From the NCBI GenBank assembly GCA_026398275.1, contig JAPLTF010000017.1:62001-126000 (forward strand): a DNA stretch of 64,000 nt. The letters run 5' to 3'. Shown piece after piece: positions 1-64,000 of the stretch. Position 1 is the first letter of the stretch. Each line of letters starts with the position of its first letter. This DNA comes from Verrucomicrobiota bacterium. Lineage in GTDB: Bacteria; Verrucomicrobiota; Verrucomicrobiia; Chthoniobacterales; Terrimicrobiaceae. The notes beneath the pieces were generated by a model. The model searched no databases and was not told the DNA's origin. It saw only the letters and a program-made list of their open reading frames with translations. The translations under genes were made by a program, and so were the position numbers.

Positions 1-447
1 CAGGCCGTCCAGCAAGGCTTCCGGGCGCGGAGGACATCCGGAGATATAGACATCCACGGGGATCAGGTGGTCGATCCCCTGAAGGACCGCGTAGCTGCGA
101 TACATGCCGCCGGACGAGGCGCAGGCCCCCATGGCGATGCACCATTTCGGCTCCGGCATCTGGTCCCAGATCCGCTTGACGGAAAGCGCCATCTTATAGG
201 TGACCGTTCCCGCGACGATCATCACGTCGCTCTGCCGCGGCGAGAACCGCATCACCTCCGCGCCGAACCGCGAGATGTCGTATCGCGCCGCTCCCGTAGC
301 CATCAGCTCGATCGCGCAGCAGGCGAGCCCCATCGGCATCGGCCAAAGCGAATTGCTCCGCATCCAATTGATCGCGGCGTCGACCTTCGTAAAAATAATG
401 TTGCCCTCGATTTTCGAGTCGTAGGCGATCGGACTCAGGTCGCTCAT
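1..447 (-). CDS. nuoB: NADH-quinone oxidoreductase subunit B (5' part, runs off the window)
   Basis: This is the N-terminal 149 residues of the complex I subunit that carries the last iron-sulfur cluster (N2), which passes electrons to quinone at the membrane. All four expected cluster ligands are visible: the adjacent pair C43-C44 (GLACCAIEL), C109 (GACASSG) and C138 (SGCPPRPE). The start is the ATG at 447 ([12 protein letters not shown]). The stop lies outside the window. The 306 bases upstream are too short and carry no reading frame for NuoA, so nuoB appears to be the first gene of its transcript here. The identification rests on strongly conserved motifs and is close to certain. Confidence 0.95.
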
Positions 448-639
448 AAATATCCCCGCAGGGTATTTTGCGGACGGCCAGCGGCAAGCGTAAAAGTTGA
501 AGCGTTCAATTTTCCGGGGTGGCAGGTGATGCCGGGTCTCCCGTTCCGGCGGGAAAATCGGGAAAAGCAGGCCGCTCCGGGGCTTTCTACCGGCGCTGAC
601 GCCAGAGTCGGAAAAAATCTTCGGAAATGCGCTACGGAC

Positions 640-653
640 TTGACCTAAATCAA
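640..653 (+). promoter_or_regulatory. FNR/CRP-family binding site upstream of nrdD
   Basis: The sequence TTGACCTAAATCAA fits the FNR consensus TTGAT-N4-ATCAA with one mismatch in the left arm. It lies about 100 bases before the nrdD start. An oxygen-sensing FNR-type regulator would suit an anaerobic ribonucleotide reductase. The regulator itself is not in the window, so the site is inferred from sequence and context. Confidence 0.55.
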
Positions 654-672
654 TGAAATATCCACGCGCTTT

Positions 673-688
673 ATACAATATGTCGCCC
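673..688 (+). promoter_or_regulatory. NrdR box 1 (upstream) of nrdD
   Basis: ATACAATATGTCGCCC matches about 10 of 16 positions of the NrdR consensus acaCwAtATaTwGtgt, including the C, A, AT core and G positions. Its centre is 31 bp, or three helical turns, upstream of the centre of the second box. That is the spacing normally seen for paired NrdR boxes. It is weaker than box 2, so confidence rests on the pairing. Confidence 0.5.
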
Positions 689-703
689 CTGCTGAAAATC
701 AAC

Positions 704-719
704 CCACCATATATGGTGG
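704..719 (+). promoter_or_regulatory. NrdR box 2 (downstream) of nrdD
   Basis: CCACCATATATGGTGG is a perfect 16-bp palindrome with the ATATAT core of NrdR boxes, matching about 12 of 16 consensus positions. It lies 34 bases before the nrdD ATG, well placed to block transcription. NrdR is the ATP/dATP-sensing repressor of ribonucleotide reductase genes. The repressor gene is not in the window. Confidence 0.6.
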
Positions 720-753
720 TTCCCCTTTAAACAGATACTCTGCCAAAAAAACC

Positions 754-2472
754 ATGTCGAACTCCGTTCCTGCATCGATCCTGCCTGCCTCCGTCTTGGA
801 AGAATACATTCAGCGAACCGACTGGCGGGTGAGCGCAAACGCCAACCAGGGATACTCGCTGGGCGGCATGATATTGAACGCGGCCGGCAAGCTGACCGCG
901 AACTACTGGCTGGATCATATCTATCCGCCGTTGATCGGGCAGGCGCACCGGCATGCGGATTTTCACCTGCATGATCTGGACATGTTTTCCGGCTACTGCG
1001 CGGGGTGGTCGCTGCGGCAGCTGCTGACCGAAGGGTTCAACGGGATCTCGAACAAAATTGAATCCGGCCCGCCGAAGCACTACCGGACCGCGCTCGGGCA
1101 GATGGTGAATTTTGTGGGGACCCTGCAGAACGAGTGGGCGGGAGCGCAGGCATTCAGCTCGGTGGATACGTATCTCGCGCCATACGTCCGCATGGACAAG
1201 CTGACCGATGAGGACGTCGAGCAGGGGATGCAGGAGTTTGTATTCAACCTGAACGTTCCCTCGCGGTGGGGCACGCAGACGCCGTTCACGAACCTGACAT
1301 TCGACTGGGTGTGCCCGGAGGATTTGCGGGACACACCGGCGCTGGTCGGAGGGAAGGAAACCGGCTTCTGCTACGGCGAGCTCGGGCACGAGATGGACAT
1401 GATCAACCGCGCGTTCCTGCGCGTCATGGCCCGCGGCGACGCGCTCCAGCGGGTGTTCACGTTTCCGATCCCGACCTACAACATCACGGAGGATTTTCCG
1501 TGGGAAAGCGACACGGCGCAGCTCCTGTTCGAGGTCACGGCGAAATACGGGCTTCCCTACTTTCAGAATTTTCTCAACTCCGAGCTCCGGCCGAACATGG
1601 TGCGCTCGATGTGCTGCCGCCTGCAGCTCGATCTCCGCGAGCTCCTCAAGCGCGGGAACGGGCTTTTCGGATCGGCGGAGCAGACCGGCTCGATCGGCGT
1701 GGTGACGATCAATGCCGCGCGCCTCGGCTATCTCTTCGCCGGCGACGAGGCGGGAATGCTCGCGCGCCTCGACGCCCTCCTCGACCTCGCCTGCGAGAGC
1801 CTGGAAATCAAGCGCAAGGTCATCCAGGAAAACATGGACCGCGGGCTCTACCCGTTCACGAAGCGCTACCTCGGCACGCTGCGCAACCATTTCTCCACGG
1901 TCGGGATCAATGGCGTGAACGAGTGCATCCGGAATTTCACGAAGGACACCGAGCACATCGCGACGCCATACGGGCGGCTGTTCGCCCTGCGGATGCTCGA
2001 CCACATGCGCGAGCGGATGGTGGAGTTCCAGGAGAAGACCGGCCATCTCTACAACCTCGAGGCCACGCCCGCCGAGGGCACGACCTACCGGTTCGCCCGC
2101 ATGGATCAGAAAAACCTCGAGGGCATCATCCAGGCCGGCACGCCGGAGGCCCCGTATTATACGAACTCCAGCCAGCTCCCGGTCGGGTGGACAGATGATC
2201 CGTTCGAGGCGCTCCAGCATCAGGACGATCTTCAAAAGCGCTATACCGGCGGCACGGTCCTCCACCTCTACATGAACGAGCGGATGTCGTCCGCGCGCTC
2301 GTGCGGCGAGCTCATCAAGCGGGTCTTCACGAATTTCCGCCTGCCCTACCTGACGATCACGCCGACATTTTCGATCTGCCCGAAGCACGGCTACCTCGCT
2401 GGCGAGCACGAGTTCTGCCCGGTCTGCGACGGCGAATTGGAGAAGAAGCACTGCCAGTGCCAGGCCGCCTGA
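754..2472 (+). CDS. nrdD: Anaerobic (class III) ribonucleoside-triphosphate reductase, large chain without glycyl-radical tail
   Basis: This is the catalytic chain that makes deoxynucleotides under anaerobic conditions. At 572 residues it is the short form without an N-terminal ATP-cone. The active-site cysteine pair is at 287-288 (MCCRLQL). The end carries a zinc-site Cys pattern (C542, C555, C558, then C567/C569). The glycyl-radical motif that normally follows is absent: the chain stops at CQCQAA, and the radical segment is encoded by the next small gene in another frame. Upstream FNR- and NrdR-like sites point to control by oxygen and dNTP level. nrdG lies 360 bases downstream. The family call is firm. 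Confidence 0.95.
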   Translation: MSNSVPASILPASVLEEYIQRTDWRVSANANQGYSLGGMILNAAGKLTANYWLDHIYPPLIGQAHRHADFHLHDLDMFSGYCAGWSLRQLLTEGFNGISNKIESGPPKHYRTALGQMVNFVGTLQNEWAGAQAFSSVDTYLAPYVRMDKLTDEDVEQGMQEFVFNLNVPSRWGTQTPFTNLTFDWVCPEDLRDTPALVGGKETGFCYGELGHEMDMINRAFLRVMARGDALQRVFTFPIPTYNITEDFPWESDTAQLLFEVTAKYGLPYFQNFLNSELRPNMVRSMCCRLQLDLRELLKRGNGLFGSAEQTGSIGVVTINAARLGYLFAGDEAGMLARLDALLDLACESLEIKRKVIQENMDRGLYPFTKRYLGTLRNHFSTVGINGVNECIRNFTKDTEHIATPYGRLFALRMLDHMRERMVEFQEKTGHLYNLEATPAEGTTYRFARMDQKNLEGIIQAGTPEAPYYTNSSQLPVGWTDDPFEALQHQDDLQKRYTGGTVLHLYMNERMSSARSCGELIKRVFTNFRLPYLTITPTFSICPKHGYLAGEHEFCPVCDGELEKKHCQCQAA

Positions 2473-2480
2473 GAAACATT

Positions 2481-2648
2481 ATGAAAAAAACAAACATACC
2501 CGACAGCGAGCGCACGAAGTGCGAAATCTGGACGCGCGTGATGGGCTACCACCGCCCGGTCTCGCAGTTCAACGCCGGCAAACAGAGCGAGCACCGCGAG
2601 CGCACGCCGTTCCGCGAGGAGCGGGTCGCCGAGCAACGCGCGGCCTGA
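2481..2648 (+). CDS. Separate glycyl-radical peptide of class III ribonucleotide reductase (55 aa)
   Basis: This 55-residue protein matches the extreme C-terminus of NrdD. The motif CEIWTRVMGYHRPV places the radical glycine at G22, within the RVxGY signature. It begins 8 bases after the nrdD stop and lies in a different frame (+3 against +1). It has its own ATG and a lead-in (MKKTNIPDSERTK) that would not be needed in a fused protein. This looks like a genuine split rather than a sequencing error: two subunits would rebuild one enzyme, with NrdG generating the radical on the small one. I recall similar short NrdD-like proteins from other bacteria but cannot verify it here. Confidence 0.85.
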   Translation: MKKTNIPDSERTKCEIWTRVMGYHRPVSQFNAGKQSEHRERTPFREERVAEQRAA

Positions 2649-2832
2649 TACGGGTTCGTGGCAGGGGCATCCTGCCCATGCGCATCCTGCCCATGCGAAG
2701 CATTCCCGAAGCAGGATTTTGCCCGCGAATAATGCGAATGGGCGCGAATAACATAACAAAAAGTTATTCCTATTCGCGGGGATTTGCGTGATTCGCGGGC
2801 CTCTTCCACCGCTTTAAGGCTGACACATCCTC
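2649..2832. repeat. Intergenic repeats between the nrdD tail gene and nrdG
   Basis: Two perfect tandem copies of a 15-bp unit (catcctgcccatgcg) lie at 2668-2682 and 2683-2697. On the minus strand these give GGGCA-GGA-TGC cores like the GGA-loop REP hairpins elsewhere in the window. From 2721 to 2800 there are four or five copies of cgcgaat/gcgaat in both orientations. Part of this forms an imperfect hairpin around an AAAAA loop (about 2742-2778). It is probably an interspersed repeat rather than a gene. nrdG starts at its right edge. Confidence 0.6.
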
Positions 2833-3507
2833 ATGGCATCCAATCACGCTTCTCTCCAAGTCGGCGGCTTTGTGCCGTTCACGACCGTGGACTATCCCGG
2901 GCATTTGGCCGCCGTGGTCTTCTGTCAGGGATGCGTGTGGAGGTGCCGATACTGCCACAACCCCCACCTCCAGCCATTCGATGGCGGCCGCTGGAGCTGG
3001 GAAAACATTCTTGCTCTCCTCGCGGAGCGGAAAAACTTTTTGGAAGCCGTGGTGTTCAGCGGGGGCGAGCCCACCGCGCAGGCCTGCCTTCCCTGGGCGA
3101 TGCGTGCAGTTCGGGATCTAGGGTTTAAGATCGGGCTGCATACAGCCGGGATATTTCCTGAGTTCCTCGCCGGGGTCCTGCCGCTGGTGGACTGGGTCGG
3201 CCTCGATGTCAAAGCCCCGTTCGACGAACGCTACGACCGGATCACCCGAAAAAAGGACTCCTTCGATGCGTCCGCAGAATCGCTCCGTCTCCTCCTTGCC
3301 TCCGGGGTGAGCTACGAACTCCGCACCACCGTCCACCCCGAACTTCTCTCCCCGGTCGATCTCGCCGCGATTTCGTTGTCACTGGAATCCCTTGGCGCCA
3401 CCCCCACAAACATCCAGCCGTTCCGTCCGGAAGGCTGCGCGGATTCCGGATTGGTCGCAGCAGATCGCGCCGTTGGTGCTTCGAAACAGCCTCACCCAGC
3501 GCTATGA
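2833..3507 (+). CDS. nrdG: Anaerobic ribonucleotide reductase activating protein (radical SAM)
   Basis: This radical SAM enzyme generates the glycyl radical on the NrdD tail. The [4Fe-4S] cluster motif CxxxCxxC is C34-VWR-C38-RY-C41, preceded by C31. The SAM-binding GGE motif follows (FSGGEPT). The protein belongs to the NrdG2-like subgroup, with FTTVDYPGHL at the start. The first 203 or so residues read well up to FRPEGCAD. After about 3450 the annotated frame loses the GC-rich third positions typical of this genome, while frame +2 keeps them to a stop at 3566-3568. The true C-terminus may therefore be displaced by a frameshift. The catalytic part is intact. Confidence 0.85.
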   Translation: MASNHASLQVGGFVPFTTVDYPGHLAAVVFCQGCVWRCRYCHNPHLQPFDGGRWSWENILALLAERKNFLEAVVFSGGEPTAQACLPWAMRAVRDLGFKIGLHTAGIFPEFLAGVLPLVDWVGLDVKAPFDERYDRITRKKDSFDASAESLRLLLASGVSYELRTTVHPELLSPVDLAAISLSLESLGATPTNIQPFRPEGCADSGLVAADRAVGASKQPHPAL

Positions 3508-3564
3508 AGTCTTTTCACGAGCCTCCGGTTTGACAATCTTTGACAATCCTTGCATGCTTGCGCC

Positions 3565-3804
3565 ATGAACGTGTCGCTGACTCCCGAGTTGGAAAACGCC
3601 GTCAAGGCGAAGGTCGCATCCGGGCTCTACAACAACGCCAGCGAAATCATCCGCGAGGCCCTGCGGGAATCTCTCCGGCGCGAGAGTGAAAACCAATGGC
3701 TCCAGCGCGAGGCGGCCATCGGGTTTGCGCAACTCGAAGCGGGCCAGGTCATACGGGTAAATTCCAAAAAGGAATTCCTGGCCGCGGTGCGCAAGAATCC
3801 GTGA
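3565..3804 (+). CDS. ParD-like antitoxin (ribbon-helix-helix)
   Basis: This 79-residue protein has the ParD pattern: an N-terminal beta strand (MNVSLTPELE), then helices with NNASEIIREALRESL, typical of dimeric RHH DNA-binding antitoxins, and a C-terminal tail that would wrap the toxin. The start at 3565 was preferred over an in-frame ATG at 3550 because it begins right at the conserved strand. The stop overlaps the next gene's GTG (GTGA), so toxin and antitoxin are translationally coupled. Such operons usually repress themselves through the RHH domain. The class is clear; the exact subfamily is not. Confidence 0.85.
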   Translation: MNVSLTPELENAVKAKVASGLYNNASEIIREALRESLRRESENQWLQREAAIGFAQLEAGQVIRVNSKKEFLAAVRKNP

Positions 3805-4103
3805 ATCTCGAACTCACCCACGCGGCGTTGGACGATCTCCGCTCGATCCGTGCCTATACGATCGACCAGTGGGGGCCGCCCCAGGAACAACAGTATCTGG
3901 ATCAAATCTGGAAAAAATTCGGGAGCATCCTCACGGATTCCTCGAAATTCCGGTTTCGCCAGGATCTCTTTCCCGGTTGCCAGATCGCGGCGGAAGGGAA
4001 GCATGTGATCCTCTTCCGGGTGCACAGATCCACTCTCCAGGTCGTGCGGGTCTTGCACGGTGCAATGGACTTCAAACGGCATATCCCGCCTGAGAACCTG
4101 TGA
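3801..4103 (+). CDS. ParE/RelE-family toxin
   Basis: This 100-residue protein starts at GTG 3801, overlapping the antitoxin stop by four bases. It shows the ParE fold pattern: a starting strand (NLELTHAALDDL), a helix with IRAYTIDQWG, a middle basic region (FRFRQDLFPGC) and the final strands HVILFRVH...VVRVLHGAMDF. ParE toxins act on DNA gyrase and RelE toxins cut mRNA on the ribosome; sequence alone favours ParE. With its partner it forms a complete type II toxin-antitoxin module next to the nrd genes. Confidence 0.85.
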   Translation: MNLELTHAALDDLRSIRAYTIDQWGPPQEQQYLDQIWKKFGSILTDSSKFRFRQDLFPGCQIAAEGKHVILFRVHRSTLQVVRVLHGAMDFKRHIPPENL

Positions 4104-4131
4104 AATAGTTGGGAAAAGCCGCGTTGCCCGC

Positions 4132-5058
4132 TCAGTTACAGCCTGCAGAGGGGATGCGCCTTCGCGAGCGACTGCAGGATGCGCGTTTCCCAGTAGTTCC
4201 AGTCGTGTCCGTCGGAGTATTCGTGGCGGGGGCGACTCCCATTCGGGTGACACCCGCGCACCATTTTCCGCGGGCGATGACGCGCGGCGGATCGAACCCC
4301 AGCCGGACCAGACCCTCGCAGACCTCATCCGCCTGCTTGCGCAGAACGCCGGAGAAGATCAGCCATCCGCCTTTGGGAAGCTTGCGAGCGAACCCGGGGG
4401 CGGATGCGAGAAGGAGCTCGCTGAAGAGGTTGGCGAGGATGACATCCGCGCGTTGGAACGCGGTGATTTTTCGAGCGTCGGCCTTTGTGATCTTGATTCG
4501 GCGGCAGCCGTTGTTCCGCGCGTTTTCCTTCGAGATGCGCACGCAGACGGGATCGAAATCAAATGCCTCGACCGCAGAAGCGCCGAGCTTTTCCGCTGCG
4601 ATGCCGAGGATCCCGCTGCCGGTTCCGGCATCCATCACCCGCCATCCCTCTGGCAGGTCCTTCGCCACGTCGCAGAGCAGTCTGAGGCAGGTGGCCGTGG
4701 TGGCATGCTCGCCGGTGCCGAAGGCCATGCCGGCGGGAATCCACACGGCTCCGGGCTTGTCTTTCGCGCGCTTCCACGAGGCCTCGTCGGAGTAGATCCA
4801 CAGCCGTCCGCGGATCGCCAGCGGGGCGCGGGGGCGGGATTGGTTTCCCGCCAGGATATGCGCGGCCACTTTGGTGACGCGGCCTCCGAAGCGATTGGCG
4901 AGAGATTCGGCGGTCCGCTTGTCGGTGAATGTCTCGATTTTCAGGGCCTTTGAGTCCGGCCATGTGACCATGGCGACCCGTCCGGGCCCGAGAAACTGCA
5001 GCCTCTCCTCCCAGACGTCCTCCCACTTTTGCGAGCTCAAGCGTGTCCAGCGATACAT
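4132..5058 (-). CDS. prmA: Ribosomal protein L11 methyltransferase
   Basis: PrmA trimethylates L11 using S-adenosylmethionine. The SAM-binding motif (VMDAGTGSGILGIA) lies near residues 141-154 and the catalytic motif (ILANLFSELL) near 205-215. The N-terminal substrate-binding domain is present. The start at 5058 (MYRWTRLSSQKW) was preferred to a farther upstream ATG because the added residues look like spacer. The last 40 or so residues after GKWCAGV have a low-complexity, non-PrmA look (TNTPTDTTGTTG). They are read out of frame through the remnant of another gene (4136-4245), so the native C-terminus has probably been replaced. The methyltransferase core is complete. Confidence 0.85.
   Translation of the reverse strand: MYRWTRLSSQKWEDVWEERLQFLGPGRVAMVTWPDSKALKIETFTDKRTAESLANRFGGRVTKVAAHILAGNQSRPRAPLAIRGRLWIYSDEASWKRAKDKPGAVWIPAGMAFGTGEHATTATCLRLLCDVAKDLPEGWRVMDAGTGSGILGIAAEKLGASAVEAFDFDPVCVRISKENARNNGCRRIKITKADARKITAFQRADVILANLFSELLLASAPGFARKLPKGGWLIFSGVLRKQADEVCEGLVRLGFDPPRVIARGKWCAGVTRMGVAPATNTPTDTTGTTGKRASCSRSRRRIPSAGCN
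4136..4245 (-). pseudogene. 3' remnant of a putative esterase
   Basis: In the frame that ends with TAA at 4136-4138, the last 36 or so codons read HEYSDGHDWNYWETRIL, then LQSLAKAHPLCRL. The GHDWxYW block matches the C-terminus of alpha/beta-hydrolase esterases (Pfam PF00756 type), where the histidine is catalytic. Third codon positions are strongly GC-rich in this frame, unlike the overlapping prmA frame. The rest of the esterase is missing. This suggests a deletion joined the end of prmA to the tail of a downstream esterase in another frame. Confidence 0.5.
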
Positions 5059-5137
5059 GAATTTGAAGTGTTCAGTTTTCCAGGTTCCGTGTTCAGTGAG
5101 TAGATTCCCATTTTTCTGATAACTGAACACTCATTTT

Positions 5138-6259
5138 ATGCCGCGCCCCAAGCTCATCATCGCATCCAGCGAATCCTCCGCCGACATGCTTTATGCCACG
5201 AAATTCCGCGCGCCGGATGCCTTCGTTTTCCTCCAGGATGGAGATAAGAAGCTTCTGCTCCTCTCGGATCTCGAGGTCGATCGCGGGCGGCAGCAGGCGA
5301 AGGTGAGCCGTGTGGATTCGTATTCGGAAGTGGAGAATGGCGTGCAGGGCGGGAAAAAGAAGAAGCCCGCCTACCCGCGGGTTGTTGCCGCGTGGTTGCG
5401 CGCCAACAAGGCCCGCAGCGTGGTGGTGCCGGCGGATTTTCCGTTCGGGCTTTCCAGGCTTCTGAAAAAGGAAGGCGTCCGCCTGAAGCCCGCCAAGGGC
5501 TCGTTTTATCCGGAGAGGGAGAGCAAATCCCTTCTGGAGGTCCGCGCGCTCGAGGCCGCCGCCCGGATTGCCGAGGCGGGGATGGCCCGGGCGATGGAGA
5601 TTCTGAAATCTTCCGTCCCTCGCAAAGACGGCCGCCTTTTATTCGGGCGGCGGATCCTGACCTCGGAGCTTCTGCGCACCGAAATCGAAACGACAATCGT
5701 CCGTGCGGGCGGGGAGGCAAGGGGGGATACGATTGTTGCCGGCGGGGAGCAGGCGTGCGATCCCCACGGGCGGGGGACGGGGCCGCTCCGCACCAACGAA
5801 CTGATCATCATCGACATTTTTCCGCGCGATGCCCGCACGGGGTATTTCGGGGACATCACGCGCACGGTCGTCCGTGGAAAGGCGACCGGCGCGCAGCGCA
5901 GGCTCTGGGAAACCTGCCTCACCGGGCAGGCCATGGCGCTTGAAAAAATGAAGCCGGGAAACCAGGGGGCGGTGGTCCACGAACTGGTCAAAAACTATTT
6001 TGCCGAGCAGGGGTATCCGACCGAAATCCGCGACGGCCGCTGGCATGGGTTCTTTCACGGGACAGGGCACGGGCTCGGCCTCGAGGTCCACGAATCCCCT
6101 CGGTTCGCCGCCGCCACATTCCTGCCGGGGCAGGTGATCACCGTCGAGCCCGGGATCTACATCCCCGGGGTCGGCGGAGTCCGCCACGAGGATGTCGCCC
6201 TCGTGACCAGACGCGCCCCGAAACTCCTCACCAGGGCTCCCAAGCCGCTGGAGCTCTGA
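5138..6259 (+). CDS. M24-family metallopeptidase (Xaa-Pro aminopeptidase type)
   Basis: This is a cytoplasmic metalloaminopeptidase of 373 residues with an N-terminal creatinase-like domain and a C-terminal pita-bread domain. All five metal ligands are visible: Asp in IIIDIFPRD (about 225), Asp in FGDITRT (about 237), His in HGTGHGLG (about 309), Glu in VEPGIY (about 337) and Glu in RHEDV (about 351). There is no signal peptide. It diverges from prmA across a 79-base gap that must hold both promoters. It probably trims peptides with proline at position two; the precise substrate cannot be read from sequence. Confidence 0.9.
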   Translation: MPRPKLIIASSESSADMLYATKFRAPDAFVFLQDGDKKLLLLSDLEVDRGRQQAKVSRVDSYSEVENGVQGGKKKKPAYPRVVAAWLRANKARSVVVPADFPFGLSRLLKKEGVRLKPAKGSFYPERESKSLLEVRALEAAARIAEAGMARAMEILKSSVPRKDGRLLFGRRILTSELLRTEIETTIVRAGGEARGDTIVAGGEQACDPHGRGTGPLRTNELIIIDIFPRDARTGYFGDITRTVVRGKATGAQRRLWETCLTGQAMALEKMKPGNQGAVVHELVKNYFAEQGYPTEIRDGRWHGFFHGTGHGLGLEVHESPRFAAATFLPGQVITVEPGIYIPGVGGVRHEDVALVTRRAPKLLTRAPKPLEL

Positions 6260-6392
6260 CGTTGCTCTTTACATTCCGTGGGGGCGGCTTGAAGGGCAAG
6301 AGCGGGGGGCGCGCCCGTCGCGAGCAAGCTGCTTTTGCCTCCCGGCCCTCCTCTTCGCTACTACGGCCCCTGCTCACTTCTCCCGCGCTCCT

Positions 6393-7427
6393 CTATTTGA
6401 TCTCGCGGATTTTGCCTCCGGACTTGCGGACGATGGCGCTGAATTCCCGCTTGTCGTCGGGTTTCATCTCGAATCCGATGAAGTGGATTTTGCAGCCCTC
6501 GGCGCCTTGGAGCGGGCCTTCGGTGACCTTTTCGATTTCCTTCCACGGGATATTTTCAATCGGGCCGGCCGCCTTCCACTGGAAGCTGGCGTCGGAGATC
6601 AGGAAGATGACATCCGGCTGCATCTTGGCGGCGATCTCGAGGACGCCGACGAGGCCCCGGGGGTTGCTGGCGACTTTTCCCGATGCGCCCATGGTGCCGG
6701 TTTCGACCCATTCGGTCTTGATCCATTCGAGGGCGGCCGCGCGGTTTTGATCCGTGGCGGGCACGAGCTCTTTGTTGAAAGGCTTGTAGTTTTGGGTGAA
6801 CTGGATGATGCCGAACCGGGCGCTGATCGGGAGCTTGCTGATGAGGTCGGACGTCTCCTCCTGGATTTTTGAGAGGGGCATGCCGGCGGCGGAGGCTTTG
6901 TTCACCACGCTGGTCGAGACATCGAAGATGAGGAGGATGCGTTTGCCGGTGGACTGGATGCCAAAAAAGCTCATGCCGGTTCCGCCTCCGAATCCGCCGC
7001 CCCCGGATCCTCCGGTGCCCATGCCGGTTCCGAGGCCGCCGGTGCCGGCGAGGCTCGATGTCTGGTCGGAAACGATCTCGCCCGGGTCGAGCGGCAGCAT
7101 CTGGTCCATGTCCATCTTCGGAAGCTCCGGAAGCGCGAACGCGGTGGGCCGGATGCTTTGCATTTTATCGTTGAAGCTGGGCTTCGGGGCCATGCCGTCG
7201 AACGAGGCCATGTTCATCTTGTGCTCGCGCTGCCTGGCCGGGAGCCGGATGTCGCGCGTGGCCTTGAACTCGGCCGGCGGCTCGGAGAGATACCTCGCGA
7301 CGATGACCACGCCCGCGACGATGCCGGCGGCGATGTGGATCCCGATGCTGATGAGGACCACGGTGATGATGATCCGCCGGATCCGTTTCTTCTGCGAGGG
7401 AGGGTTGTCCTGGAGGGCGGTTGTCAT
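6393..7427 (-). CDS. vWA-domain protein with a TonB-like N-terminal membrane anchor
   Basis: This 344-residue protein has one membrane segment near residues 19-44 containing S27-IGI-H31. That is the SxxxH pattern by which TonB touches ExbB/ExbD. A Pro/Met-rich then Gly-rich linker (about 48-155) follows, and then a von Willebrand A domain. The metal site is D169-x-S171-x-S173, with a later threonine (ETGTMG) and aspartate (FLISDAS). No TonB C-terminal domain is present. The start at 7427 overlaps the ExbD stop (ATGA). As the last gene of an ExbB-ExbD-ExbD operon it may be the moving output arm of the motor, carrying a vWA head instead of a receptor-binding domain. This role is inferred. Confidence 0.85.
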   Translation of the reverse strand: MTTALQDNPPSQKKRIRRIIITVVLISIGIHIAAGIVAGVVIVARYLSEPPAEFKATRDIRLPARQREHKMNMASFDGMAPKPSFNDKMQSIRPTAFALPELPKMDMDQMLPLDPGEIVSDQTSSLAGTGGLGTGMGTGGSGGGGFGGGTGMSFFGIQSTGKRILLIFDVSTSVVNKASAAGMPLSKIQEETSDLISKLPISARFGIIQFTQNYKPFNKELVPATDQNRAAALEWIKTEWVETGTMGASGKVASNPRGLVGVLEIAAKMQPDVIFLISDASFQWKAAGPIENIPWKEIEKVTEGPLQGAEGCKIHFIGFEMKPDDKREFSAIVRKSGGKIREIK

Positions 7428-7864
7428 TCCTCGTCTCCCGTGGCCCCGGCGAATGTCACGCCCTGGATGCCGGCCTCCGCGCACGCGTTGAGCACATCCA
7501 CCACCCGCTGGTGGGTGGCGGTGTCCGAGACATCCAGCGTGATGAGCGCCTGGCTCTTGTTCGCCTCCGACGACTCTCTGAACCGCTTCAGGGTCGAGAG
7601 CAGGGCGGGCAGATTTTTGTCATCCGGCTTGTCGAGCGCGAGGTCGTTGAGGACGATCTGGCCGTTGTCCTGGATCGCGATCCTCTGCTCGTCCGGGATG
7701 TCCAGCGATTCCTCCTGGGCGACCGTTCCCGGCAGGGTCATGCTCATGTCCGCCTCCGGCTTCACCGGCTTCGAGGTGAGGATGTAGAAGAAGAGGAGCA
7801 GGAAGCAGACATCGATCATCGGGGCGATCTGCAGTTCGATCTGCGGGTGTTCGGTCCGTTTCAT
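7424..7864 (-). CDS. exbD: ExbD/TolR-family protein (second copy)
   Basis: This 146-residue inner-membrane protein has a short cytoplasmic lead, one membrane helix (MIDVCFLLLFFYILTS) and a periplasmic domain. The functional aspartate for proton use is in APMIDV near residue 18. It overlaps its neighbours by four bases on both sides, so it is made together with the first ExbD and the vWA protein. Two different ExbD subunits in one operon are common in Verrucomicrobiota and Planctomycetes as I recall them. The periplasmic part differs clearly from the first copy, so they may form a mixed pair. Confidence 0.9.
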   Translation of the reverse strand: MKRTEHPQIELQIAPMIDVCFLLLFFYILTSKPVKPEADMSMTLPGTVAQEESLDIPDEQRIAIQDNGQIVLNDLALDKPDDKNLPALLSTLKRFRESSEANKSQALITLDVSDTATHQRVVDVLNACAEAGIQGVTFAGATGDEE

Positions 7865-8283
7865 TTCTGGATGACTCCGAAGATGACCTCGATGGCACCG
7901 GCCTCGCTGGCGATCGCCATGACTTCCTTGATTTTTTTGCCCGGGGTTTTGGAGTCCGCGCGGATGTAGAGCTTGAGCGGGGGAAAGTCCTTGAACCGCT
8001 GCTTGAGGTGGGCGGTGAGCTCCTTGGTGGTCATGGGGAGGCTGCCGCTGAAGAGCTGGCCCTTCTCGTCGATGTTGACGACGTCGCGCGCGCCCTCGTC
8101 CACCGGCACCCGGCCGGTCGCGGCGATCGGGACTTTGATGTCGAGGAGCTTTTCCCCCTTGGTGATCTTGCCCGCGAGCATGAAGAAGAACAGCAGGAGG
8201 AGGGTCACGTCGATCATCGGGGCGATCTGGAGACCGACCTCGTCCTGATGGACCCTGCGCATGCGTCTGCGGGAGGCGGACAT
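7861..8283 (-). CDS. exbD: ExbD/TolR-family protein (first copy)
   Basis: This 140-residue proton-channel partner of ExbB has a basic N-terminus (MSASRRRMRRVHQDEVG), the conserved LQIAPMIDVTLLLLFFFML membrane helix with its essential Asp, and a periplasmic domain ending in EVIFGVIQK. It starts 7 bases after the exbB stop and overlaps the next exbD by four bases. It is part of the motor that turns the proton gradient into movement of a TonB-like protein. Confidence 0.92.
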   Translation of the reverse strand: MSASRRRMRRVHQDEVGLQIAPMIDVTLLLLFFFMLAGKITKGEKLLDIKVPIAATGRVPVDEGARDVVNIDEKGQLFSGSLPMTTKELTAHLKQRFKDFPPLKLYIRADSKTPGKKIKEVMAIASEAGAIEVIFGVIQK

Positions 8284-8290
8284 GGTGGGA

Positions 8291-9121
8291 TTATTCGGCG
8301 GCCGCGTTCAGGGCGGGGTCGAGGTAGACCGTCTGCGAGGGCGGCGGGGTTCCGTGCGCCTCGCCCGTGAAGAGGTCCAGCATGTGCGAGAGCGTCTTGT
8401 GGGCGTCCGCCATGTTCGTGGTGAGCATCCCCCGGAAGAAGAAGTAGAGGAACATCGAGGGGATCGCCAGCAGCAGTCCGCCGCCGGTGGCGATGAGCGC
8501 CTCGCCGATGCCCTTCGCCAGGTCGGTGGCCTCGGCTTTTCCAGCCGTCAGGGCGCTGAAGCTCGTGATCATGCCCGCGACGGTGCCCAGGAGGCCGATC
8601 ATCGGAGCCAGGACGGCAAACGTGTTCAGGTAGTTCACGATGACCATCATCTTGGTCTCGGCGCGGAAGCAATCGTCCGCGACCGAATTTTCCATGGCGG
8701 CCTTGTTGAACATGTCGCGTTCAAAATTCGCCTTGGTGAGGGCGCCGGCGAGGACCTGGGTGAGGAGGCAGGGGTTCGCGTTGCAGAAATCGTAGGCCGC
8801 CTGGAGGTCGCGCTGGCTCATCACGTTGTTGAGGTGGGCGACCACGTTCGGGGGCATGAGCTTTCCCTTCCGGAACATGACCACGCAGTAGGCCCCGAGC
8901 GCCATGACCGAGACCGAGCAGAGCGCGATCAGGTGCATGATGGGGCCGCCGTCGCGGTAGAGGTCCAGCAGGCTCTTGCTGCTGGCCACGCCCATCGCGC
9001 TTGCGGTGGACGGCAGGAACGCCGCGAGGAGGGCCGCAACGACGACGAGCCACGGACACGATCCGCGCAGCCAGCTCCGGCGGAGCAGGGACTCAGGATT
9101 TTTTTGGTTTTTTGTTTTCAT
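8291..9121 (-). CDS. exbB: MotA/TolQ/ExbB proton channel protein
   Basis: This 276-residue protein has an N-terminal signal-like hydrophobic stretch (VVVAALLAAFLPSTASA) and three further membrane helices. The last two carry the family signature (APMIGLLGTVAGMITSF). ExbB pentamers enclose an ExbD dimer and form the proton-driven motor. The start at 9121 overlaps the previous gene's end by 29 bases. An extra N-terminal leader is common in ExbB variants outside Proteobacteria. No Tol/Pal or TonB gene is nearby, so the vWA protein in the same operon is the natural candidate partner. Confidence 0.92.
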   Translation of the reverse strand: MKTKNQKNPESLLRRSWLRGSCPWLVVVAALLAAFLPSTASAMGVASSKSLLDLYRDGGPIMHLIALCSVSVMALGAYCVVMFRKGKLMPPNVVAHLNNVMSQRDLQAAYDFCNANPCLLTQVLAGALTKANFERDMFNKAAMENSVADDCFRAETKMMVIVNYLNTFAVLAPMIGLLGTVAGMITSFSALTAGKAEATDLAKGIGEALIATGGGLLLAIPSMFLYFFFRGMLTTNMADAHKTLSHMLDLFTGEAHGTPPPSQTVYLDPALNAAAE

Positions 9122-10127
9122 GGGATTTTTTCTTTTCTTCGGTTGGTTTGTCGGGCTTGGCATTTTTTTCCGGTGGCGGCATCTCCTCTGCGCGGGCGTC
9201 TTTTTCCGGATCGATCGCGCGCTGGGCTTCCGGGAGGGAGGCGATGAATTCCTTGGCCGGGCCCGCGGGCTTCGTCTGCGGGTAGAGGCATGCGATATCG
9301 CGCGCGCACTCGAGGGCCTTCTGGCTTTCGCCCGTGAGAATGTAGATGCCGGCAGCCCCCCAGAGCCCGCGGGCGGCAGATTCGGATTCGGAGCCGGCGA
9401 AGAGGCTGGGGTAGAGATAGAGATCAAGGGCCTCGTTGTAGAGGCGGTGGCGTTCGGGGATGATGTTGATGTCCTCCTCCCAGCGCGGGTTGTCCTCGAG
9501 GAGCCTGCGCAGCGAGGTGTCCGAGGCGGAGGCGAGGATATATTTCGCCTCGATGAGCACGGCGGGATCCTCGGTCACGGACGAGAGTTCCAGGGCCTCG
9601 CGGATGGCGTCCTTGGCGTTCCCGGTGGCGACCATCGCGCGGAGCCGTCCCTGGCGGGCGGAGAGTTTGTCGGCGGGGTCCCATGCGCCGGCTTCCACCT
9701 TTTTGAAAAGTTCCAGTGCGCGGGTGGCCTTGGCGGGATCGCCGGTTTGGAGGAGCGCGCCGCCAAAAGCATTTGCGATGCGGGCGGCCGGCGAGCGGGG
9801 GACCGGGAGCCAGGGCTCTGCCTTGATCCAGCGGGACTCGATCTCCGGGATCTGTGCGGGCGTGGGCGATTTCAGGATGGCCTCGAGGGCGGGATCGGGG
9901 GCGAATTCAATGTAGTCCACGTCTTTGCGGGGGACCGAAACGGAGGCAGAGACTGGTGCCGCATTCGGGGCGGTGCCGGGAGGCGGGGGAAGCGGGACTT
10001 GAAGGCGGAACTGGACGTTGTCCAACCCGGCCACGCGACCGGGGCGCTTCTCGCCGCTTTTCATGAACAGGACATCTTGTGCGTGGAGCAGGGATGCCGT
10101 GAAAAGGAGGAGGAGAATGCGTTTCAT
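9093..10127 (-). CDS. Secreted protein of unknown function in the ExbBD operon
   Basis: This 344-residue protein has a signal peptide (MKRILLLLFTASLLHAQ), a small beta-rich start (VLFMKSGEKRPGRVAGLDNVQFRL) and then mostly helical sequence reminiscent of degenerate TPR pairs (for example ALELFKKVEAG, AKYILASASD). It ends in a Lys/Glu/Pro-rich tail. It overlaps the large TPR gene (ATGA, 10124-10127) and exbB, so it belongs to the same operon. It is probably periplasmic. I do not recognise a named family. Its position between a TPR scaffold and the motor suggests an accessory role. Confidence 0.75.
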   Translation of the reverse strand: MKRILLLLFTASLLHAQDVLFMKSGEKRPGRVAGLDNVQFRLQVPLPPPPGTAPNAAPVSASVSVPRKDVDYIEFAPDPALEAILKSPTPAQIPEIESRWIKAEPWLPVPRSPAARIANAFGGALLQTGDPAKATRALELFKKVEAGAWDPADKLSARQGRLRAMVATGNAKDAIREALELSSVTEDPAVLIEAKYILASASDTSLRRLLEDNPRWEEDINIIPERHRLYNEALDLYLYPSLFAGSESESAARGLWGAAGIYILTGESQKALECARDIACLYPQTKPAGPAKEFIASLPEAQRAIDPEKDARAEEMPPPEKNAKPDKPTEEKKKSHENKKPKKS

Positions 10128-12964
10128 CCCTGTGGTGCCTCCTCTTTGATCGGTCCGCCGAGCGCCTGGAGGCGGTCCTTTGCGAGTTGCGATTCCGGAA
10201 ATATTGCGAGGTCGTCCTTCGCCGCGAGCTCCTGATAAGTTTTGCGCGCGCTTGGGGTGTCCTTCAATTTTTCAAAGGCCTCGCCGCTGCGGAAGTAGGC
10301 CTTTGCGACCCATTCGCCCCAGCGTCCGTGCATCACGTAGATCCTTTGGAAATACGGCACGGCGAGCTCCGGTTTTCCGTCCGCCATGTGGATCTCGCCG
10401 ATCCGGTAGAGGGCCTCGGCCTTTTCGCTGCCGGTGGAATACTTGTTGGCGAGAACTGCCTCCAGGGCGGCCAGCGCCTTGGTTTTGTCGCCGCGCTTTT
10501 GCAGGAGCCCGGCCTTGGCGAGCAGGACGCGGCCGAAGACGAGGGACCCGAGGGTTTCTTTTTCGAAGCGGTCAAACTTCTCCAGGGCGACGCGCTCGTG
10601 GCCGCGCTCCATCTCGAGGAAGCCGAGATTCGCGAGGGCGCGATCTTTTTGCGGGGCGCGCGGGTTCCACTTCACCAGGTCGAGAGACATCTGCTCGCCC
10701 TCCTTTTCCTGACCCGAGGCCAGCAGTGCCTCGGCAAAGTCGGCGAGAAGCTGCGGGTTTGTCGTCTGCACGTTGGCGAGTTTCGAGGCCTCGCAGAGAA
10801 GTTTGCGCGAGGCTTCGGGGTCCGACTTTTTCAGCCCCGCAGCCTGCGCCCAGAGCGCGCGCATGGTCAGAGTCTTTTTGCCGGATTTTTCCGCATCCTG
10901 CTGGAGGTCGCGGAGGAGGGCCTGATACTGCGCGGGGCCTTCCTCGCCTTTGTAGAGCCTTGAAAGGCCCGGGAAGAGGTCCTCGACCGAGCGGATCGAC
11001 GGGTCGTCGCCGTATTCCCGGATCGCGTCCCAGTAGACATCCCGCGCCTTTTCCGGCTTCTCCTTCTGGCGGTAAACCCAGCCGATATTGAAGATGGCCT
11101 CCGCCACCCGCGGGCTGCGGGGGCTGTCCTTCTGGAAGTCGCGCATCAGGTCGAGGTAGCGGTCGTATTCCTCCATGAGCTTGAGCGCCTTGCCGGTTTT
11201 GAAGACCCCCTCCTCGCGGAACTGCGTGTCCGATTTCGCAATGCCCTTGAAGGCGGCGATCCCTTCCTCCATCTCGCCCTCGTTCATCAGGGCATCGCCG
11301 AGCAGGATGCGGGCCTCGCCGGTTTCCTCATGCCCGGGATAGGCGCGCATGAACGCTCGGAGCTCCTTGATGCTGGTTTTGTAGTCCTCGAGCTGCTGCG
11401 CGCAATAGGCTTTGCGGAACACGGCGTTCCCCGCGTATTGGCCGTCCTTGTATTTTTTCAGGCAGTCATCCATCGCGTCCCGCGATTTTTCAAACTGCTT
11501 GTCCAGAGAGTAGCCCATGCCGCGCCAGTAGGCCGCGGCCCCGCCCATCTCGTGCGACGGATATTTTTTTCCAAACTTCTCGAACACCTCGATCGCCTCC
11601 CTGTTTTTTTCCGCGAGCAAAAGCGTGAACCCCTTCATGAAAAGCGCCCTTGGCGCAAAGTCGGAATCCCCTTTCTGGAGCTGGTCGAAGGCGGCGATGG
11701 ATTCGTCAAACCGCAGGTCCTTTTGCGCGGCCATGCCGGCGAGGTATTCGACCATCGGGAGGCTGGATGAGTCGGGGAATTTGGCGGCGAACGCCTTCGC
11801 GGCCTCCGTCACCTTCGGCCACCGTTCGATCTCGAACCATGCCTGGACGAGGTTGACCGAAGCGCGCTCGACGATCTTGTCCGGCGGCATCCGTTCGAGC
11901 ATGTCCTCGAGGATGAGCGCCGCCTCGCGGTAGCGCTTCATGGCCTGGTAGGCGGTGGCCAGGCGCATGCGCAGGGCGGCGTCGAAGCTCTGGATCTTCT
12001 GGAAGCTTTCGACTTCGCGCTTCACTTTCTGGATGAGCTGGGCGAGGAGAAATTTGGCGTAGGGATCGCCCTTGGGAGTCGCCTCGGCGGCCTGAAGCCG
12101 GCGCTGGAGCTCCACCAGCCGGGCCTGCTGGTGCTTGAGGAGCCGGTCCGACGGCCAGACCCGCTGAAGGCAGGCGATCGCCTTGCGGTATTCCCCCGCC
12201 TCGAGCCACCGGTTGCCGAGTTCCAGCGCCAGGCTCTGGAACGTCACCAGCTGGGTGAGGTCGCCCATCCGCGGAAATTCCTCCTCGATCACCTTCATGG
12301 CCGCCTCGTTTTGATCGTCCTCCAAAAGCGAGTAGAGCTGGAGGATAACCGCCCGCGAGCGGTTTTCCGGGATCATCCCCGCCTTGATGCTCTCGTAATA
12401 CGCGGCGGCTTCCTTGTATTTTTCATCGAGGAGAAACGCCGAGCCGATGAGGATCCGGGCCTCGGGGATCTTCATGGCCGCGGGGTATTGCTGGATATAG
12501 GCGGGGTTCCTTTCCGCTCCGGGAGGGAAGAGGGTCAGGAATTTTTCCAGGGCCTCGCGGGCCCCGGAATAATTTTTGTCCTCCATGTTCGCGACCCCGA
12601 GCCAGAACTGGAGTTCCTGGACCTCCGAGGCCTGGAGCGGCGGCTGCTGCTGGAGGGCGGTCTGGATCGGCTCGATCGCATCGCCGAACTTTTTCATGTG
12701 GACGTAGCACATGGCATGGCGGTAGCGGATGTTGCGGATCGCCTCGGCCGCCTCCTTCGACTGGCCGAAATCGGTCAGAAGTTTCTTGTAAAGGTCCGCG
12801 GCCTCGGGGTATTTGCCACCGACGAAAAGCCGCTCCGCGTTGGCGTAATATTCCTGCGCGGTCAGCCCTTGAGGTTGGATCCCCCCCTGTGCCATGCTCC
12901 CACAGGCGAGCAGGAAAGCTGCCGCCGCCAGGGCCAGATTGGGGAACGCAGAAAAAAGTTTCAC
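10124..12964 (-). CDS. Large secreted tetratricopeptide-repeat protein (946 aa)
   Basis: This protein begins with a signal peptide (LALAAAAFLLACGSMAQ) that could also be a lipoprotein signal, with Cys in LLACGS. About twenty TPR-like helix pairs follow across nearly the whole length (for example YYANAERLFVGGKYPEAADLYKK and ALYRIGEIHMADGKPELAVPYF). TPR arrays of this kind, similar to YbgF/CpoB and BamD-like proteins, hold envelope complexes together. It is the first gene of the operon running through the secreted protein, ExbB, two ExbD and the vWA protein. It probably provides the periplasmic scaffold; its substrate is unknown. Confidence 0.88.
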   Translation of the reverse strand: MKLFSAFPNLALAAAAFLLACGSMAQGGIQPQGLTAQEYYANAERLFVGGKYPEAADLYKKLLTDFGQSKEAAEAIRNIRYRHAMCYVHMKKFGDAIEPIQTALQQQPPLQASEVQELQFWLGVANMEDKNYSGAREALEKFLTLFPPGAERNPAYIQQYPAAMKIPEARILIGSAFLLDEKYKEAAAYYESIKAGMIPENRSRAVILQLYSLLEDDQNEAAMKVIEEEFPRMGDLTQLVTFQSLALELGNRWLEAGEYRKAIACLQRVWPSDRLLKHQQARLVELQRRLQAAEATPKGDPYAKFLLAQLIQKVKREVESFQKIQSFDAALRMRLATAYQAMKRYREAALILEDMLERMPPDKIVERASVNLVQAWFEIERWPKVTEAAKAFAAKFPDSSSLPMVEYLAGMAAQKDLRFDESIAAFDQLQKGDSDFAPRALFMKGFTLLLAEKNREAIEVFEKFGKKYPSHEMGGAAAYWRGMGYSLDKQFEKSRDAMDDCLKKYKDGQYAGNAVFRKAYCAQQLEDYKTSIKELRAFMRAYPGHEETGEARILLGDALMNEGEMEEGIAAFKGIAKSDTQFREEGVFKTGKALKLMEEYDRYLDLMRDFQKDSPRSPRVAEAIFNIGWVYRQKEKPEKARDVYWDAIREYGDDPSIRSVEDLFPGLSRLYKGEEGPAQYQALLRDLQQDAEKSGKKTLTMRALWAQAAGLKKSDPEASRKLLCEASKLANVQTTNPQLLADFAEALLASGQEKEGEQMSLDLVKWNPRAPQKDRALANLGFLEMERGHERVALEKFDRFEKETLGSLVFGRVLLAKAGLLQKRGDKTKALAALEAVLANKYSTGSEKAEALYRIGEIHMADGKPELAVPYFQRIYVMHGRWGEWVAKAYFRSGEAFEKLKDTPSARKTYQELAAKDDLAIFPESQLAKDRLQALGGPIKEEAPQG

Positions 12965-13048
12965 GAAGAACGACTATCAAGAGCCTCGATTGCCTATATA
13001 TACCAAAAGCCCTTTGTGACAATTCCTTAACAATCAACCTGGATCCTG

Positions 13049-14041
13049 GTGCAACAAAGCAATAACTATGCCGCGCTGGAGAGGAGGGTTTCCCTCTGGA
13101 TGGCTTCCGGTTGCGGACAATTCGAGCAGTGGATCCTTGAGGTCCACAATTTTCAGCGCGGGCACAATCCGGCCTACGCGGACTTTTGCGCCGGATTTCC
13201 GGATCCCGTGGACTGGAGGGACATCCCGGCAGTTCCAGTCTCCGCCTTCAAGACGGCGGATCTGAGATGCTTTCCTGAAGAGAAGACGATCCGGACATTT
13301 GAGACGAGCGGAACGACCGGCGGCCAGCCCGGGAGGCACCATTTCTGCTCATTGTCATTGTATCTGCAGTCCGCGGTGCGCGGATGGATCGGGGCCGGGC
13401 TTCCCACGAGCGGGGTGGTTTCCCTCATTCCGCACAACAGCGAGGCACCCGGCTCCTCGCTGAGCCAGATGGCATCCTGGCTGGCTCCCAAGAGCCGGTT
13501 TTACTTCAACAGGCGCGAGGAACTGATCGAGTGGCTGAGGATCTCGCCTCGCGCGGTCCTGTTTGGCACGGCTCTGGCGTTCCTGGATCTTTTTCTATGG
13601 ATGGGCAACCAGAAGATCACCCTGCCCGAGGGAAGCCTTGCGGTGGAGACCGGCGGCTACAAGGGGACGCGGCGCGAATTGCCCAAGAGCGATCTCTACC
13701 GACTCTTCCACGATCGGCTTGGACTGGCGCCGGATTCGGTGTGGAATGAATACGGCATGACCGAACTCAGCTCCCAGTTTTACACCAGAGGCCTTGGCAA
13801 CCCTCACTGGGCCCCGCCGTGGGCAAGGGGGGTGGTCGTTGATCCCGTGTCGGGAAGAGAGGTTGTCGACGGAGAGACGGGAATCCTCCGTCTCTTTGAT
13901 GCGGCGAACCTCGGTTCGGTCTGCGCGATTCAGACCCGCGACCTTGCGATCCGGCGCGGGGCGGACTTTGAATTGATCGGCCGCGACCCGGCCGCGCTGC
14001 CGAGGGGATGTTCGCTCGCGGCGGACGAGCTGCTTTCATGA
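13049..14041 (+). CDS. luxE: LuxE-like acyl-protein synthetase
   Basis: This 330-residue adenylate-forming enzyme of the LuxE/PaaK type activates a fatty acid as acyl-AMP and hands it to its reductase partner. The AMP-binding motif TSGTTGG lies near residues 87-93. A later block (WNEYGMTELSSQF) matches the ligase core motif YGMTE. The start is GTG at 13049. Its last codons overlap the next gene (ATGA). It runs divergently from the TPR/ExbBD operon. With the LuxC homologue next door it probably forms a fatty-acid reductase, although no luciferase or LuxD is present. Confidence 0.85.
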   Translation: MQQSNNYAALERRVSLWMASGCGQFEQWILEVHNFQRGHNPAYADFCAGFPDPVDWRDIPAVPVSAFKTADLRCFPEEKTIRTFETSGTTGGQPGRHHFCSLSLYLQSAVRGWIGAGLPTSGVVSLIPHNSEAPGSSLSQMASWLAPKSRFYFNRREELIEWLRISPRAVLFGTALAFLDLFLWMGNQKITLPEGSLAVETGGYKGTRRELPKSDLYRLFHDRLGLAPDSVWNEYGMTELSSQFYTRGLGNPHWAPPWARGVVVDPVSGREVVDGETGILRLFDAANLGSVCAIQTRDLAIRRGADFELIGRDPAALPRGCSLAADELLS

Positions 14042-15096
14042 ACACGGCCGACCGCGCATCGGCGCTGGCCGTGGCGGCCGCGCAATTTCCGGAGCTCTCT
14101 CCCCCGACGGCGAGGGACATGCTCGAGTGCGTCCGGCTCGAGCTCGGGCACGAGGAAATTCTGGACGGGTTTCAGTTCTACGGCGGCCACCTGTCGCGGG
14201 CGCTCGCGCCGCGGACCATCCTGCACATCCTGAGCGGGAATACGCCGCACGCCGCGTTTCAAACGATTCTGCGAGGGCTCCTCCTCGGTTCCCACAACCT
14301 TGTGAAATTTCCCTCCGGCGGACTCGGGAGGATCGAGGGCGTTGCGGATTTTTTGCCGCCCGAACTTTCCGCGAAGCTGGAATGCTCCCGGCAGCTTGGG
14401 GAGGGCTGGATTGAGCGGGCGGAGGCATGGGTGGTCTTCGGGAGCGATGCGACGGTGGAGGAATTCCGCGCGAAGTGCCCGCCGCAGATTCCCTTCCAGG
14501 CCCACGGTCACCGGATCAGCATGGCGGTCGTCCTCGAGGATCCGGAGCTGCGGTCCTGCGCGGCGGCTGCGCGGGATGTCTCGCTGTTCGAACAGCAGGG
14601 ATGCCTTTCGCCCCAGGTGATCTTTGTCGGGGACGATGCCTCGCGCTACGCCGCCGCGCTGGCGCAGGAGATGGAGAAATTTGAGCTGACGGCCCCCGCA
14701 CCCGCTCTGCCGCTGGCGGCGCAGGCGGAGATCGCCGGCGCGCGTGCGGACTGGGAATTTCGCGCGTCGGGGGACAGCGGCATCAAAGTCTGGAAGGGTG
14801 CGGGCTGGACGGTCGTGCTGGAGAACGGTGGGAATTTCCCCGTCTCGCCATTGAACAGGTTTGTCTTCGTCAAACCGCTGCCGGTTGATCTGATGCCGGT
14901 CCTGGGAAAATTTTCCGGCCACCTCGGGGGTTTGGGTCTCTGGCCGGGGACGCCCGGGAATGCGGCGCAGTTTTCCGGGGCCGGGTTTTCACGGATTTCC
15001 CCGATTGGCCGGATGCAGGAAACGCCCTTCACCTGGCACTCCGATTCCCGACAAAATCTCGCCTCCCTTGTGCGATGGGTTGATTTCGGGCCGTGA
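14038..15096 (+). CDS. luxC: LuxC-like acyl-CoA/acyl-protein reductase
   Basis: This 352-residue protein of the aldehyde dehydrogenase superfamily reduces an activated acyl group to an aldehyde with NADPH. The catalytic cysteine is C189 in the conserved QQGCLSPQ. The N-terminal region carries HILSGNTPHAAF and the C-terminal part GRMQETPF, both typical of LuxC. The start at 14038 overlaps the luxE stop by four bases, so the two are co-translated. The aldehyde could be reduced to fatty alcohol or used in lipid or wax chemistry. That is inference, because no downstream partner is encoded here. Confidence 0.85.
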   Translation: MNTADRASALAVAAAQFPELSPPTARDMLECVRLELGHEEILDGFQFYGGHLSRALAPRTILHILSGNTPHAAFQTILRGLLLGSHNLVKFPSGGLGRIEGVADFLPPELSAKLECSRQLGEGWIERAEAWVVFGSDATVEEFRAKCPPQIPFQAHGHRISMAVVLEDPELRSCAAAARDVSLFEQQGCLSPQVIFVGDDASRYAAALAQEMEKFELTAPAPALPLAAQAEIAGARADWEFRASGDSGIKVWKGAGWTVVLENGGNFPVSPLNRFVFVKPLPVDLMPVLGKFSGHLGGLGLWPGTPGNAAQFSGAGFSRISPIGRMQETPFTWHSDSRQNLASLVRWVDFGP

Positions 15097-15117
15097 GTTT
15101 GGTAGCAAGGCATGCGC

Positions 15118-15357
15118 ATGCCAAAAGACGACTCTGTCACAAGCGAAGGTGTGGTGCTCGACGTGCTCCCCGGGACGATGTTTCGCGTGAAGCTTCCCAA
15201 CGGTCATGTCGTGCTCTCGCACATCTCCGGAAAGATGCGGAAAAATTTCATCCGGATCGTGCCCGGCGACCGCGTGACTGTTGAGTTGTCCCCCTACGAT
15301 CTGACCAAGGCGAGGATTACTTTCCGCGAATCGGAAGCGCCGCCGAGGCCGCAGTGA
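15118..15357 (+). CDS. infA: Translation initiation factor IF-1
   Basis: This 79-residue single-domain (S1/OB fold) factor binds the ribosomal A site at initiation. It matches the family nearly end to end: [33 protein letters not shown], then [13 protein letters not shown]. An ATG at 15112 is in frame, but the AAGG at 15107-15110 sits only one base from it and seven bases from the ATG at 15118, so the latter is chosen. A C-terminal extension (ESEAPPRPQ) is slightly longer than usual. It ends 4 bases before the convergent flavoprotein stop. Confidence 0.96.
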
Positions 15358-15361
15358 GCGT

Positions 15362-16507
15362 TCAGATCGACTCTCCGGCAGCGTGGGCGCTTGCCCATGC
15401 CCATTGGAAATTGTAGCCCCCGAGCCATCCGGTGACATCGACCACCTCCCCGATGAAGTAGAGCCCGCGCACGGACCGGGACTCCATGGTTTTCGAGGAG
15501 AGCCCCGCGGTGTCGACCCCACCCAGCGTGACCTCCGCTTTCGAGTATCCCTCCGTTCCGGAAAATGCGACCGGCCAGTTGTGGGCGAGGTTCAGCACTT
15601 CCCGCCGCTCCCTGTCCGACCAGTGATTCAGGGGTTTTTGAGGCGCGTGCAGCGAGCACCAGGCATCGGCGAAGCGGCGCGGCCAAAACTCCGAGAAGAA
15701 TGCAGGTGCGCTGGTGGCACCCGGGCGGAAGGAAACCGCCCCTCCCGGCAGCAGATCAAACACCGGGGCATCGCCGCTTTTCCAATGGGAGGAAATTTGC
15801 AGGATCGCCGGCCCGCTGAAGCCGCGGTGCGTGACAAGCAGCGCCTCCTCGAACGACGCTCCCGCGTTCCTCACGCGCACGGGCAGGGAAGCGCCGCTGA
15901 CCGGTCCGAATACCCGGAGGTCCTGCTCCTTCAACGTCAGAGGCACGAGCCCGGGCCTCAGCGCGGTCACCCGCATTCCAAACTGCCGCGCGATCCGGTG
16001 GCCGAAGTCGCTGGCACCCAGCTTGGCAAACGAGAGGCTGCCCGTCGCGATCACGATCGAATCGCATTCCAAATCCCCGCGGCTGGTTTTGAGCGAAAAC
16101 CCCGGCCGGACTTCCTCCACCCGGCATCCGGAGCGGATCTCGACGCGGGCGTCCGAGCACTCGCTCAAAAGCATCGAGATGATCTCCCGCGAGGATCCGT
16201 CGCAGAACTGCTGGCCCAGCTTTTTTTCGTGGTAAGCGATGCCATGCTTTTCCACGAGCGCGATGAAATCCCATGGCGAAAACCTTGCGAGCGCCGACCG
16301 GCAGAATGCGGGGTTCTCCGAAAGGTAGTTCTCCGGGCCGGCGTGGATGTTGGTGAAATTGCACCGGCCGCCCCCCGAGATTTTTATTTTCTCTCCGACG
16401 CTTTCGCTGTGCTCGAGAACCAGGACCCGGCGGCCGCGTTGGCCGGCGGTGAGGGCGCAGAACAAGCCCGCCGCTCCACCTCCCACGATGATTGCATCAT
16501 ATTTCAT
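15362..16507 (-). CDS. BaiN/HI0933-like NAD(P)/FAD-dependent flavoprotein
   Basis: This 381-residue flavoprotein of the HI0933 (BaiN) family has an FAD-binding dinucleotide fold at the very start (AIIVGGGAAGLFCAL). It also has the family marker GEKIKISGGGRCNFTN near residues 35-50 and a C-terminal FAD loop (GLYFIGEVVDVTGWLGGYNFQ). The physiological substrate of most family members is unknown; BaiN reduces bile-acid intermediates in gut clostridia. The start at 16507 (MKYDAIIVGGG) was chosen because the fold begins there. Confidence 0.9.
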   Translation of the reverse strand: MKYDAIIVGGGAAGLFCALTAGQRGRRVLVLEHSESVGEKIKISGGGRCNFTNIHAGPENYLSENPAFCRSALARFSPWDFIALVEKHGIAYHEKKLGQQFCDGSSREIISMLLSECSDARVEIRSGCRVEEVRPGFSLKTSRGDLECDSIVIATGSLSFAKLGASDFGHRIARQFGMRVTALRPGLVPLTLKEQDLRVFGPVSGASLPVRVRNAGASFEEALLVTHRGFSGPAILQISSHWKSGDAPVFDLLPGGAVSFRPGATSAPAFFSEFWPRRFADAWCSLHAPQKPLNHWSDRERREVLNLAHNWPVAFSGTEGYSKAEVTLGGVDTAGLSSKTMESRSVRGLYFIGEVVDVTGWLGGYNFQWAWASAHAAGESI

Positions 16508-16533
16508 CGTCAGGCAACCCGGCGGGGGGGCAC

Positions 16534-18399
16534 CTACTTTTCGATGATTTTGACGTCGTCGATGTAAAGGACCCCGCCTTGGGAGCCGGGGGACAGCATG
16601 AAGGCGATGGTGGTGGACCAATCCGTCACCTGCTTGAGATCCGCAAGGTCTTTGTTGTCGAATTTCACGGTGATCTCCTTCCTCACCTCCGCCCAGCTTG
16701 TGCCCGCCGTGAACGGGATCAGTTCAAGCTTGCGCTGCTCGGCGTCATTTTTTTTCACCGTGGCAGAATTGCGGTCGCCGCGTTCGATCTTCGCCTCGCT
16801 CAGCTTTTTGAACCCGCGATACTGGATGCCCACGGCGGCATTGTTGACTTTGCTGCCCTTGACCTTCATCGAAAAAATATAGGTCGTGCCTGTTTTGAGC
16901 GGGCTGCGTCCGGACTGGACCGCGGTGAAAAAATTGGCCGGTGATCCCCAAACGACAAGATCCGTTGTATTGAACGGCTTCCAGTTTTTGTCCAGGGCCG
17001 CACTGTATTGCGTGGGAACCGGCATGATTTTGTTCGGGCTGGGTGCATAGCCAGCCTTGAGACAGGCGAGCCCCTCGGCGGGCTTGGCCTCGGCATCATC
17101 CGCCTCTTTGACCACCGAGAAAAAGCCGTAGAAGTTTCCGCGGTCGAGGCCGAAATTGCATTCCCAGCCGGACGGGGAATTGAACGGCGGGGTCCCGGCA
17201 TCGCCCTTGAGTTCCACGGGCGCGCCAAATTTCGGTTCGGTTTTGGTTCCGGAATTCAAAGAGAGGGCGACTTTCCCATTGCTTTTTCCGAAGACCAGAT
17301 CGAACAGCCCGTCGCCGTTGAAATCGCCGGATGCGATGGTCGTGATCCCGCCCAGCGAGAGCAGTCCGGAGGCTTTGGCGGCATCCATGGGATCTTTCCC
17401 GACCGCCGTCGTCGCCGCCGTCGCTCCGCCTACGGGGATGAATGAGTCAAAGGCCAGGGTGTCACCGGCTTTCCACTGCTTCCCATTGTTGAGGTATACG
17501 GCAATTTTTCCGGTGCGCTCAGCGACCAGCAGATCCTGGTTTCCGTCGCCGTTGTAATCTACGATGCAGGGGGTGAGTTGCTCGAGTCCCATACCATAAG
17601 CGAGCACGCTCCGGTTGTTTTCGTCGAAGACGGGCCTTGATCCCGATCCCGTGTTGAGGAGCAGGTGGATGCTGTTCGCAGAGTAGGATCCCTCGCCGAC
17701 GAGCAGGTCGTCCTTGCCGTCCCGGTTCCAGTCCCACACCGCCGGGGCAAAGACGTTGCCCCATTTTTTCAGCGAGTCCTTCATGGTGGGGATGATCGCG
17801 GAGGCGATGCTGGAAGGCTGGCGGTAGTCGGGTTTGACTCCGGAGCCGGAGTTGGGGATGAGCAGGATCTCCCCGAGGTAGTTTCCAATCACAAGGTCCT
17901 TCTTCCCGGAGCGGGTGATCTCACACAGGTGGATCCGCTGGCCCTGGCGCGCGTTCGCATCGTTTACCCCCTGGAGCGAGGGATCGGTCGGGCTGATTCG
18001 CGAGAGAAAAAGATTCGACAGTTCGCCCACGGTGAACTTCGGTTCCGTCTTGGTGCCCGCATTGAAAAAGACCCGCAGGTATCCCAGGACATCCATGGCG
18101 GCGATGTCGGGAAGGCTGTCCCCGTTCAGGTCGGCGACGGACACGGAGACCGGCATGCTGGTGTCGGCAATTGTTCCGCTGGTGGTCAGGATTGGCAGGG
18201 CTCCCCGCTCTCCTGCGAGCGCCCCGGTGGTGTCCACTCCGTCCCAGATGTTGTCGCGCCGGAAACCGGTTTCAAACCCAGGATTCCCGATCATATTTTT
18301 GGGAGCCGCCGGCGCCGGCGCCGGGGCCTGGGCAAATAATGCCCCGGTGAAAACCAGACATCCCGCTTGGGCAATAAGGGAGAACAGGGAAATACGCAT
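16534..18399 (-). CDS. Secreted FG-GAP/VCBS-repeat protein with C-terminal jelly-roll-like domain
   Basis: This 621-residue secreted protein has a signal peptide (ending FTGALFAQA) and at least five FG-GAP-type repeats with calcium-binding DxNGDxxxD loops: VADLNGDSLPDIA, WDWNRDGKDDLL, VDYNGDGNQDLL and SGDFNGDGLFDLV, plus one degenerate copy (CEITRSGKKDLV). These would form a beta-propeller. The last 200 or so residues (GNPGFETG-like start at the front, IDDVKIIEK at the end) look like a carbohydrate-binding or jelly-roll module. It probably acts at the cell surface in adhesion or polysaccharide binding. Confidence 0.82.
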   Translation of the reverse strand: MRISLFSLIAQAGCLVFTGALFAQAPAPAPAAPKNMIGNPGFETGFRRDNIWDGVDTTGALAGERGALPILTTSGTIADTSMPVSVSVADLNGDSLPDIAAMDVLGYLRVFFNAGTKTEPKFTVGELSNLFLSRISPTDPSLQGVNDANARQGQRIHLCEITRSGKKDLVIGNYLGEILLIPNSGSGVKPDYRQPSSIASAIIPTMKDSLKKWGNVFAPAVWDWNRDGKDDLLVGEGSYSANSIHLLLNTGSGSRPVFDENNRSVLAYGMGLEQLTPCIVDYNGDGNQDLLVAERTGKIAVYLNNGKQWKAGDTLAFDSFIPVGGATAATTAVGKDPMDAAKASGLLSLGGITTIASGDFNGDGLFDLVFGKSNGKVALSLNSGTKTEPKFGAPVELKGDAGTPPFNSPSGWECNFGLDRGNFYGFFSVVKEADDAEAKPAEGLACLKAGYAPSPNKIMPVPTQYSAALDKNWKPFNTTDLVVWGSPANFFTAVQSGRSPLKTGTTYIFSMKVKGSKVNNAAVGIQYRGFKKLSEAKIERGDRNSATVKKNDAEQRKLELIPFTAGTSWAEVRKEITVKFDNKDLADLKQVTDWSTTIAFMLSPGSQGGVLYIDDVKIIEK

Positions 18400-18470
18400 G
18401 CGAAGAACCACAATCATATGGACGGTCCGGGCGATGAAATCAATCCAAACCCTCATGAAAAATCCGGACG

Positions 18471-18929
18471 CTACTTCCGCCGCTGAAAATCCGCCACCAC
18501 ACGGTCGATTTCGCGGTCGACGACACGCTTCTTCAAATCCGAGCGCTTGTCCCCGGCATCTTTTCCTTTGCCCAGCCCGAGCTCAACCTTGACCCGGCCC
18601 TGCTTCCAATACATGGCCAGGGCAACGACCGTTCGTCCGGCGCGCTCGATCTCCCCCACGAGCTTGTCGATTTCGGCCCGGTGGAGCAGAAGCCTCCGGA
18701 CGCGCTTGGCCTCGTGCTGTTCGTGGCTGGCGCGCTCGTAAGGCTGGATGCTCGCTTCGTAAAGGCAGAGATTCCCTTCGTGGACCCGCGCGAATGCCCC
18801 CTGCAGTGACACGAGACCGGCACGGATGGATTTCACCTCGGTGCCTTTGAGTTCCACACCCGCCTCAAACCGTTCGAGAATATGATAATCCCGAAGGGCC
18901 TTTCGGTTTGTGGTGATCTCTGCGGCCAT
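18471..18929 (-). CDS. smpB: SsrA-binding protein SmpB
   Basis: This 152-residue tmRNA partner is needed for trans-translation, which rescues stalled ribosomes. Typical blocks are present: YHILERFEAGVELKGTEVKSIR, then LVSLQGAFARV, and a basic C-terminal tail (KRSDLKKRVVDREIDRVV) that reads the empty mRNA channel. The tmRNA gene itself is not in the window. rpoZ lies 27 bases upstream on the same strand, so the two are probably co-transcribed. Confidence 0.96.
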   Translation of the reverse strand: MAAEITTNRKALRDYHILERFEAGVELKGTEVKSIRAGLVSLQGAFARVHEGNLCLYEASIQPYERASHEQHEAKRVRRLLLHRAEIDKLVGEIERAGRTVVALAMYWKQGRVKVELGLGKGKDAGDKRSDLKKRVVDREIDRVVADFQRRK

Positions 18930-18956
18930 GGAATCCGGGAAACTTCCCGGGAACGG

Positions 18957-19160
18957 TCAAGCGGCAGCCTTGGGGGCCACGGCGAGCTTCCCCTTCGCGA
19001 TTTCCATCAGGGCGATATCGGCCAATCCCATGCGGAACTCCACCTCGACCATGGGGCGGCTTCCTGCGGTGAGCTGGCGAACGCGACGGGAGACCGCATT
19101 GATGAGAACCTGGGGTTCAGTGATGACTTTGGCGGCGTCTTCGAGGAGTTGTGCGTTCAT
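18957..19160 (-). CDS. rpoZ: RNA polymerase omega subunit
   Basis: This 67-residue protein resembles RpoZ: LINAVSRRVRQLTAGSRPMV matches the omega core that clamps the beta-prime C-terminus, followed by a conserved helix (ADIALMEIAKGKL). It is shorter than the Escherichia protein but in the range of other phyla. It lies directly upstream of smpB, and the 135 bases before it hold the likely promoter. The call rests on the conserved core, since small size limits certainty. Confidence 0.8.
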   Translation of the reverse strand: MNAQLLEDAAKVITEPQVLINAVSRRVRQLTAGSRPMVEVEFRMGLADIALMEIAKGKLAVAPKAAA

Positions 19161-19295
19161 GAAAATGGAGTGGCGGGGTGCCGGTATTTACCCTCTGCGG
19201 GACGGGGATCATAGAACCATACGTCACCCTGTCAAATGATTTTCCACAACAAATTGCGCGGCAGACAGACCGCGGGAAACGGATCCGGGCCCCGC

Positions 19296-20462
19296 TCAAA
19301 TCACTCCGAGCCCCTTGAGAAGGGAGAGCATGATGGCGGCGGCCATGACCGATCCGATCTGTCCGCCGGTATTGGCGCCCATGGCGTGCATGAGAAGGTA
19401 GTTGTGCTTGTTCCAGCGCTGGCCCTCGTTCTGGACCAACCGGGCGGCCATGGGATAGGCGGAGATGCCTGCTGCTCCCACCAGCGGGTTCACCTTTCCG
19501 CCGGAGAGCAGATACCAGATCTTGCCGAGGAGGAGTCCGCCGACGGTGTCGATAATGATCGCCACCAGGCCGAGGCCGAAGACCATGAGGGTTTCGCGGG
19601 TGAGGAATTGCGGGCCGGCCATCGTCCCGCCGATCGCCAGGCCGAGGAAGAGCGTGGCGACGTTCGCGATTTCATTCTCCGAGGCATTCGCCAGACGAGG
19701 GACCACGCCGCTGACCTTCATGAAGTTCCCAAGCATGATCATACCCATCAACGGCAGGCCCTGCGGCGCAATGATTCCGGTAATCGCAGTGACAATGATC
19801 GGAAAGGCAATCAGCGCCGCCCTCGAGACCTTTCCCTTCGGGCTCGGCATCTTTACCGCCCGCTCCTTGCGCGTCGTGAGCAGGCGCATGATCGGAGGCT
19901 GGATCACGGGGACGAGGGCCATGTAGGAATACGCCGCAACCGCCAAGGCCCCGACCATCGCGGTCGGGATCTTGCCCATCCCGGCGAACATGTTGGACAC
20001 GAAAATCACCGTCGGCCCGTCACAGGCCCCGATGGCGGCCACCGAGACGGCCTCCTCCTTGGAGAATCCGAGCGCGAGCGCGAGCAGGAGAGTGATGAAG
20101 ATCCCGAGCTGTCCCGCCGCCCCGAACAGGAGCAGCTTGGGATTGGCGAGCAGCGGGGAAAAATCCGTCATCGATCCGATGCCGACGAAGATCAGCAGCG
20201 GGAAGAGCTCGTTCCCGATGCCGAAGTCGTAGAGCGTCTTGAGGACTCCGCCCTGGGCCATCACCTCGCTCAGCGGCAGATTCACCAGCAGGCACCCGAA
20301 GGCAATCGGGAGCAGGAGGAGCGGCTCGACGCCTTTTGCGATCGCCAGCCAGAACATGGCACAGGCGACGGCGATCATGATCACATTCGGCCCGCCGTGG
20401 GTGAACAGAAACCGCACGCCCTCGAACAGCGCCCCAAGCGCAGCCAGGATCGCGTCGCTCAT
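19296..20462 (-). CDS. mmdB: Sodium-pumping decarboxylase beta subunit (methylmalonyl-CoA decarboxylase type)
   Basis: This 388-residue integral membrane protein couples decarboxylation of a carboxybiotin to Na+ export. The conserved region IV is present (IGACDGPTVIFVSNMFAG), with the Asp that binds sodium, as is the C-terminal NYLLMHAMGANTGGQIGSV. It overlaps the upstream 47-residue gene by four bases (ATGA). The cluster also has the alpha, biotin-carrier and delta subunits and an epimerase, which points to methylmalonyl-CoA as the substrate rather than oxaloacetate or glutaconyl-CoA. Confidence 0.93.
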   Translation of the reverse strand: MSDAILAALGALFEGVRFLFTHGGPNVIMIAVACAMFWLAIAKGVEPLLLLPIAFGCLLVNLPLSEVMAQGGVLKTLYDFGIGNELFPLLIFVGIGSMTDFSPLLANPKLLLFGAAGQLGIFITLLLALALGFSKEEAVSVAAIGACDGPTVIFVSNMFAGMGKIPTAMVGALAVAAYSYMALVPVIQPPIMRLLTTRKERAVKMPSPKGKVSRAALIAFPIIVTAITGIIAPQGLPLMGMIMLGNFMKVSGVVPRLANASENEIANVATLFLGLAIGGTMAGPQFLTRETLMVFGLGLVAIIIDTVGGLLLGKIWYLLSGGKVNPLVGAAGISAYPMAARLVQNEGQRWNKHNYLLMHAMGANTGGQIGSVMAAAIMLSLLKGLGVI

Positions 20463-20602
20463 TTCTTTTCCTCCTCCTTCCCGGGGCGAACCGGAAAAAA
20501 TGCGGTGAGGGCGCAGATGACGAGGGTGATGAAGAAGAGGCTGGCCAGGGTGCCGCCCATTCCCACCACCAGCATCGTGAGGCCGAAAATTGTGTTGTCC
20601 AT
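20459..20602 (-). CDS. OadG-like single-span small subunit (47 aa)
   Basis: This small protein reads MDNTIFGLTMLVVGMGGTLA, followed by a hydrophobic stretch (SLFFITLVICALTAFFPV) and a charged end (GKEEEKK). The GLTMLVVGMG start resembles the membrane helix of OadG/gamma subunits of sodium-pump decarboxylases. It overlaps mmdB by four bases and starts 17 bases after the terC stop. It could be an epsilon-like subunit of the kind known from Veillonella, which helps hold the complex together. It is easily missed because of its length. Confidence 0.75.
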   Translation of the reverse strand: MDNTIFGLTMLVVGMGGTLASLFFITLVICALTAFFPVRPGKEEEKK

Positions 20603-20618
20603 GGCGGGGGCTTTATTT

Positions 20619-21569
20619 TTAAGGCGGGGTAAGTCGCTTGTGCCACACAGAAAGAATCATGGAGACAAGGAGGACAGTTCCAATGACCAAGAGCGAGACA
20701 AAAGAGTGCGCTTTGAACCACTCCTCGATGGGAGGATATGCACCGGCCATCATCTTCACGCCAATGAAGAGCAGGATCACGCTCACGCCATGCTTGAGAA
20801 AACTGAACAGGCCCAGGACCCCGCGCAGCGCGAAAAACATGGAGTTCAAGCCCAGCACCGCGAAAACGTTGGATGTAAGCACGACGAAGGGATCCTGGCT
20901 GATCCCCATGATCGCGGGGATCGAGTCCAGCGCAAAAAGGACGTCCGTGCTGCCGATGACCAGGAAGACCAGGAAAAGCGGCGTGATGAACCACCTGCCT
21001 TCGTGCCGGACCACCAGCCGTCCGCTTTCGGGATCAGTGGCCCGGATGGGAAGAACCCCGGATGCAAGCCGGTAGAACAGATTGCTCTCCGGCTTGACCT
21101 GCTCGTTTTCGTCGGAAGAGATCATTTTCCATGCGGTCCAAACCAGCAGCAGCCCGAAGATGTAAATCAACCAGTGAAACCTCTGGACAAGAGCGATCCC
21201 GAAAAGGATGAAGAGCACGCGCAGAGCGATCGAAAGGTAGATGCCCAGCTTGATCAGCTTCGGCTGGGCCGCCGGCGGAACGCCCATCAAGGAGAAGATC
21301 AGGATGAACACGAAAAGGTTGTCGACCGAGAGCGAATATTCGGTGAGGTATCCGGTGACAAAAAGCAGCGAAATCGCAGGGCCCTGCGGGTGGATGAAAT
21401 ACACAAGCCCGCCGAAGGCGAGAGCCACGGAAACCCAGAGCCCCGTCCACCGGAGCGCGGATGCCACCCCGACAGCCGTATGGCGGTGCGTGATGACAAA
21501 GAGGTCCAGCGCGCAGACCACAAGCACTGTCACTGAAAATATGATCCAGAGCAACGTGACAGGGTCCAT
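20619..21569 (-). CDS. TerC/Alx-family membrane protein
   Basis: This 316-residue protein has about nine membrane helices and the TerC signatures: EYSLSVDNLFVFILIF and DVLFALDSIPAIMGIS, each with conserved Asp in the membrane. Alx and related proteins export manganese, and others are linked to tellurite resistance or to metal loading of secreted enzymes. It sits, in the same orientation, between mmdD and the 47-residue subunit, so it is embedded in the decarboxylase operon. I saw no manganese riboswitch in the 79 bases before it. Confidence 0.9.
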   Translation of the reverse strand: MDPVTLLWIIFSVTVLVVCALDLFVITHRHTAVGVASALRWTGLWVSVALAFGGLVYFIHPQGPAISLLFVTGYLTEYSLSVDNLFVFILIFSLMGVPPAAQPKLIKLGIYLSIALRVLFILFGIALVQRFHWLIYIFGLLLVWTAWKMISSDENEQVKPESNLFYRLASGVLPIRATDPESGRLVVRHEGRWFITPLFLVFLVIGSTDVLFALDSIPAIMGISQDPFVVLTSNVFAVLGLNSMFFALRGVLGLFSFLKHGVSVILLFIGVKMMAGAYPPIEEWFKAHSFVSLLVIGTVLLVSMILSVWHKRLTPP

Positions 21570-21648
21570 CCAGTCAAGATTCTCAGATACCGCAAGGTGC
21601 GGTCAACTGCCGTTTGTCCATCTGGCCGGCCAGCGATCGACGGGAGGC

Positions 21649-22008
21649 CTATCGGAAGGTGTGCGAGCGGAAGATACTGCGGCGGCCCTCACGGGACCAC
21701 ATCAGGGATTCCGCCGGGCTCACAGAGACGACCCTGTGCTGGTCGCCCAGCGTGCAGTAGACGGCAGCCGCAATGGCGGTGAAAACCTCCGCTGGGACCT
21801 CCTGCGTTTTCTGCGGGGCTGCGGCAGGTGCCGGAGCCGGGCCCTTGAGCGTGTTGCTCTCCGGGGCAGGCGCGCCGCGCAGGCTGCGGACCTCGGCCCG
21901 CAGATCGGACACGATCTTTGCGAGGATGAGGAGCCCTGCCGTCACCAGCAGAAGCACGGCGGTCTCAAGCTTCAGGGCTTCTGCAGCGGAAGCGAAAAGA
22001 ATATTCAT
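21649..22008 (-). CDS. mmdD: Decarboxylase delta/gamma subunit (OadG/MmdD-like)
   Basis: This 119-residue protein has one membrane helix (ETAVLLLVTAGLLILAKIV), an Ala/Pro linker (about 45-65) and a conserved C-terminal part. The C-terminal part runs from AEVFTAIAAAVYCTLGDQHR to SLMWSREGRRSIFRSHTFR, which matches the region of MmdD/OadG that contacts the catalytic subunit. It starts 5 bases after the biotin-carrier gene. It should anchor the soluble alpha subunit and carrier to the membrane beta subunit. Confidence 0.82.
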   Translation of the reverse strand: MNILFASAAEALKLETAVLLLVTAGLLILAKIVSDLRAEVRSLRGAPAPESNTLKGPAPAPAAAPQKTQEVPAEVFTAIAAAVYCTLGDQHRVVSVSPAESLMWSREGRRSIFRSHTFR

Positions 22009-22013
22009 GGACC

Positions 22014-22400
22014 TCAGGAAAGCGTGACCAGGACCTGTCCCTCCTCAACGGCATCCGCGGGGGCGACATGGATTGTGGCGACCGTGCCGTCGTGCTCGGC
22101 ATAGACGAAAGTATTCATCTTCATGGCCTCGACCGTCGCGAGTTGGGCGCCGGCGGCGACCTTCTGCCCGACCTGGCAGTCGATCGAAACGATGCGTCCG
22201 GCCAGCGGGCTGGTGACAGCGCCGGATCCGGCCACGGGGGCGGCGGCCGGCTTCGGGGCCGACGACGGAGGCGGGGCGACGCTGGTCTGCTGAAATGCCG
22301 GTGCAGGCGGCTGGCCTGCCGCCGGGTTTCCCTGCTCATCAAGCGCCTCGACGACCACATCGAATACTTTTCCGTCAACGGTAATGCGTAGCTTTTTCAT
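22014..22400 (-). CDS. mmdC: Biotin carboxyl carrier subunit
   Basis: This 128-residue carrier has a short N-terminal domain (KLRITVDGKVFDVVVEAL), an Ala/Pro-rich flexible linker (about 30-60) and a biotinyl domain. The biotin attachment site is K94 in VEAMKMNT. The mobile arm moves carboxybiotin from the alpha subunit to the membrane beta subunit. It lies 35 bases after the alpha-subunit gene and 5 bases before the delta subunit. Confidence 0.93.
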   Translation of the reverse strand: MKKLRITVDGKVFDVVVEALDEQGNPAAGQPPAPAFQQTSVAPPPSSAPKPAAAPVAGSGAVTSPLAGRIVSIDCQVGQKVAAGAQLATVEAMKMNTFVYAEHDGTVATIHVAPADAVEEGQVLVTLS

Positions 22401-22435
22401 TTTGTTTTAATCCTTCATCTCCTTCCCGGGCTTCG

Positions 22436-23980
22436 TCAAAGCGGAATGTTGCCGTGTTTTTTCGGCGGCCGGGTCTCGCGTTTGGAGAGGGTGTTGCGGA
22501 GCGCCATGGCGACCATCGCCCGCGTCTGGCCGGGGCGGATGACATCGGTGATGATCCCCTTGCCCGCCGCCTGATACGGCGAGGCGAATTTCGCGCGGTA
22601 GTCCGCGATGAGCTTCGCCTCGCAGGTGGGATCTTTTTCGATCTCGCGCTTGTAGAGGATCTTGACCGCGCCTTCGGCGCCCATGACGGCGATCTCAGCG
22701 GTCGGCCAGGCAAAGACGAGGTCCGCGCCGAGATCCTGGCTGCACATGGCGAGGTAGGCTCCGCCGTAGGCCTTGCGCAGAATGACCGTGATCTTCGGCA
22801 CCGTTGCGGCACCGTAGGCGAAGAGCATCTTCGCGCCGTGGCGGATGATGCCGCCACGCTCCTGCGCGACGCCGGGAAGGAAGCCGCCGGTGTCCACGAG
22901 GGTGACGAGCGGGATGTTGAAGATGTTGCAGAAGCGGATGAATCGGGCGGCCTTGTCCGAGGCGTCGATGTCGAGCGTGCCGGCCTTGAATTTCGGCTGG
23001 TTGCCGATGATGCCGACCACGACTCCCTGGATCCGTCCGAACCCGACGACGATGTTCTTTGCGAAGTCCATCTGGACCTCGAAAAAATCAGCGTCGTCCA
23101 CGAGTCGGGCGATCACAGCCTTGATGTCGAGAGGATTTTTCCCGTCCTCCGGAATGAGGTCATCCATCTCCGGATCCTCATCCATCACGAGCGGGACCGA
23201 GAGGTCGTGCGGGGGATCCATGATGTTGTTCGACGGGATGAACGAGAGAAGCTTCTGGACGATCGCGACCGCATGCGCGTCGTTGTCCGCGACGAAGTGG
23301 ATGTTTCCGCTGATCGTCGCATGGGCGGCCGCGCTGCCGACCTCGGCCATCGTGCATTTCTGGCCGGTCGCGGCAAAGATGACCTCCGGGCCGGTGATGA
23401 ACATGTTCGCCTGGTCCTTGACCATGACCTGGAAATCCGTGAGCGCCGGCGAGTAGGCTGCGCCGCCCGCGCACGGGCCGGCGATCACCGCGATCTGCGG
23501 CACCACGCCGGAGAGATACACATTTTTGAAGAAGACCTTGCCGTATCCGGAGAGCGACTCGACGCCCTCCTGGATGCGCGCTCCGCCGGAGTCGTTGAAG
23601 CAGACAACCGGCATGCCGGACTGCTGGGCGAAATCCATGATGTCGCAGATCTTGTGGGCGTGCATGCTGCCGAGCGATCCGCCGGCGACCGTGAAGTCCT
23701 CGCTGTAGGCGGCCACCGGGCGCCCGCCGACATAGCCGGTGCCGGTCACCACGCCGTCCGCGGGGAGCTCCTTCTTCTCCATGCCGAAGTTGTGGCAGGC
23801 GTGCTTGGCATGCATCCCGAACTCCATGAACGTCCCCTGCTGAAAGAGGGCGTCCAGCCGGTCGCGGGCGGTCATGAGGCCCTTTTTGCGGCGGGCCTCC
23901 AGCTTGTCCTTGCCGCCTCCGGCAAGCACCTTTTCGCGGCGGGCGTCGAGCTCTTCGAGAAATTCTTTTTTGATGGCCAT
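22436..23980 (-). CDS. mmdA: Methylmalonyl-CoA decarboxylase alpha subunit (carboxyltransferase)
   Basis: This 514-residue carboxyltransferase of the propionyl-CoA carboxylase beta/MmdA family transfers the carboxyl group from methylmalonyl-CoA to biotin. The two crotonase-like halves are complete. The oxyanion-hole and CoA motifs are visible (CFNDSGGARIQEGVESLSGY, then AGPCAGGAAYSPALTDF, and LVDTGGFLPGVAQE). The neighbouring Na+-pump subunits set it apart from a plain propionyl-CoA carboxylase beta chain. The epimerase gene ends 4 bases before it. Confidence 0.92.
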   Translation of the reverse strand: MAIKKEFLEELDARREKVLAGGGKDKLEARRKKGLMTARDRLDALFQQGTFMEFGMHAKHACHNFGMEKKELPADGVVTGTGYVGGRPVAAYSEDFTVAGGSLGSMHAHKICDIMDFAQQSGMPVVCFNDSGGARIQEGVESLSGYGKVFFKNVYLSGVVPQIAVIAGPCAGGAAYSPALTDFQVMVKDQANMFITGPEVIFAATGQKCTMAEVGSAAAHATISGNIHFVADNDAHAVAIVQKLLSFIPSNNIMDPPHDLSVPLVMDEDPEMDDLIPEDGKNPLDIKAVIARLVDDADFFEVQMDFAKNIVVGFGRIQGVVVGIIGNQPKFKAGTLDIDASDKAARFIRFCNIFNIPLVTLVDTGGFLPGVAQERGGIIRHGAKMLFAYGAATVPKITVILRKAYGGAYLAMCSQDLGADLVFAWPTAEIAVMGAEGAVKILYKREIEKDPTCEAKLIADYRAKFASPYQAAGKGIITDVIRPGQTRAMVAMALRNTLSKRETRPPKKHGNIPL

Positions 23981-23984
23981 AAAG

Positions 23985-24431
23985 CTAGTGTTTGCAGGAG
24001 CAGCCGCCGGAGCAGGCTTCGGGTTTCGGTTGGCAGAATTCGGTGAGGACCCCGAACGAGCTCTTCGGGTGCAGGAAGGCCACCAGCTTTCCGCCGGCCC
24101 CGTCGAAGGGGACCTCGTGGATCAGGCGGGCGCCGGATTCCTTCGCCTGCGCGAGCTGTCCGGTGATGTCGGTCGTCGCAAACGCGATGTGGTGGATCCC
24201 CTCGCCCTTGGCTTCGATGAACTTCGCGATCGTGCTCTCCGGGTCGGTCGGTTCGAGGAGCTCGAGGTGGACTTCGCCGCACGCAAAAAATGCCGTGCGC
24301 ACTTTCTGGGACGGCACTTCCTCGAAATGCTCGCATTTGAAACCCAGCGTTTTTTCGTAGTAGGGCAGGGCGGCTTCGATGGACTTCACCGCGATGCCCA
24401 GGTGATCAATTTTTTGAATAGTAGCGCTCAT
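23985..24431 (-). CDS. mce: Methylmalonyl-CoA epimerase with Cys-rich tail
   Basis: This 148-residue vicinal-oxygen-chelate enzyme interconverts the R and S forms of methylmalonyl-CoA and so links the mutase to the decarboxylase. Metal ligands are recognisable in KIDHLGIAV, ELLEPTDP and IHHIAFATTDI. The C-terminus carries an unusual cysteine-rich extension (CSGGCSCKH) that I do not associate with the family. It is the first gene of the decarboxylase operon, and an AT-rich stretch of 76 bases upstream probably holds the promoter. Confidence 0.93.
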   Translation of the reverse strand: MSATIQKIDHLGIAVKSIEAALPYYEKTLGFKCEHFEEVPSQKVRTAFFACGEVHLELLEPTDPESTIAKFIEAKGEGIHHIAFATTDITGQLAQAKESGARLIHEVPFDGAGGKLVAFLHPKSSFGVLTEFCQPKPEACSGGCSCKH

Positions 24432-24507
24432 GAAAATGTATTATTAGGAAATCTAATATCAGCAGAAGTGGCAAGAACTTTTTACTGGCCGGGTTGTTTC
24501 GCTAGTA

Positions 24508-25053
24508 TCATGCCGAAGCGGGAGCTTCAGCCTGGAGAGCGGCATGGGCGCGGGCGACGTGGACGTATTTTTCGGCCCAGGCGCGGAGGCCGGCGCGCTC
24601 GTCGGGGCTGAGCTGTCGAAAGACTTTCCCCGGGGTTCCCATCACCATCGAGCCTGCGGGGATTTTTGTGCGGGGGGTGACGACGGTGCCGGCGGCGATG
24701 AGGCATTGGTCGCCGATTTCCGCACCGTCCAGAACCACGGCGCGCATGCCGACCAGGCATTCGTCTCCCACCGTGCAGGCATGGACGATCGCCCCGTGAC
24801 CGATCGTGCAATACGCGCCGACGATGGCCGGGAGATCATCCGCAAGGTGGATGATCGAGCCATCCTGGACGTTCGATCCCTCGCCGATGATGATCGACTC
24901 GATGTCGCCACGAAGGACGCACCCGTAGAACACGCTGGAATCCTTGGCGAGGCGGACGTCGCCCATGATCCGGGCGTCATTGGCGATGAAGGCGGCTTCC
25001 ATGAGCTGAGGCTCGCGGGAGAGGAATTTTTCGAGGCGTTCGTCGATGGTCAT
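24508..25053 (-). CDS. Gamma-type carbonic anhydrase-like protein
   Basis: This 181-residue left-handed beta-helix protein has hexapeptide repeats typical of the gamma carbonic anhydrase (YrdA/CaiE/PaaY) family. The metal-binding histidines appear in IIHLADD and GHGAIVHACTVG. A final helix (DERAGLRAWAEKYVHVARA) is typical. It overlaps the helical-repeat gene by four bases. Carbonic anhydrase activity would fit the nearby decarboxylase, but many members have unknown activity. Confidence 0.88.
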   Translation of the reverse strand: MTIDERLEKFLSREPQLMEAAFIANDARIMGDVRLAKDSSVFYGCVLRGDIESIIIGEGSNVQDGSIIHLADDLPAIVGAYCTIGHGAIVHACTVGDECLVGMRAVVLDGAEIGDQCLIAAGTVVTPRTKIPAGSMVMGTPGKVFRQLSPDERAGLRAWAEKYVHVARAHAALQAEAPASA

Positions 25054-26996
25054 TTGAGGAGTCTGTCTCTGATATCTTCGGGAAGCTTGGACGTCGAGAT
25101 CCAGGATTTTGCGGTGGTCGGGTCCTGGCGGATCCAGTCGCGGGCGATATTTTCCGTCTGGCGCATGCGATCTTTTTCATCAGTGATTCCGGCCACCCAG
25201 GTGAGGGCGGCCTCGGGGTCTTCCTGCGCGATTTTTCTGGAGAGCGAGCGGAGGGCTCCGTCCTTGGACGGGCCCGAAGGCTGTTTGTCCAGCCAGGCGG
25301 CGGCGGACTCAGAGTCCTTGGACGCCCAGTTGGCGACGACGGTCTCCATGGGAGCGGCGCGCTCGGATTCCGGCATGGCGGCCACGAATTTGGCCGCGGC
25401 CTCGGGAGCAAAGCTTGCCCACTGGGAAACGACGGAACGGACGGCGTCCGAGCGCTCGGAGGGATCGGCGAGGGAGGCCGACCATTTGAGCGCGGAGTCG
25501 GGAGCGGTCCTGCCCCAGCCTGAGGCAACGGCCTGCAGGGCTCCCTTGCGGTCTTCGGCGGTCAGGCTGGCAAGAGCGCGGGTTGCCGCCTGCGGGTCGT
25601 CCCCGCTCCACGTCGAGAAGACGGATCGCAGGCTGTTCGCGCGGGCCTCGCCCGCCGGGAGGTTGCGGGCCCAGTCGAAGACCTCCTGCTTGTTTGTTGT
25701 GAAAGACATCCACTGCGAGGCGACCTGGCTGGCGACGCTGGAGAAGGCGCGGCCGGGGGGGAGTTCCATGGCGGCGGCGGCGGCGGCGGACGGATTTTCC
25801 CTGGCCCAGCTGGCGAAGATGCCGGAAACAGCCTGCTGGAACGTATCGCCCGGCGGCACATGCTCCAGCACGGCCTGGAGGAGGACCTTCCGGTTGGCAT
25901 TCTGGTTCTGGCTGAGGTTCTGGAGGATATTTCCGCGGAGCCCCGGATCATCGACCGAGATCGCATAGTTGAGGGCGGCGGGAAAATCCGTTCCCGCCCA
26001 GGCATTGATGGCGATGGCGATGGCCGAGCTCCGCTGGGCTGTTTCGCCGATGGTCAGCGCGGCCTTGAGGGCGGCCTGGGGATCGCTCTGCGACCAGCTT
26101 TGAATGACTTGAACGCGAGGGTCGGAGAAGCCGCTCCCGGAAGTCGATGCCGGCAGGCTGGAGGCATAGGCCCATGCGGCCTGCGGGTCCTGCTGGGCCA
26201 AAGTCGAGACCAGAGCCATGCGGGCCTGATCGGCCTGGCGTCCGCTCAGGCGGGCGACGGCAGCCTTCGCGGCTTCCGGGTCCTTCCGTCCCCACTGGTT
26301 GAAAATCATATACATCGAGGAGTCGCCCTCGCTTCCGGGGGATGCCGTCACGAGCGCCAGAGCGCGCTGCGGGTCTTTCTGGGCAAGGCTGGAGATCGCC
26401 ATCGAGCGGATCTGCATTTTGAGCTGGGGCTCGGTGAGCGAGTCCGCAAGGGCGAGCGCCCGGGTGGGGTCCTTCCCTGCGATGGATGAGATGACCGCCA
26501 TCACTGCATTCTGCCGCATGCCCGGCTGCTTGATCCCGATCGCAAGGTTCCAGGCCCCCTGCGGATCGGATTCCGAATACGCGCCGAGAACCAGGAACAG
26601 GCCAGTCTCGCGGCCGGCCGGAGAATTTCCGGCGCACATCTCCGCGGCGATGGCCGGAAGGTCGGAGGCTTTCAGGCGCTCCTGCAAATCGGCATATTTC
26701 TTCATGGAATTCATGCCACCGAATCCGCCGGACTCCAGGCTGGCCAGCTCGGCGCGGAGGGTGGCGGCTGTGAGGGGTTCGCGCTTTTCAGATTTGGGAT
26801 CGGATTTGGGGTCCAGCTTTTGGTCCGGGGCACCGGGAATGGATTCCTGGCCGGAGACGATCACGCGCTCCTCCGAGGAGGAAGCCACCGGAGAAGCGGC
26901 TGAGGGAACAGACGACCTGCCGAGGAAGTATCCGGCTCCGCCCCCGGCCAAGCCGGCAAGAAGAGCGACGATGAGAGTCGTTGCGTATTTTTTCAT
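25050..26996 (-). CDS. Exported helical-repeat protein (648 aa, DPxAA repeats)
   Basis: The protein starts with a membrane anchor or signal (ATTLIVALLAGLAGGGAGYFL) and an acidic linker. From about residue 130 it is built of some 13-15 degenerate repeats of 33-40 residues. Each centres on a pattern like W-A-x-x-DP-x-AA-x-x-W, for example WGRKDPEAAKAAVARL, SWSQSDPQAALKAAL, WSGDDPQAATRALASL and NWASKDSESAAAWLDKQ. The array should form an alpha solenoid in the periplasm. It overlaps meaB and the carbonic anhydrase gene by four bases each. No enzymatic motif is visible and the function is unknown. Confidence 0.8.
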   Translation of the reverse strand: MKKYATTLIVALLAGLAGGGAGYFLGRSSVPSAASPVASSSEERVIVSGQESIPGAPDQKLDPKSDPKSEKREPLTAATLRAELASLESGGFGGMNSMKKYADLQERLKASDLPAIAAEMCAGNSPAGRETGLFLVLGAYSESDPQGAWNLAIGIKQPGMRQNAVMAVISSIAGKDPTRALALADSLTEPQLKMQIRSMAISSLAQKDPQRALALVTASPGSEGDSSMYMIFNQWGRKDPEAAKAAVARLSGRQADQARMALVSTLAQQDPQAAWAYASSLPASTSGSGFSDPRVQVIQSWSQSDPQAALKAALTIGETAQRSSAIAIAINAWAGTDFPAALNYAISVDDPGLRGNILQNLSQNQNANRKVLLQAVLEHVPPGDTFQQAVSGIFASWARENPSAAAAAAMELPPGRAFSSVASQVASQWMSFTTNKQEVFDWARNLPAGEARANSLRSVFSTWSGDDPQAATRALASLTAEDRKGALQAVASGWGRTAPDSALKWSASLADPSERSDAVRSVVSQWASFAPEAAAKFVAAMPESERAAPMETVVANWASKDSESAAAWLDKQPSGPSKDGALRSLSRKIAQEDPEAALTWVAGITDEKDRMRQTENIARDWIRQDPTTAKSWISTSKLPEDIRDRLLK

Positions 26997-28102
26997 AGGG
27001 GAGGAAGGCCGACACCGCCAAGCAACTCCTCGGCGGCCAGAGACGGGGCGAGTTGACCGGAGAGGATTTCCCGCTCAAGGCGGGCGGAAAGGCCGGCGAC
27101 GTGCGGATCGCTCAAAAACCGGACCCGCAGCTCCTGCTCGACGAGCGCCTGCCACCACGAGATCGCCTGCTCGCGGCGCCGCCGGTCAAAGTCCCCGTCC
27201 GCCTCGACATGCGCAAAATATTTATCCACCGCGCGCCAGACCTCCGCGATCCCGGTGCGGTCGACCGACGAGGCGGCGAGCACCGGCGGCTTCCATCCCT
27301 CGGTGGCCGGGCTCAGATAGTGCATGACGCGCTCGAACTCGAGACGCGTCGCCCCGGCACGGATCTTGTTTTCGCCATCCGCCTTGTTCACGAGCAGGAT
27401 GTCAGCGATTTCAAAAATCCCCTTTTTCATCCCCTGGAGCTCGTCCCCTGCACCGGCGATGAGGATGAGGAGAAAGCAATCGACCATCGCGCGCACAGCG
27501 ATTTCGCTCTGCCCGACGCCGACGGTTTCGATGAGGACGGCATCGAAGCCGGCCGCCTCGCACACCGCAATCGTCTCGCGGGTTTTTCGCGTCACGCCCC
27601 CGAGAGCGCCGCCCGATGGGGAGGGCCGGATGAAGCACTCGTCCCGGCGCGACAGCGTCTCCATGCGGGTTTTGTCCCCGAGGATGCTGCCGCGCGTGAG
27701 CGAACTGCTCGGATCCACGGCCAGCACGGCGACCTTGCGCCCCGCGTCACAAAGATGATTTCCCAGCGCCTCGATGAACGTGCTTTTCCCGGCTCCCGGG
27801 ACACCGGAAATTCCGACCCTGTGGGCGAAGCCCGGGCGCTCGCCGATCCGGCGGAGGATCTCGCGGGCCAGCGGGCGGTGGGCGGGAGCGTTGCTCTCCA
27901 CCAGCGTGATCGCGCGGGAAACCATCGCCAGCTCCCCGGCAAAAATGCCTGCGACCAATTCCTCGACTCCCGGAGATCGGCGGGTGCGGGAAACAGCGGG
28001 TGAAATCCGGGAAGGCTGGCTGATCCCCGGCATGACCGAGGTCGTAAACTCCCCGCCCCCCTCTTCGGGAACCCACGGCGGACGTTGCAAACTCTCAGAC
28101 AT
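26993..28102 (-). CDS. meaB: Methylmalonyl-CoA mutase-associated GTPase MeaB
   Basis: This 369-residue G3E-type GTPase protects and reloads B12-dependent methylmalonyl-CoA mutase. The P-loop is GVPGAGKST, followed by LAVDPSSSLTRGSILGDKTRM, the ETVGVGQSE switch and the NKAD specificity motif. The C-terminal dimerisation region is present. The start at 28102 gives about 35 residues more than usual, so a downstream ATG at 28033 is possible. The mutase is not in the window. With the epimerase and decarboxylase it supports a succinate-propionate pathway. Confidence 0.93.
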   Translation of the reverse strand: MSESLQRPPWVPEEGGGEFTTSVMPGISQPSRISPAVSRTRRSPGVEELVAGIFAGELAMVSRAITLVESNAPAHRPLAREILRRIGERPGFAHRVGISGVPGAGKSTFIEALGNHLCDAGRKVAVLAVDPSSSLTRGSILGDKTRMETLSRRDECFIRPSPSGGALGGVTRKTRETIAVCEAAGFDAVLIETVGVGQSEIAVRAMVDCFLLILIAGAGDELQGMKKGIFEIADILLVNKADGENKIRAGATRLEFERVMHYLSPATEGWKPPVLAASSVDRTGIAEVWRAVDKYFAHVEADGDFDRRRREQAISWWQALVEQELRVRFLSDPHVAGLSARLEREILSGQLAPSLAAEELLGGVGLPPL

Positions 28103-28214
28103 CCCCCTGAAATACATCCTCCCCACCCATCGCGTCAACCGTGCCTCCGCCGCACGGAAAATTCTGCAAAACTTCCGGCACCGGGCGATTGACTCCGCCG
28201 CGGCATCGCGCACT

Positions 28215-30506
28215 ATGTCGCACCTTTTTCTCCAAAACATGATCGAGCAACACATCGTCAAAATCACGAAGGAACTGAACCTCCAACCCCGACAGGTCGC
28301 GGCCACCGCCGTCCTGCTGGAGGAGGGCGGAACCGTGCCCTTCATCGCCCGATACCGCAAGGAGCGGACGGGGGAGCTGGATGAGGTCCAGATCACCGCG
28401 ATCCGCGACCGGCTCGAACAGCTCGGCGAGCTCGACAAGCGCCGCGAGTCCATCCTCACGTCCCTCGAAGAGCGCAAGCTGCTCAGCGACGAGCTGAAAA
28501 CCAAGATCGCCGCAGTCGAGACGCTGACCGCGCTCGAGGACATCTATCTGCCGTTCCGCCCGAAGAAGCGCACAAAGGCGACGATCGCCAAGGAACGCGG
28601 GCTCGAGCCGCTCGCGGAGATTCTCTGGGCGCAGAACGCGGCCACGGATCCGGACGCGGAGGCTGCGGCATTTGTGGATGCAGAAAAAGAAGTTCCCGAC
28701 GCCGCTGCCGCGCTGGCCGGAGCCCGCGACATCCTGGCTGAGCGGATCAACGACGATGCAGCCGCCCGCGCCAAACTCCGCACGCTCTATCTCACGAAGG
28801 GCGTCATCAAATCGAAGGTCGCCTTCGGAAAAGAGGAGGAGGGCGCGAAATTCAAGGACTACTTCGATTGGAGCGAGCCGGCCGCCAATTCGCCGTCCCA
28901 CCGGATCCTGGCGATCCGCCGCGGCGAGGCGGAGGGATTTCTGTATTCCCGGCTCACCCCGCCCGAGGACGAGGCGGTCGCGATCCTGGACTCGCAATTT
29001 GTCGCAGGCAAATCCCCCGCGTCCCAGCAGGTCCGGCTCGCCGTGGAGGATTGCTACAAGCGGCTGCTCGGGTTCGCGATGGAGGCCGAGGCGCGGATGT
29101 TTTTCAAAAAGAAGGCCGACGAGGAGGCGATCCGGGTCTTTGCCGAAAACCTGCGCGAGCTGCTCCTCGCGTCCCCGCTGGGCCAAAAGAACATGATGGC
29201 GATCGATCCCGGATTCCGGACCGGCTGCAAAATCGCGGTTCTGGACCGCCAGGGAAAGCTTCTCTACCACGATGTCATCTATCCGGAGAAGAGCGCCCGC
29301 GAGCAGCTCGAAGCTGCGGAGTTCCTGCATTCGGTCACGAAAAAATACCAGATCGAAGCGATCGCGATCGGGAACGGGACCGCCTCGCGCGAGACCGAGG
29401 CTTTCGTCAACAAATGCAAGCTGCCGGGCGCGATTCCGGTCGTCGTGGTCAACGAATCCGGAGCCTCGATCTACTCGGCCTCCGACGTGGCGCGCGAAGA
29501 ATTCCCCGACCTCGATCTCACGGTCCGAGGGGCGGTCTCGATCGGACGCCGGCTCATGGACCCGCTGGCCGAGCTGGTGAAGCTCGATCCGAAATCCATC
29601 GGCGTCGGCCAATACCAGCACGACGTGGACCAGAACGCGCTGCGCCGCTCGCTCGACGACACGGTCATCTCGTGCGTGAACAGCGTGGGCGTCGAACTCA
29701 ACACCGCCAGTAAGAATCTCCTCGGCTACGTTTCCGGGCTGAATTCCCGCACCGCAGCGAGCATCGTCGAGCACCGCGACAAGAACGGACCGTTCGCGTC
29801 CCGCAACGAGCTTCTCAAGGTCGCCGGGCTCGGCCCCAAAGCCTACGAGCAGGCCGCCGGATTCCTCCGCATCCGCGATGGATCAAATCCGCTCGATGCC
29901 AGCGCGGTCCACCCCGAACGCTATCCACTCCTCGACACCATCGCGCAGGATCTCGGCTGCGGCGTGACGGATCTCCTCCGCGACGGCGCGCTGCGGAACA
30001 GGATCGTTCCAAAAAAATATGTCACCGACGAGGTCGGGCTCCCGACTCTCACCGATATCCTTCAAGAACTCGCCAAGCCCGGACGCGACCCTCGCCAGAA
30101 ATTTGAGGTCTTCCAATTCGCCGAGGGCGTGGAAAAAATGGAGCAGCTCGAACCCGGAATGAAGCTTCCGGGGATCGTGACCAACGTGACCGCCTTCGGG
30201 GCGTTTGTGGACATCGGCGTCCACCAGGACGGGCTCGTTCACATCAGCCAGCTCTCGGACCAGTTTGTCAAAAACCCCTCGGACGTCGTGAAAGTCGGCC
30301 AGCGAGTCCAAGTCACAGTTCAAGAGGTGGATCTCGCCCGCAAGCGGATCGCCCTCTCGATGAAAACCAAGGTCGACCTCGTCCGGGTCAAGCCCGGCGA
30401 ACGACGAAACGAAGGCAACGCCCGCGACGTGCAACGGCACGGCGGCGGAAAATCCCAGGCTCCGCAGGTGGACTGGTTCACTGCGGCGATGAACAAAAAA
30501 AACTAA
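28215..30506 (+). CDS. tex: Tex-family S1 RNA-binding protein
   Basis: This 763-residue multidomain protein has the Tex order: N-terminal helix-turn-helix region (ELNLQPRQVAATAVLLEEGGT), the FIARYRKE motif, a YqgF-like nuclease-fold domain (AIDPGFRTGCKIAVLD), helix-hairpin-helix repeats (LNSRTAASIVEHRD) and a C-terminal S1 domain (TNVTAFGAFVDIGVHQDGLV). It acts in transcription and RNA turnover. An in-frame ATG at 28239 is an alternative start. Its end overlaps the convergent SDR gene by four bases. Confidence 0.94.
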   Translation: MSHLFLQNMIEQHIVKITKELNLQPRQVAATAVLLEEGGTVPFIARYRKERTGELDEVQITAIRDRLEQLGELDKRRESILTSLEERKLLSDELKTKIAAVETLTALEDIYLPFRPKKRTKATIAKERGLEPLAEILWAQNAATDPDAEAAAFVDAEKEVPDAAAALAGARDILAERINDDAAARAKLRTLYLTKGVIKSKVAFGKEEEGAKFKDYFDWSEPAANSPSHRILAIRRGEAEGFLYSRLTPPEDEAVAILDSQFVAGKSPASQQVRLAVEDCYKRLLGFAMEAEARMFFKKKADEEAIRVFAENLRELLLASPLGQKNMMAIDPGFRTGCKIAVLDRQGKLLYHDVIYPEKSAREQLEAAEFLHSVTKKYQIEAIAIGNGTASRETEAFVNKCKLPGAIPVVVVNESGASIYSASDVAREEFPDLDLTVRGAVSIGRRLMDPLAELVKLDPKSIGVGQYQHDVDQNALRRSLDDTVISCVNSVGVELNTASKNLLGYVSGLNSRTAASIVEHRDKNGPFASRNELLKVAGLGPKAYEQAAGFLRIRDGSNPLDASAVHPERYPLLDTIAQDLGCGVTDLLRDGALRNRIVPKKYVTDEVGLPTLTDILQELAKPGRDPRQKFEVFQFAEGVEKMEQLEPGMKLPGIVTNVTAFGAFVDIGVHQDGLVHISQLSDQFVKNPSDVVKVGQRVQVTVQEVDLARKRIALSMKTKVDLVRVKPGERRNEGNARDVQRHGGGKSQAPQVDWFTAAMNKKN

Positions 30507-31477
30507 AGACTTCCCCGGTCCTGAAAATACCGGCAGGCGGAGAGCAGCGCCTCGTCGAGAGGGATGGATGGGGTCCATCCGCTCAACCGCCGGAAGGCCG
30601 AGGGATCGACGACCCAGCGGTCGGGCCAGATCTCGCGGGCGCGGTCGCAGGTCAGACTCGGCGTCGCCGCGCGGAGTGCGGGAATGGCGTCGACAACCGC
30701 GGCCATCAGTCGCACGAGCGGCAGCGGCACAGGAAGCGTGATCCCGTTTCCTTCTACTGCACGCGCGGCCGACGAAATGAGCTCATAATCGGAAACCGGC
30801 CGGTCGGATCCGATATAAAACGGGCCGGGCTCTCCAAGCTCGAACGCCGCATGGATCGCGCCGACAACGTCCTCCACGGCCAAATAGCTGAACTCCTTGC
30901 GCCGGAGTCCGGGCTTGGTCCGGACCAGTCCGCGCGCCATTTTAAAAAGCGGCAGGGTCGCCGTGTCGCGCGCTCCGAGGATCATGGGCGGGCGAAGGAT
31001 CGTGATCGGGCGGTCGGGGAGTTCCCGCGCGATCGCGCGCTCGAGGGCCAGCTTGGATTCCCCATACCATGTGACCGGCGAATCGGGATCCTGCTCAGAC
31101 CGCGCCGCGCGGCCGTTTGGTGTTGGGCCTCCGGCGGATTGGGACGAGAGGACAACAGTCCGGCAACCGGGCGGGAGCGCACGAAGGACACGCATTGTCC
31201 AATCCACGTTGGTTTCAAAATATTCGTTGCGGGTGCGTGCGAAGAGCACCCCGGCCCCAAGGACCGCGTGAGTCGGAGACAGGGCCGGCCATTCCGCAGG
31301 GTCTGTCGGAAGCGGCGTAACGGCAGTGCGCGGAATCCCATCCTGCTCCATGCAGCGGAAAAGTTTTTCCGGACTGCGGACGGGGGCCAGCACTGGCACA
31401 CGTTCGCGGACGGCGCTGGTCAGGAGGTTCCTCCCGACAAACCCCGTGGCTCCGGTGACAAGCAGCGATTCCATCAT
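30503..31477 (-). CDS. NAD-dependent epimerase/dehydratase (extended SDR)
   Basis: This 324-residue extended short-chain dehydrogenase has the NAD-binding motif TGATGFVG near residue 8, the catalytic WYGESK (YxxxK) and an upstream serine (LSSQSAG). The substrate, probably a nucleotide sugar or a sterol/dihydroflavonol-like compound, cannot be read from sequence. It is convergent with tex. Upstream a short possible frame (31477-31719) overlaps its start. Confidence 0.85.
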   Translation of the reverse strand: MMESLLVTGATGFVGRNLLTSAVRERVPVLAPVRSPEKLFRCMEQDGIPRTAVTPLPTDPAEWPALSPTHAVLGAGVLFARTRNEYFETNVDWTMRVLRALPPGCRTVVLSSQSAGGPTPNGRAARSEQDPDSPVTWYGESKLALERAIARELPDRPITILRPPMILGARDTATLPLFKMARGLVRTKPGLRRKEFSYLAVEDVVGAIHAAFELGEPGPFYIGSDRPVSDYELISSAARAVEGNGITLPVPLPLVRLMAAVVDAIPALRAATPSLTCDRAREIWPDRWVVDPSAFRRLSGWTPSIPLDEALLSACRYFQDRGSL

Positions 31478-31719
31478 TAAGGCGTAAACCGACGCGGATC
31501 AGGCCACGAGTCAAAAAAATTCTTGGCTTCGCCGCCCTTGCGTTCCGGGCCGCGCTGTGATACGGGTCGGGCATGGTTGATTTCGCAGGCCATTTTGTTT
31601 TGGACGCGCGACTCGGGCTGCTCCCGGGGCGGCTTCTTGCGTCCATCCTTCTCTAACCCTGCGGCAAAGCTGACCCGGCGAAGGCGGCTCCCGCCGCCAA
31701 GATCGCAGTTCTTCGCCAT
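31477..31719 (-). CDS. Possible 80-aa hypothetical protein upstream of the SDR gene
   Basis: This open frame fills most of the 256-base gap between the SDR and leuA. It reads MAKNCDLGGGSRLRRVSF and onwards to SWPDPRRFTP, is basic, and matches no family I know. Two points favour it: its TAA overlaps the SDR start (TAATG), and its third codon positions are moderately GC-rich. Against it are its short length, compositional bias and lack of a recognisable domain. It may be chance. Confidence 0.25.
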   Translation of the reverse strand: MAKNCDLGGGSRLRRVSFAAGLEKDGRKKPPREQPESRVQNKMACEINHARPVSQRGPERKGGEAKNFFDSWPDPRRFTP

Positions 31720-31733
31720 CCCACATCACCATT

Positions 31734-33284
31734 ATGTCAGACCAAATCATCATTTTCGACACCACGCTGCGCGACGGGGAACAATGCCCGGGAGCGAGCA
31801 TGAACCTGCGGGAAAAAATGGAGGTCGCCCGCCAGCTCGCCCGCGTGAACGTGGACGTGATCGAGGCCGGGTTCCCGATCATCAGCGACGGCGACTTTGA
31901 AGCCGTTCAGACGATCGCCACAGAGATCAAGGGCCCGATCATCTGCGGGCTGGCGCGCTGCGTGCCGAAGGACATCGAAGCGGCCGCCGCTGCCGTCAAG
32001 CCGGCTGGCGAGCGCGGCCGCGTGCATGTCTTCCTGGCCACCTCGGCGATCCATCGCGAATTCAAGCTGAAGAAGGCGATGGATGAGATCATCCGCCTGG
32101 CGCGAGAGGGCGTGACGCTGGCGAAATCTCTGGCGCGAGACATCGAATTCTCGCCCGAGGACGGCTCGCGCACGGAACCGGAATTCCTTGCCCGCGTGGT
32201 CCAGGCCGCGATCGAGTCCGGAGCGACAACGATCAACATCCCCGACACGGTCGGCTTCGCGGTGCCCGAACAATACGCCGCGCTGATCTCGTATCTGCGC
32301 TCGAACGTAAAGAGCATCGACGACGCGGTCCTGAGCGTACACTGCCACGACGACCTGGGGCTCGCGGTCGCGAACTCGCTGGCCGCCGTCAAAGCCGGCG
32401 CACGGCAAGTCGAGGGAACGTTCAACGGGATCGGAGAGCGCGCGGGAAACTGCGCCCTGGAAGAAGTCGTCATGGCGATCAAGACGCGCCCGGATTTTTT
32501 TGGAACCCTCCACACAAAGATCCAGACAAGAGAAATTTTGAAGACGTCCCGGATCGTGACCCGGATGAGCGGGCTCCACGTCGCGCGCAGCAAGGCGATC
32601 GTCGGCGAGAACGCGTTCGCTCACAGCTCGGGCATCCACCAGGACGGGATCCTGAAGAAGCGGGAGACCTACGAGATCATGGATCCCGAGGAGGTCGGCT
32701 GGGGCGGCACCGAGCTGCCGCTGACGAAACACAGCGGACGCCACGCGATGCTCGCCCGACTGGATCACCTGGGCTTCAAGCTCACCGAGCAGGAAACCGG
32801 CGCGGTCTTCGAGCGGTTCAAGGAAATCGGCGACAAGAAAAAGTTTGTCTACGACGACGACCTGGCGGCTTTGGTCGAGGATTCGATGTCGGTCGCGAAG
32901 GAAACGTTCACGCTCGACTACATCCATGTCACGAGCGGATCGACCACGATCCCGACCGCAACCGTCCGGCTGAAAACCGCCGGAGAAACCCGGCAGGACT
33001 CGAGCCCCGGCAACGGCGCGGTGGACGCCGCCATGCAGGCCATCGACCGGATCGTCAACCGCAAGGGCCACCTCGCGGAATACCGCGTCGAGGCGGTCAC
33101 GCAAGGGCGCGACTCGCTGGGCGAAGTGACACTCAAGGTGGATTTCGGCGACGGCGAGATCATCACCGGAAAAGGTGCCAGCACCGACGTCATCGAGGCC
33201 AGCGCCCGCGCCTACGTCAATGCCGTGAACCGCAAAGAACTGGCCACCCAGCGCAGCAGGGAACTCGCGAACCCGCCGCTCTGA
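31734..33284 (+). CDS. leuA: 2-isopropylmalate synthase
   Basis: LeuA carries out the first committed step of leucine synthesis, condensing acetyl-CoA with 2-oxoisovalerate. The N-terminal TIM-barrel signature (FDTTLRDGEQCPGASM) and the metal-binding HCHDDLG-type block (SVHCHDDLGLAVANS) are clear. The C-terminal allosteric domain (from about residue 390) is present, so feedback inhibition by leucine is expected. At 516 residues it has the normal length. No other leu genes are adjacent. Confidence 0.95.
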   Translation: MSDQIIIFDTTLRDGEQCPGASMNLREKMEVARQLARVNVDVIEAGFPIISDGDFEAVQTIATEIKGPIICGLARCVPKDIEAAAAAVKPAGERGRVHVFLATSAIHREFKLKKAMDEIIRLAREGVTLAKSLARDIEFSPEDGSRTEPEFLARVVQAAIESGATTINIPDTVGFAVPEQYAALISYLRSNVKSIDDAVLSVHCHDDLGLAVANSLAAVKAGARQVEGTFNGIGERAGNCALEEVVMAIKTRPDFFGTLHTKIQTREILKTSRIVTRMSGLHVARSKAIVGENAFAHSSGIHQDGILKKRETYEIMDPEEVGWGGTELPLTKHSGRHAMLARLDHLGFKLTEQETGAVFERFKEIGDKKKFVYDDDLAALVEDSMSVAKETFTLDYIHVTSGSTTIPTATVRLKTAGETRQDSSPGNGAVDAAMQAIDRIVNRKGHLAEYRVEAVTQGRDSLGEVTLKVDFGDGEIITGKGASTDVIEASARAYVNAVNRKELATQRSRELANPPL

Positions 33285-33323
33285 CCCAATCACGCTTGCA
33301 AAGCGCGGGAGGTCCGCGCGAGG

Positions 33324-34913
33324 ATGGCGGACATGTCGATGTCCCCCCTGAACAGCCTCATCTTAGGGCTGGGCTTGTTTTTTCTCGGGCTTCAGCTTGT
33401 GGGGCAGAACCTGCGGCAACTGAGCGGCGGGGGCTTCCGGAACCTCGTAAAATCCGCGACGCACACGCCGGTGCTGGCGGCCCTGCTCGGGCTGGTGGCG
33501 GGCGCGCTCATGCAAAGCGCGACGGCGGTGACGTTCATTCTGGTGAGCATGGTGGGCAGCGGGCTGATCCAGACATCCGCCGCGCGGATCGTGGTTGTGT
33601 GGTGCAATGTCGGGCTCACCGCACTGGCGTTCCTCGCGGCGGTGAACATCCACCCGTTCGTCGCCTGCCTCGTCGGCGGGGCCGGGATTTTCATGGGTTC
33701 GGTGCGCGCGAAGCCCTGGAACACGATCGCCGGCGCGCTGCTCGGCGTGGGGATGATTCTCTTTGCGCTCAGTGAAATGGGAGCCGGAGCCGCGCCGCTC
33801 AAGAATGAGGCGTGGTTTCACACCGGCCTCGATGCCGCGCTCGGATGTTCGGGGCTGGCGTTTGTGTGCGGCATCGCGGCGGCCGCCATCCTGCAGTCGA
33901 ATACCGGCGCCGCGATGCTTGTGATCACGCTGGCGGGGGCAGGCGCGATTCCGGTTTCGCAGGCCATGCCGGTGATCTACGGCACGAACCTGGGGGCGAT
34001 TGTCCTCCGGCTTTTTCTCTCGGTCGGCATGAGGGGCGATGCCCTGCGACTGGTCCGGATGGAGGATCTTTTCTGCGCGGTGAGCGGGGTGCTGATGATG
34101 GCACTTTTCTATCTTGAAGCGGCGGGCATCCCGCTTGTCGGGGCCCTGCTGCGGGGCGTGAGCGGCGGGCCTTCGGTCCAGCTCGCCTTCGTTTTTCTTC
34201 TTTCCAATCTTCTGCCCGCGATCGTGCTGACGCCGCTGCTGCCGACCTGCTCACGTCTCCTGAAAAGATTCTGGCCGAACGATCCGACTCCGCAAGCCGG
34301 CGCCCCGGCCTTTCTGACCACCCAGGCTCTTGCGGATCCGGCCTCGGCGCTCGACCTTCTTCCGAAGGAACTCGGACGCCTGCTCGCGGGAGTCGGCGTG
34401 GAATCGAGCGGACGCGAATCCCCGGATCCCGAGAGCCACACCTCGCCGGACTTCATTTCGCTGGCGGCCGCGATCGAAAATTTCTGCGTGCGCCTCGCCT
34501 CGGAGAGCTCGCTGGATGCCGGCCAGTCCCTGCGCGTCCAGCGGCTGCGCGCGTGGCTGCATACGATCCGCCACATCGGCGAGGCGGTCGGGGAATTTGC
34601 GGACACCTTCGCCTCGCTCCCGCCGGAGGACGGGAAGATCGCGGCGGGACTTCAAGGGTGGCTGAAAAGCGGGCTCGCCCTCTCAGCGCAGGCCACCTCC
34701 ACGCTCGATCAGGCGGACGTGAACAAATACCACGAGGAGAGCAAACACCACGGCTCGTCCGCAGAGGAAATCCGCACCAGGTTCACCTCGGACATCGAAA
34801 AGTGCAGCGCGCCGTCGAAGCCCGCGCTTGCGGCGCTGGGCGACGATTTTGACATCGCAGCGTGGCTGATCCACCGGCTTTCAAAGCTCGAATTGAAGGC
34901 CGGGGAGGGCTGA
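33324..34913 (+). CDS. Na/Pi-cotransporter family protein
   Basis: This 529-residue membrane protein of the PNaS (NptA/YjbB) family has two inverted transport repeats marked by MQSATAVTFIL and LQSNTGAAMLVI, which form the phosphate and sodium site. The last 190 or so residues (from about SALDLLPKELGRLL) are soluble and helical, resembling the PhoU-like regulatory domain of bacterial members. It starts 39 bases after leuA. Phosphate uptake or export cannot be separated by sequence. Confidence 0.9.
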   Translation: MADMSMSPLNSLILGLGLFFLGLQLVGQNLRQLSGGGFRNLVKSATHTPVLAALLGLVAGALMQSATAVTFILVSMVGSGLIQTSAARIVVVWCNVGLTALAFLAAVNIHPFVACLVGGAGIFMGSVRAKPWNTIAGALLGVGMILFALSEMGAGAAPLKNEAWFHTGLDAALGCSGLAFVCGIAAAAILQSNTGAAMLVITLAGAGAIPVSQAMPVIYGTNLGAIVLRLFLSVGMRGDALRLVRMEDLFCAVSGVLMMALFYLEAAGIPLVGALLRGVSGGPSVQLAFVFLLSNLLPAIVLTPLLPTCSRLLKRFWPNDPTPQAGAPAFLTTQALADPASALDLLPKELGRLLAGVGVESSGRESPDPESHTSPDFISLAAAIENFCVRLASESSLDAGQSLRVQRLRAWLHTIRHIGEAVGEFADTFASLPPEDGKIAAGLQGWLKSGLALSAQATSTLDQADVNKYHEESKHHGSSAEEIRTRFTSDIEKCSAPSKPALAALGDDFDIAAWLIHRLSKLELKAGEG

Positions 34914-34952
34914 GCGATTTTAAAAATGTCGTGCCCACACAAGCAACGTATT

Positions 34953-35036
34953 GTAGCCGCGTCCGTGTCGGACGCGCCTCTGTGCGGCTATCATCACGAT
35001 GATCCCTGCCATCACGCCCGGCACGGGCGTGGCTAC
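34953..35036. repeat. Inverted pair of REP-like hairpins
   Basis: Two strong hairpins face each other. The first is cgcgtccg-tgt-cggacgcg (34958-34976), with an outer stem tagccgc/gcggcta (34954-34960 with 34984-34990). The second is cacgcccg-gca-cgggcgtg (35013-35031). The block is bounded by gtagcc at 34953 and ggctac at 35031-35036, which are inverted copies. The layout is that of a REP doublet. The loops (TGT, GCA) differ from the GGA loops of the alaS-type REPs, so this is a second family. Confidence 0.6.
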
Positions 35037-35066
35037 ATCTTTTGTTAAGCCGCTCAAAAGCAGCGG

Positions 35067-35717
35067 TCAGGGAACCGGATTCGTGGTCAATACCCCGCGG
35101 GCGAGGTCCTCGAACGAAATATCCATCGGCGGATATTTCTCCCAGCCCTCCAGGTCGAAGTGCCACCACTCGTATTGGAAGGGAACGAAGCCGTGCTTCT
35201 TCATCACGGCTTCGAGCCGGAGGCTGTTCGCCCGCTCCTCGCCCGTCCATTTGTCCGAGGTGCGATGGGCTTTTTCCGTGAAGTCGTCATAGGTGGTTGG
35301 CATGCGGAGCTCATTGCCCATGTGATCGACAAGCGTGACATCAACCGCCGTCCCGCGCGTGTGCTTGCCCTTGCTTTTGAGCGGGTCGGATACGTAGCGC
35401 TCATCCGGCACGATCTGCCACATCCGGGCCTGGACCGAGAGCGGGCGGTATCCGTCGTAGATCTTGAGGCCGAGGCCCTGGGTCCCGAGTTCCTCCTGAA
35501 CTTTCTGCAGCGCGTCGGCGGCGTCCTTGTGAAGAAAGACGGCCGGATACGGATACAGGACATGGCCTGTGAAATTATACGTCGTGGCGTAGCGGACCTC
35601 CTCGAGCGGCGGCGGATAGATCGATTCCGCCCTCACGAGCCCATGCGCGGTTTCCGGGGAATCTCCCGCGCTGGCTCCGGCAACGCCGAGCAGCAGAATG
35701 AGCAGGCATTTCTTCAT
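35067..35717 (-). CDS. ddpX: D-alanyl-D-alanine dipeptidase, VanX/DdpX type, exported
   Basis: This 216-residue zinc dipeptidase of family M15D has a signal peptide (MKKCLLILLLGVAGASA). The zinc site is visible in KGKHTRGTAVDVTL (His and Asp) and in EWWHFDLEG (catalytic Glu and second His). It should release D-Ala from D-Ala-D-Ala in the envelope, as DdpX does for peptidoglycan turnover. The start at 35717 was chosen at the signal peptide. No vanA/H homologues are nearby, so a resistance role is unlikely. Confidence 0.9.
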   Translation of the reverse strand: MKKCLLILLLGVAGASAGDSPETAHGLVRAESIYPPPLEEVRYATTYNFTGHVLYPYPAVFLHKDAADALQKVQEELGTQGLGLKIYDGYRPLSVQARMWQIVPDERYVSDPLKSKGKHTRGTAVDVTLVDHMGNELRMPTTYDDFTEKAHRTSDKWTGEERANSLRLEAVMKKHGFVPFQYEWWHFDLEGWEKYPPMDISFEDLARGVLTTNPVP

Positions 35718-35814
35718 CCGCCATTCCTCTACAAGCCCCGTCCGGCCAATGCAAGGGCAGCGCCCGCTCATGCCCGGACTTGCGTGCCGGCGGAAAAACG
35801 GGTCCATTCTTCCC

Positions 35815-36351
35815 ATGCGCTTCCTCGTCATCGCCCTGCTCGCCACCTCGACCCTTCATGCGCAGGAGGCCGACCAGCGCAAGCGGATGGTTTTCTCCAC
35901 GACCAGTCCGGCAGCCCAGCCATCCGCGACCGCGTCACCGACGCCCGCGCTGTCGTCCGAGCCAGCCGCTCCCGCCAAACATCCGGACCCCGCTGCGGCG
36001 ATCGGCGCATTCTTCCTCGCGCTGAAAGCCGGGCAGGTGGACGCCGCCTATGAGGGGCTGGTGAAAAACACAATCATCGCCGAGCGGAAGGAAAATGTGA
36101 ACGACCTGAAGCTCAGCACGAAGAAGGCCCTCGACAGCTACGGCCCGGTCTCCGGCTACGAGGTCGTGGACACGCTGCAGGTCGGCTCCTCGCTCATGCG
36201 CCAAACGTGCATCTCCCTGAATCAGGACCTTCCCCTGCGATGGAGGTTCTATTTTTACCACTCCGAAGGCGGATGGAAAATCGTCGACATGCGCGTCGAT
36301 GACGGGCTGGTCGAGTTGTTTGAGGAGGCCGGGCAGCGCCAAAAAAATTAG
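35815..36351 (+). CDS. Exported small protein, possibly NTF2-like
   Basis: This 178-residue protein has a signal peptide (MRFLVIALLATSTLHAQ), a Pro/Ala/Ser-rich linker (about 30-60) and a compact alpha+beta domain. The domain runs from AAIGAFFLALKAGQVDAAYEG to RWRFYFYHSEGGWKIVDMRV. The helix-then-sheet order and the final GGWKIVDMRVDD strand suggest an NTF2-like fold. The function is unknown. It ends 3 bases before the prenyltransferase start and may share its transcript. Confidence 0.75.
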   Translation: MRFLVIALLATSTLHAQEADQRKRMVFSTTSPAAQPSATASPTPALSSEPAAPAKHPDPAAAIGAFFLALKAGQVDAAYEGLVKNTIIAERKENVNDLKLSTKKALDSYGPVSGYEVVDTLQVGSSLMRQTCISLNQDLPLRWRFYFYHSEGGWKIVDMRVDDGLVELFEEAGQRQKN

Positions 36352-36354
36352 CGC

Positions 36355-37200
36355 ATGAACTCGCCGGCGGATTTTCTCAAATTCATCCGTTTCTCGCACA
36401 CGGTCTTCGCCCTTCCATTCGCCCTGGGGGCGATGTTTGTGGCCGCCCGGGGGCTGCCGCCTCCGGCCATCATTGCCGGGATCGTGATAGCGATGGTGTG
36501 CGCGCGCACCGCAGCAATGACATTCAACCGGCTGGCGGATTGGGAGTTCGACCGGAGGAATCCCCGCACCGAAAACCGCCACCAGCTGGTCGGAAAAAAT
36601 GTCGCGGCCGCGTGGTGCGTGGCGGCCTCGGCCGGCCTCATCCTCTCGGCCTGGTGGCTGAACCCGCTCTGCCTCCTGCTCTCCCCGGTCGCCCTGGCGA
36701 TCGTATTTTTTTACTCGCTCACCAAACGGTTCACGCAGTTCGCGCATTTCTTTCTCGGGCTGGCGCTCTCCGCCGCTCCGGTCGGCGCATGGATCGCTGT
36801 GACCGGGACGCTGGGTTTTCCGCCGCTCGTTCTTGCGGCCGCCGTGCTGCTCTGGGTGGCGGGCTTCGACCTCATCTATGCCACGCAGGATTACGATGTG
36901 GACAGGCGCGAAGGCCTCCACTCGATGGTTGTCCGGCTCGGCGTGCCCGGCGCGAAACGGCTCGCGGTCTGGCTGCATGCCGCCGCGCTGGCCGGGCTGG
37001 TTGCATTCGGGCTGGCGGCCGGAACAGGAAGGATTTATTTCGTCTCGCTCGCCGTCGTGGCGGCAGCCCTCCTCTACGAACACATCGAGGCCCGCCGGGG
37101 GGACATCGCCTCGATCAACCGCGCATTTTTCCATGCCAACACGATCGTCGGAGCGGCGTTCGTCGCAGGCACATTCCTCGATCACTTTGGCCCAGCCTGA
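36355..37200 (+). CDS. UbiA-family prenyltransferase, probably MqnP-like
   Basis: This 281-residue membrane prenyltransferase has both aspartate motifs: NRLADWEFD (first, near residue 59) and DLIYATQDYDVDRREG (second, near 172). The start (FSHTVFALPFALGAM) and ARTAAMTFNR block resemble enzymes called 4-hydroxybenzoate polyprenyltransferase, including MqnP of the futalosine route to menaquinone. A quinone role fits complex I at the window start. Other mqn genes are not present, so the exact substrate is inferred. Confidence 0.88.
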   Translation: MNSPADFLKFIRFSHTVFALPFALGAMFVAARGLPPPAIIAGIVIAMVCARTAAMTFNRLADWEFDRRNPRTENRHQLVGKNVAAAWCVAASAGLILSAWWLNPLCLLLSPVALAIVFFYSLTKRFTQFAHFFLGLALSAAPVGAWIAVTGTLGFPPLVLAAAVLLWVAGFDLIYATQDYDVDRREGLHSMVVRLGVPGAKRLAVWLHAAALAGLVAFGLAAGTGRIYFVSLAVVAAALLYEHIEARRGDIASINRAFFHANTIVGAAFVAGTFLDHFGPA

Positions 37201-39181
37201 ACCCCAAGCCCGCCCACGACGCCGCTGGCTGAAACGCCTCGCGGTTTTGCTCGTCGTGGTTCTCGTCCTCAGCGGCACCGGGCTGGTGGTCCTGACAAGA
37301 AACCTGACGCACCTCGCCCGGTGGGCGGTCCAGCGGTCGCTGCCCGCCGCAAAGGCTGAAATCGGCGCCGTGGGCTACGAGGGATCCGGCCGCCTGGTCG
37401 TGAAAAAATTTGTTCTGCGGGACCGGGTGAGCGGCACCGAGCTCCTCCGCCTCGACAGCGGCACGGTCGTCTTTGCGTTCGACGACCTGCGGCGCAGGCT
37501 GCTCGGCGAGATCCATCTCGTGCGCCCGAACATCCGGATCTCGCCGGAGCTGTTCCGGATCCTGCCGTCCGGCGGTCAGGGCGGCTCGCTGCCCCCGTGG
37601 GCCGCCCGGCGGATCGTCTGCGACTACGCGGAAATCCTCTGCGAGGGCTTCGGGCCGACGAACCCGTCGGTGAGCCTGAAGTGCGCGTTCGACTGGCACG
37701 AGCCCGGATCGGATCCAAAGACGCCGCTTGTTCTGACCACGTGGGATGTTCAGGCCTCCGCTCCCGGCTATCCCGAGCCGTTTCTGGTTTTGGACCGTGC
37801 GGATCTCAGCCTCACCGTGCAGGGCCTTCTCAAGGATCACGAGGTTGCCGGAGTGGAGGTCGACGGAGGCCGGCTGATTCTCGGGGCCGCACTGCAGCAG
37901 ATCCTCTCCGGCCCGCCCGAGTCGTCCTCCCAGTCCCCCAACCCCGCCGCCTCATGGATCATCCGGAAGCTGGATCTGCAGGGCCTCGGGGTCCGACTGG
38001 AGGACAAGCGCGAGACGGCTGCCGACATCTCGTTTCAGATCAACACCATCCTGAACGATCTCTCGCTCTCGCAGGCGGCCAGCACGATCGGCGGCGAGGA
38101 GCAGTCCCTCGAGATCGCCGACGTGGAGATCCTTTCCCCCTACGATCCCCTCACAAAAGTTCTCACCATGCGCAGCGTGGTTTTGCACTTCACGCTCGGC
38201 GGGCTCCTGCGCGGCGAGCTCGCCAAAGTCGGCATCCGCGAGCCGGCGATCTATGTCGGACCGGATCTTTTCTGGTATATGGATGACGCCCAGCAGCGCA
38301 CGGGAGAGGAAAAAACCGGTGGCCCCTCATGGAGGATCGGCGAGCTCGAGGTCACTGACGGCCGCCTCATCGTCGGCAGCAGCGGGCGCGCACAATACGG
38401 GCTGCCGCTGAATTTTCACGCGAGCGCCCATGACATCGCCCTCGACAACCTCGCCACGCTCAAGCTCCAGACAGGCTTCGAGATCCCCTCGCAGACGACC
38501 GAATTTCCCAGCTACCAGTTGGAGATCTCCACGCAAAAGGGCGACCTCCAGTTCGCGTATCCTCCGGAAAAGAATGAGAACAACCTCGTCGGAAAAGTGT
38601 TTTTCGACCGGATCCGCTGGCGGCAATACGAGGCGGCCGAGGCCTGGCTCTCCGCGACTTTCGATCACCACGGCATCAACGGCGACTTCGGCGGCAAGGC
38701 CTACGGCGGCTACCTCTCGGGCGGGTTCAGCTTTCTCTTCGAGGACGACGCCCCGTGGATCGGCTGGCTCTCCGGCAACAAGGTCGATCTCAAGCGCATC
38801 ACCGATGTCATCTCCCCGCAAAATTTCCGGATGACCGGACCGCTGAACTTCAAGCTCCAGATGGATGCGTTCGGGCGCAGGATCGAGCGCGTGAAAGGGA
38901 AGTTCGACGCGCTCCGGCCCGGCCGGATGAAAATCGGAAAGCTCGACGACTTCCTGTCGAACATTCCGGACGCCTGGAGCAACTTGAAAAAGAGCAGCAC
39001 GCGCCTGGCCCTGGAAACGCTCCGGGACTTTGATTACACCAAGGCCGGGGGGGAGATGTGGTTTGTGGAAAACCAGGGCATCCTCGGGTTGAAGTTGCAA
39101 GGACCGCTCGGATCGCGCAACTTTGAGGTCGTGCTTCACGCCGACGAATCTCCGGAGGGCCGATGGAAACAAAAACCTTGA
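37187..39181 (+). CDS. AsmA/YdbH-like intermembrane lipid-transport protein
   Basis: This 664-residue protein has a basic start, one membrane helix (RLAVLLVVVLVLSGTGLVVL) and a long beta-strand-rich periplasmic body with repeats like AGVEVDGGRLILGAAL and GELEVTDGRLIVGSS. That is the pattern of AsmA-like tubes that carry lipids between membranes. No ATG fits, so the likely start is TTG at 37187, which overlaps the prenyltransferase by 14 bases. The next gene encodes a YnbE-YdbL fusion, which identifies this as the YdbH member of that system by context. Confidence 0.72.
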   Translation: MAQPEPQARPRRRWLKRLAVLLVVVLVLSGTGLVVLTRNLTHLARWAVQRSLPAAKAEIGAVGYEGSGRLVVKKFVLRDRVSGTELLRLDSGTVVFAFDDLRRRLLGEIHLVRPNIRISPELFRILPSGGQGGSLPPWAARRIVCDYAEILCEGFGPTNPSVSLKCAFDWHEPGSDPKTPLVLTTWDVQASAPGYPEPFLVLDRADLSLTVQGLLKDHEVAGVEVDGGRLILGAALQQILSGPPESSSQSPNPAASWIIRKLDLQGLGVRLEDKRETAADISFQINTILNDLSLSQAASTIGGEEQSLEIADVEILSPYDPLTKVLTMRSVVLHFTLGGLLRGELAKVGIREPAIYVGPDLFWYMDDAQQRTGEEKTGGPSWRIGELEVTDGRLIVGSSGRAQYGLPLNFHASAHDIALDNLATLKLQTGFEIPSQTTEFPSYQLEISTQKGDLQFAYPPEKNENNLVGKVFFDRIRWRQYEAAEAWLSATFDHHGINGDFGGKAYGGYLSGGFSFLFEDDAPWIGWLSGNKVDLKRITDVISPQNFRMTGPLNFKLQMDAFGRRIERVKGKFDALRPGRMKIGKLDDFLSNIPDAWSNLKKSSTRLALETLRDFDYTKAGGEMWFVENQGILGLKLQGPLGSRNFEVVLHADESPEGRWKQKP

Positions 39182-39675
39182 AATATTTTGGCGCAGCAGC
39201 AGCCATCGCGCTCATGGCCGGCTGCTCCGCGCCCACGGTGAACCTCGCGACCGGCGAACCGATCAAGGTGGACATCGCGATGCGGCTCGACGTCTACAGC
39301 CACAACAAGGAAGCCGCCGCGAAGGGGGCACCCGCCAGCCCGACCAGCGACACCGAGACCCGCCGCCGCAACCGCATGGCCGACATCCAGAACTTCAAAA
39401 ACTCCCGCCTCATCGGGGAAGGCCGCGACGGGCTTCTGTCGATCCAGGTGGATTCGCCGGGCGAGCCCGGCGACTATGTGCGCAAGACAGTCGCTGCGGA
39501 AAATGAAGACCGCATGACACTGATGAAGGCCGCCGCCGAGAAGGGGGAGAAGTCGCTGGCCGCCGTGCAGACCGAGCAGGGCGCGCTCTGGCAGAAAAGG
39601 TCGTTTGAAGGCGAACTGATCGAGATCACCAACCCCGATGGCACGTTCTCGTGGGCCCCAAAATCAGGGCGATAG
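39163..39675 (+). CDS. YnbE-YdbL fusion lipoprotein
   Basis: This 170-residue lipoprotein has a lipobox at ALMAGC21. The first part (SAPTVNLATGEPIKVDIAMRL) matches the short outer-membrane lipoprotein YnbE. The second part, from about residue 70, matches YdbL/DUF1318: GEGRDGLLSIQV, then VRKTVAAENEDRMTLMKAAAEKG and a C-terminal ITNPDGTFSW. In E. coli YdbH, YnbE and YdbL are separate proteins, with YdbH-YnbE bridging the envelope. Here the last two are one chain, overlapping the YdbH-like gene by 19 bases. The match is by memory of family patterns. Confidence 0.7.
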   Translation: METKTLKYFGAAAAIALMAGCSAPTVNLATGEPIKVDIAMRLDVYSHNKEAAAKGAPASPTSDTETRRRNRMADIQNFKNSRLIGEGRDGLLSIQVDSPGEPGDYVRKTVAAENEDRMTLMKAAAEKGEKSLAAVQTEQGALWQKRSFEGELIEITNPDGTFSWAPKSGR

Positions 39676-39751
39676 TCTTCTTTACTCTTCTCCCTTCCTT
39701 GTATAGCGTTGCACGAACGTCTACCAACGTTCAACCATCAAACACAAACCT

Positions 39752-40018
39752 ATGGCTACCACAAAACGCAAACCAAATCCCGCACTCATGAAACCCGTCC
39801 AGCCCGATGAAGCGCTCGCCGCCATCGTCGGCTCCAAGCCGCTTCCCCGCAGCGAAATGACGAAGAAGCTCTGGGACTACATCAAGAAGAACGACCTTCA
39901 GGATCCGAAAAAGAGGACCATGATCAACGCGGACGCCGCGCTCAAGGTTGTCTTCGGCGGCAAGAAGCAAGTCAGCATGTTCGAGATGACGAAGCTCGTC
40001 TCAGGTCACGTTAAATAA
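39752..40018 (+). CDS. SWIB/MDM2-domain protein
   Basis: This 88-residue protein consists of a short basic lead (MATTKRKPNPALMKPVQP) and one SWIB domain: PLPRSEMTKKLWDYIKKNDLQ, then MINADAALKVVFGGKKQVSMFEMTKLV. SWIB domains are mostly eukaryotic chromatin proteins. In bacteria they are best known from chlamydiae and relatives, where their role is unclear, perhaps DNA binding or topoisomerase partnership. It stands alone with a terminator-like hairpin right after it. Confidence 0.9.
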   Translation: MATTKRKPNPALMKPVQPDEALAAIVGSKPLPRSEMTKKLWDYIKKNDLQDPKKRTMINADAALKVVFGGKKQVSMFEMTKLVSGHVK

Positions 40019-40027
40019 CTTTTCCCT

Positions 40028-40070
40028 CCCCTGCGGAGCATGCCTCGCATGTTCCGCGGGGGAACTTTTT
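40028..40070 (+). terminator. Rho-independent terminator after the SWIB gene
   Basis: A 16-bp stem (40028-40043 with 40047-40062) with one G-T pair and one mismatch and a 3-base loop is followed shortly by a run of five T (40066-40070). It begins 10 bases after the SWIB stop. The stem is GC-rich and well placed. It should end the SWIB transcript and insulate it from feoA. Confidence 0.75.
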
Positions 40071-40273
40071 CCGCGTTCCCCCTGTTCCGGCGGGGAACAA
40101 CTCCCTTTCTGCTTTCGTGGAAAGGATTGAGACCAGCTCCTTCCATCTCTTAACAACGAATGGACGCAGGGAGAATGGGCAGATGCTTCACTTCGTTTCG
40201 GTTGTGCCGTATAACTTGCTCTGAATACGTCTCTTGAGATTATATTTCGGTTTTACAAAGTCTTTTATTGCTA

Positions 40274-40290
40274 ATGAGACGCCATCTCAT
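40274..40290. promoter_or_regulatory. Short inverted repeat before feoA
   Basis: The arms atgaga and tctcat (40274-40279 and 40285-40290) flank a 5-base spacer, ending 7 bases before the feoA GTG. The surrounding 60 bases are AT-rich, as expected for a promoter. The repeat does not match the Fur 19-bp consensus, so the regulator is unknown. It may be an operator for the iron-uptake operon or chance. Confidence 0.3.
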
Positions 40291-40297
40291 ATCGTGA

Positions 40298-40549
40298 GTG
40301 GAAGTGAACGCCGCACCGCTGAAAACGCTTGGAAAGATCGCCCATGGTCAATCGGTGGAGATCATGGAGATTTCGAGCGATTGCGGGCGGGCGGGGCGAT
40401 TGGCGGCGCTGGGTTTTCTTCCTGGCCGCCGGGTGCGCATCTCGCGGATCGCGCCGTTGGGGGATCCGATTTCGATTGAGATGGACGGGCAGGAGATCAG
40501 CCTGCGGCGGTCGGAAGCGGACCTGATCGGGGTGAAGGAGATCGCTTGA
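40298..40549 (+). CDS. feoA: FeoA, small SH3-like partner of FeoB
   Basis: This 83-residue cytoplasmic protein has the FeoA SH3-like fold: LAALGFLPGRRVRISRIAPLG, then ISIEMDGQEISLRRSEADLI. It regulates or assembles the FeoB ferrous iron transporter. The start is GTG at 40298; a second GTG at 40304 is possible. It is followed after one base by feoB, so the two are co-translated. Confidence 0.9.
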   Translation: MEVNAAPLKTLGKIAHGQSVEIMEISSDCGRAGRLAALGFLPGRRVRISRIAPLGDPISIEMDGQEISLRRSEADLIGVKEIA

Positions 40550-40550
40550 G

Positions 40551-42755
40551 ATGACAGCGGCGGTCGATACAAAGAAGCGGCCGGCACGGATCGCGCTGCT
40601 GGGCAATCCGAACACCGGAAAATCGACGATCTTCAACCGGCTCACCGGCCTGCGCCAGCACATCGCGAACTACCCCGGGATCACGGTGGAGATGAAAACC
40701 GGCGCGATGCTCGTCGGGGATCAGCAGGTGGAAGTCCTGGACCTTCCGGGGGCCTACAGCCTGGCGGCAGCCTCTCCGGACGAGCGCGTGGTGATGGATG
40801 CGCTGGATGGGCGGATGGGGAAGCGTCCGCCGGATCTCATCGTCTGCGTGCTCGATGCCACGAACCTCAAGCGCAACCTCCTCCTCGTCTCGCAGGCCGC
40901 AGAGCTTGAAATCCCGATGCTGGTTGTTCTCAACCAGTGGGACGCGGTGAAGCGGAACGGACTCCGCATCGACGCCGACCTGCTCGCCGATCGGCTGGGC
41001 GTGCCGGTCGTCACCACGGTTGCCAAACGCGGAGGCGGATTGGAGGAGCTGAAAAAGGCGATCTCGCACTCTCTCGACGAGCCACGGCGCATCCCGCGGA
41101 TCCTCTGGCCGGAATTCATCGACGAGGCGCGGGACATCGTCCGGAACGGGCTTGAGGAGACAGGGAATGATGTCACGGGCCCGGAGGCGCTCCGGATGAT
41201 CTTTGACACCGACAGCGCATTTGCGGACAAAATCGGCCATCGGGAAAAGCTCAAGCCCCTGCTGAAATCCGCCCGCGACCGGATCCGCTCGCACGGCATG
41301 AACCCGGCCTCCGCGGAACCGGTCCTGCACTACCGCCACATCGAGGCCGTGCTCGACGGGGTCATCGAGGGCGATGGGATGGTCGCGCGGACCCGCGACT
41401 CGGTGGATGCCCTCCTGCTCAACCGGTTCTGGGGATCCCTGATCTTCTTCGCCGTGATGTATGTGGTGTTTCAAAGCCTGTATGCCTGGGCCGGGCCGGT
41501 GATGGATTTGATCGAGGCCGGGACCGGATGGGTGCAGGACCTCGTTTCGCCGCTGCTCGAGGGAACGCCCGTTCTGCAAAGTCTCGTCTCCGACGGGATC
41601 ATCGCCGGCGTCGGCGGCGTCATTGTTTTCCTTCCCCAGATCCTCCTCCTCTTCTTCTTCATCGCGATCCTGGAGGACACCGGCTACCTTGCCCGCGCCG
41701 CGTTCCTCATGGACAAGCTGTTCGGCTGGTGCGGGCTCAATGGAAAAAGCTTTGTCCCCCTTCTCTCCGGGTATGCATGCGCGATTCCCGGGGTCATGGC
41801 CGCCAGGACGCTGGAGGATCCGAAGGCGCGGCTCACCACGATTCTCATGACCCCGTTCATGAGCTGCTCCGCAAGGCTCCCGATCTATGTCCTGCTCATC
41901 GGCGCCTTTGTGGAGCCGGTCTACGGGCCGCTCGTCGCCGGATGGACGCTGTTCCTCATGCACTTTGTCGGCGCGGTTGTCGCCATGCCGATGGCGTGGT
42001 TCATGAACCGCTGCATCCTCAAGATCAAGGCCCAGCCGTTCATTCTCGAAATGCCGGACTACCGGGTCCCGACGCTCCGGAACGTCACCATCCGCATGTG
42101 GGAGCGCGGACGCGCGTTTTTGATCCAGGCCGGGACGGTCATCCTGTCGATTTCGATCATCGTCTGGGCGCTGCTCTATTTCCCGCGCCCGGACGAGGTG
42201 GCAGCCAAAACCCGCGAGGCGTTCATCGCGGAAAAATCCTCGGCCATGCCAGCGGACGCGCTGGCCGCCGAGTTGGCCAACCCGGAGTCCGATCTGTCAC
42301 ACAAGCTGGATCACCGGATCGGCGGGGCCTACATCGAGCAGAGCTACCTCGGGCAGTTCGGCAAAGCCGTGCAGCCGGTCTTCGACCCCGCCGGGTTTGA
42401 CTGGAAAATCACGGTCGGCGTGCTCTCGAGCTTCCCCGCCCGCGAGGTCATCATCGCGACCATGGGGATCATCTACAACCTCGGGGCCGACGTGGACGAA
42501 GGATCGGACGACCTGCGCTCGATCATCGCGCAGGAGAAATGGCACGAGGGGCCGCGGAAAGGCCAGCCGGTCTACACCCTGCCGGTCGTCATCGGCCTCA
42601 TGGTCTTCTTCGCGCTCTGCATGCAGTGCGGGGCCACGGTCGCGGTCATTGCCAAGGAGCTGAGCTGGAAATGGGCGGTTGCATCATTCGCCACCATGAC
42701 CGTCATTGCCTGGGTGGCCGCCGTGCTGATCTACCAAATCGGAAGCCGCCTCTAA
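40551..42755 (+). CDS. feoB: Ferrous iron transporter FeoB
   Basis: This 734-residue GTP-driven Fe2+ importer has an N-terminal G domain with GNPNTGKST (G1), DLPGAYSL (G3) and NQWD (G4), then a helical GDI-like linker. Two nucleoside-recognition or gate membrane halves follow, including the GYACAIPGVMAARTL block whose cysteine is thought to matter for iron passage. It serves anaerobic or low-oxygen iron uptake, in line with the anaerobic nrd genes. It is flanked by feoA and a small Cys-rich membrane protein. Confidence 0.96.
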   Translation: MTAAVDTKKRPARIALLGNPNTGKSTIFNRLTGLRQHIANYPGITVEMKTGAMLVGDQQVEVLDLPGAYSLAAASPDERVVMDALDGRMGKRPPDLIVCVLDATNLKRNLLLVSQAAELEIPMLVVLNQWDAVKRNGLRIDADLLADRLGVPVVTTVAKRGGGLEELKKAISHSLDEPRRIPRILWPEFIDEARDIVRNGLEETGNDVTGPEALRMIFDTDSAFADKIGHREKLKPLLKSARDRIRSHGMNPASAEPVLHYRHIEAVLDGVIEGDGMVARTRDSVDALLLNRFWGSLIFFAVMYVVFQSLYAWAGPVMDLIEAGTGWVQDLVSPLLEGTPVLQSLVSDGIIAGVGGVIVFLPQILLLFFFIAILEDTGYLARAAFLMDKLFGWCGLNGKSFVPLLSGYACAIPGVMAARTLEDPKARLTTILMTPFMSCSARLPIYVLLIGAFVEPVYGPLVAGWTLFLMHFVGAVVAMPMAWFMNRCILKIKAQPFILEMPDYRVPTLRNVTIRMWERGRAFLIQAGTVILSISIIVWALLYFPRPDEVAAKTREAFIAEKSSAMPADALAAELANPESDLSHKLDHRIGGAYIEQSYLGQFGKAVQPVFDPAGFDWKITVGVLSSFPAREVIIATMGIIYNLGADVDEGSDDLRSIIAQEKWHEGPRKGQPVYTLPVVIGLMVFFALCMQCGATVAVIAKELSWKWAVASFATMTVIAWVAAVLIYQIGSRL

Positions 42756-42760
42756 ATCCC

Positions 42761-42943
42761 ATGCCAACTCCGGAAACTATCGCCGTCGCCGTCATTGTTC
42801 TGGCCGCCGCTGTTTACCTTGTCTGGATGACGGTCTTGAAATACCGGAAACGCCAGACGGAAGAAGGCCCCTGCAGCGGATGCGGATGCGGCAGGGCCAC
42901 CCAGCTCACAAGGAGGAGCGGGCTCGGTCATCGGGGGCCTTGA
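42761..42943 (+). CDS. FeoB-associated Cys-rich membrane protein
   Basis: This 60-residue protein starts 5 bases after feoB. It has one N-terminal membrane helix (TIAVAVIVLAAAVYLVWMTVL), a short basic segment and a cysteine cluster (CSGCGCG). That combination is typical of the small FeoB-associated family (Pfam PF12669). The cysteines may bind iron or an Fe-S cluster next to the transporter. The far C-terminus (TQLTRRSGLGHRGP) may be loosely conserved. Confidence 0.75.
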   Translation: MPTPETIAVAVIVLAAAVYLVWMTVLKYRKRQTEEGPCSGCGCGRATQLTRRSGLGHRGP

Positions 42944-42973
42944 GAAGAATACTCAGGCCCGGTTGAAGGCAGG

Positions 42974-44131
42974 TTACACCCTGACCCACGCCCGCGTCTT
43001 CGCGCTCTCCGAGACTGCAGCGAGGACCTTCTCGTTGGCCAGACCGTCGGCGAACGTCGGCTGAACGCTCTTTCCGGCAAACACGGCCTTCGTGAAATCC
43101 GCAAACGCATGAACGAACGTGTGCTCGTATCCGATGATGTGGCCCGGAGGCCACCAGGCTCCGGCATAGGGGTGGATGGATTCGGTGACGAGGATGTCCC
43201 GGAACCCGCGCGCGTCGGCCGGATCGTCCGCGTTGTAGAACTTCAGCCGGTTCATGTCCTCAAAATCGAAAACGAGCGAGCCCTTGCTGCCGTTGATTTC
43301 GACCGTGATGTGATTTTTGCGACCCTGGGCGAACCGTGTGGCTTCCAGGTTGGCAAGCGCACCGTTCTTGAATCGCCCGATCCATGAGACCGCGTCATCG
43401 ACGGTTACCTTCCCGGTTTTACTCGAAGCCTTGGCGCTGAGCCCTGCGCCGAGTTCCGCCTGAAGCGGCCGCTCCTTGATGAACGTCTCCATGAGCCCGC
43501 AGACTTCCTTGATCTCGCCGACCAGATACCGGCCGAGGTCGATGATGTGAGCGCCGAGGTCGCCATGGCTGCCCGAGCCCGCGATCTTCGACTGCAGGCG
43601 CCAGACCAGCGGAAACGCGGGATCCGTGATCCAGTCCTGCGCATAGCGTGCCCGGAAATGATAGATCCGGTCGCCGAGATCACCGCGCCCGATCATCGCC
43701 TTGGCCAGGGCCATGGCCGGAATGCGGCGGTAAACGTGGCAGATCATGTTCACGACGCCCGCCTTCTTCACCGCGGCGACCATGTCCTCGCACTGGGCGA
43801 CATTCATCGCGAGCGGCTTCTCGCAAAGGACCGCCTTCCCGTGCTTCGCCGCCTCGATGGCAATCTCGTAGTGGCAGTCGTTCGGCGTGCAGATGTCGAT
43901 GATATCAATCACCGGATCCGACACCACTTCCCGCCAGTCTGTCGATGTTTTGCTCCACCCGAGGCTTGCCGCCGCGGCGTTCACACCGGCAGGTGAGCGC
44001 CCGCAAAGGGTGCGCATCTCGATCTCTGCCGGAAGATCAAAAAACCTCCCCGCCTGACGCCAGGCATTCGAGTGGGCCTTGCCCATGAAATTATAACCGA
44101 TGAGCCCGACGCGGAGGGAACGTTTTTTCAT
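42974..44131 (-). CDS. Gfo/Idh/MocA-family oxidoreductase
   Basis: This 385-residue NAD(P)-dependent oxidoreductase usually acts on sugars or inositols. It has a Rossmann start (LRVGLIGYNFMGKAHSNAW), the catalytic EKPLAMN motif near residue 100 and a later conserved HGDLGAHIIDLGRYL block with the active His. The exact substrate is unknown. It lies 30 bases after the HlyD-like gene on the same strand, at the end of a long operon-like run. The start at 44131 was preferred to an ATG two codons earlier. Confidence 0.9.
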   Translation of the reverse strand: MKKRSLRVGLIGYNFMGKAHSNAWRQAGRFFDLPAEIEMRTLCGRSPAGVNAAAASLGWSKTSTDWREVVSDPVIDIIDICTPNDCHYEIAIEAAKHGKAVLCEKPLAMNVAQCEDMVAAVKKAGVVNMICHVYRRIPAMALAKAMIGRGDLGDRIYHFRARYAQDWITDPAFPLVWRLQSKIAGSGSHGDLGAHIIDLGRYLVGEIKEVCGLMETFIKERPLQAELGAGLSAKASSKTGKVTVDDAVSWIGRFKNGALANLEATRFAQGRKNHITVEINGSKGSLVFDFEDMNRLKFYNADDPADARGFRDILVTESIHPYAGAWWPPGHIIGYEHTFVHAFADFTKAVFAGKSVQPTFADGLANEKVLAAVSESAKTRAWVRV

Positions 44132-44161
44132 AATCATAAGGATTGCGGGACAGCCCAAGTG

Positions 44162-45022
44162 TCACATGCCCGAAAGCGAGACAGACGCGGTCTGGCCGAT
44201 GCGCAGAGGAAACGGGGGCTTGCCCGAAACCTGAACGCGCACCGGAAACCGGTTCGGAAGCCGGACCCAATCGATCGTCTGGTTGACATCCGGCAGCAGC
44301 TGGACGGTTGACCCGTCCGGAACAAAAATCCCCCAGGCCACGCTTTCCACAACCCCTTCGAACGGCTGGCTCTCGTGCCCCATGAGCCGGACGGCTGCCT
44401 TCCCGCCCTCGACCACGTGCCGCAGCTGGGTCTCCTTGAAATACGCCGCCACCCAGAAAGAGTTGGAATCCACAAGGGCGAGGATCTGCTGGCCGGCGGT
44501 GACATACTCGCCGGGCGATGTGTTCACGTTCGTCAGATATCCATCCACGGGAGCAAGGATCTTTGTGTAGGTGAGATTGAGCTTTGCGTAGTCGAGGTCG
44601 GCCTGCGCGGCGGCGACATCCGCCTGGGCACCGATGTAGGAATCCTGCGCGTTCTGGAGATCCCGGATGTCGGTGACTTTTGTCTCGTAGAGCTGGGTCT
44701 GCCGGTCGAGCTCCTGCTTCGACTGGACCGCCTTGGCCTCGGCCTGCTGGAGCTTGCCGGTCAGGCTGTTGACGTCTGCGATGTAGGTGGCGGGATCGAT
44801 TTCAAAAAGCAGATCCCCTTTTTTCACCTGCTGGTTGTCCTTGACCGGAATCTGGATAATCGGCCCGCCGACCCGGCACGCCACCCCGACCACATTCGCC
44901 CGCACCTGGGCGTCCCGGGTCCACGGGCGCGTGACATACCGGTGATACATGGCGAGCGCGGCGACCAGCGCGAGCGCCACCACAACCGAGGTGACAAGAT
45001 ACTTTGAACCGCCGGGCTTCAT
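44162..45022 (-). CDS. HlyD/AaeA-type membrane fusion protein
   Basis: This 286-residue periplasmic adaptor has one N-terminal membrane helix (VVVALALVAALAMYHRYV), a lipoyl half-motif, a coiled-coil hairpin (about 80-150, rich in Gln/Ala), and then the second lipoyl half (LTYTKILAPVDGYL) and beta barrel. It matches AaeA-like adaptors of efflux systems. The start overlaps the DUF1656 gene by four bases (ATGA). The usual FUSC-type pump (AaeB) is missing here, so the system is incomplete in this window. Confidence 0.88.
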   Translation of the reverse strand: MKPGGSKYLVTSVVVALALVAALAMYHRYVTRPWTRDAQVRANVVGVACRVGGPIIQIPVKDNQQVKKGDLLFEIDPATYIADVNSLTGKLQQAEAKAVQSKQELDRQTQLYETKVTDIRDLQNAQDSYIGAQADVAAAQADLDYAKLNLTYTKILAPVDGYLTNVNTSPGEYVTAGQQILALVDSNSFWVAAYFKETQLRHVVEGGKAAVRLMGHESQPFEGVVESVAWGIFVPDGSTVQLLPDVNQTIDWVRLPNRFPVRVQVSGKPPFPLRIGQTASVSLSGM

Positions 45023-45240
45023 GGGGCGAGGATCACACCGAACAGGCAACCAAACAAGACCGACAATGCCACGAAAAAAAGCGGCACATGCCAGATGTGG
45101 CGGGTCAGCGCCCTGCGCTCCAGCTCGAGCACAACAATCCACGCCGCCAGGAAACCCAGCGAGCTGATGATCATCCCCCATGGCATCAGAAAATCCCCGA
45201 TCTGAAATTCCGGGGTCCGGAAATAATCGAAGAGAGCCAT
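45019..45240 (-). CDS. DUF1656 (AaeX-like) small membrane protein
   Basis: This 73-residue protein has two membrane helices (LMPWGMIISSLGFLAAWIVV and HVPLFFVALSVLFGCLFGVIL) with RRALTRHIWH between them. The pattern fits DUF1656/AaeX, usually encoded with AaeA and AaeB. It overlaps the HlyD-like gene and starts 11 bases after sufT. The function is unknown. It may help assemble the efflux system. Confidence 0.8.
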   Translation of the reverse strand: MALFDYFRTPEFQIGDFLMPWGMIISSLGFLAAWIVVLELERRALTRHIWHVPLFFVALSVLFGCLFGVILAP

Positions 45241-45251
45241 GGCGAGCGGGA

Positions 45252-45791
45252 CTACAGGATCCCGAGCTTCATTTTGCCAGCCTCGCTGATCATGGCCTGG
45301 TTCCACGGCGGATCCCAGACCAGATCGACCTCGGCGTCTGCGATCCCCTCGAGCGAAAGAATCTTCCCGCGCGCGTCCGCCGCAATCGTGGGCCCCATCC
45401 CGCAGCCCGGGGCGGTCAGGGTCATCTTCACGTTCACTGCTGTCGATCCATCGTCCTTTTTCGTCACGGCGCAATCGTAGACGAGGCCGAGGTCAACGAT
45501 GTTCACCGGGATCTCGGGATCGAAGACCGTTTTCAGCTGGTCCCAGACCGCCTGCTCGGTCGAACCCTCGACCTTAACCTTTGCCGAAGCCGCCTCCGGG
45601 TCAATGCCCAGCGCGTCGGCGTCCTTCAGCTCAATCCGCGCCAGCCCGCCGGGGGTGGCCACAGTGAAAGTTCCGCCCAGCGACTGGGTGACGACGACCG
45701 ACATCCCGGCCGGCAGCACGAGCGGATGGCCGCTGGGGATTTGCACGGCGTCGCAGTCGCGGGAAAGAATGATGTCTCCTTGGGTGTTCAT
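45252..45791 (-). CDS. sufT: Fe-S cluster assembly protein SufT
   Basis: This 179-residue protein has the SufT layout. A beta-rich N-terminal domain (LSRDCDAVQIPSGHPLVLPAG, then TQSLGGTFTVATPGGLARI) is followed by a DUF59/MIP18 domain (LKTVFDPEIPVNIVDLGLVYD, then TAPGCGMGP with its conserved Cys). SufT helps mature iron-sulfur proteins. It starts one base after the IscU-like gene, forming a small Fe-S assembly unit with it and the rhodanese-like protein. Confidence 0.92.
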   Translation of the reverse strand: MNTQGDIILSRDCDAVQIPSGHPLVLPAGMSVVVTQSLGGTFTVATPGGLARIELKDADALGIDPEAASAKVKVEGSTEQAVWDQLKTVFDPEIPVNIVDLGLVYDCAVTKKDDGSTAVNVKMTLTAPGCGMGPTIAADARGKILSLEGIADAEVDLVWDPPWNQAMISEAGKMKLGIL

Positions 45792-45792
45792 A

Positions 45793-46230
45793 TTAAGTGT
45801 GAAGTTTGATGATGACTTTTTTTTGAGGTTGAAAGCTGTCCACGAGGGTCGGCGCAGAAGGAGCGGAGGGGGCGGTTGGTTCAGGGGCAGCTCCGGTGAG
45901 CGCGTTTTTCAACGCCCCCTCGACAAGCTGGGCACAATGGATCTTCATCGGAGGAAGCGGACCGAGCGGTGCGGAAAGCTCGGATCCCGAAAGCGCGAGC
46001 GCCTCCTCCGGGGTTTTGCCCTTGATCATCTCGGTGGCGATGCTGGCGACGGCGATTGCGGTCTGGCATCCGAACGATTGAAACGTCGCCTTGTCGATCA
46101 CCTTGCGACCGCCGTCATCGCGGAATTTGATCCACATCCGCAGCATGTCCCCGCAGTCGCTGCTCCCAGCTGTGCCGACCGCGTCAGCGCCGGACATTTC
46201 TCCGAGGTTTTGGGGATCGTCAGGGTTCAT
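45793..46230 (-). CDS. IscU/NifU-like iron-sulfur scaffold
   Basis: This 145-residue scaffold carries the three cluster-binding cysteines: C26 (SSDCGDML), C55 (SFGCQTAIA) and C99 (KIHCAQLVEG). It builds Fe-S clusters for transfer to target proteins. It has an Ala/Pro-rich C-terminal tail of about 35 residues, longer than usual. It overlaps the rhodanese-like gene by four bases and is followed immediately by sufT. No cysteine desulfurase is in the window. Confidence 0.92.
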   Translation of the reverse strand: MNPDDPQNLGEMSGADAVGTAGSSDCGDMLRMWIKFRDDGGRKVIDKATFQSFGCQTAIAVASIATEMIKGKTPEEALALSGSELSAPLGPLPPMKIHCAQLVEGALKNALTGAAPEPTAPSAPSAPTLVDSFQPQKKVIIKLHT

Positions 46231-46760
46231 TCGACGGAGTAGCGGGGCAGCGCGGGATCGACTTGCCGGCTCCAGGCGTCGATACCGCCTTTGAGGGCGC
46301 GGACATTTTGAAATCCGTGCCCGGAAAAATACGCGGCCGCATCCAGGCTGCGGGTCCCGGTGTGGTCGTAGATGACCAGCAGCGTGTCTTTCGCACATCC
46401 GCGCATCATCGCCTGGATGAGATCCTGGCTGAAAAGCTCCGAGCCCGCGATCCTCACGGCTTCATGTTCCTCGCGGGTCCTGATATCGAGAAGCCGCGCA
46501 CCGCCAGCGCCATGCGCTTTCGCGGCCTCCGGTGGAGAAATATAAACCTTCTCATCCTGCTCGTGGGATTCGCGCACTTTTTCCAGCACCTCCTCCATGT
46601 CGATCCCCTCGTTGCGGGCGCAAACCCCGGAGAGCTTTTCGTCCGGCTGGAACCCGCAGCTCGCGCACCCGCCAATGTGGTAGTTGCGGAACAACGCCCG
46701 CTGCGCGCCGGGATAGGCGGCGAGAAGTTCCTGCATCGTGGGATCCGGAGACAAGGTCAT
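46227..46760 (-). CDS. DUF1858-rhodanese fusion lacking the catalytic cysteine
   Basis: This 177-residue protein has an N-terminal DUF1858/ScdA-like part (TMQELLAAYPGAQRALF, GGCASCGF with C32 and C35) and a C-terminal rhodanese fold (LLDIRTREEHEAVRI, then the loop Y131-D132-HTGTRS). In active rhodaneses the loop is YCxxGxRS; here D132 takes the place of the catalytic Cys. It overlaps the IscU-like gene, so it probably serves cluster assembly through the N-terminal cysteines rather than as a sulfurtransferase. Confidence 0.85.
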   Translation of the reverse strand: MTLSPDPTMQELLAAYPGAQRALFRNYHIGGCASCGFQPDEKLSGVCARNEGIDMEEVLEKVRESHEQDEKVYISPPEAAKAHGAGGARLLDIRTREEHEAVRIAGSELFSQDLIQAMMRGCAKDTLLVIYDHTGTRSLDAAAYFSGHGFQNVRALKGGIDAWSRQVDPALPRYSVE

Positions 46761-46793
46761 GAGGAAAGGAACGTAATGGCTTTGAGAAGGAAT

Positions 46794-49313
46794 TCAAACG
46801 ATCTTGAAGTCCACCTGCTGCTTGAACATGTCCACCCGCGCGACGATGACCTCGACCGTGGCACCGACCTGGTAGACTTTTTTCGATTTGCGTCCGACCA
46901 GCCGTCCGCGGGCGGGGTCGAGGACGTAAAAGTCCCCGTCCAGCGAGGAGACATGGACGAGGCCGGACAGCAGGAACTCGGGCAGCTCGACAAACATCCC
47001 GTAGTTTTTGACGTCGAGGATCGTCGCCTTGAACGACTGGCCGGTCCGCTTGGCGACCTGGAGTTGGAAGTATTCCAGCTTTTTCAGCCGGACCGATTCG
47101 CGCTCGGCATCGGACGCGGTCCGTTCCGTTGTGGAGATGTGATCCGCGGCGGTGGCGAGCGCGGTGGAGTCCGGGCCGGATTTCGTGAGGCCGAGCATGC
47201 GTTCCAGCCCGCGGTGGACGACGAGGTCGCTATAGCGGCGGATCGGGCTTGTGAAGTGCGTGTAGTCAGGTTTTGCGAGGCCGTAGTGGCCGATCGGGTC
47301 GGGAGAGTAGCGCGCGCGCTTGAGGCTCTTGAGCAGTGCGATTTTCACCGCAGATTCATGCGGTTGCCCCCTGAGCCCGGAGAGCAGCTTCTGGAGTTCG
47401 GGCCGCTGGGTCAGGTCGCCCGCGCGGACTCCCTGCCCGGCCGCGAATTCGCGGAATTCCAGCAGCTTCTCGGCATCCGGCTTCTCGTGGATGCGGTAAA
47501 GTGCGGGCTGGTTCCGAACCTTCAGTTCGCGGCCCACGAGTTCGTTCGCCAGGAGCATCATCTCCTCGATGAGCTGGTGCGAGATGTCGTTCTCGACCCG
47601 CTCGAGCCGGATCGGCGTACCCTTGTCATCGAGCCAGACTTTGATCTCCGGGAAATCCAGATCGAGCGATCCGGCCGCGAAGCGCTTCTTGCGGAGGAGC
47701 GACGCCAACTCCCAGGCCACATGCACCCGCTCGGCCAACGCATCTCCGCCGGCGGGCTGCTTGAGAATTTCAAAGGCCTGCTTGTAGGTCAGACGCGCCG
47801 CGCTTTTGATGACCGACTTCGCGAACCGGACGGAGTGGATTTTCCCCGCCTTGTTGACCTCTGCGAACACCGAGAACGCCAGCCGCTCGACGCCGGGCTT
47901 GAGGCTGCAGATCCCGTTGCTGAGCGCCTCGGGGAGCATCGGGATCACCCGGTCCGCGAGATAGACGCTGTTCCCGCGGGCGTAGGCCTCGCGGTCGAGC
48001 GTGGTCTTCGGCCGCACGTAGTGGGACACGTCTGCGATGTGGATGCCGAGTTTCCAGCCGGCGGCCGTCCGCTCGACGTCGATCGCATCGTCAAAATCCT
48101 TCGCGTCATCCGGGTCGATCGTGAAAATAAATTTCCCGCGCAGGTCCTCGCGTCGTGCCGCCTCGTGGGGATCGACCTCCGGCAAGACCCGTCCTGCCTC
48201 CTGCAAAACGGCAGGCGGAAAATCCGTCGGAAGCTGGTGCTTGCGGATGATCGAGAGCATGTCGACGCCGGGTTTCCCGACGGGCCCGAGCACCTCGATA
48301 ATGTGGCCCTCCGGATTGACGTGGCGCGACGGCCAGGAATCCAGGTGGGCCACCACCTTGTCGCCGATGCTTGCCGACAGCGGCGGCACCGGCGCCTGAA
48401 GGTAGAGGTTGTGGACGAATCGCGGATCGTCCGCGACCAGGTAGAAGAAATTTTTCGACTTCTGGAGCGTGCCGACAATCGTCTCGTTTGCGCGGTTGAG
48501 GATCCGGATCACCCGCCCTTCGTGGACAGCCGCAGCCCCCGGGCGACGGCCCTTCGGCCCGTCCACGGAGACCCGCGCGACCACCCGATCCCCGTGCATC
48601 GCCGTAAAGGAATTTTCCGCACTGATGAAGAGGTCCGGCTCGCCGGGCTTTTCGCTCAGAACATGCGCGGTCCCGCTCGCATGGAACTGGATGTTGCCCG
48701 TCAAAAGATCCGCCGCCTCCGGGATGATGAACCGGTCTTTCCGGATTCTTGCGACATCGCCCGCCAGCTCCATGTCGCGCAGCAGCCCCAGCAGCTTCGT
48801 GCGAAGGGACGGCTCGAGATTCAATGCCTCCGAGATCTCGACCTTGTCCAGCGGACGCTCCGCGAGCAGCTTAAGAATATCCTGACGCAGCTTGGAAGAG
48901 GCTTCGCTGCCACCCCCGGGAACGGTGGGCTTGCGGGGCTGCTGCTCCGCGGGATGCAGGTGGCGCGGCTTTTCTGAGGGCTTGCGGGGATCATGCCTGC
49001 GCGGAACGCCAGCCTGACTGCGCGGCTCAGTCTCCAAACGGGCGGGACGCCCGTTCCCCTTGGAATTTGCAGCCGCTGCGGGCGCGCCCGCTTTCCGGTG
49101 TCCTCCGGCTTTTGCTCCACCGCGCACCTGTGCCGGCCCTCTCTGGTTCGCCTTCGGCTGCGCTTGCCCGGGGGCTCCCGCCGGGAGCTGCTGTCCCGCC
49201 TTTGCATTTTTCCTGCGTCTCCGGTTCCGAGATGACGAACGTCCGGACTCCGGTTTTGCGCCCCCTGTTTGTTGACTGCCACGAGGGCTCTGATGTTTCA
49301 CAACCCCACCCAT
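46794..49313 (-). CDS. rnr: Ribonuclease R
   Basis: This 839-residue 3'-5' exoribonuclease has a helix-turn-helix and cold-shock domains, the RNB core with DPDDAKDFDDAID (metal-binding aspartates), and a C-terminal S1 domain (TILDVKNYGMFVELPEFLLSGLV). The first 140 or so residues are a basic, disordered extension rich in Gly, Arg and Pro. Part of that extension is encoded by a REP hairpin (49037-49055) read in frame. The start at 49313 is the first plausible ATG. It heads the minus-strand run through the Fe-S genes. Confidence 0.93.
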   Translation of the reverse strand: MGGVVKHQSPRGSQQTGGAKPESGRSSSRNRRRRKNAKAGQQLPAGAPGQAQPKANQRGPAQVRGGAKAGGHRKAGAPAAAANSKGNGRPARLETEPRSQAGVPRRHDPRKPSEKPRHLHPAEQQPRKPTVPGGGSEASSKLRQDILKLLAERPLDKVEISEALNLEPSLRTKLLGLLRDMELAGDVARIRKDRFIIPEAADLLTGNIQFHASGTAHVLSEKPGEPDLFISAENSFTAMHGDRVVARVSVDGPKGRRPGAAAVHEGRVIRILNRANETIVGTLQKSKNFFYLVADDPRFVHNLYLQAPVPPLSASIGDKVVAHLDSWPSRHVNPEGHIIEVLGPVGKPGVDMLSIIRKHQLPTDFPPAVLQEAGRVLPEVDPHEAARREDLRGKFIFTIDPDDAKDFDDAIDVERTAAGWKLGIHIADVSHYVRPKTTLDREAYARGNSVYLADRVIPMLPEALSNGICSLKPGVERLAFSVFAEVNKAGKIHSVRFAKSVIKSAARLTYKQAFEILKQPAGGDALAERVHVAWELASLLRKKRFAAGSLDLDFPEIKVWLDDKGTPIRLERVENDISHQLIEEMMLLANELVGRELKVRNQPALYRIHEKPDAEKLLEFREFAAGQGVRAGDLTQRPELQKLLSGLRGQPHESAVKIALLKSLKRARYSPDPIGHYGLAKPDYTHFTSPIRRYSDLVVHRGLERMLGLTKSGPDSTALATAADHISTTERTASDAERESVRLKKLEYFQLQVAKRTGQSFKATILDVKNYGMFVELPEFLLSGLVHVSSLDGDFYVLDPARGRLVGRKSKKVYQVGATVEVIVARVDMFKQQVDFKIV
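49037..49055. repeat. REP hairpin inside the rnr coding region
   Basis: The arms aacgggcg and cgcccgtt (49037-49044, 49048-49055) surround a GGA loop, followed by CCCC. The architecture matches the GGA-loop REPs at the ends of the alaS insert and near 56,800. It is read in frame and encodes part of NGRPARLE in the disordered N-terminal region of RNase R. Confidence 0.6.
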
Positions 49314-49519
49314 CGCCTCTCTACAGGCCGTTGGCAAGAAATTGCTGCCACCGCCAAAACGCAGATGGCGGCTTCCCCCTGCCTCGCAACCAGTCCCGGA
49401 TCGCGCGGAAATAACCACTCGATTTCGGGCATTTCAGCGTTCTCCGCTGCTCATGCCCCGGCTTTTTTACCCGCTATCCCTTTACCTGCCTTCGTTTCCC
49501 ACTGCCGGACAGGCCCGAT

Positions 49520-51925
49520 CTAGCGCTTCGGACGCTTGGGCGGCGGCGCCTGCGATCCCTGCGGACTGAACCTCGGGATAATCTTCGGCCGCCAGGCGGG
49601 CTCGCCCACGGTGCCGGTCGAGATATACTCCAGGAGCTTGCTCATCGGGTAAAAGACGATGCCCGGAATCCCCTTGGCATTGATCCGCATGCTCATGTCG
49701 AGGCGGCTGGTCATGAAATGGATGTCGCCCGCCCCGAACATGCTGAACCCCGCGCCTTCGATCACGAGGTTTTTCGTGTTGATGATCTCGTTCGCGGCGG
49801 TGAAATCGGCGGTCGCAATGCGCGCGGTCTGGTATCCCACGCCGGGCAGGATTGTCCCCAGGATGTCGGAGAACGGGCCGAGCACCGGGATGGCGAAGAC
49901 GTTCCCGTCCTCGACTCGGATGCTCCCCGACCCGCGCATGAGGTTTTCCTCGCCGATGCGGGCTTGAAATTTGTAGTTTCCGCTCATCACCCCCTTCGAG
50001 TCATCGTAGTCGAAATAGAGTTTGGTCAGGCGCGCGAAGTTGACGCGGCTGAGCTTCACATCTGCTCCGAATGTCGGGTCTTGGGGATCGATCGAGACAA
50101 CTGCTTTCAACGCCATGTCCCCCCCCATGAGCGAGGCTTTGCGGACGTCGGCGTTGACTTTTGCGCCCACGACATTCACCAGCGCGGACGTCCTTCCAAA
50201 ATGCAGCGTCCGGGAGAGAAGGTCGTAATCGAGCCCCTCGGCGGATTCGATGCGGATCGCGAGGTTGTTCTTCGTCGGGTCCTTGAGGTGGACCTTGCCT
50301 TCGACCGTGGCGGAGGGCGGCGCCCGGAACCGGTAGGGCTTCACCGCATCCGCGATTTTGGGATCGATCCACATCAGGACATCGGCGGGAACCAGGGTCG
50401 AGCGGATGCCGTTCAGCCTCGCCTCCTGAAGCCCGACATCGTAGGCGAACGACCCCGTGCCACGCCCGTCGCCGGTCCTGACCAGAAAATCGCGGTATGT
50501 CACGCACCGGTCGCCGATTTCAAAATTCGATTCCGCGCTGTCGAGCCAGGCGCCGCGCATGGCCGTTCTCCCGAGCTTGATATGCCCTTTGCCGCGGATG
50601 TTGGCGAAATCGGGTTTGGTTCCGTGCAGCTCCACGGTGATGTCCGGGAGATCCTCAAACTCCATCTTGGAGAGGAACTCGCGCGTCTTCGGATCAAAGA
50701 GCGCCAGAAGCGAGCTCGGGGTGATCGAGTTCCGGGCGCTGAGCCGGAAATCTCCCGGCGCCACCCAGAGCTGGCCGGCAAAATTTCCACGACCGACCGA
50801 GAACTTCACATCGCGCGCATACAAAAACCCATCCTTCCACGCAAAGTGGCATCCGGCATCGCGGAACTCCGCACCCTTGAATGCCAGGGCGGGGGCAAGC
50901 GCCATCCCGGTCACCCGGATCTCCGGCTTGGCACCAAGATTCCCGGCCACGATGCGCGCCTCGATCTGCGGCGGTTTCGAAAAGACCAGGCTGCCAGCCG
51001 CCTCGCTCCTCCCGGATAGGATTTTGAGAAAAGGGACCGGATCGAGCGTCGAGAGCACGGCGGCATCCGCAGTGCCATCGCTCTTGGACCATTCTGCCGA
51101 AGCCTCCAATGCGCCCCGCTCATCCCGCAAAAACAGGCGGGAGACCCGCAGGTTGCCATCCGAGTATTGGCCGTGCATTTCTGCGGCCTCCAGCTTCCAG
51201 CCTTTCCCGAGAACCTTCCCCGAGTGGATGGAGAAATTGTCGACCCGCAGGGAGTCCGGCCTGGCAAAATCCGCCTCCAACGAGGCCTGGAGCGTCGGCG
51301 GTCCCTCGGAAAACCTGACGGTGGCCAGTTGGCTCAAAACTTTCTGGACCAGATCGGAGCTGCTTCCGCCACCGGCACCCGCCGCTGGTTTGGATTTGAA
51401 GTTCAGCGAGGACGGGTTGAGAAAAAGCCCGGTGAGTTCCACGCGGACCCCCTCGACGATCCCCTCGAACCGGCTCAGGCGAAGCTGGTCCCCCTGGAGG
51501 CTGACCTCGGCGGAAACATCCTGCACGTCGAGCCGCGGAGCCGCGGAGCCGCTTCCCACCGGGATCGAGACGCCGGTGTTCTGGAGGGAGACCTTGTCGA
51601 CGACGATGCGCCGCTGCGCAAGCTCGCTCAGGTTGAGCGAGAGCGCGATGCCGCTGATCCTGGCGATCAGTTGTCCGTCCTGGTTGCGATCATGAACCGC
51701 GATGTCCCGGGCCAGCAGACCGGCAAACGGATCCAACGCCAGCCGCCCGATCGAGACCTCGAACGCATTGCTGCTGAGAGCGCGGGCGAGGGCTTCCTTC
51801 GCGCCAAACCCGATCCCCACGTCACGAAGATAGAGAGCCGCCGCAGGAATCCCGACAAACACCAGCACCAGCACCAGCCTCATGGCATTCTTCCACAAAA
51901 AATGAATGACGGGATGGACCTTCAT
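49520..51925 (-). CDS. AsmA-like protein (801 aa)
   Basis: This protein has one N-terminal membrane helix (MRLVLVLVFVGIPAAALYL) and a long periplasmic beta-repeat body. It ends in an AsmA-type C-terminal region: NLMRGSGSIRVEDGNVFAIPVLG, then MRINAKGIPGIVF. Such proteins are thought to move phospholipids between the membranes. It is larger than and distinct from the YdbH-like protein at 37.2-39.2 kb, so the window carries two AsmA-family members. No obvious operon partner is adjacent. Confidence 0.8.
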   Translation of the reverse strand: MKVHPVIHFLWKNAMRLVLVLVFVGIPAAALYLRDVGIGFGAKEALARALSSNAFEVSIGRLALDPFAGLLARDIAVHDRNQDGQLIARISGIALSLNLSELAQRRIVVDKVSLQNTGVSIPVGSGSAAPRLDVQDVSAEVSLQGDQLRLSRFEGIVEGVRVELTGLFLNPSSLNFKSKPAAGAGGGSSSDLVQKVLSQLATVRFSEGPPTLQASLEADFARPDSLRVDNFSIHSGKVLGKGWKLEAAEMHGQYSDGNLRVSRLFLRDERGALEASAEWSKSDGTADAAVLSTLDPVPFLKILSGRSEAAGSLVFSKPPQIEARIVAGNLGAKPEIRVTGMALAPALAFKGAEFRDAGCHFAWKDGFLYARDVKFSVGRGNFAGQLWVAPGDFRLSARNSITPSSLLALFDPKTREFLSKMEFEDLPDITVELHGTKPDFANIRGKGHIKLGRTAMRGAWLDSAESNFEIGDRCVTYRDFLVRTGDGRGTGSFAYDVGLQEARLNGIRSTLVPADVLMWIDPKIADAVKPYRFRAPPSATVEGKVHLKDPTKNNLAIRIESAEGLDYDLLSRTLHFGRTSALVNVVGAKVNADVRKASLMGGDMALKAVVSIDPQDPTFGADVKLSRVNFARLTKLYFDYDDSKGVMSGNYKFQARIGEENLMRGSGSIRVEDGNVFAIPVLGPFSDILGTILPGVGYQTARIATADFTAANEIINTKNLVIEGAGFSMFGAGDIHFMTSRLDMSMRINAKGIPGIVFYPMSKLLEYISTGTVGEPAWRPKIIPRFSPQGSQAPPPKRPKR

Positions 51926-52021
51926 CGCTCCGGCAATTCAAACACGGAGAACAACGCGAGCACAGAGTAGATTTTTCCGGCAGCGTTGGGACATCCTAAC
52001 CGAGCGGATTCCACTCCCCGC

Positions 52022-53341
52022 TCAGGCCGCAAGCGCCCGCGCTTTATCGAAGCGGGCAAGCGTCCGGGCTTTGCCGAGGACCTCGAACATTTCATAGAGG
52101 CCCGGCCCCACCGAGCGCCCGCTCACGGCGACGCGGGCGGGATGGACGAGTTCGCCGGCCTTCACCCCCATTGTAGCGGCGGTTTCTTTGAGTTTGAGCT
52201 CTATGACTGCGTGCGTCCAGTCGGAGAGGGCGGAGAGGGCGCTGCCGAGCGCCTGGAGGCGGTCGCCGGCCCCCGGCTTGGCGAGGCTTTTTGCCACCGC
52301 CTCGGGATCGAACGGATACTCCTCGGTGAAAAGAAACCCGATCCAGTCGGGAACGTCGCTCAGGTGCTTGACCTTCGGCTTCACGATCGCGAGGGCGGGG
52401 CGCAGGGCATCGATCGTTCCGTAGGAGACTCCGGCCTTGTCCACAAACGGCAGCGCGAGCTCCTCGAAACGCTCGAGGCTCATGTGCTGGAGGTGCTGGC
52501 CGTTGAGCCAAAAACATTTGTCGAGGTCGAAGATCGAGTTCCTGCGGTTGATCTGGCCGAGGTCGAAGAGCGAGAGGATCTCGGGAGTTTTGAGAAATTC
52601 GCGGTTCTCGCCCGGCGACCATCCGAGCAGGCAGAGATAATTCGCGACGGCTTCCGGCGTGTAGCCGAGGTCGAGGAAATACGTGATGCTCGATCCGCCG
52701 TCCCGCTTGCTGAGCTTCTTCCCCTCGTGGTTCAGGATGAGCGGAATGTGCGCGAACTTCGGCGGGGTGGCCCCGAGCGCCTGATAGAGCTCGATGTGCT
52801 TCGGCGTGTTTGAGAGATGGTCCTCGCCGCGGATGACGTGGGTGAGCTGCATTTCGATGTCGTCCACCACGTTCACAAAGTGAAATATCCAGGATCCGTC
52901 CGGACGCCGGATCGTCATGTCCGGGTGCGTGGCCGGGTTCGACATGTCGAATTCGATTTTGCCGCAGACGATGTCCTCGACGAGCACCGGCTTGCGCTGC
53001 GAGCGGAACCGGATCGCCCCGTTGTCCTCGTAGACGTGCCCGCCGGCTTCGAGGACCGCGAGATATTTTTCGTAGATGGCGTTGCGCTCGCTCTGCTGGT
53101 AGGGGCCGAATGGCCCGCCTTTGTCCGGGCCCTCGTCCCAATCGAGCCCGAGCCAGTTCAGCCCGTCGTAGATGACTTTGTAGGCTTCCTCCGTGTTCCG
53201 CGCCGCGTCGGTGTCCTCGATGCGGAGGATGAATTTCCCATCGTTCTGGCGCGCGTAGAGCCAGTTGAAAAGCGCGGTGCGCGCGCCTCCGACGTGAAGG
53301 AATCCTGTGGGCGATGGAGCGAAACGGGTGCGAACGGACAT
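52022..53341 (-). CDS. gltX: Glutamate-tRNA ligase
   Basis: This 439-residue class I synthetase charges tRNA-Glu. The HIGH-type motif is at the start (FAPSPTGFLHVGGARTALFN), the KMSKS-type motif is KLSKRDGG, and the DxxDKC-like anticodon region follows. The start at 53341 gives the conserved MSVRTRFAPSPTG opening. It may be discriminating or non-discriminating; gatCAB genes are not in the window. Confidence 0.95.
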   Translation of the reverse strand: MSVRTRFAPSPTGFLHVGGARTALFNWLYARQNDGKFILRIEDTDAARNTEEAYKVIYDGLNWLGLDWDEGPDKGGPFGPYQQSERNAIYEKYLAVLEAGGHVYEDNGAIRFRSQRKPVLVEDIVCGKIEFDMSNPATHPDMTIRRPDGSWIFHFVNVVDDIEMQLTHVIRGEDHLSNTPKHIELYQALGATPPKFAHIPLILNHEGKKLSKRDGGSSITYFLDLGYTPEAVANYLCLLGWSPGENREFLKTPEILSLFDLGQINRRNSIFDLDKCFWLNGQHLQHMSLERFEELALPFVDKAGVSYGTIDALRPALAIVKPKVKHLSDVPDWIGFLFTEEYPFDPEAVAKSLAKPGAGDRLQALGSALSALSDWTHAVIELKLKETAATMGVKAGELVHPARVAVSGRSVGPGLYEMFEVLGKARTLARFDKARALAA

Positions 53342-53390
53342 CCGGAGAGAAAACGGGATTCCTGTCCGGAACTCAATCCGAATCCGGAAA

Positions 53391-53855
53391 TTACATCGCG
53401 CCCGCGCCGCCGGCCTGCTCGGCCACCTGCCTGAGCAGGGGACCAAACTGGCTCGACCAGAGGCCCATGAGCGGACGCTTGTCTTCAAATCCAGCCTCGC
53501 CTGCAGAGCTCACAGAAAACACCCTGGGGGCGAGCCGGTAATTGTTTGTGCCGGGGATCTGGTTGATGTTCACGCGCACCCGGATCGTCTGGGGATTGCC
53601 GAAGCTTCCCCACATCACGTTGGCAAACTTGTTGGAGCCTTTGTCGAAGGAAATCGAATTCGGGAAATTCGAGCCGCTGAGCTGGTATCCGGACTGGGGG
53701 AAGACCGCCTGCGCCGCAGCCACGATGGCGCTGGGGTTGGAGTTGATGACGGTGACCGATCCCATGCCGCCGGAGCTTTCCACGGGCGAGGTCAGGCATC
53801 CGGTCATGAGGAGGGCAAGGGAGAAGGCAGCGAGGAGGGAAGCGCAGGTTTTCAT
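53391..53855 (-). CDS. Putative lipoprotein of unknown function
   Basis: This 154-residue protein has a signal ending in a lipobox (LLMTGC20). Its body has an alpha+beta look: VINSNPSAIVAAAQAVFPQSG, IRVRVNINQIPG, FSVSSAGEAGFEDK. It is probably anchored in the outer membrane. I do not recognise a family. It lies 49 bases upstream of gltX on the same strand. The start at 53855 was set by the signal peptide. Confidence 0.75.
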   Translation of the reverse strand: MKTCASLLAAFSLALLMTGCLTSPVESSGGMGSVTVINSNPSAIVAAAQAVFPQSGYQLSGSNFPNSISFDKGSNKFANVMWGSFGNPQTIRVRVNINQIPGTNNYRLAPRVFSVSSAGEAGFEDKRPLMGLWSSQFGPLLRQVAEQAGGAGAM

Positions 53856-53942
53856 TGGCGGAAGTTTCAGCAGGGACCGCATGGCAGCGCAAGCCAATGG
53901 ATCAACATTTTTGCCCCGGAATCATTCGCCAAATCATCCGGA

Positions 53943-55220
53943 TCAGGCTGCGACTGCCGGAGTGATGAGGTAAAGCTGGTCTCCGGCGCGGACTTTTTCC
54001 GGCACGGGAAATGAGGCGAGGACGCCCTGTTCGGCCAGGGCGACGGGGTGGCCGTCCTCTCCGACGTGAAGCTCAGTGACTTTGGTGCGGACGGCTCCGG
54101 TGGTGTTCCCCAGAATCCACACCTCATCCCCGACACGGACGGCCCCGGCGCGGACATGAACCTCCGCGACGCCGATGCGCGCGTAGTATTTGGTGATCTC
54201 GCCTGCAAAGATTTTCTTTTCGGTGGCCTGGGAATTCGATGTCGCCGCCCAGTCGCCGAGCGGTTTCCCCAGGTAGTAACCGCCCTCCCAGAAACCCCGG
54301 TGGAAGACTTTCTCAAGGTCCGCCATCCACTCGCCGGTTTCCCTCTTCGCCGGGAATCTTCCGTCCTTCCAGGCCTCGATCGCCTCGCGATACACGCGGA
54401 CCACGGTGGAGACATAATCCGCAGATCGCCCGCGGCCTTCCAGCTTCAGAACAGACACGCCGGCATCGAGGATCTGATCGAGGAACGGCAGGGTGCAAAG
54501 ATCTTTCGGCGACATCACCTGGTGCCCGTCGATCGCCAGCTCCTCGCCGGTCTCCTGATCGGTGACAAGGTAGTTCCGCCGGCAGGGCTGAAAACAGGCC
54601 CCCCTGTTCGCGGACGCCTTCGGACCGTAAAGGGAAAGGCTCATCTGGCATTTTCCGGAAAATGCCACGCAAAGCGCGCCGTGCGCAAAAATCTCGATCT
54701 CCACCGGATGTCCCGACGGCCCGACGATCCGATTTTTCCGAATCCCTTCAATAATGTCGCGGATTTGACCGAGGCCGAGTTCACGGGCCAGCACGATCAC
54801 GTCGGCGAAGGTGGCGAAGAACTGCACGGCCGCGAGGTTCGTGACGTTGGCCTGCACCGAGAGATGAATCGGCAGCCCCTCAGCCCGGGCGATCTGCAGG
54901 ACGGCGAGGTCCGCTCCGATGAGCGCATCCACGCCCGCCTCCTTCGCCATCCGGCAAAGGCTCCCCGCCTCATCCAGCTCCCTGTCGAAGAGGATGGTGT
55001 TCAGCGTGAGATACGCCCGCGCTCCATGCCCATGGCATTTTGCGACAATCTCCCCGAGGTCGCCGGCGGAGAAGTTGTTGGCCGACCGGGCACGCATGTT
55101 CATCTTCCCCACCCCGAAATACACGGAGCCCGCCCCGGCGTTGAGCGCAGCCGACAGCGACGCCCACGAGCCGGCCGGAGCCATGAGCTCGATGGATCGT
55201 GAAGGAGCTGCGGGATTCAT
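53943..55220 (-). CDS. U32-family peptidase-like protein (TrhP/YegQ type)
   Basis: This 425-residue TIM-barrel protein of the U32 family carries the signature EIFAHGALCVAFSGKCQMS, followed by NRGACFQPCRRNYLV with the four cysteines of an Fe-S site. Members called TrhP/YegQ take part in tRNA 5-hydroxyuridine formation rather than acting as collagenases. The C-terminal beta-barrel extension is present. It is transcribed divergently from the DEAD helicase. Confidence 0.88.
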   Translation of the reverse strand: MNPAAPSRSIELMAPAGSWASLSAALNAGAGSVYFGVGKMNMRARSANNFSAGDLGEIVAKCHGHGARAYLTLNTILFDRELDEAGSLCRMAKEAGVDALIGADLAVLQIARAEGLPIHLSVQANVTNLAAVQFFATFADVIVLARELGLGQIRDIIEGIRKNRIVGPSGHPVEIEIFAHGALCVAFSGKCQMSLSLYGPKASANRGACFQPCRRNYLVTDQETGEELAIDGHQVMSPKDLCTLPFLDQILDAGVSVLKLEGRGRSADYVSTVVRVYREAIEAWKDGRFPAKRETGEWMADLEKVFHRGFWEGGYYLGKPLGDWAATSNSQATEKKIFAGEITKYYARIGVAEVHVRAGAVRVGDEVWILGNTTGAVRTKVTELHVGEDGHPVALAEQGVLASFPVPEKVRAGDQLYLITPAVAA

Positions 55221-55326
55221 GAAAACATCGTAGGGAAAATATCCGTCACGGGGGACAGAAAAATCGCCTGCCGATGTATCACCGGAACCTTGTTAATCCC
55301 GTCCATATTCATCAAAGTCCTTGCTC

Positions 55327-56592
55327 ATGCCATTTTCCGCACTCGGCCTCTCTGGTCCCCTGCTGCGCGCGGTTGCCGCGCGGGGTTACTCCACCCCGAC
55401 ACCCATTCAATCCGCCGCGATCCCGGCCATCCTGCGGGGCGGGGATGTCTGGGCATCCGCGCGAACCGGTTCCGGCAAGACCGCCGCTTTTGTGCTCCCC
55501 ATTCTGCAATTGCTGGGCGACGAGCCCCGTCGCCGCGGGCGTTTTGTCCGCGCATTGATCCTCGTTCCCACCCGCGAGCTGGCGGCGCAGATCGGCGAGG
55601 CGATCCGCCATTATGGCAGCCACCTGCCGCATCCGCTCAAAGCCCTGAGCATCTTCGGCGGGGTTTCGATCAATCCGCAAATGTTGGCGCTCGGTGGCGG
55701 CGCCGACATTCTTGTGGCCACACCAGGACGCCTGCTTGATTTGATGGAGCGCAACGCATTGTCGCTGGCCATGGTGTCGGCCCTCGTCCTGGACGAGGCC
55801 GATCGCCTGCTCGAAGCCGGGTTCAGCGAAGAGCTCGGACGGATCCTCTCACAGGTGCCGGCAAGGCGGCAGAGCCTGCTTTTTTCCGCGACATTTCCCC
55901 CGGCGGTGCAGGCCCTCGCCACCGGCCTGCTCCGCGATCCCGTGCGCCTTGAAGCGCCCTCCGCGCCAGGGTCACAGCCGGATATCGTCCAGCGGGTCAT
56001 CGAGGTGGATGCGCCGCGCCGCGCGCAGCTCCTCCGGCATCTCATTCAGGAAAACCAATGGACGGGAGTGTTGGTATTCGTCGCCACCAAATACGCCACC
56101 GAGCACGTCGCGCAAAAACTCCGGCAGGCCGGCATCGTGGCGACCGCCCTGCACGGCGATCTCAGCCAGGGCGCGCGCAGCCAGGCCCTCGCGGATTTCA
56201 AGGCCGGCCATGTGCAGGTCCTCCTCGCCACCGACCTCGCCGCCCGCGGGATCGATATTCTCCGCCTCCCGGTCGTTGTGAATTTCGACCTGCCGCGCTC
56301 GGCGGTGGATTACACACACCGCATCGGCCGCACCGGCCGCGCCGGGGAGACGGGACTCGCCATCAGCTTTGTCAGCGCGGCCACACACGCCCACTTTTTG
56401 CTGATCGAAAAGCGGCACAACCTTGCGCTCCCGCGCGAGGAGATCAGGGGATTCGAACCCGTCGAAACCGAAGTCCCGGCCCCGCCCACAGGCGGCATCA
56501 AAGGCAGGCGCAAGAGCAAAAAGGACAAGCTCCGCGAGGCCATGTCGATGACGAAGCGGCATTTGACGTCGCCTTTGAGGAGGCGCTCGTAG
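55327..56592 (+). CDS. DEAD-box RNA helicase
   Basis: This 421-residue ATP-dependent RNA helicase of the RhlE type has all motifs: the Q motif (YSTPTPIQSAAIP), ARTGSGKT, PTRELAAQ, TPGR, DEAD (LVLDEADRLL), SAT, and HRIGRTGR. The start at 55327 was chosen over a TTG two codons earlier. Its last 18 or so codons (after KDKLREA, about 56535) run antisense through the alcohol-dehydrogenase remnant, so the tail (MSMTKRHLTSPLRRRS) is likely acquired by that rearrangement. The catalytic core is intact. Confidence 0.9.
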   Translation: MPFSALGLSGPLLRAVAARGYSTPTPIQSAAIPAILRGGDVWASARTGSGKTAAFVLPILQLLGDEPRRRGRFVRALILVPTRELAAQIGEAIRHYGSHLPHPLKALSIFGGVSINPQMLALGGGADILVATPGRLLDLMERNALSLAMVSALVLDEADRLLEAGFSEELGRILSQVPARRQSLLFSATFPPAVQALATGLLRDPVRLEAPSAPGSQPDIVQRVIEVDAPRRAQLLRHLIQENQWTGVLVFVATKYATEHVAQKLRQAGIVATALHGDLSQGARSQALADFKAGHVQVLLATDLAARGIDILRLPVVVNFDLPRSAVDYTHRIGRTGRAGETGLAISFVSAATHAHFLLIEKRHNLALPREEIRGFEPVETEVPAPPTGGIKGRRKSKKDKLREAMSMTKRHLTSPLRRRS

Positions 56593-56741
56593 GCTCCGTT
56601 GACCTGCTGGATATTGATCAGTTCGATGTCGCTCGCGATGCCGTGTTCGGCGCAGAAATCGAGCATCTCCCGGGTCTCGGCGATGCCGACGATCTCGTGT
56701 CCGGGAACGCATGGATAGACCGTGTTGCGCCATTCATTCCG
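56535..56741 (-). pseudogene. Remnant of a zinc-type alcohol dehydrogenase (YahK-like) with internal deletion
   Basis: Read on the minus strand, this fragment begins NEWRNTVYPCVPGHEIVG, an N-terminal zinc-ADH block. It then jumps within one continuous frame to AETREMLDFCAEHGIASDIE and LLKGDVKCRFVIDMAS, the ADH C-terminus. Some 230-250 residues between them are missing. The frame then runs into the end of the DEAD helicase gene. REP hairpins lie just beyond the N-terminal side (56769-56785, 56819-56840). It is a clear deletion remnant, probably without function. Confidence 0.75.
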
Positions 56742-56768
56742 GGGAGCATGCCCGTCCCCGGTGTGGTT

Positions 56769-56785
56769 TTCGGCGTCCCGCCGAA
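56769..56785. repeat. REP hairpin beside the ADH remnant
   Basis: The arms ttcggcg and cgccgaa flank a TCC loop (GGA on the minus strand). This is the same arm-GGA-arm design as the alaS and rnr REPs. It sits 28 bases from the N-terminal edge of the dehydrogenase remnant. Confidence 0.55.
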
Positions 56786-56818
56786 AAAAATTGCCTGACG
56801 GTGCATTTGGGTGGGTTG

Positions 56819-56840
56819 GCGGGCAGGATGCCCGCGCTCC
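56819..56840 (+). repeat. GGA-loop REP with GCTCC tail before icd end
   Basis: The arms gcgggca and tgcccgc (56819-56825, 56829-56835) surround GGA and are followed by GCTCC (56836-56840). The alaS insert ends show the same order: 7-base arm, GGA, 7-base arm, GCTCC(C). It is the best match to them outside alaS. It lies between the ADH remnant and the icd stop. Confidence 0.65.
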
Positions 56841-56860
56841 GTTGCCGCGAATTGAACGCT

Positions 56861-59137
<2,277 letters not shown>

Positions 59138-59258
59138 TCAAACCTCGAAACGGGGCAGCCTCCATTGAAAAGATGGGAAGTTGGCCGGGGGACATTCCTT
59201 AAGCGAGGAGTGGAGTTCGAATCCATCGCCTCGCAAACCGGAGTGTGAGACATGCGAA

Positions 59259-59894
59259 CTATGTCTTCTGCAGCAATCGCAGGACCTCACGATCCTCGCG
59301 GCCCTCAAATGTCGGGATGCTGGTCTGTTCTTCGAGCAGCAAAAACTCCTGTCCGAACAAGGCGTCCGCCTCCCCCATGGAACAGCCGAAGGGAGGGCCG
59401 GGCTCTCCGCGATCCGTGGGATTCCGGTAAAAGATCGCCAGAAACAATCCGCCCGGCTTGATGGACTTCGCGACAGCCCGGGCATAATCCGGCCGCCTCG
59501 CGGGCGGGATCGCGCAGAAGCAGGTGTGCTCGAAGAGGGCATCGAAGGAGCCCACCGCCGGAAACCCGGATAGAAAGTCCCCCGTCTGGTAGGTTTCGTT
59601 TCCCGCCTTGGGAAAGCTCTCCGCCTTCACTTTTGCCGAAGGCGCGAGATCCAACCCGACAACGCTTGCTGCAGGATCGGCGGCAAGCGCCCGCACGTCG
59701 TGTCCCGCTCCGCTTCCCGGAACGAGGATCAGCCCGGCGAGCCGGTTCCGCGAAAGCCAGTCAACCAATGCCGGATGAGCCCGGCCTTTGTCCCAGGGCG
59801 TTTCGCCCGCCTGGTAGCACGCCTCCCAGTCACGACCTGCGGATCCATCGGGAACCAAGGGAGATCCCGTATTGGAATTTTCTGCCGTGCTCAC
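59259..59894 (-). CDS. SAM-dependent methyltransferase, TPMT family
   Basis: This 211-residue methyltransferase has the TPMT-type start (WEACYQAGETPWDKGRAHPAL), a SAM motif LVPGSGAGHDVRALA near residue 57 and a later HTCFCAIPP block. Bacterial members detoxify thiols, selenium or tellurium compounds by methylation. Its 5' end overlaps the neighbouring methyltransferase by 65 bases, so they are co-transcribed with alaS. A downstream start cannot be excluded, but no good ATG follows. Confidence 0.82.
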   Translation of the reverse strand: MSTAENSNTGSPLVPDGSAGRDWEACYQAGETPWDKGRAHPALVDWLSRNRLAGLILVPGSGAGHDVRALAADPAASVVGLDLAPSAKVKAESFPKAGNETYQTGDFLSGFPAVGSFDALFEHTCFCAIPPARRPDYARAVAKSIKPGGLFLAIFYRNPTDRGEPGPPFGCSMGEADALFGQEFLLLEEQTSIPTFEGREDREVLRLLQKT

Positions 59895-60576
59895 GGATCA
59901 AAAAGGGCAGATCTTTCGAGAGTTGCAACTCAAAATCCGGCTCCAGGATTTTGCGCAGCGCCTCCCACGACGGCCCGGTCCCCACGCGTCCGCCAATCCA
60001 GTGCTCCGGAGCAGTGTATTCCGGCAGCCAGGAAAACGGTGTGCCCAACAAAAGCTGCCCGCCTGGCGCCACAAGGTCGGGGAGCCGGCGCAGAAATTTG
60101 GCGGGCTCGGGGAGCCGGCAGAGAAGATTCGCGGCAAGCACGATGTCAAAACTGCCGATATCCGCCCGCAAAGCCGTCGCATCGCCCGTCTCAAACCGGA
60201 CGCGGCTGGCATCAATGTCCGCAGGAACCTTGGCGGCAAACAACTCCGTGCGCTCGCCCTCGACCGGCACATGGCAGGCCAGCTCCCCTTCGCGCTTCAA
60301 TGTTTCCGCCGCGCGGATGAATGCCGAAGAAAAATCAATCCCGAGAACCGATCTCGCGGAGCGGGCGAGTTCGAACGATGACCGTCCGACCGCACATCCC
60401 AGATCCAGGGCTGTGTCGAAAGGGCGGGCCGGATCGGCCAACTCGGTCACGACACGGACCGAAAAGTTCAGAGCCTCGCGCGGCACGGGGCGTCCGCCTG
60501 AAACCTCCTCCTCCCCGGCGTAATGGAAGAGCAGATATTCCGCGACCAGCCGCTCCGACTCGTAGGGATTGGCCAT
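59830..60576 (-). CDS. 4-mercaptohistidine N1-methyltransferase-like protein (OvoA C-terminal type)
   Basis: This 248-residue methyltransferase begins NPYESERLVAEYLLFHYAG and carries DLGCAVG at residues 58-64 followed by RSSFELARSA. Both are hallmarks of the methyltransferase domain that in OvoA is fused behind the sulfoxide synthase and finishes ovothiol. Here it stands alone. Its start lies one base after the alaS stop, and the TPMT gene overlaps its end. An OvoA sulfoxide synthase is not in the window, so the ovothiol role is inferred from family pattern. Confidence 0.78.
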   Translation of the reverse strand: MANPYESERLVAEYLLFHYAGEEEVSGGRPVPREALNFSVRVVTELADPARPFDTALDLGCAVGRSSFELARSARSVLGIDFSSAFIRAAETLKREGELACHVPVEGERTELFAAKVPADIDASRVRFETGDATALRADIGSFDIVLAANLLCRLPEPAKFLRRLPDLVAPGGQLLLGTPFSWLPEYTAPEHWIGGRVGTGPSWEALRKILEPDFELQLSKDLPFLIREHGRKFQYGISLGSRWIRRS

Positions 60577-60577
60577 G

Positions 60578-63500
60578 TCAGGCAAGCAGTGTCTTCGCGT
60601 GGGCGAGGGCCCGGGGAACCGAAGAGGCATCTTTCCCTCCCCCTCGCGCGGCATCCGGTTTTCCCCCGCCTTTTCCGCCGACCAGCGGCGCGACAGCCTG
60701 GATGATCTTTCCGGCCTGAACGCGTGACGTGAACTCCGGAGAGACGGTCGCCACAAGAGCGACGGCGTTGTTGGCGGTTCCTGCAAAGAGGCAGACCCCG
60801 GAGAACCTGCCCTTGAGCGCATCGGCAACCGCCTGAAGGTAGTCGCCATCCACCGGACCAAGGTCAACGGCAAGGAACGGAATCTCCCCGATCTTCTCGG
60901 CGCTTCCAACAAGATCCTTGGCCCGTGCGGCAGCCTCGCGGGCGCGGGCGGCCTTGAGGGATTTCTCCAAATCTTTCTGTTGAGCCAGAATGGACTCGAT
61001 CTTTTTCTCGATCTCGCCGACCGGGCTGTTGAGTTGGGACGCAATCGAAACCAGCCGCTCCCCGTCATGAACCGCATGCGCGCTGGCCTCCAGGCCCGCG
61101 ATTGCCTCGATCCGCCGGACGCCGGCCGCGATCGCCGCCTCGCCGAGAATGCGGAAAAGCCCGATCTCTCCGGTCGCCCGCGTGTGAGTTCCGGCGCAGA
61201 GTTCCATCGAGTATCCGTCGAGCGCCTTGGCGGCTCCGCCGACCTGGACCACCCGGACGGTCTCGCCGTATTTGTCGCCGAAGAACTGCATGATGTCCCC
61301 GCAGCCGCGCACATCCGCATACGGCACTTCGATCCACGAGACGGCGGCGTTCTCGACGATCCGCTCATTCACAAGCCGCTCAATGTCGCGCACCTGCGCA
61401 GGCGTGAGCGCCTGATGGTTGAAATCAAATGTCAGCTTTTCCGGGCCGACGAACGAGCCCTTCTGCGTCGCATCCGGGGAAACGACCTCGTGCAACGCCC
61501 AGTGCAGCAGATGCGTCACCGAATGGTGGCGCTGGATCGCAGCGCGACGCGCCACGTCCACGTTGAGCATCACTTCCGCACCGATAGCCGGCGCATCCTC
61601 AGAATCCAAAAAGTGGAGCCATGTGTGGCCGGTCTTCTGCGTGCCCGCAATCCGCCAGACATCAGCCCCGTGAGTGAGTTCGCCGGTGTCACCGACCTGC
61701 CCGCCCATCTCGGCGTAGGCCGTGCTCGCATCGAGCACGACGGCGGTCTTATCCTTGAGGCTGACGACCTCCAGAACCTTCGCCGGAGTTGAGAGCTGAT
61801 CGTAGCCCACGAACTTTGTCGGCTCCTTGGTCTCGACTTCGGAGAGTTCGATCACCTGCTTCTTCTGCGCAGCACGCGCCCGCGCCCGCTGCTCGTTCAT
61901 CAGCTTCTCGAAGCCTTCCGTGTCCACAGCCAGTCCGCGCTCGCGCGCCATCAGCTCGGTGAGGTCGAGCGGAAACCCCTGCTCGTCATAAAGCCGGAAC
62001 GCGAACGCGCCGGAAATGGTTGCGGGAGCGCACGCTTCCAGCGTGCCGGGCTTCGCATCCTGCGGGGCCCCCTCCTGATCCCCGGGATCCCAAGTCCACA
62101 GCCAAGGATACCCGCCTTCCGGGTCCGTCAGCCCGCCCTCAATTGGATTCCGACAAACATAGGAAAACGCCTCCTCCAGCTGCCGCTCGTCACGCATCAG
62201 CGTATCAAACGATTCCTTCTCCCAAACCGGGATCGCGGGCGCTTGTTCCATCCGGTTGATCTCATTTGCGGTATAGGATTTGATTGAGTGAAGCAATTCC
62301 GTGAGCGTCCAAAAGACAGCCGTCCCGTCAGCGGACGTTTCCTTGATGAAAGGCTGGAACAAGACGTGGACATGGTCGGGCATCACGCAGGTTGCGAACA
62401 ACTCATAGCGCTGGCCGTCAAAGTGGCGGACCGAGTCGATCACCAGAGAGCGCGCCGCCGGCGACAAATCCCTACGCTCGTGTGTGGAAAAAGTAACATG
62501 GTAAATCCCGTGGGGCCGTTGGTAGTGCGGAAGACGGCGCTTCGTGTATTTGGCTCCAGAGGACTCCGGCTGGAAGCCGGCGTCGGCACGCTGGAAGCGT
62601 GCGCTCCCGGTCGAAATCCCCAGCAATTCGGCAACCTCCGCCTCAAACAATGCGATCCCCTTGTCCAGCGTCCTGTTGAATGCCTCTTCCTCTCGTCGCA
62701 GCACCTCCTCGACGTGCTTCTGCTTCGTCCGGATTTCGGGAAAGACATCGCCCATGTTCCGGGCGAGGACATCGACCAGCTTGTAGAAGAACGGCTCGTG
62801 GAAGCCGAGCGTGCGGCCGTATTTGACGGCCCTGCGGAGGATGCGGCGGAGAACGTAGTTGCGGTCGGTGTTCCCCGGCTGGATGCCGTCCGCGATCGCG
62901 AAGCTGAGCGTGCGGATGTGGTCGGCTATGACGCGGAATGCGACATCGGCCTTCTCCTGCCCGCTTTCGCCGGTGCTGCCCGCCGCCGGGAGGGTGGATC
63001 CGTAGGTTTTGCCGCTGAGCTTTTCGATCTCGTCGAAGATCGGCCGGAAGATATCGGTCTCGTAGTTCGAGATGTTCGCATTGGCGAAATTGGAGAAGCC
63101 CTTCGTGCCCTGGATGATCGAGGTGACGCGCTCGAAGCCCATGCCGGTGTCGACGTGCTGCGCAGGCAGCGGCGTAAACGAGCCGTCCGGGTTGGCGTTG
63201 AATTGGATGAACACCAGATTCCAGATCTCGATGCACTCGGCGCTTCCCTTGTTGACGAGCGCGCCCCTGGTGTCACCGGCGGGGGTCAGGTCCACGTGCA
63301 GCTCGGAACACGGCCCGCAGGGGCCGGTCTCGCCCATCATCCAAAAGTTGTCCTTCTTGTTGCCGTTGACGATATGGACCGCCGGATCCAGACCGGCGCT
63401 GCGGAATTTTTCCGCCCACAGTTCGTAGGCTTCCTCGTCGCGCTCCGCAGGGTCTCCGAGGGATTGGTCCGGATGGTAGATCGTCGCGTAAAGCCGCTGC

Positions 63501-63892
63501 GGCGGAAACTTCCACCGCCCGACAACGAGCTCCCATGCCCACTCGATGGCCTCCTTTTTAAAATAATCCCCGAAGCTCCAGTTCCCGAGCATCTCGAAAA
63601 ACGTGTGGTGGTAGGTGTCGAGCCCGACGTCATCGAGGTCGTTGTGCTTGCCGCCCGCGCGGATGCATTTCTGCGTGTCGGTCGCCCGCGTGTCGCTGCC
63701 GGGCACCGCCCCGCCCCATCTGCTGACGTCGGCTTTTTTTTCTCCGAGAAAGATCGGCACGAACTGGTTCATCCCCGCGTTGGTGAAGAGCAGGTTCGGG
63801 CTGTCGGGCATCAGCGACGACGACGGGACGATCGTGTGTTGCTTCTCGCGGAAGAAATCCAGAAAGGACTGGCGGATTTGGGCGGACGTCAT
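60578..63892 (-). CDS. alaS: Alanine-tRNA ligase with an in-frame RAYT transposase domain
   Basis: This 1104-residue protein would be 909 without the insert. The catalytic domain (start MTSAQIRQSFLDFFREK, with MGETGPCGPCSELH) is complete. The editing domain has HHSVTH (HxxxH, about 787) and ELCAGTH (CxxxH, about 897). Residues 429-623 are foreign: a RAYT/Y1 transposase with H507-V-H509 and Y578, inserted between LLGIST and ATISGAFAFRLYD. E. coli AlaRS has a loop there between AKLSGD and GETAFRLYD. The insert is 585 bases, adds no stop and restores the frame exactly. The start at 63892 fits the family. Whether the product is active cannot be known from sequence. Confidence 0.93.
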   Translation of the reverse strand: MTSAQIRQSFLDFFREKQHTIVPSSSLMPDSPNLLFTNAGMNQFVPIFLGEKKADVSRWGGAVPGSDTRATDTQKCIRAGGKHNDLDDVGLDTYHHTFFEMLGNWSFGDYFKKEAIEWAWELVVGRWKFPPQRLYATIYHPDQSLGDPAERDEEAYELWAEKFRSAGLDPAVHIVNGNKKDNFWMMGETGPCGPCSELHVDLTPAGDTRGALVNKGSAECIEIWNLVFIQFNANPDGSFTPLPAQHVDTGMGFERVTSIIQGTKGFSNFANANISNYETDIFRPIFDEIEKLSGKTYGSTLPAAGSTGESGQEKADVAFRVIADHIRTLSFAIADGIQPGNTDRNYVLRRILRRAVKYGRTLGFHEPFFYKLVDVLARNMGDVFPEIRTKQKHVEEVLRREEEAFNRTLDKGIALFEAEVAELLGISTGSARFQRADAGFQPESSGAKYTKRRLPHYQRPHGIYHVTFSTHERRDLSPAARSLVIDSVRHFDGQRYELFATCVMPDHVHVLFQPFIKETSADGTAVFWTLTELLHSIKSYTANEINRMEQAPAIPVWEKESFDTLMRDERQLEEAFSYVCRNPIEGGLTDPEGGYPWLWTWDPGDQEGAPQDAKPGTLEACAPATISGAFAFRLYDEQGFPLDLTELMARERGLAVDTEGFEKLMNEQRARARAAQKKQVIELSEVETKEPTKFVGYDQLSTPAKVLEVVSLKDKTAVVLDASTAYAEMGGQVGDTGELTHGADVWRIAGTQKTGHTWLHFLDSEDAPAIGAEVMLNVDVARRAAIQRHHSVTHLLHWALHEVVSPDATQKGSFVGPEKLTFDFNHQALTPAQVRDIERLVNERIVENAAVSWIEVPYADVRGCGDIMQFFGDKYGETVRVVQVGGAAKALDGYSMELCAGTHTRATGEIGLFRILGEAAIAAGVRRIEAIAGLEASAHAVHDGERLVSIASQLNSPVGEIEKKIESILAQQKDLEKSLKAARAREAAARAKDLVGSAEKIGEIPFLAVDLGPVDGDYLQAVADALKGRFSGVCLFAGTANNAVALVATVSPEFTSRVQAGKIIQAVAPLVGGKGGGKPDAARGGGKDASSVPRALAHAKTLLA
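62023..62048 (+). repeat. Terminal inverted REP, 3' end of the RAYT element
   Basis: This 26-bp sequence is the exact reverse complement of 62584-62609. It holds a hairpin gcacgct-tcc-agcgtgc (62030-62046), i.e. a GGA loop on the minus strand. It forms the downstream boundary of the transposase insert in alaS and encodes residues ending LEACAPA. Confidence 0.85.
62566..62580 (+). repeat. Internal REP hairpin at the 5' end of the RAYT
   Basis: The arms ccggct and agccgg surround a GGA loop, 4 bases inside the terminal repeat. It forms a REP doublet with 62584-62609, upstream of the transposase domain, as is common for RAYT genes. Confidence 0.65.
62584..62609 (+). repeat. Terminal inverted REP, 5' end of the RAYT element
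   Basis: This is the perfect 26-bp partner of 62023-62048. The hairpin gcacgct-gga-agcgtgc (62586-62602) is followed by GCTCCC (62603-62608). It marks the upstream boundary of the insert: removal of 62024-62608 (585 bases) restores an uninterrupted AlaRS reading GISTATISGAFAF. Confidence 0.85.
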
Positions 63893-64000
63893 GATTGGTG
63901 AGAGGAAAAAGGGAAGTGGGGATGTTGGCAAGCGCTCGGTGAGATTGGGAGCATGGAATGCGCTTCGGGAAAAATGCTCACATATTCATTCCCGGATCCG
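63893..64000. other. Upstream region of alaS
   Basis: These 108 bases at the window edge lie before the alaS start and should include its ribosome-binding site and promoter. I see no coding frame or strong repeat. The region is moderately AT-rich around 63,965-63,990. Confidence 0.4.

Follow-up and report, generated by a model that had tools for sequence, protein, structure and literature searches.

A two-ExbD motor operon with a TonB-like von Willebrand A arm and exchangeable end domains in Verrucomicrobiota

Introduction

The textbook examples of envelope motors in which an ExbB/TolQ-type channel and ExbD/TolR-type proteins act on a periplasmic arm are Ton and Tol. The Myxococcus AglRQS-Glt gliding machine pairs the von Willebrand A (vWA) adhesin CglB with a motor built from one TolQ-like protein and two TolR-like proteins. 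The locus described here raises the question of what kind of machine results when an operon of one ExbB and two ExbDs ends in a protein with a TonB-type membrane anchor and a vWA domain. It lies in a 64,000-nucleotide stretch of DNA, here called the window, from a 4.66-Mb Verrucomicrobiota genome. An earlier note on the window described the vWA metal site as intact and proposed a proton-driven machine, distinct from Ton and Tol, that pulls on a vWA-ligand contact across the periplasm. We examined the gene set and its conservation, the motor and contact residues, the fold and metal site of the vWA domain, and the domains found on related anchors.

Results

A conserved six-gene operon

All six genes named in the earlier note are present on the minus strand, from position 12964 to 6393, in the order TPR protein, secreted protein, ExbB, ExbD1, ExbD2 and TonB-like anchor-vWA protein (Table 1). 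The large TPR gene and the secreted-protein gene precede exbB as described, and Pfam identifies ExbB and both ExbDs. Start and stop codons overlap by four nucleotides (ATGA) at the TPR/secreted, ExbD1/ExbD2 and ExbD2/vWA junctions; the last two agree with the proposed translational coupling of the anchor-vWA gene to the ExbD genes. Residues of the anchor-vWA protein are numbered from the ATG at 7427, and the list of open reading frames has a GTG upstream at 7484.

Table 1. Genes of the operon in the window
Product	Position	Strand	Evidence
TPR protein, 946 aa, GTG start, secretion signal	10124..12964	-	Pfam TPR_6 9.8e-34; orthologue N-termini
Secreted beta+TPR protein, 344 aa	9093..10127	-	AF2; Foldseek
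ExbB/TolQ-like proton channel, 276 aa	8291..9121	-	Pfam PF01618 4.9e-22; E. coli ExbB/TolQ alignment
ExbD1, 140 aa, proton-carrying Asp D25 kept	7861..8283	-	Pfam PF02472 1.5e-18; alignment; 'first' lineage
ExbD2, 146 aa, same Asp kept	7424..7864	-	Pfam PF02472 6.4e-18; alignment; 'second' lineage
TonB-like transducer (anchor-vWA), 344 aa	6393..7427	-	Translation; AF2; Z 17.4 to 6fpy; orthologue alignment

Eighty named orthologue loci were collected, and the closest include MAGs labelled Chthoniobacter and Verrucomicrobiaceae, with 72-77% identity. Cultured carriers of the operon include strains of Verrucomicrobium and Luteolibacter. The 61 loci with more than 5.5 kb of upstream sequence form the testable set. 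Since 54 of these 61 hold all six genes, the arrangement is not due to chance. Across the phylum, a profile of the anchor matches 117 of 388 genomes, in 73 of 199 genera. The window's own genome contains a second ExbB-ExbD-ExbD cluster (C111), at which no arm gene was found. A search of viral contigs returned no relative. A Zorya-like defence motor was also considered and received no support, as the PADLOC anti-phage models matched none of the six genes.

The secreted protein had no match in Pfam. Its AF2 model (mean pLDDT 88) predicts an N-terminal five-stranded beta domain (18-74) and a TPR-like helical solenoid (79-315) followed by a Lys/Pro-rich tail; the best Foldseek matches are TPR proteins (E 0.003). 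In the large TPR protein of the window, the motif LLAC lies ahead of the cut site. Comparison of N-termini shows that it is missing from most orthologues, and we rejected a conserved lipoprotein.

Motor residues and two ExbD lineages

ExbB residues S69, T180, T212 and P221 correspond to S34, T148, T181 and P190 of E. coli ExbB and are invariant across 14 aligned sequences, E. coli ExbB and TolQ included. The proton-carrying Asp of both ExbDs aligns with that of E. coli ExbD/TolR. The Thr ring of ExbB and the ExbD Asp that define an ExbBD/TolQR motor are both found, as T180, T212 and the two Asp residues. Cryo-EM of the E. coli complex places TonB S16 and H20 against ExbB S34 and W38, linked to P190, and the ExbB Ser touches the His of TonB/TolA in the cryo-EM structures (PMC12215075). 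The position of Trp38 in this network is Met73 in the window, which we counted against coupling of the arm to the motor.

In a tree of 44 first-position and 44 second-position ExbDs, the two positions resolve as two lineages, each with a single label change (0 of 500 shuffles), and a smaller, more careful tree splits the lineages at 98/96. According to these trees, neither ExbD is a recent copy of the other; they are separate lineages kept in fixed order, and this suggests a dedicated ExbD1-ExbD2 heterodimer.

Anchor residues and a clade with a split operon

The anchor-vWA protein consists of a transmembrane helix (12-47) with S27-x3-H31, a conserved box after this helix (the post-TM box) with a Gly-rich linker (48-149), and the vWA domain (150-344). 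The Ser and His of the TonB-type anchor are located exactly where they had been claimed. They are the Ser/His part of the SHLS motif S-x3-H-x6-L-x3-S; the full motif is not present, with Ala at position 38 and Ile at position 42. A long alignment between the anchor and TolA contained a false gap and was discarded.

The earlier note expected S27 and H31 to be conserved in orthologues. For copies linked to motor genes this holds for the His: it is found in 69 of 71 readable window-type copies, and in 47 of 48 linked copies of a wider set from the phylum, where the exception (L151) lies near an unrelated ExbB-ExbD pair. The two window-type exceptions are L218, a full operon with Val at this position, and L249, with neither His nor Gln. 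The expectation fails in one sister clade. In eleven vWA copies without adjacent motor genes of their own, the His is replaced by Gln and the Ser by Ala. All eleven group in a single clade (82/73), whose sister (100/99) is the clade of six operon-type proteins that includes the window copy. A neighbouring gene is common to six of these loci; where scanned, it is DUF374. The Gln/Ala clade, the Val of L218 and L249 were likewise counted against coupling.

We had considered the Gln clade as a motorless control. This was rejected, as the same genomes hold the motor elsewhere: in the six examined, the TPR gene followed by exbB is found at one locus and the ExbD pair alone at another, and these ExbDs form their own clades inside the first and second lineages. 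The operon of the Gln clade is split over three loci with its parts retained. Either Gln substitutes for the His contact or the coupling has changed. A Fisher test of His against linkage gives p 0.0006 for copies that are not independent, the Gln copies being one clade; we treat the Gln/Ala change as one evolutionary event and claim no statistics. Orthologues without the Ser-x3-His pattern had been named as grounds for refuting the motor contact. Their occurrence in this clade weakens the contact rather than refuting it, because TPR protein, ExbB and ExbD pair are kept at separate loci.

The same clade bears on the alternative that the arm docks on ExbBD as a scaffold or assembly factor tethered in the periplasm, with the motor serving the TPR proteins or another partner. 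Retention of the kit without His and Ser would fit such a role, as would two MAGs (L224, L225) with TPR, secreted and vWA genes and no adjacent motor genes. However, the His is strongly retained in linked copies, the post-TM box occurs in all output types, and the genomes with orphaned arms that we examined have separate motor clusters. We consider the scaffold rather unlikely. The occurrence of arm-less motor clusters in genomes with orphaned arms was counted as support for coupling.

The vWA fold and its metal site

The C-terminal domain scores below threshold in Pfam (E 0.059). A PDB search with the protein gave nothing with phmmer and a weak vWA match with a profile. The AF2 monomer model has low confidence at 117-149 and pLDDT >90 across most of 150-344, and the domain aligns (VIA-align) with 6fpy, the vWA domain of inter-alpha-inhibitor heavy chain 1, with Z 17.4 and an rmsd of 2.2 over 156 residues. 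Because of this model confidence and the match to a solved vWA structure, the predicted fold is certain to be vWA despite the weak Pfam score. No TonB_C domain is present, and the proposal that a vWA domain replaces the TonB C-terminal domain is confirmed.

The claim of an intact metal site has to be revised. D169, S171, S173 and D279 are present, but of the DxSxS...T...D residues of a MIDAS-type vWA domain, the Thr is replaced by Arg257. This position was assigned by a sequence pattern, six residues before L263, and not from a solved structure. Among 81 members of the window clade, Thr is found in 15, and most of the rest carry Asn, Gln, Lys or Pro instead. Elsewhere in the phylum, motor-linked clades show DxSxS decayed to DANKL, DASKY, DASRM or DTSRD, together with loss of the last Asp.

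These residues weigh on the alternative that the vWA domain is a metal-dependent adhesion-type domain whose MIDAS grips a ligand on which the motor pulls, as the earlier note had it. Some metal binding may remain, given that D169 and D279 (81 of 81 each), S171 (78) and S173 (79) are near-invariant and that a minority retains the Thr. Against it stand the Arg of the window and the substitutions in most orthologues, the loss of DxSxS and the second Asp in several motor-linked clades, and the replacement of vWA by PA14-like domains described below. A MIDAS grip is improbable. Because Thr is mostly absent and several motor-linked clades have lost both DxSxS and the last Asp, a metal bridge to the ligand cannot, on this residue pattern, be the common mechanism of motor-linked vWA arms.

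Exchangeable end domains

The anchor and post-TM box are also found on proteins without a vWA domain. We observed a dozen arms with a PA14-like end domain. Five of seven aligned end domains match Pfam PA14 at E <= 0.05, and their profile finds Vip4Da1 in the PDB with E 0.0014 over 48 positions. In one genome (G167, same order as the window; locus L065), an anchor with a PA14-like domain is the sole product after TPR-secreted-ExbB-ExbD-ExbD. One genome (G012, L092) has two arms with SAM domains after the same motor, one vWA and one PA14 (24.7 bits against a cutoff of 24.0), with near-identical anchor and linker. A vWA arm also adjoins a PA14 arm in L078 and L142.

In three further genomes (G023, G190, G015), the arm ends in a squalene-hopene-cyclase-like, alpha-toroid domain, with 28.3 bits against 26.1 for one copy and a weaker match for another. 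These genomes have a TPR-ExbB-ExbD-ExbD cluster without an arm, and the anchor profile matches nothing but the toroid arm in G190 and G015. Family f24 includes many genomes with ten scored anchors each, plus several arm-less motor clusters. The simplest reading is one motor shared by exchangeable arms, and distant arms would then use the arm-less motor clusters.

Discussion

Relation to known systems

Force transducers with a vWA domain and TolA/TonB topology have already been described (Williams-Jones et al. 2025, Mol Biol Evol, PMC12204202). The class has the gene order TPR, tolQ-like, two heterologous tolR-like and vWA, which is that of the window, and its published AF3 models position the anchor His at the edge of the motor. 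The Ser and His of SHLS, the disordered linker and the vWA end are shared, the latter two matching our regions of low and high model confidence, and nothing essential separates the window copy from the class. We conclude that the operon belongs to this published class. Relative to the passages of that paper covered here, the second beta+TPR gene, the loss of the MIDAS Thr, the split Gln clade and the PA14-like and alpha-toroid ends are additional. Within the portion of open-licence full text covered, we found no account of the missing Thr, of the Gln clade with its split operon or of arms ending in PA14-like or toroid domains, and no open-licence paper joining ExbD, PA14, TonB and Planctomycetes. 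A second family in PMC12204202 consists of TPH-vWA proteins paired with tolQ only, where vWA replaces ExbD within the pore. A TolQ-type pentamer would drive a vWA domain in both cases, whereas the window has two ExbDs and carries Ser and His on the anchor.

The E. coli TonB-ExbBD and TolA-TolQR systems share with the window a homologous motor, the Asp/Thr proton path, the Ser-x3-His anchor and the contact Ser of ExbB. The window differs from them in having vWA where TonB and TolA have their own C-terminal domain, in its pair of distinct ExbDs and the TPR proteins encoded in the operon, and in lacking ExbB Trp38. A divergent Tol-Pal or Ton system that has lost its usual end domain could account for the homology of ExbB/ExbD to TolQR/ExbBD and for the adjoining TPR gene, which is reminiscent of CpoB in tol-pal. 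Gene content already makes this explanation very unlikely: there is no TonB_C domain, there are two ExbDs, and the operon lacks TolB and Pal. Furthermore, a TonB_C protein adjoins another ExbBD in the same genome (C32:152489 and 153516), which also has a PD40 beta-propeller protein elsewhere and ten ExbD-type matches in total. For this reason the operon is an addition to Ton and not a replacement, in line with the proposed distinction from Ton and Tol. The gliding machine of Myxococcus resembles the window in its one TolQ-like protein, two TolR-like proteins and vWA protein. CglB, however, is an outer-membrane protein and is not fused to a motor anchor.

A proposed mechanism

The architecture and coupling that we favour, a motor of ExbB, ExbD1 and ExbD2 powered by the proton motive force with a His-docked vWA arm, are likely to be correct. 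Five ExbB would surround the ExbD1-ExbD2 heterodimer in a 5:2 motor, and the TonB/TolA-like single-helix arm would dock on the ExbB side via His31. As protons pass the ExbD Asp and the ExbB Thr ring, the ExbD pair may turn or shift and would then act on the arm so that its vWA end is pulled or moved in the periplasm. The most probable ligand of the vWA domain is a protein at the peptidoglycan or outer membrane, bound through the surface of the fold and not through a metal bridge; the operon's two periplasmic TPR proteins are the leading candidates for partners or scaffold. The arm is modular, as relatives join the same anchor to PA14-like or alpha-toroid domains. Any specific physiological task, be it envelope maintenance or surface adhesion- or motility-like work, is assigned with considerable doubt.

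A wider reading, which we regard as quite possible, is a general-purpose motor: ExbB, ExbD1 and ExbD2 with a TPR scaffold would drive His-anchored arms with vWA, PA14-like or toroid ends towards different envelope targets, sometimes several in one genome. The tandem vWA and PA14 arms with near-identical anchors, together with the Gln clade, represent natural experiments on the role of the His contact and on what is selected by the end domain. If the wider reading is true, these operons would be a third widespread kind of motor, with swappable arm ends, and would extend proton-driven force in the periplasm beyond nutrient uptake and outer-membrane upkeep.

Variation of the arms and their operons

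The end domain of the His-anchored arms is exchangeable for a PA14-like domain, on arms that stand alone or adjoin vWA arms, and for a squalene-hopene-cyclase-like alpha toroid (table). At L092, a locus with both a vWA and a PA14 arm, N-terminal cytoplasmic SAM domains precede the anchors (9229-12241; 2.2e-18 and 3.7e-16). Acting from the cytoplasm, these domains might gather motors into clusters.

Locations of arms, second motor cluster and neighbouring toxin domain
Feature	Location	Strand	E-value
His-anchored arm, PA14-like end	L065 7471-8661		
His-anchored arm, PA14-like end	L092 10643-12241		
His-anchored arm, PA14-like end	L078 4345-6315		
His-anchored arm, PA14-like end	L142 7218-9107		
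His-anchored arm, alpha toroid end	L132 9555-12833		
His-anchored arm, alpha toroid end	L133 5337-6989		
His-anchored arm, alpha toroid end	L134 619-2133		
Second ExbB-ExbD-ExbD cluster, own genome	L082 8794-11410, contig C111		
ParE-type toxin domain	window 3696-4103	+	4.1e-13

In the Puniceicoccaceae locus L249 (5063-11916), the gene order is altered to TPR, secreted, ExbB, vWA, ExbD, ExbD and the anchor His is absent; this rearranged operon is possibly an intermediate to the sister clade with Gln at that position. At two loci (L224, L225), the vWA gene directly follows the TPR and secreted genes with no ExbB or ExbD genes in between, and the anchor His is retained.

Further motor clusters and expansion of arms

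The second motor cluster of the window's own genome is preceded by a beta+TPR-like secreted protein and lacks both the TPR giant and a His-anchored arm. The gene after its motor encodes an AsmA-like protein, assigned by eye, for which Pfam gave no match. At L266 (4483-7606), the protein encoded behind ExbB-ExbD-ExbD is 501 aa long and bears a Ser-x3-His-like anchor that was missed by the anchor profile.

Two adjoining plus-strand genes at 13049-15096 diverge from the window operon: one encodes a LuxE-type acyl-protein synthetase (33.3 bits, cutoff 24.9), the other a LuxC acyl-CoA reductase (5.9e-41).

Seven genomes of family f24 (G035, G050, G087, G160, G228, G248, G384) and G081 each hold at least 10 scored anchor-family matches, most of them away from motor genes; this is a large expansion of arms.
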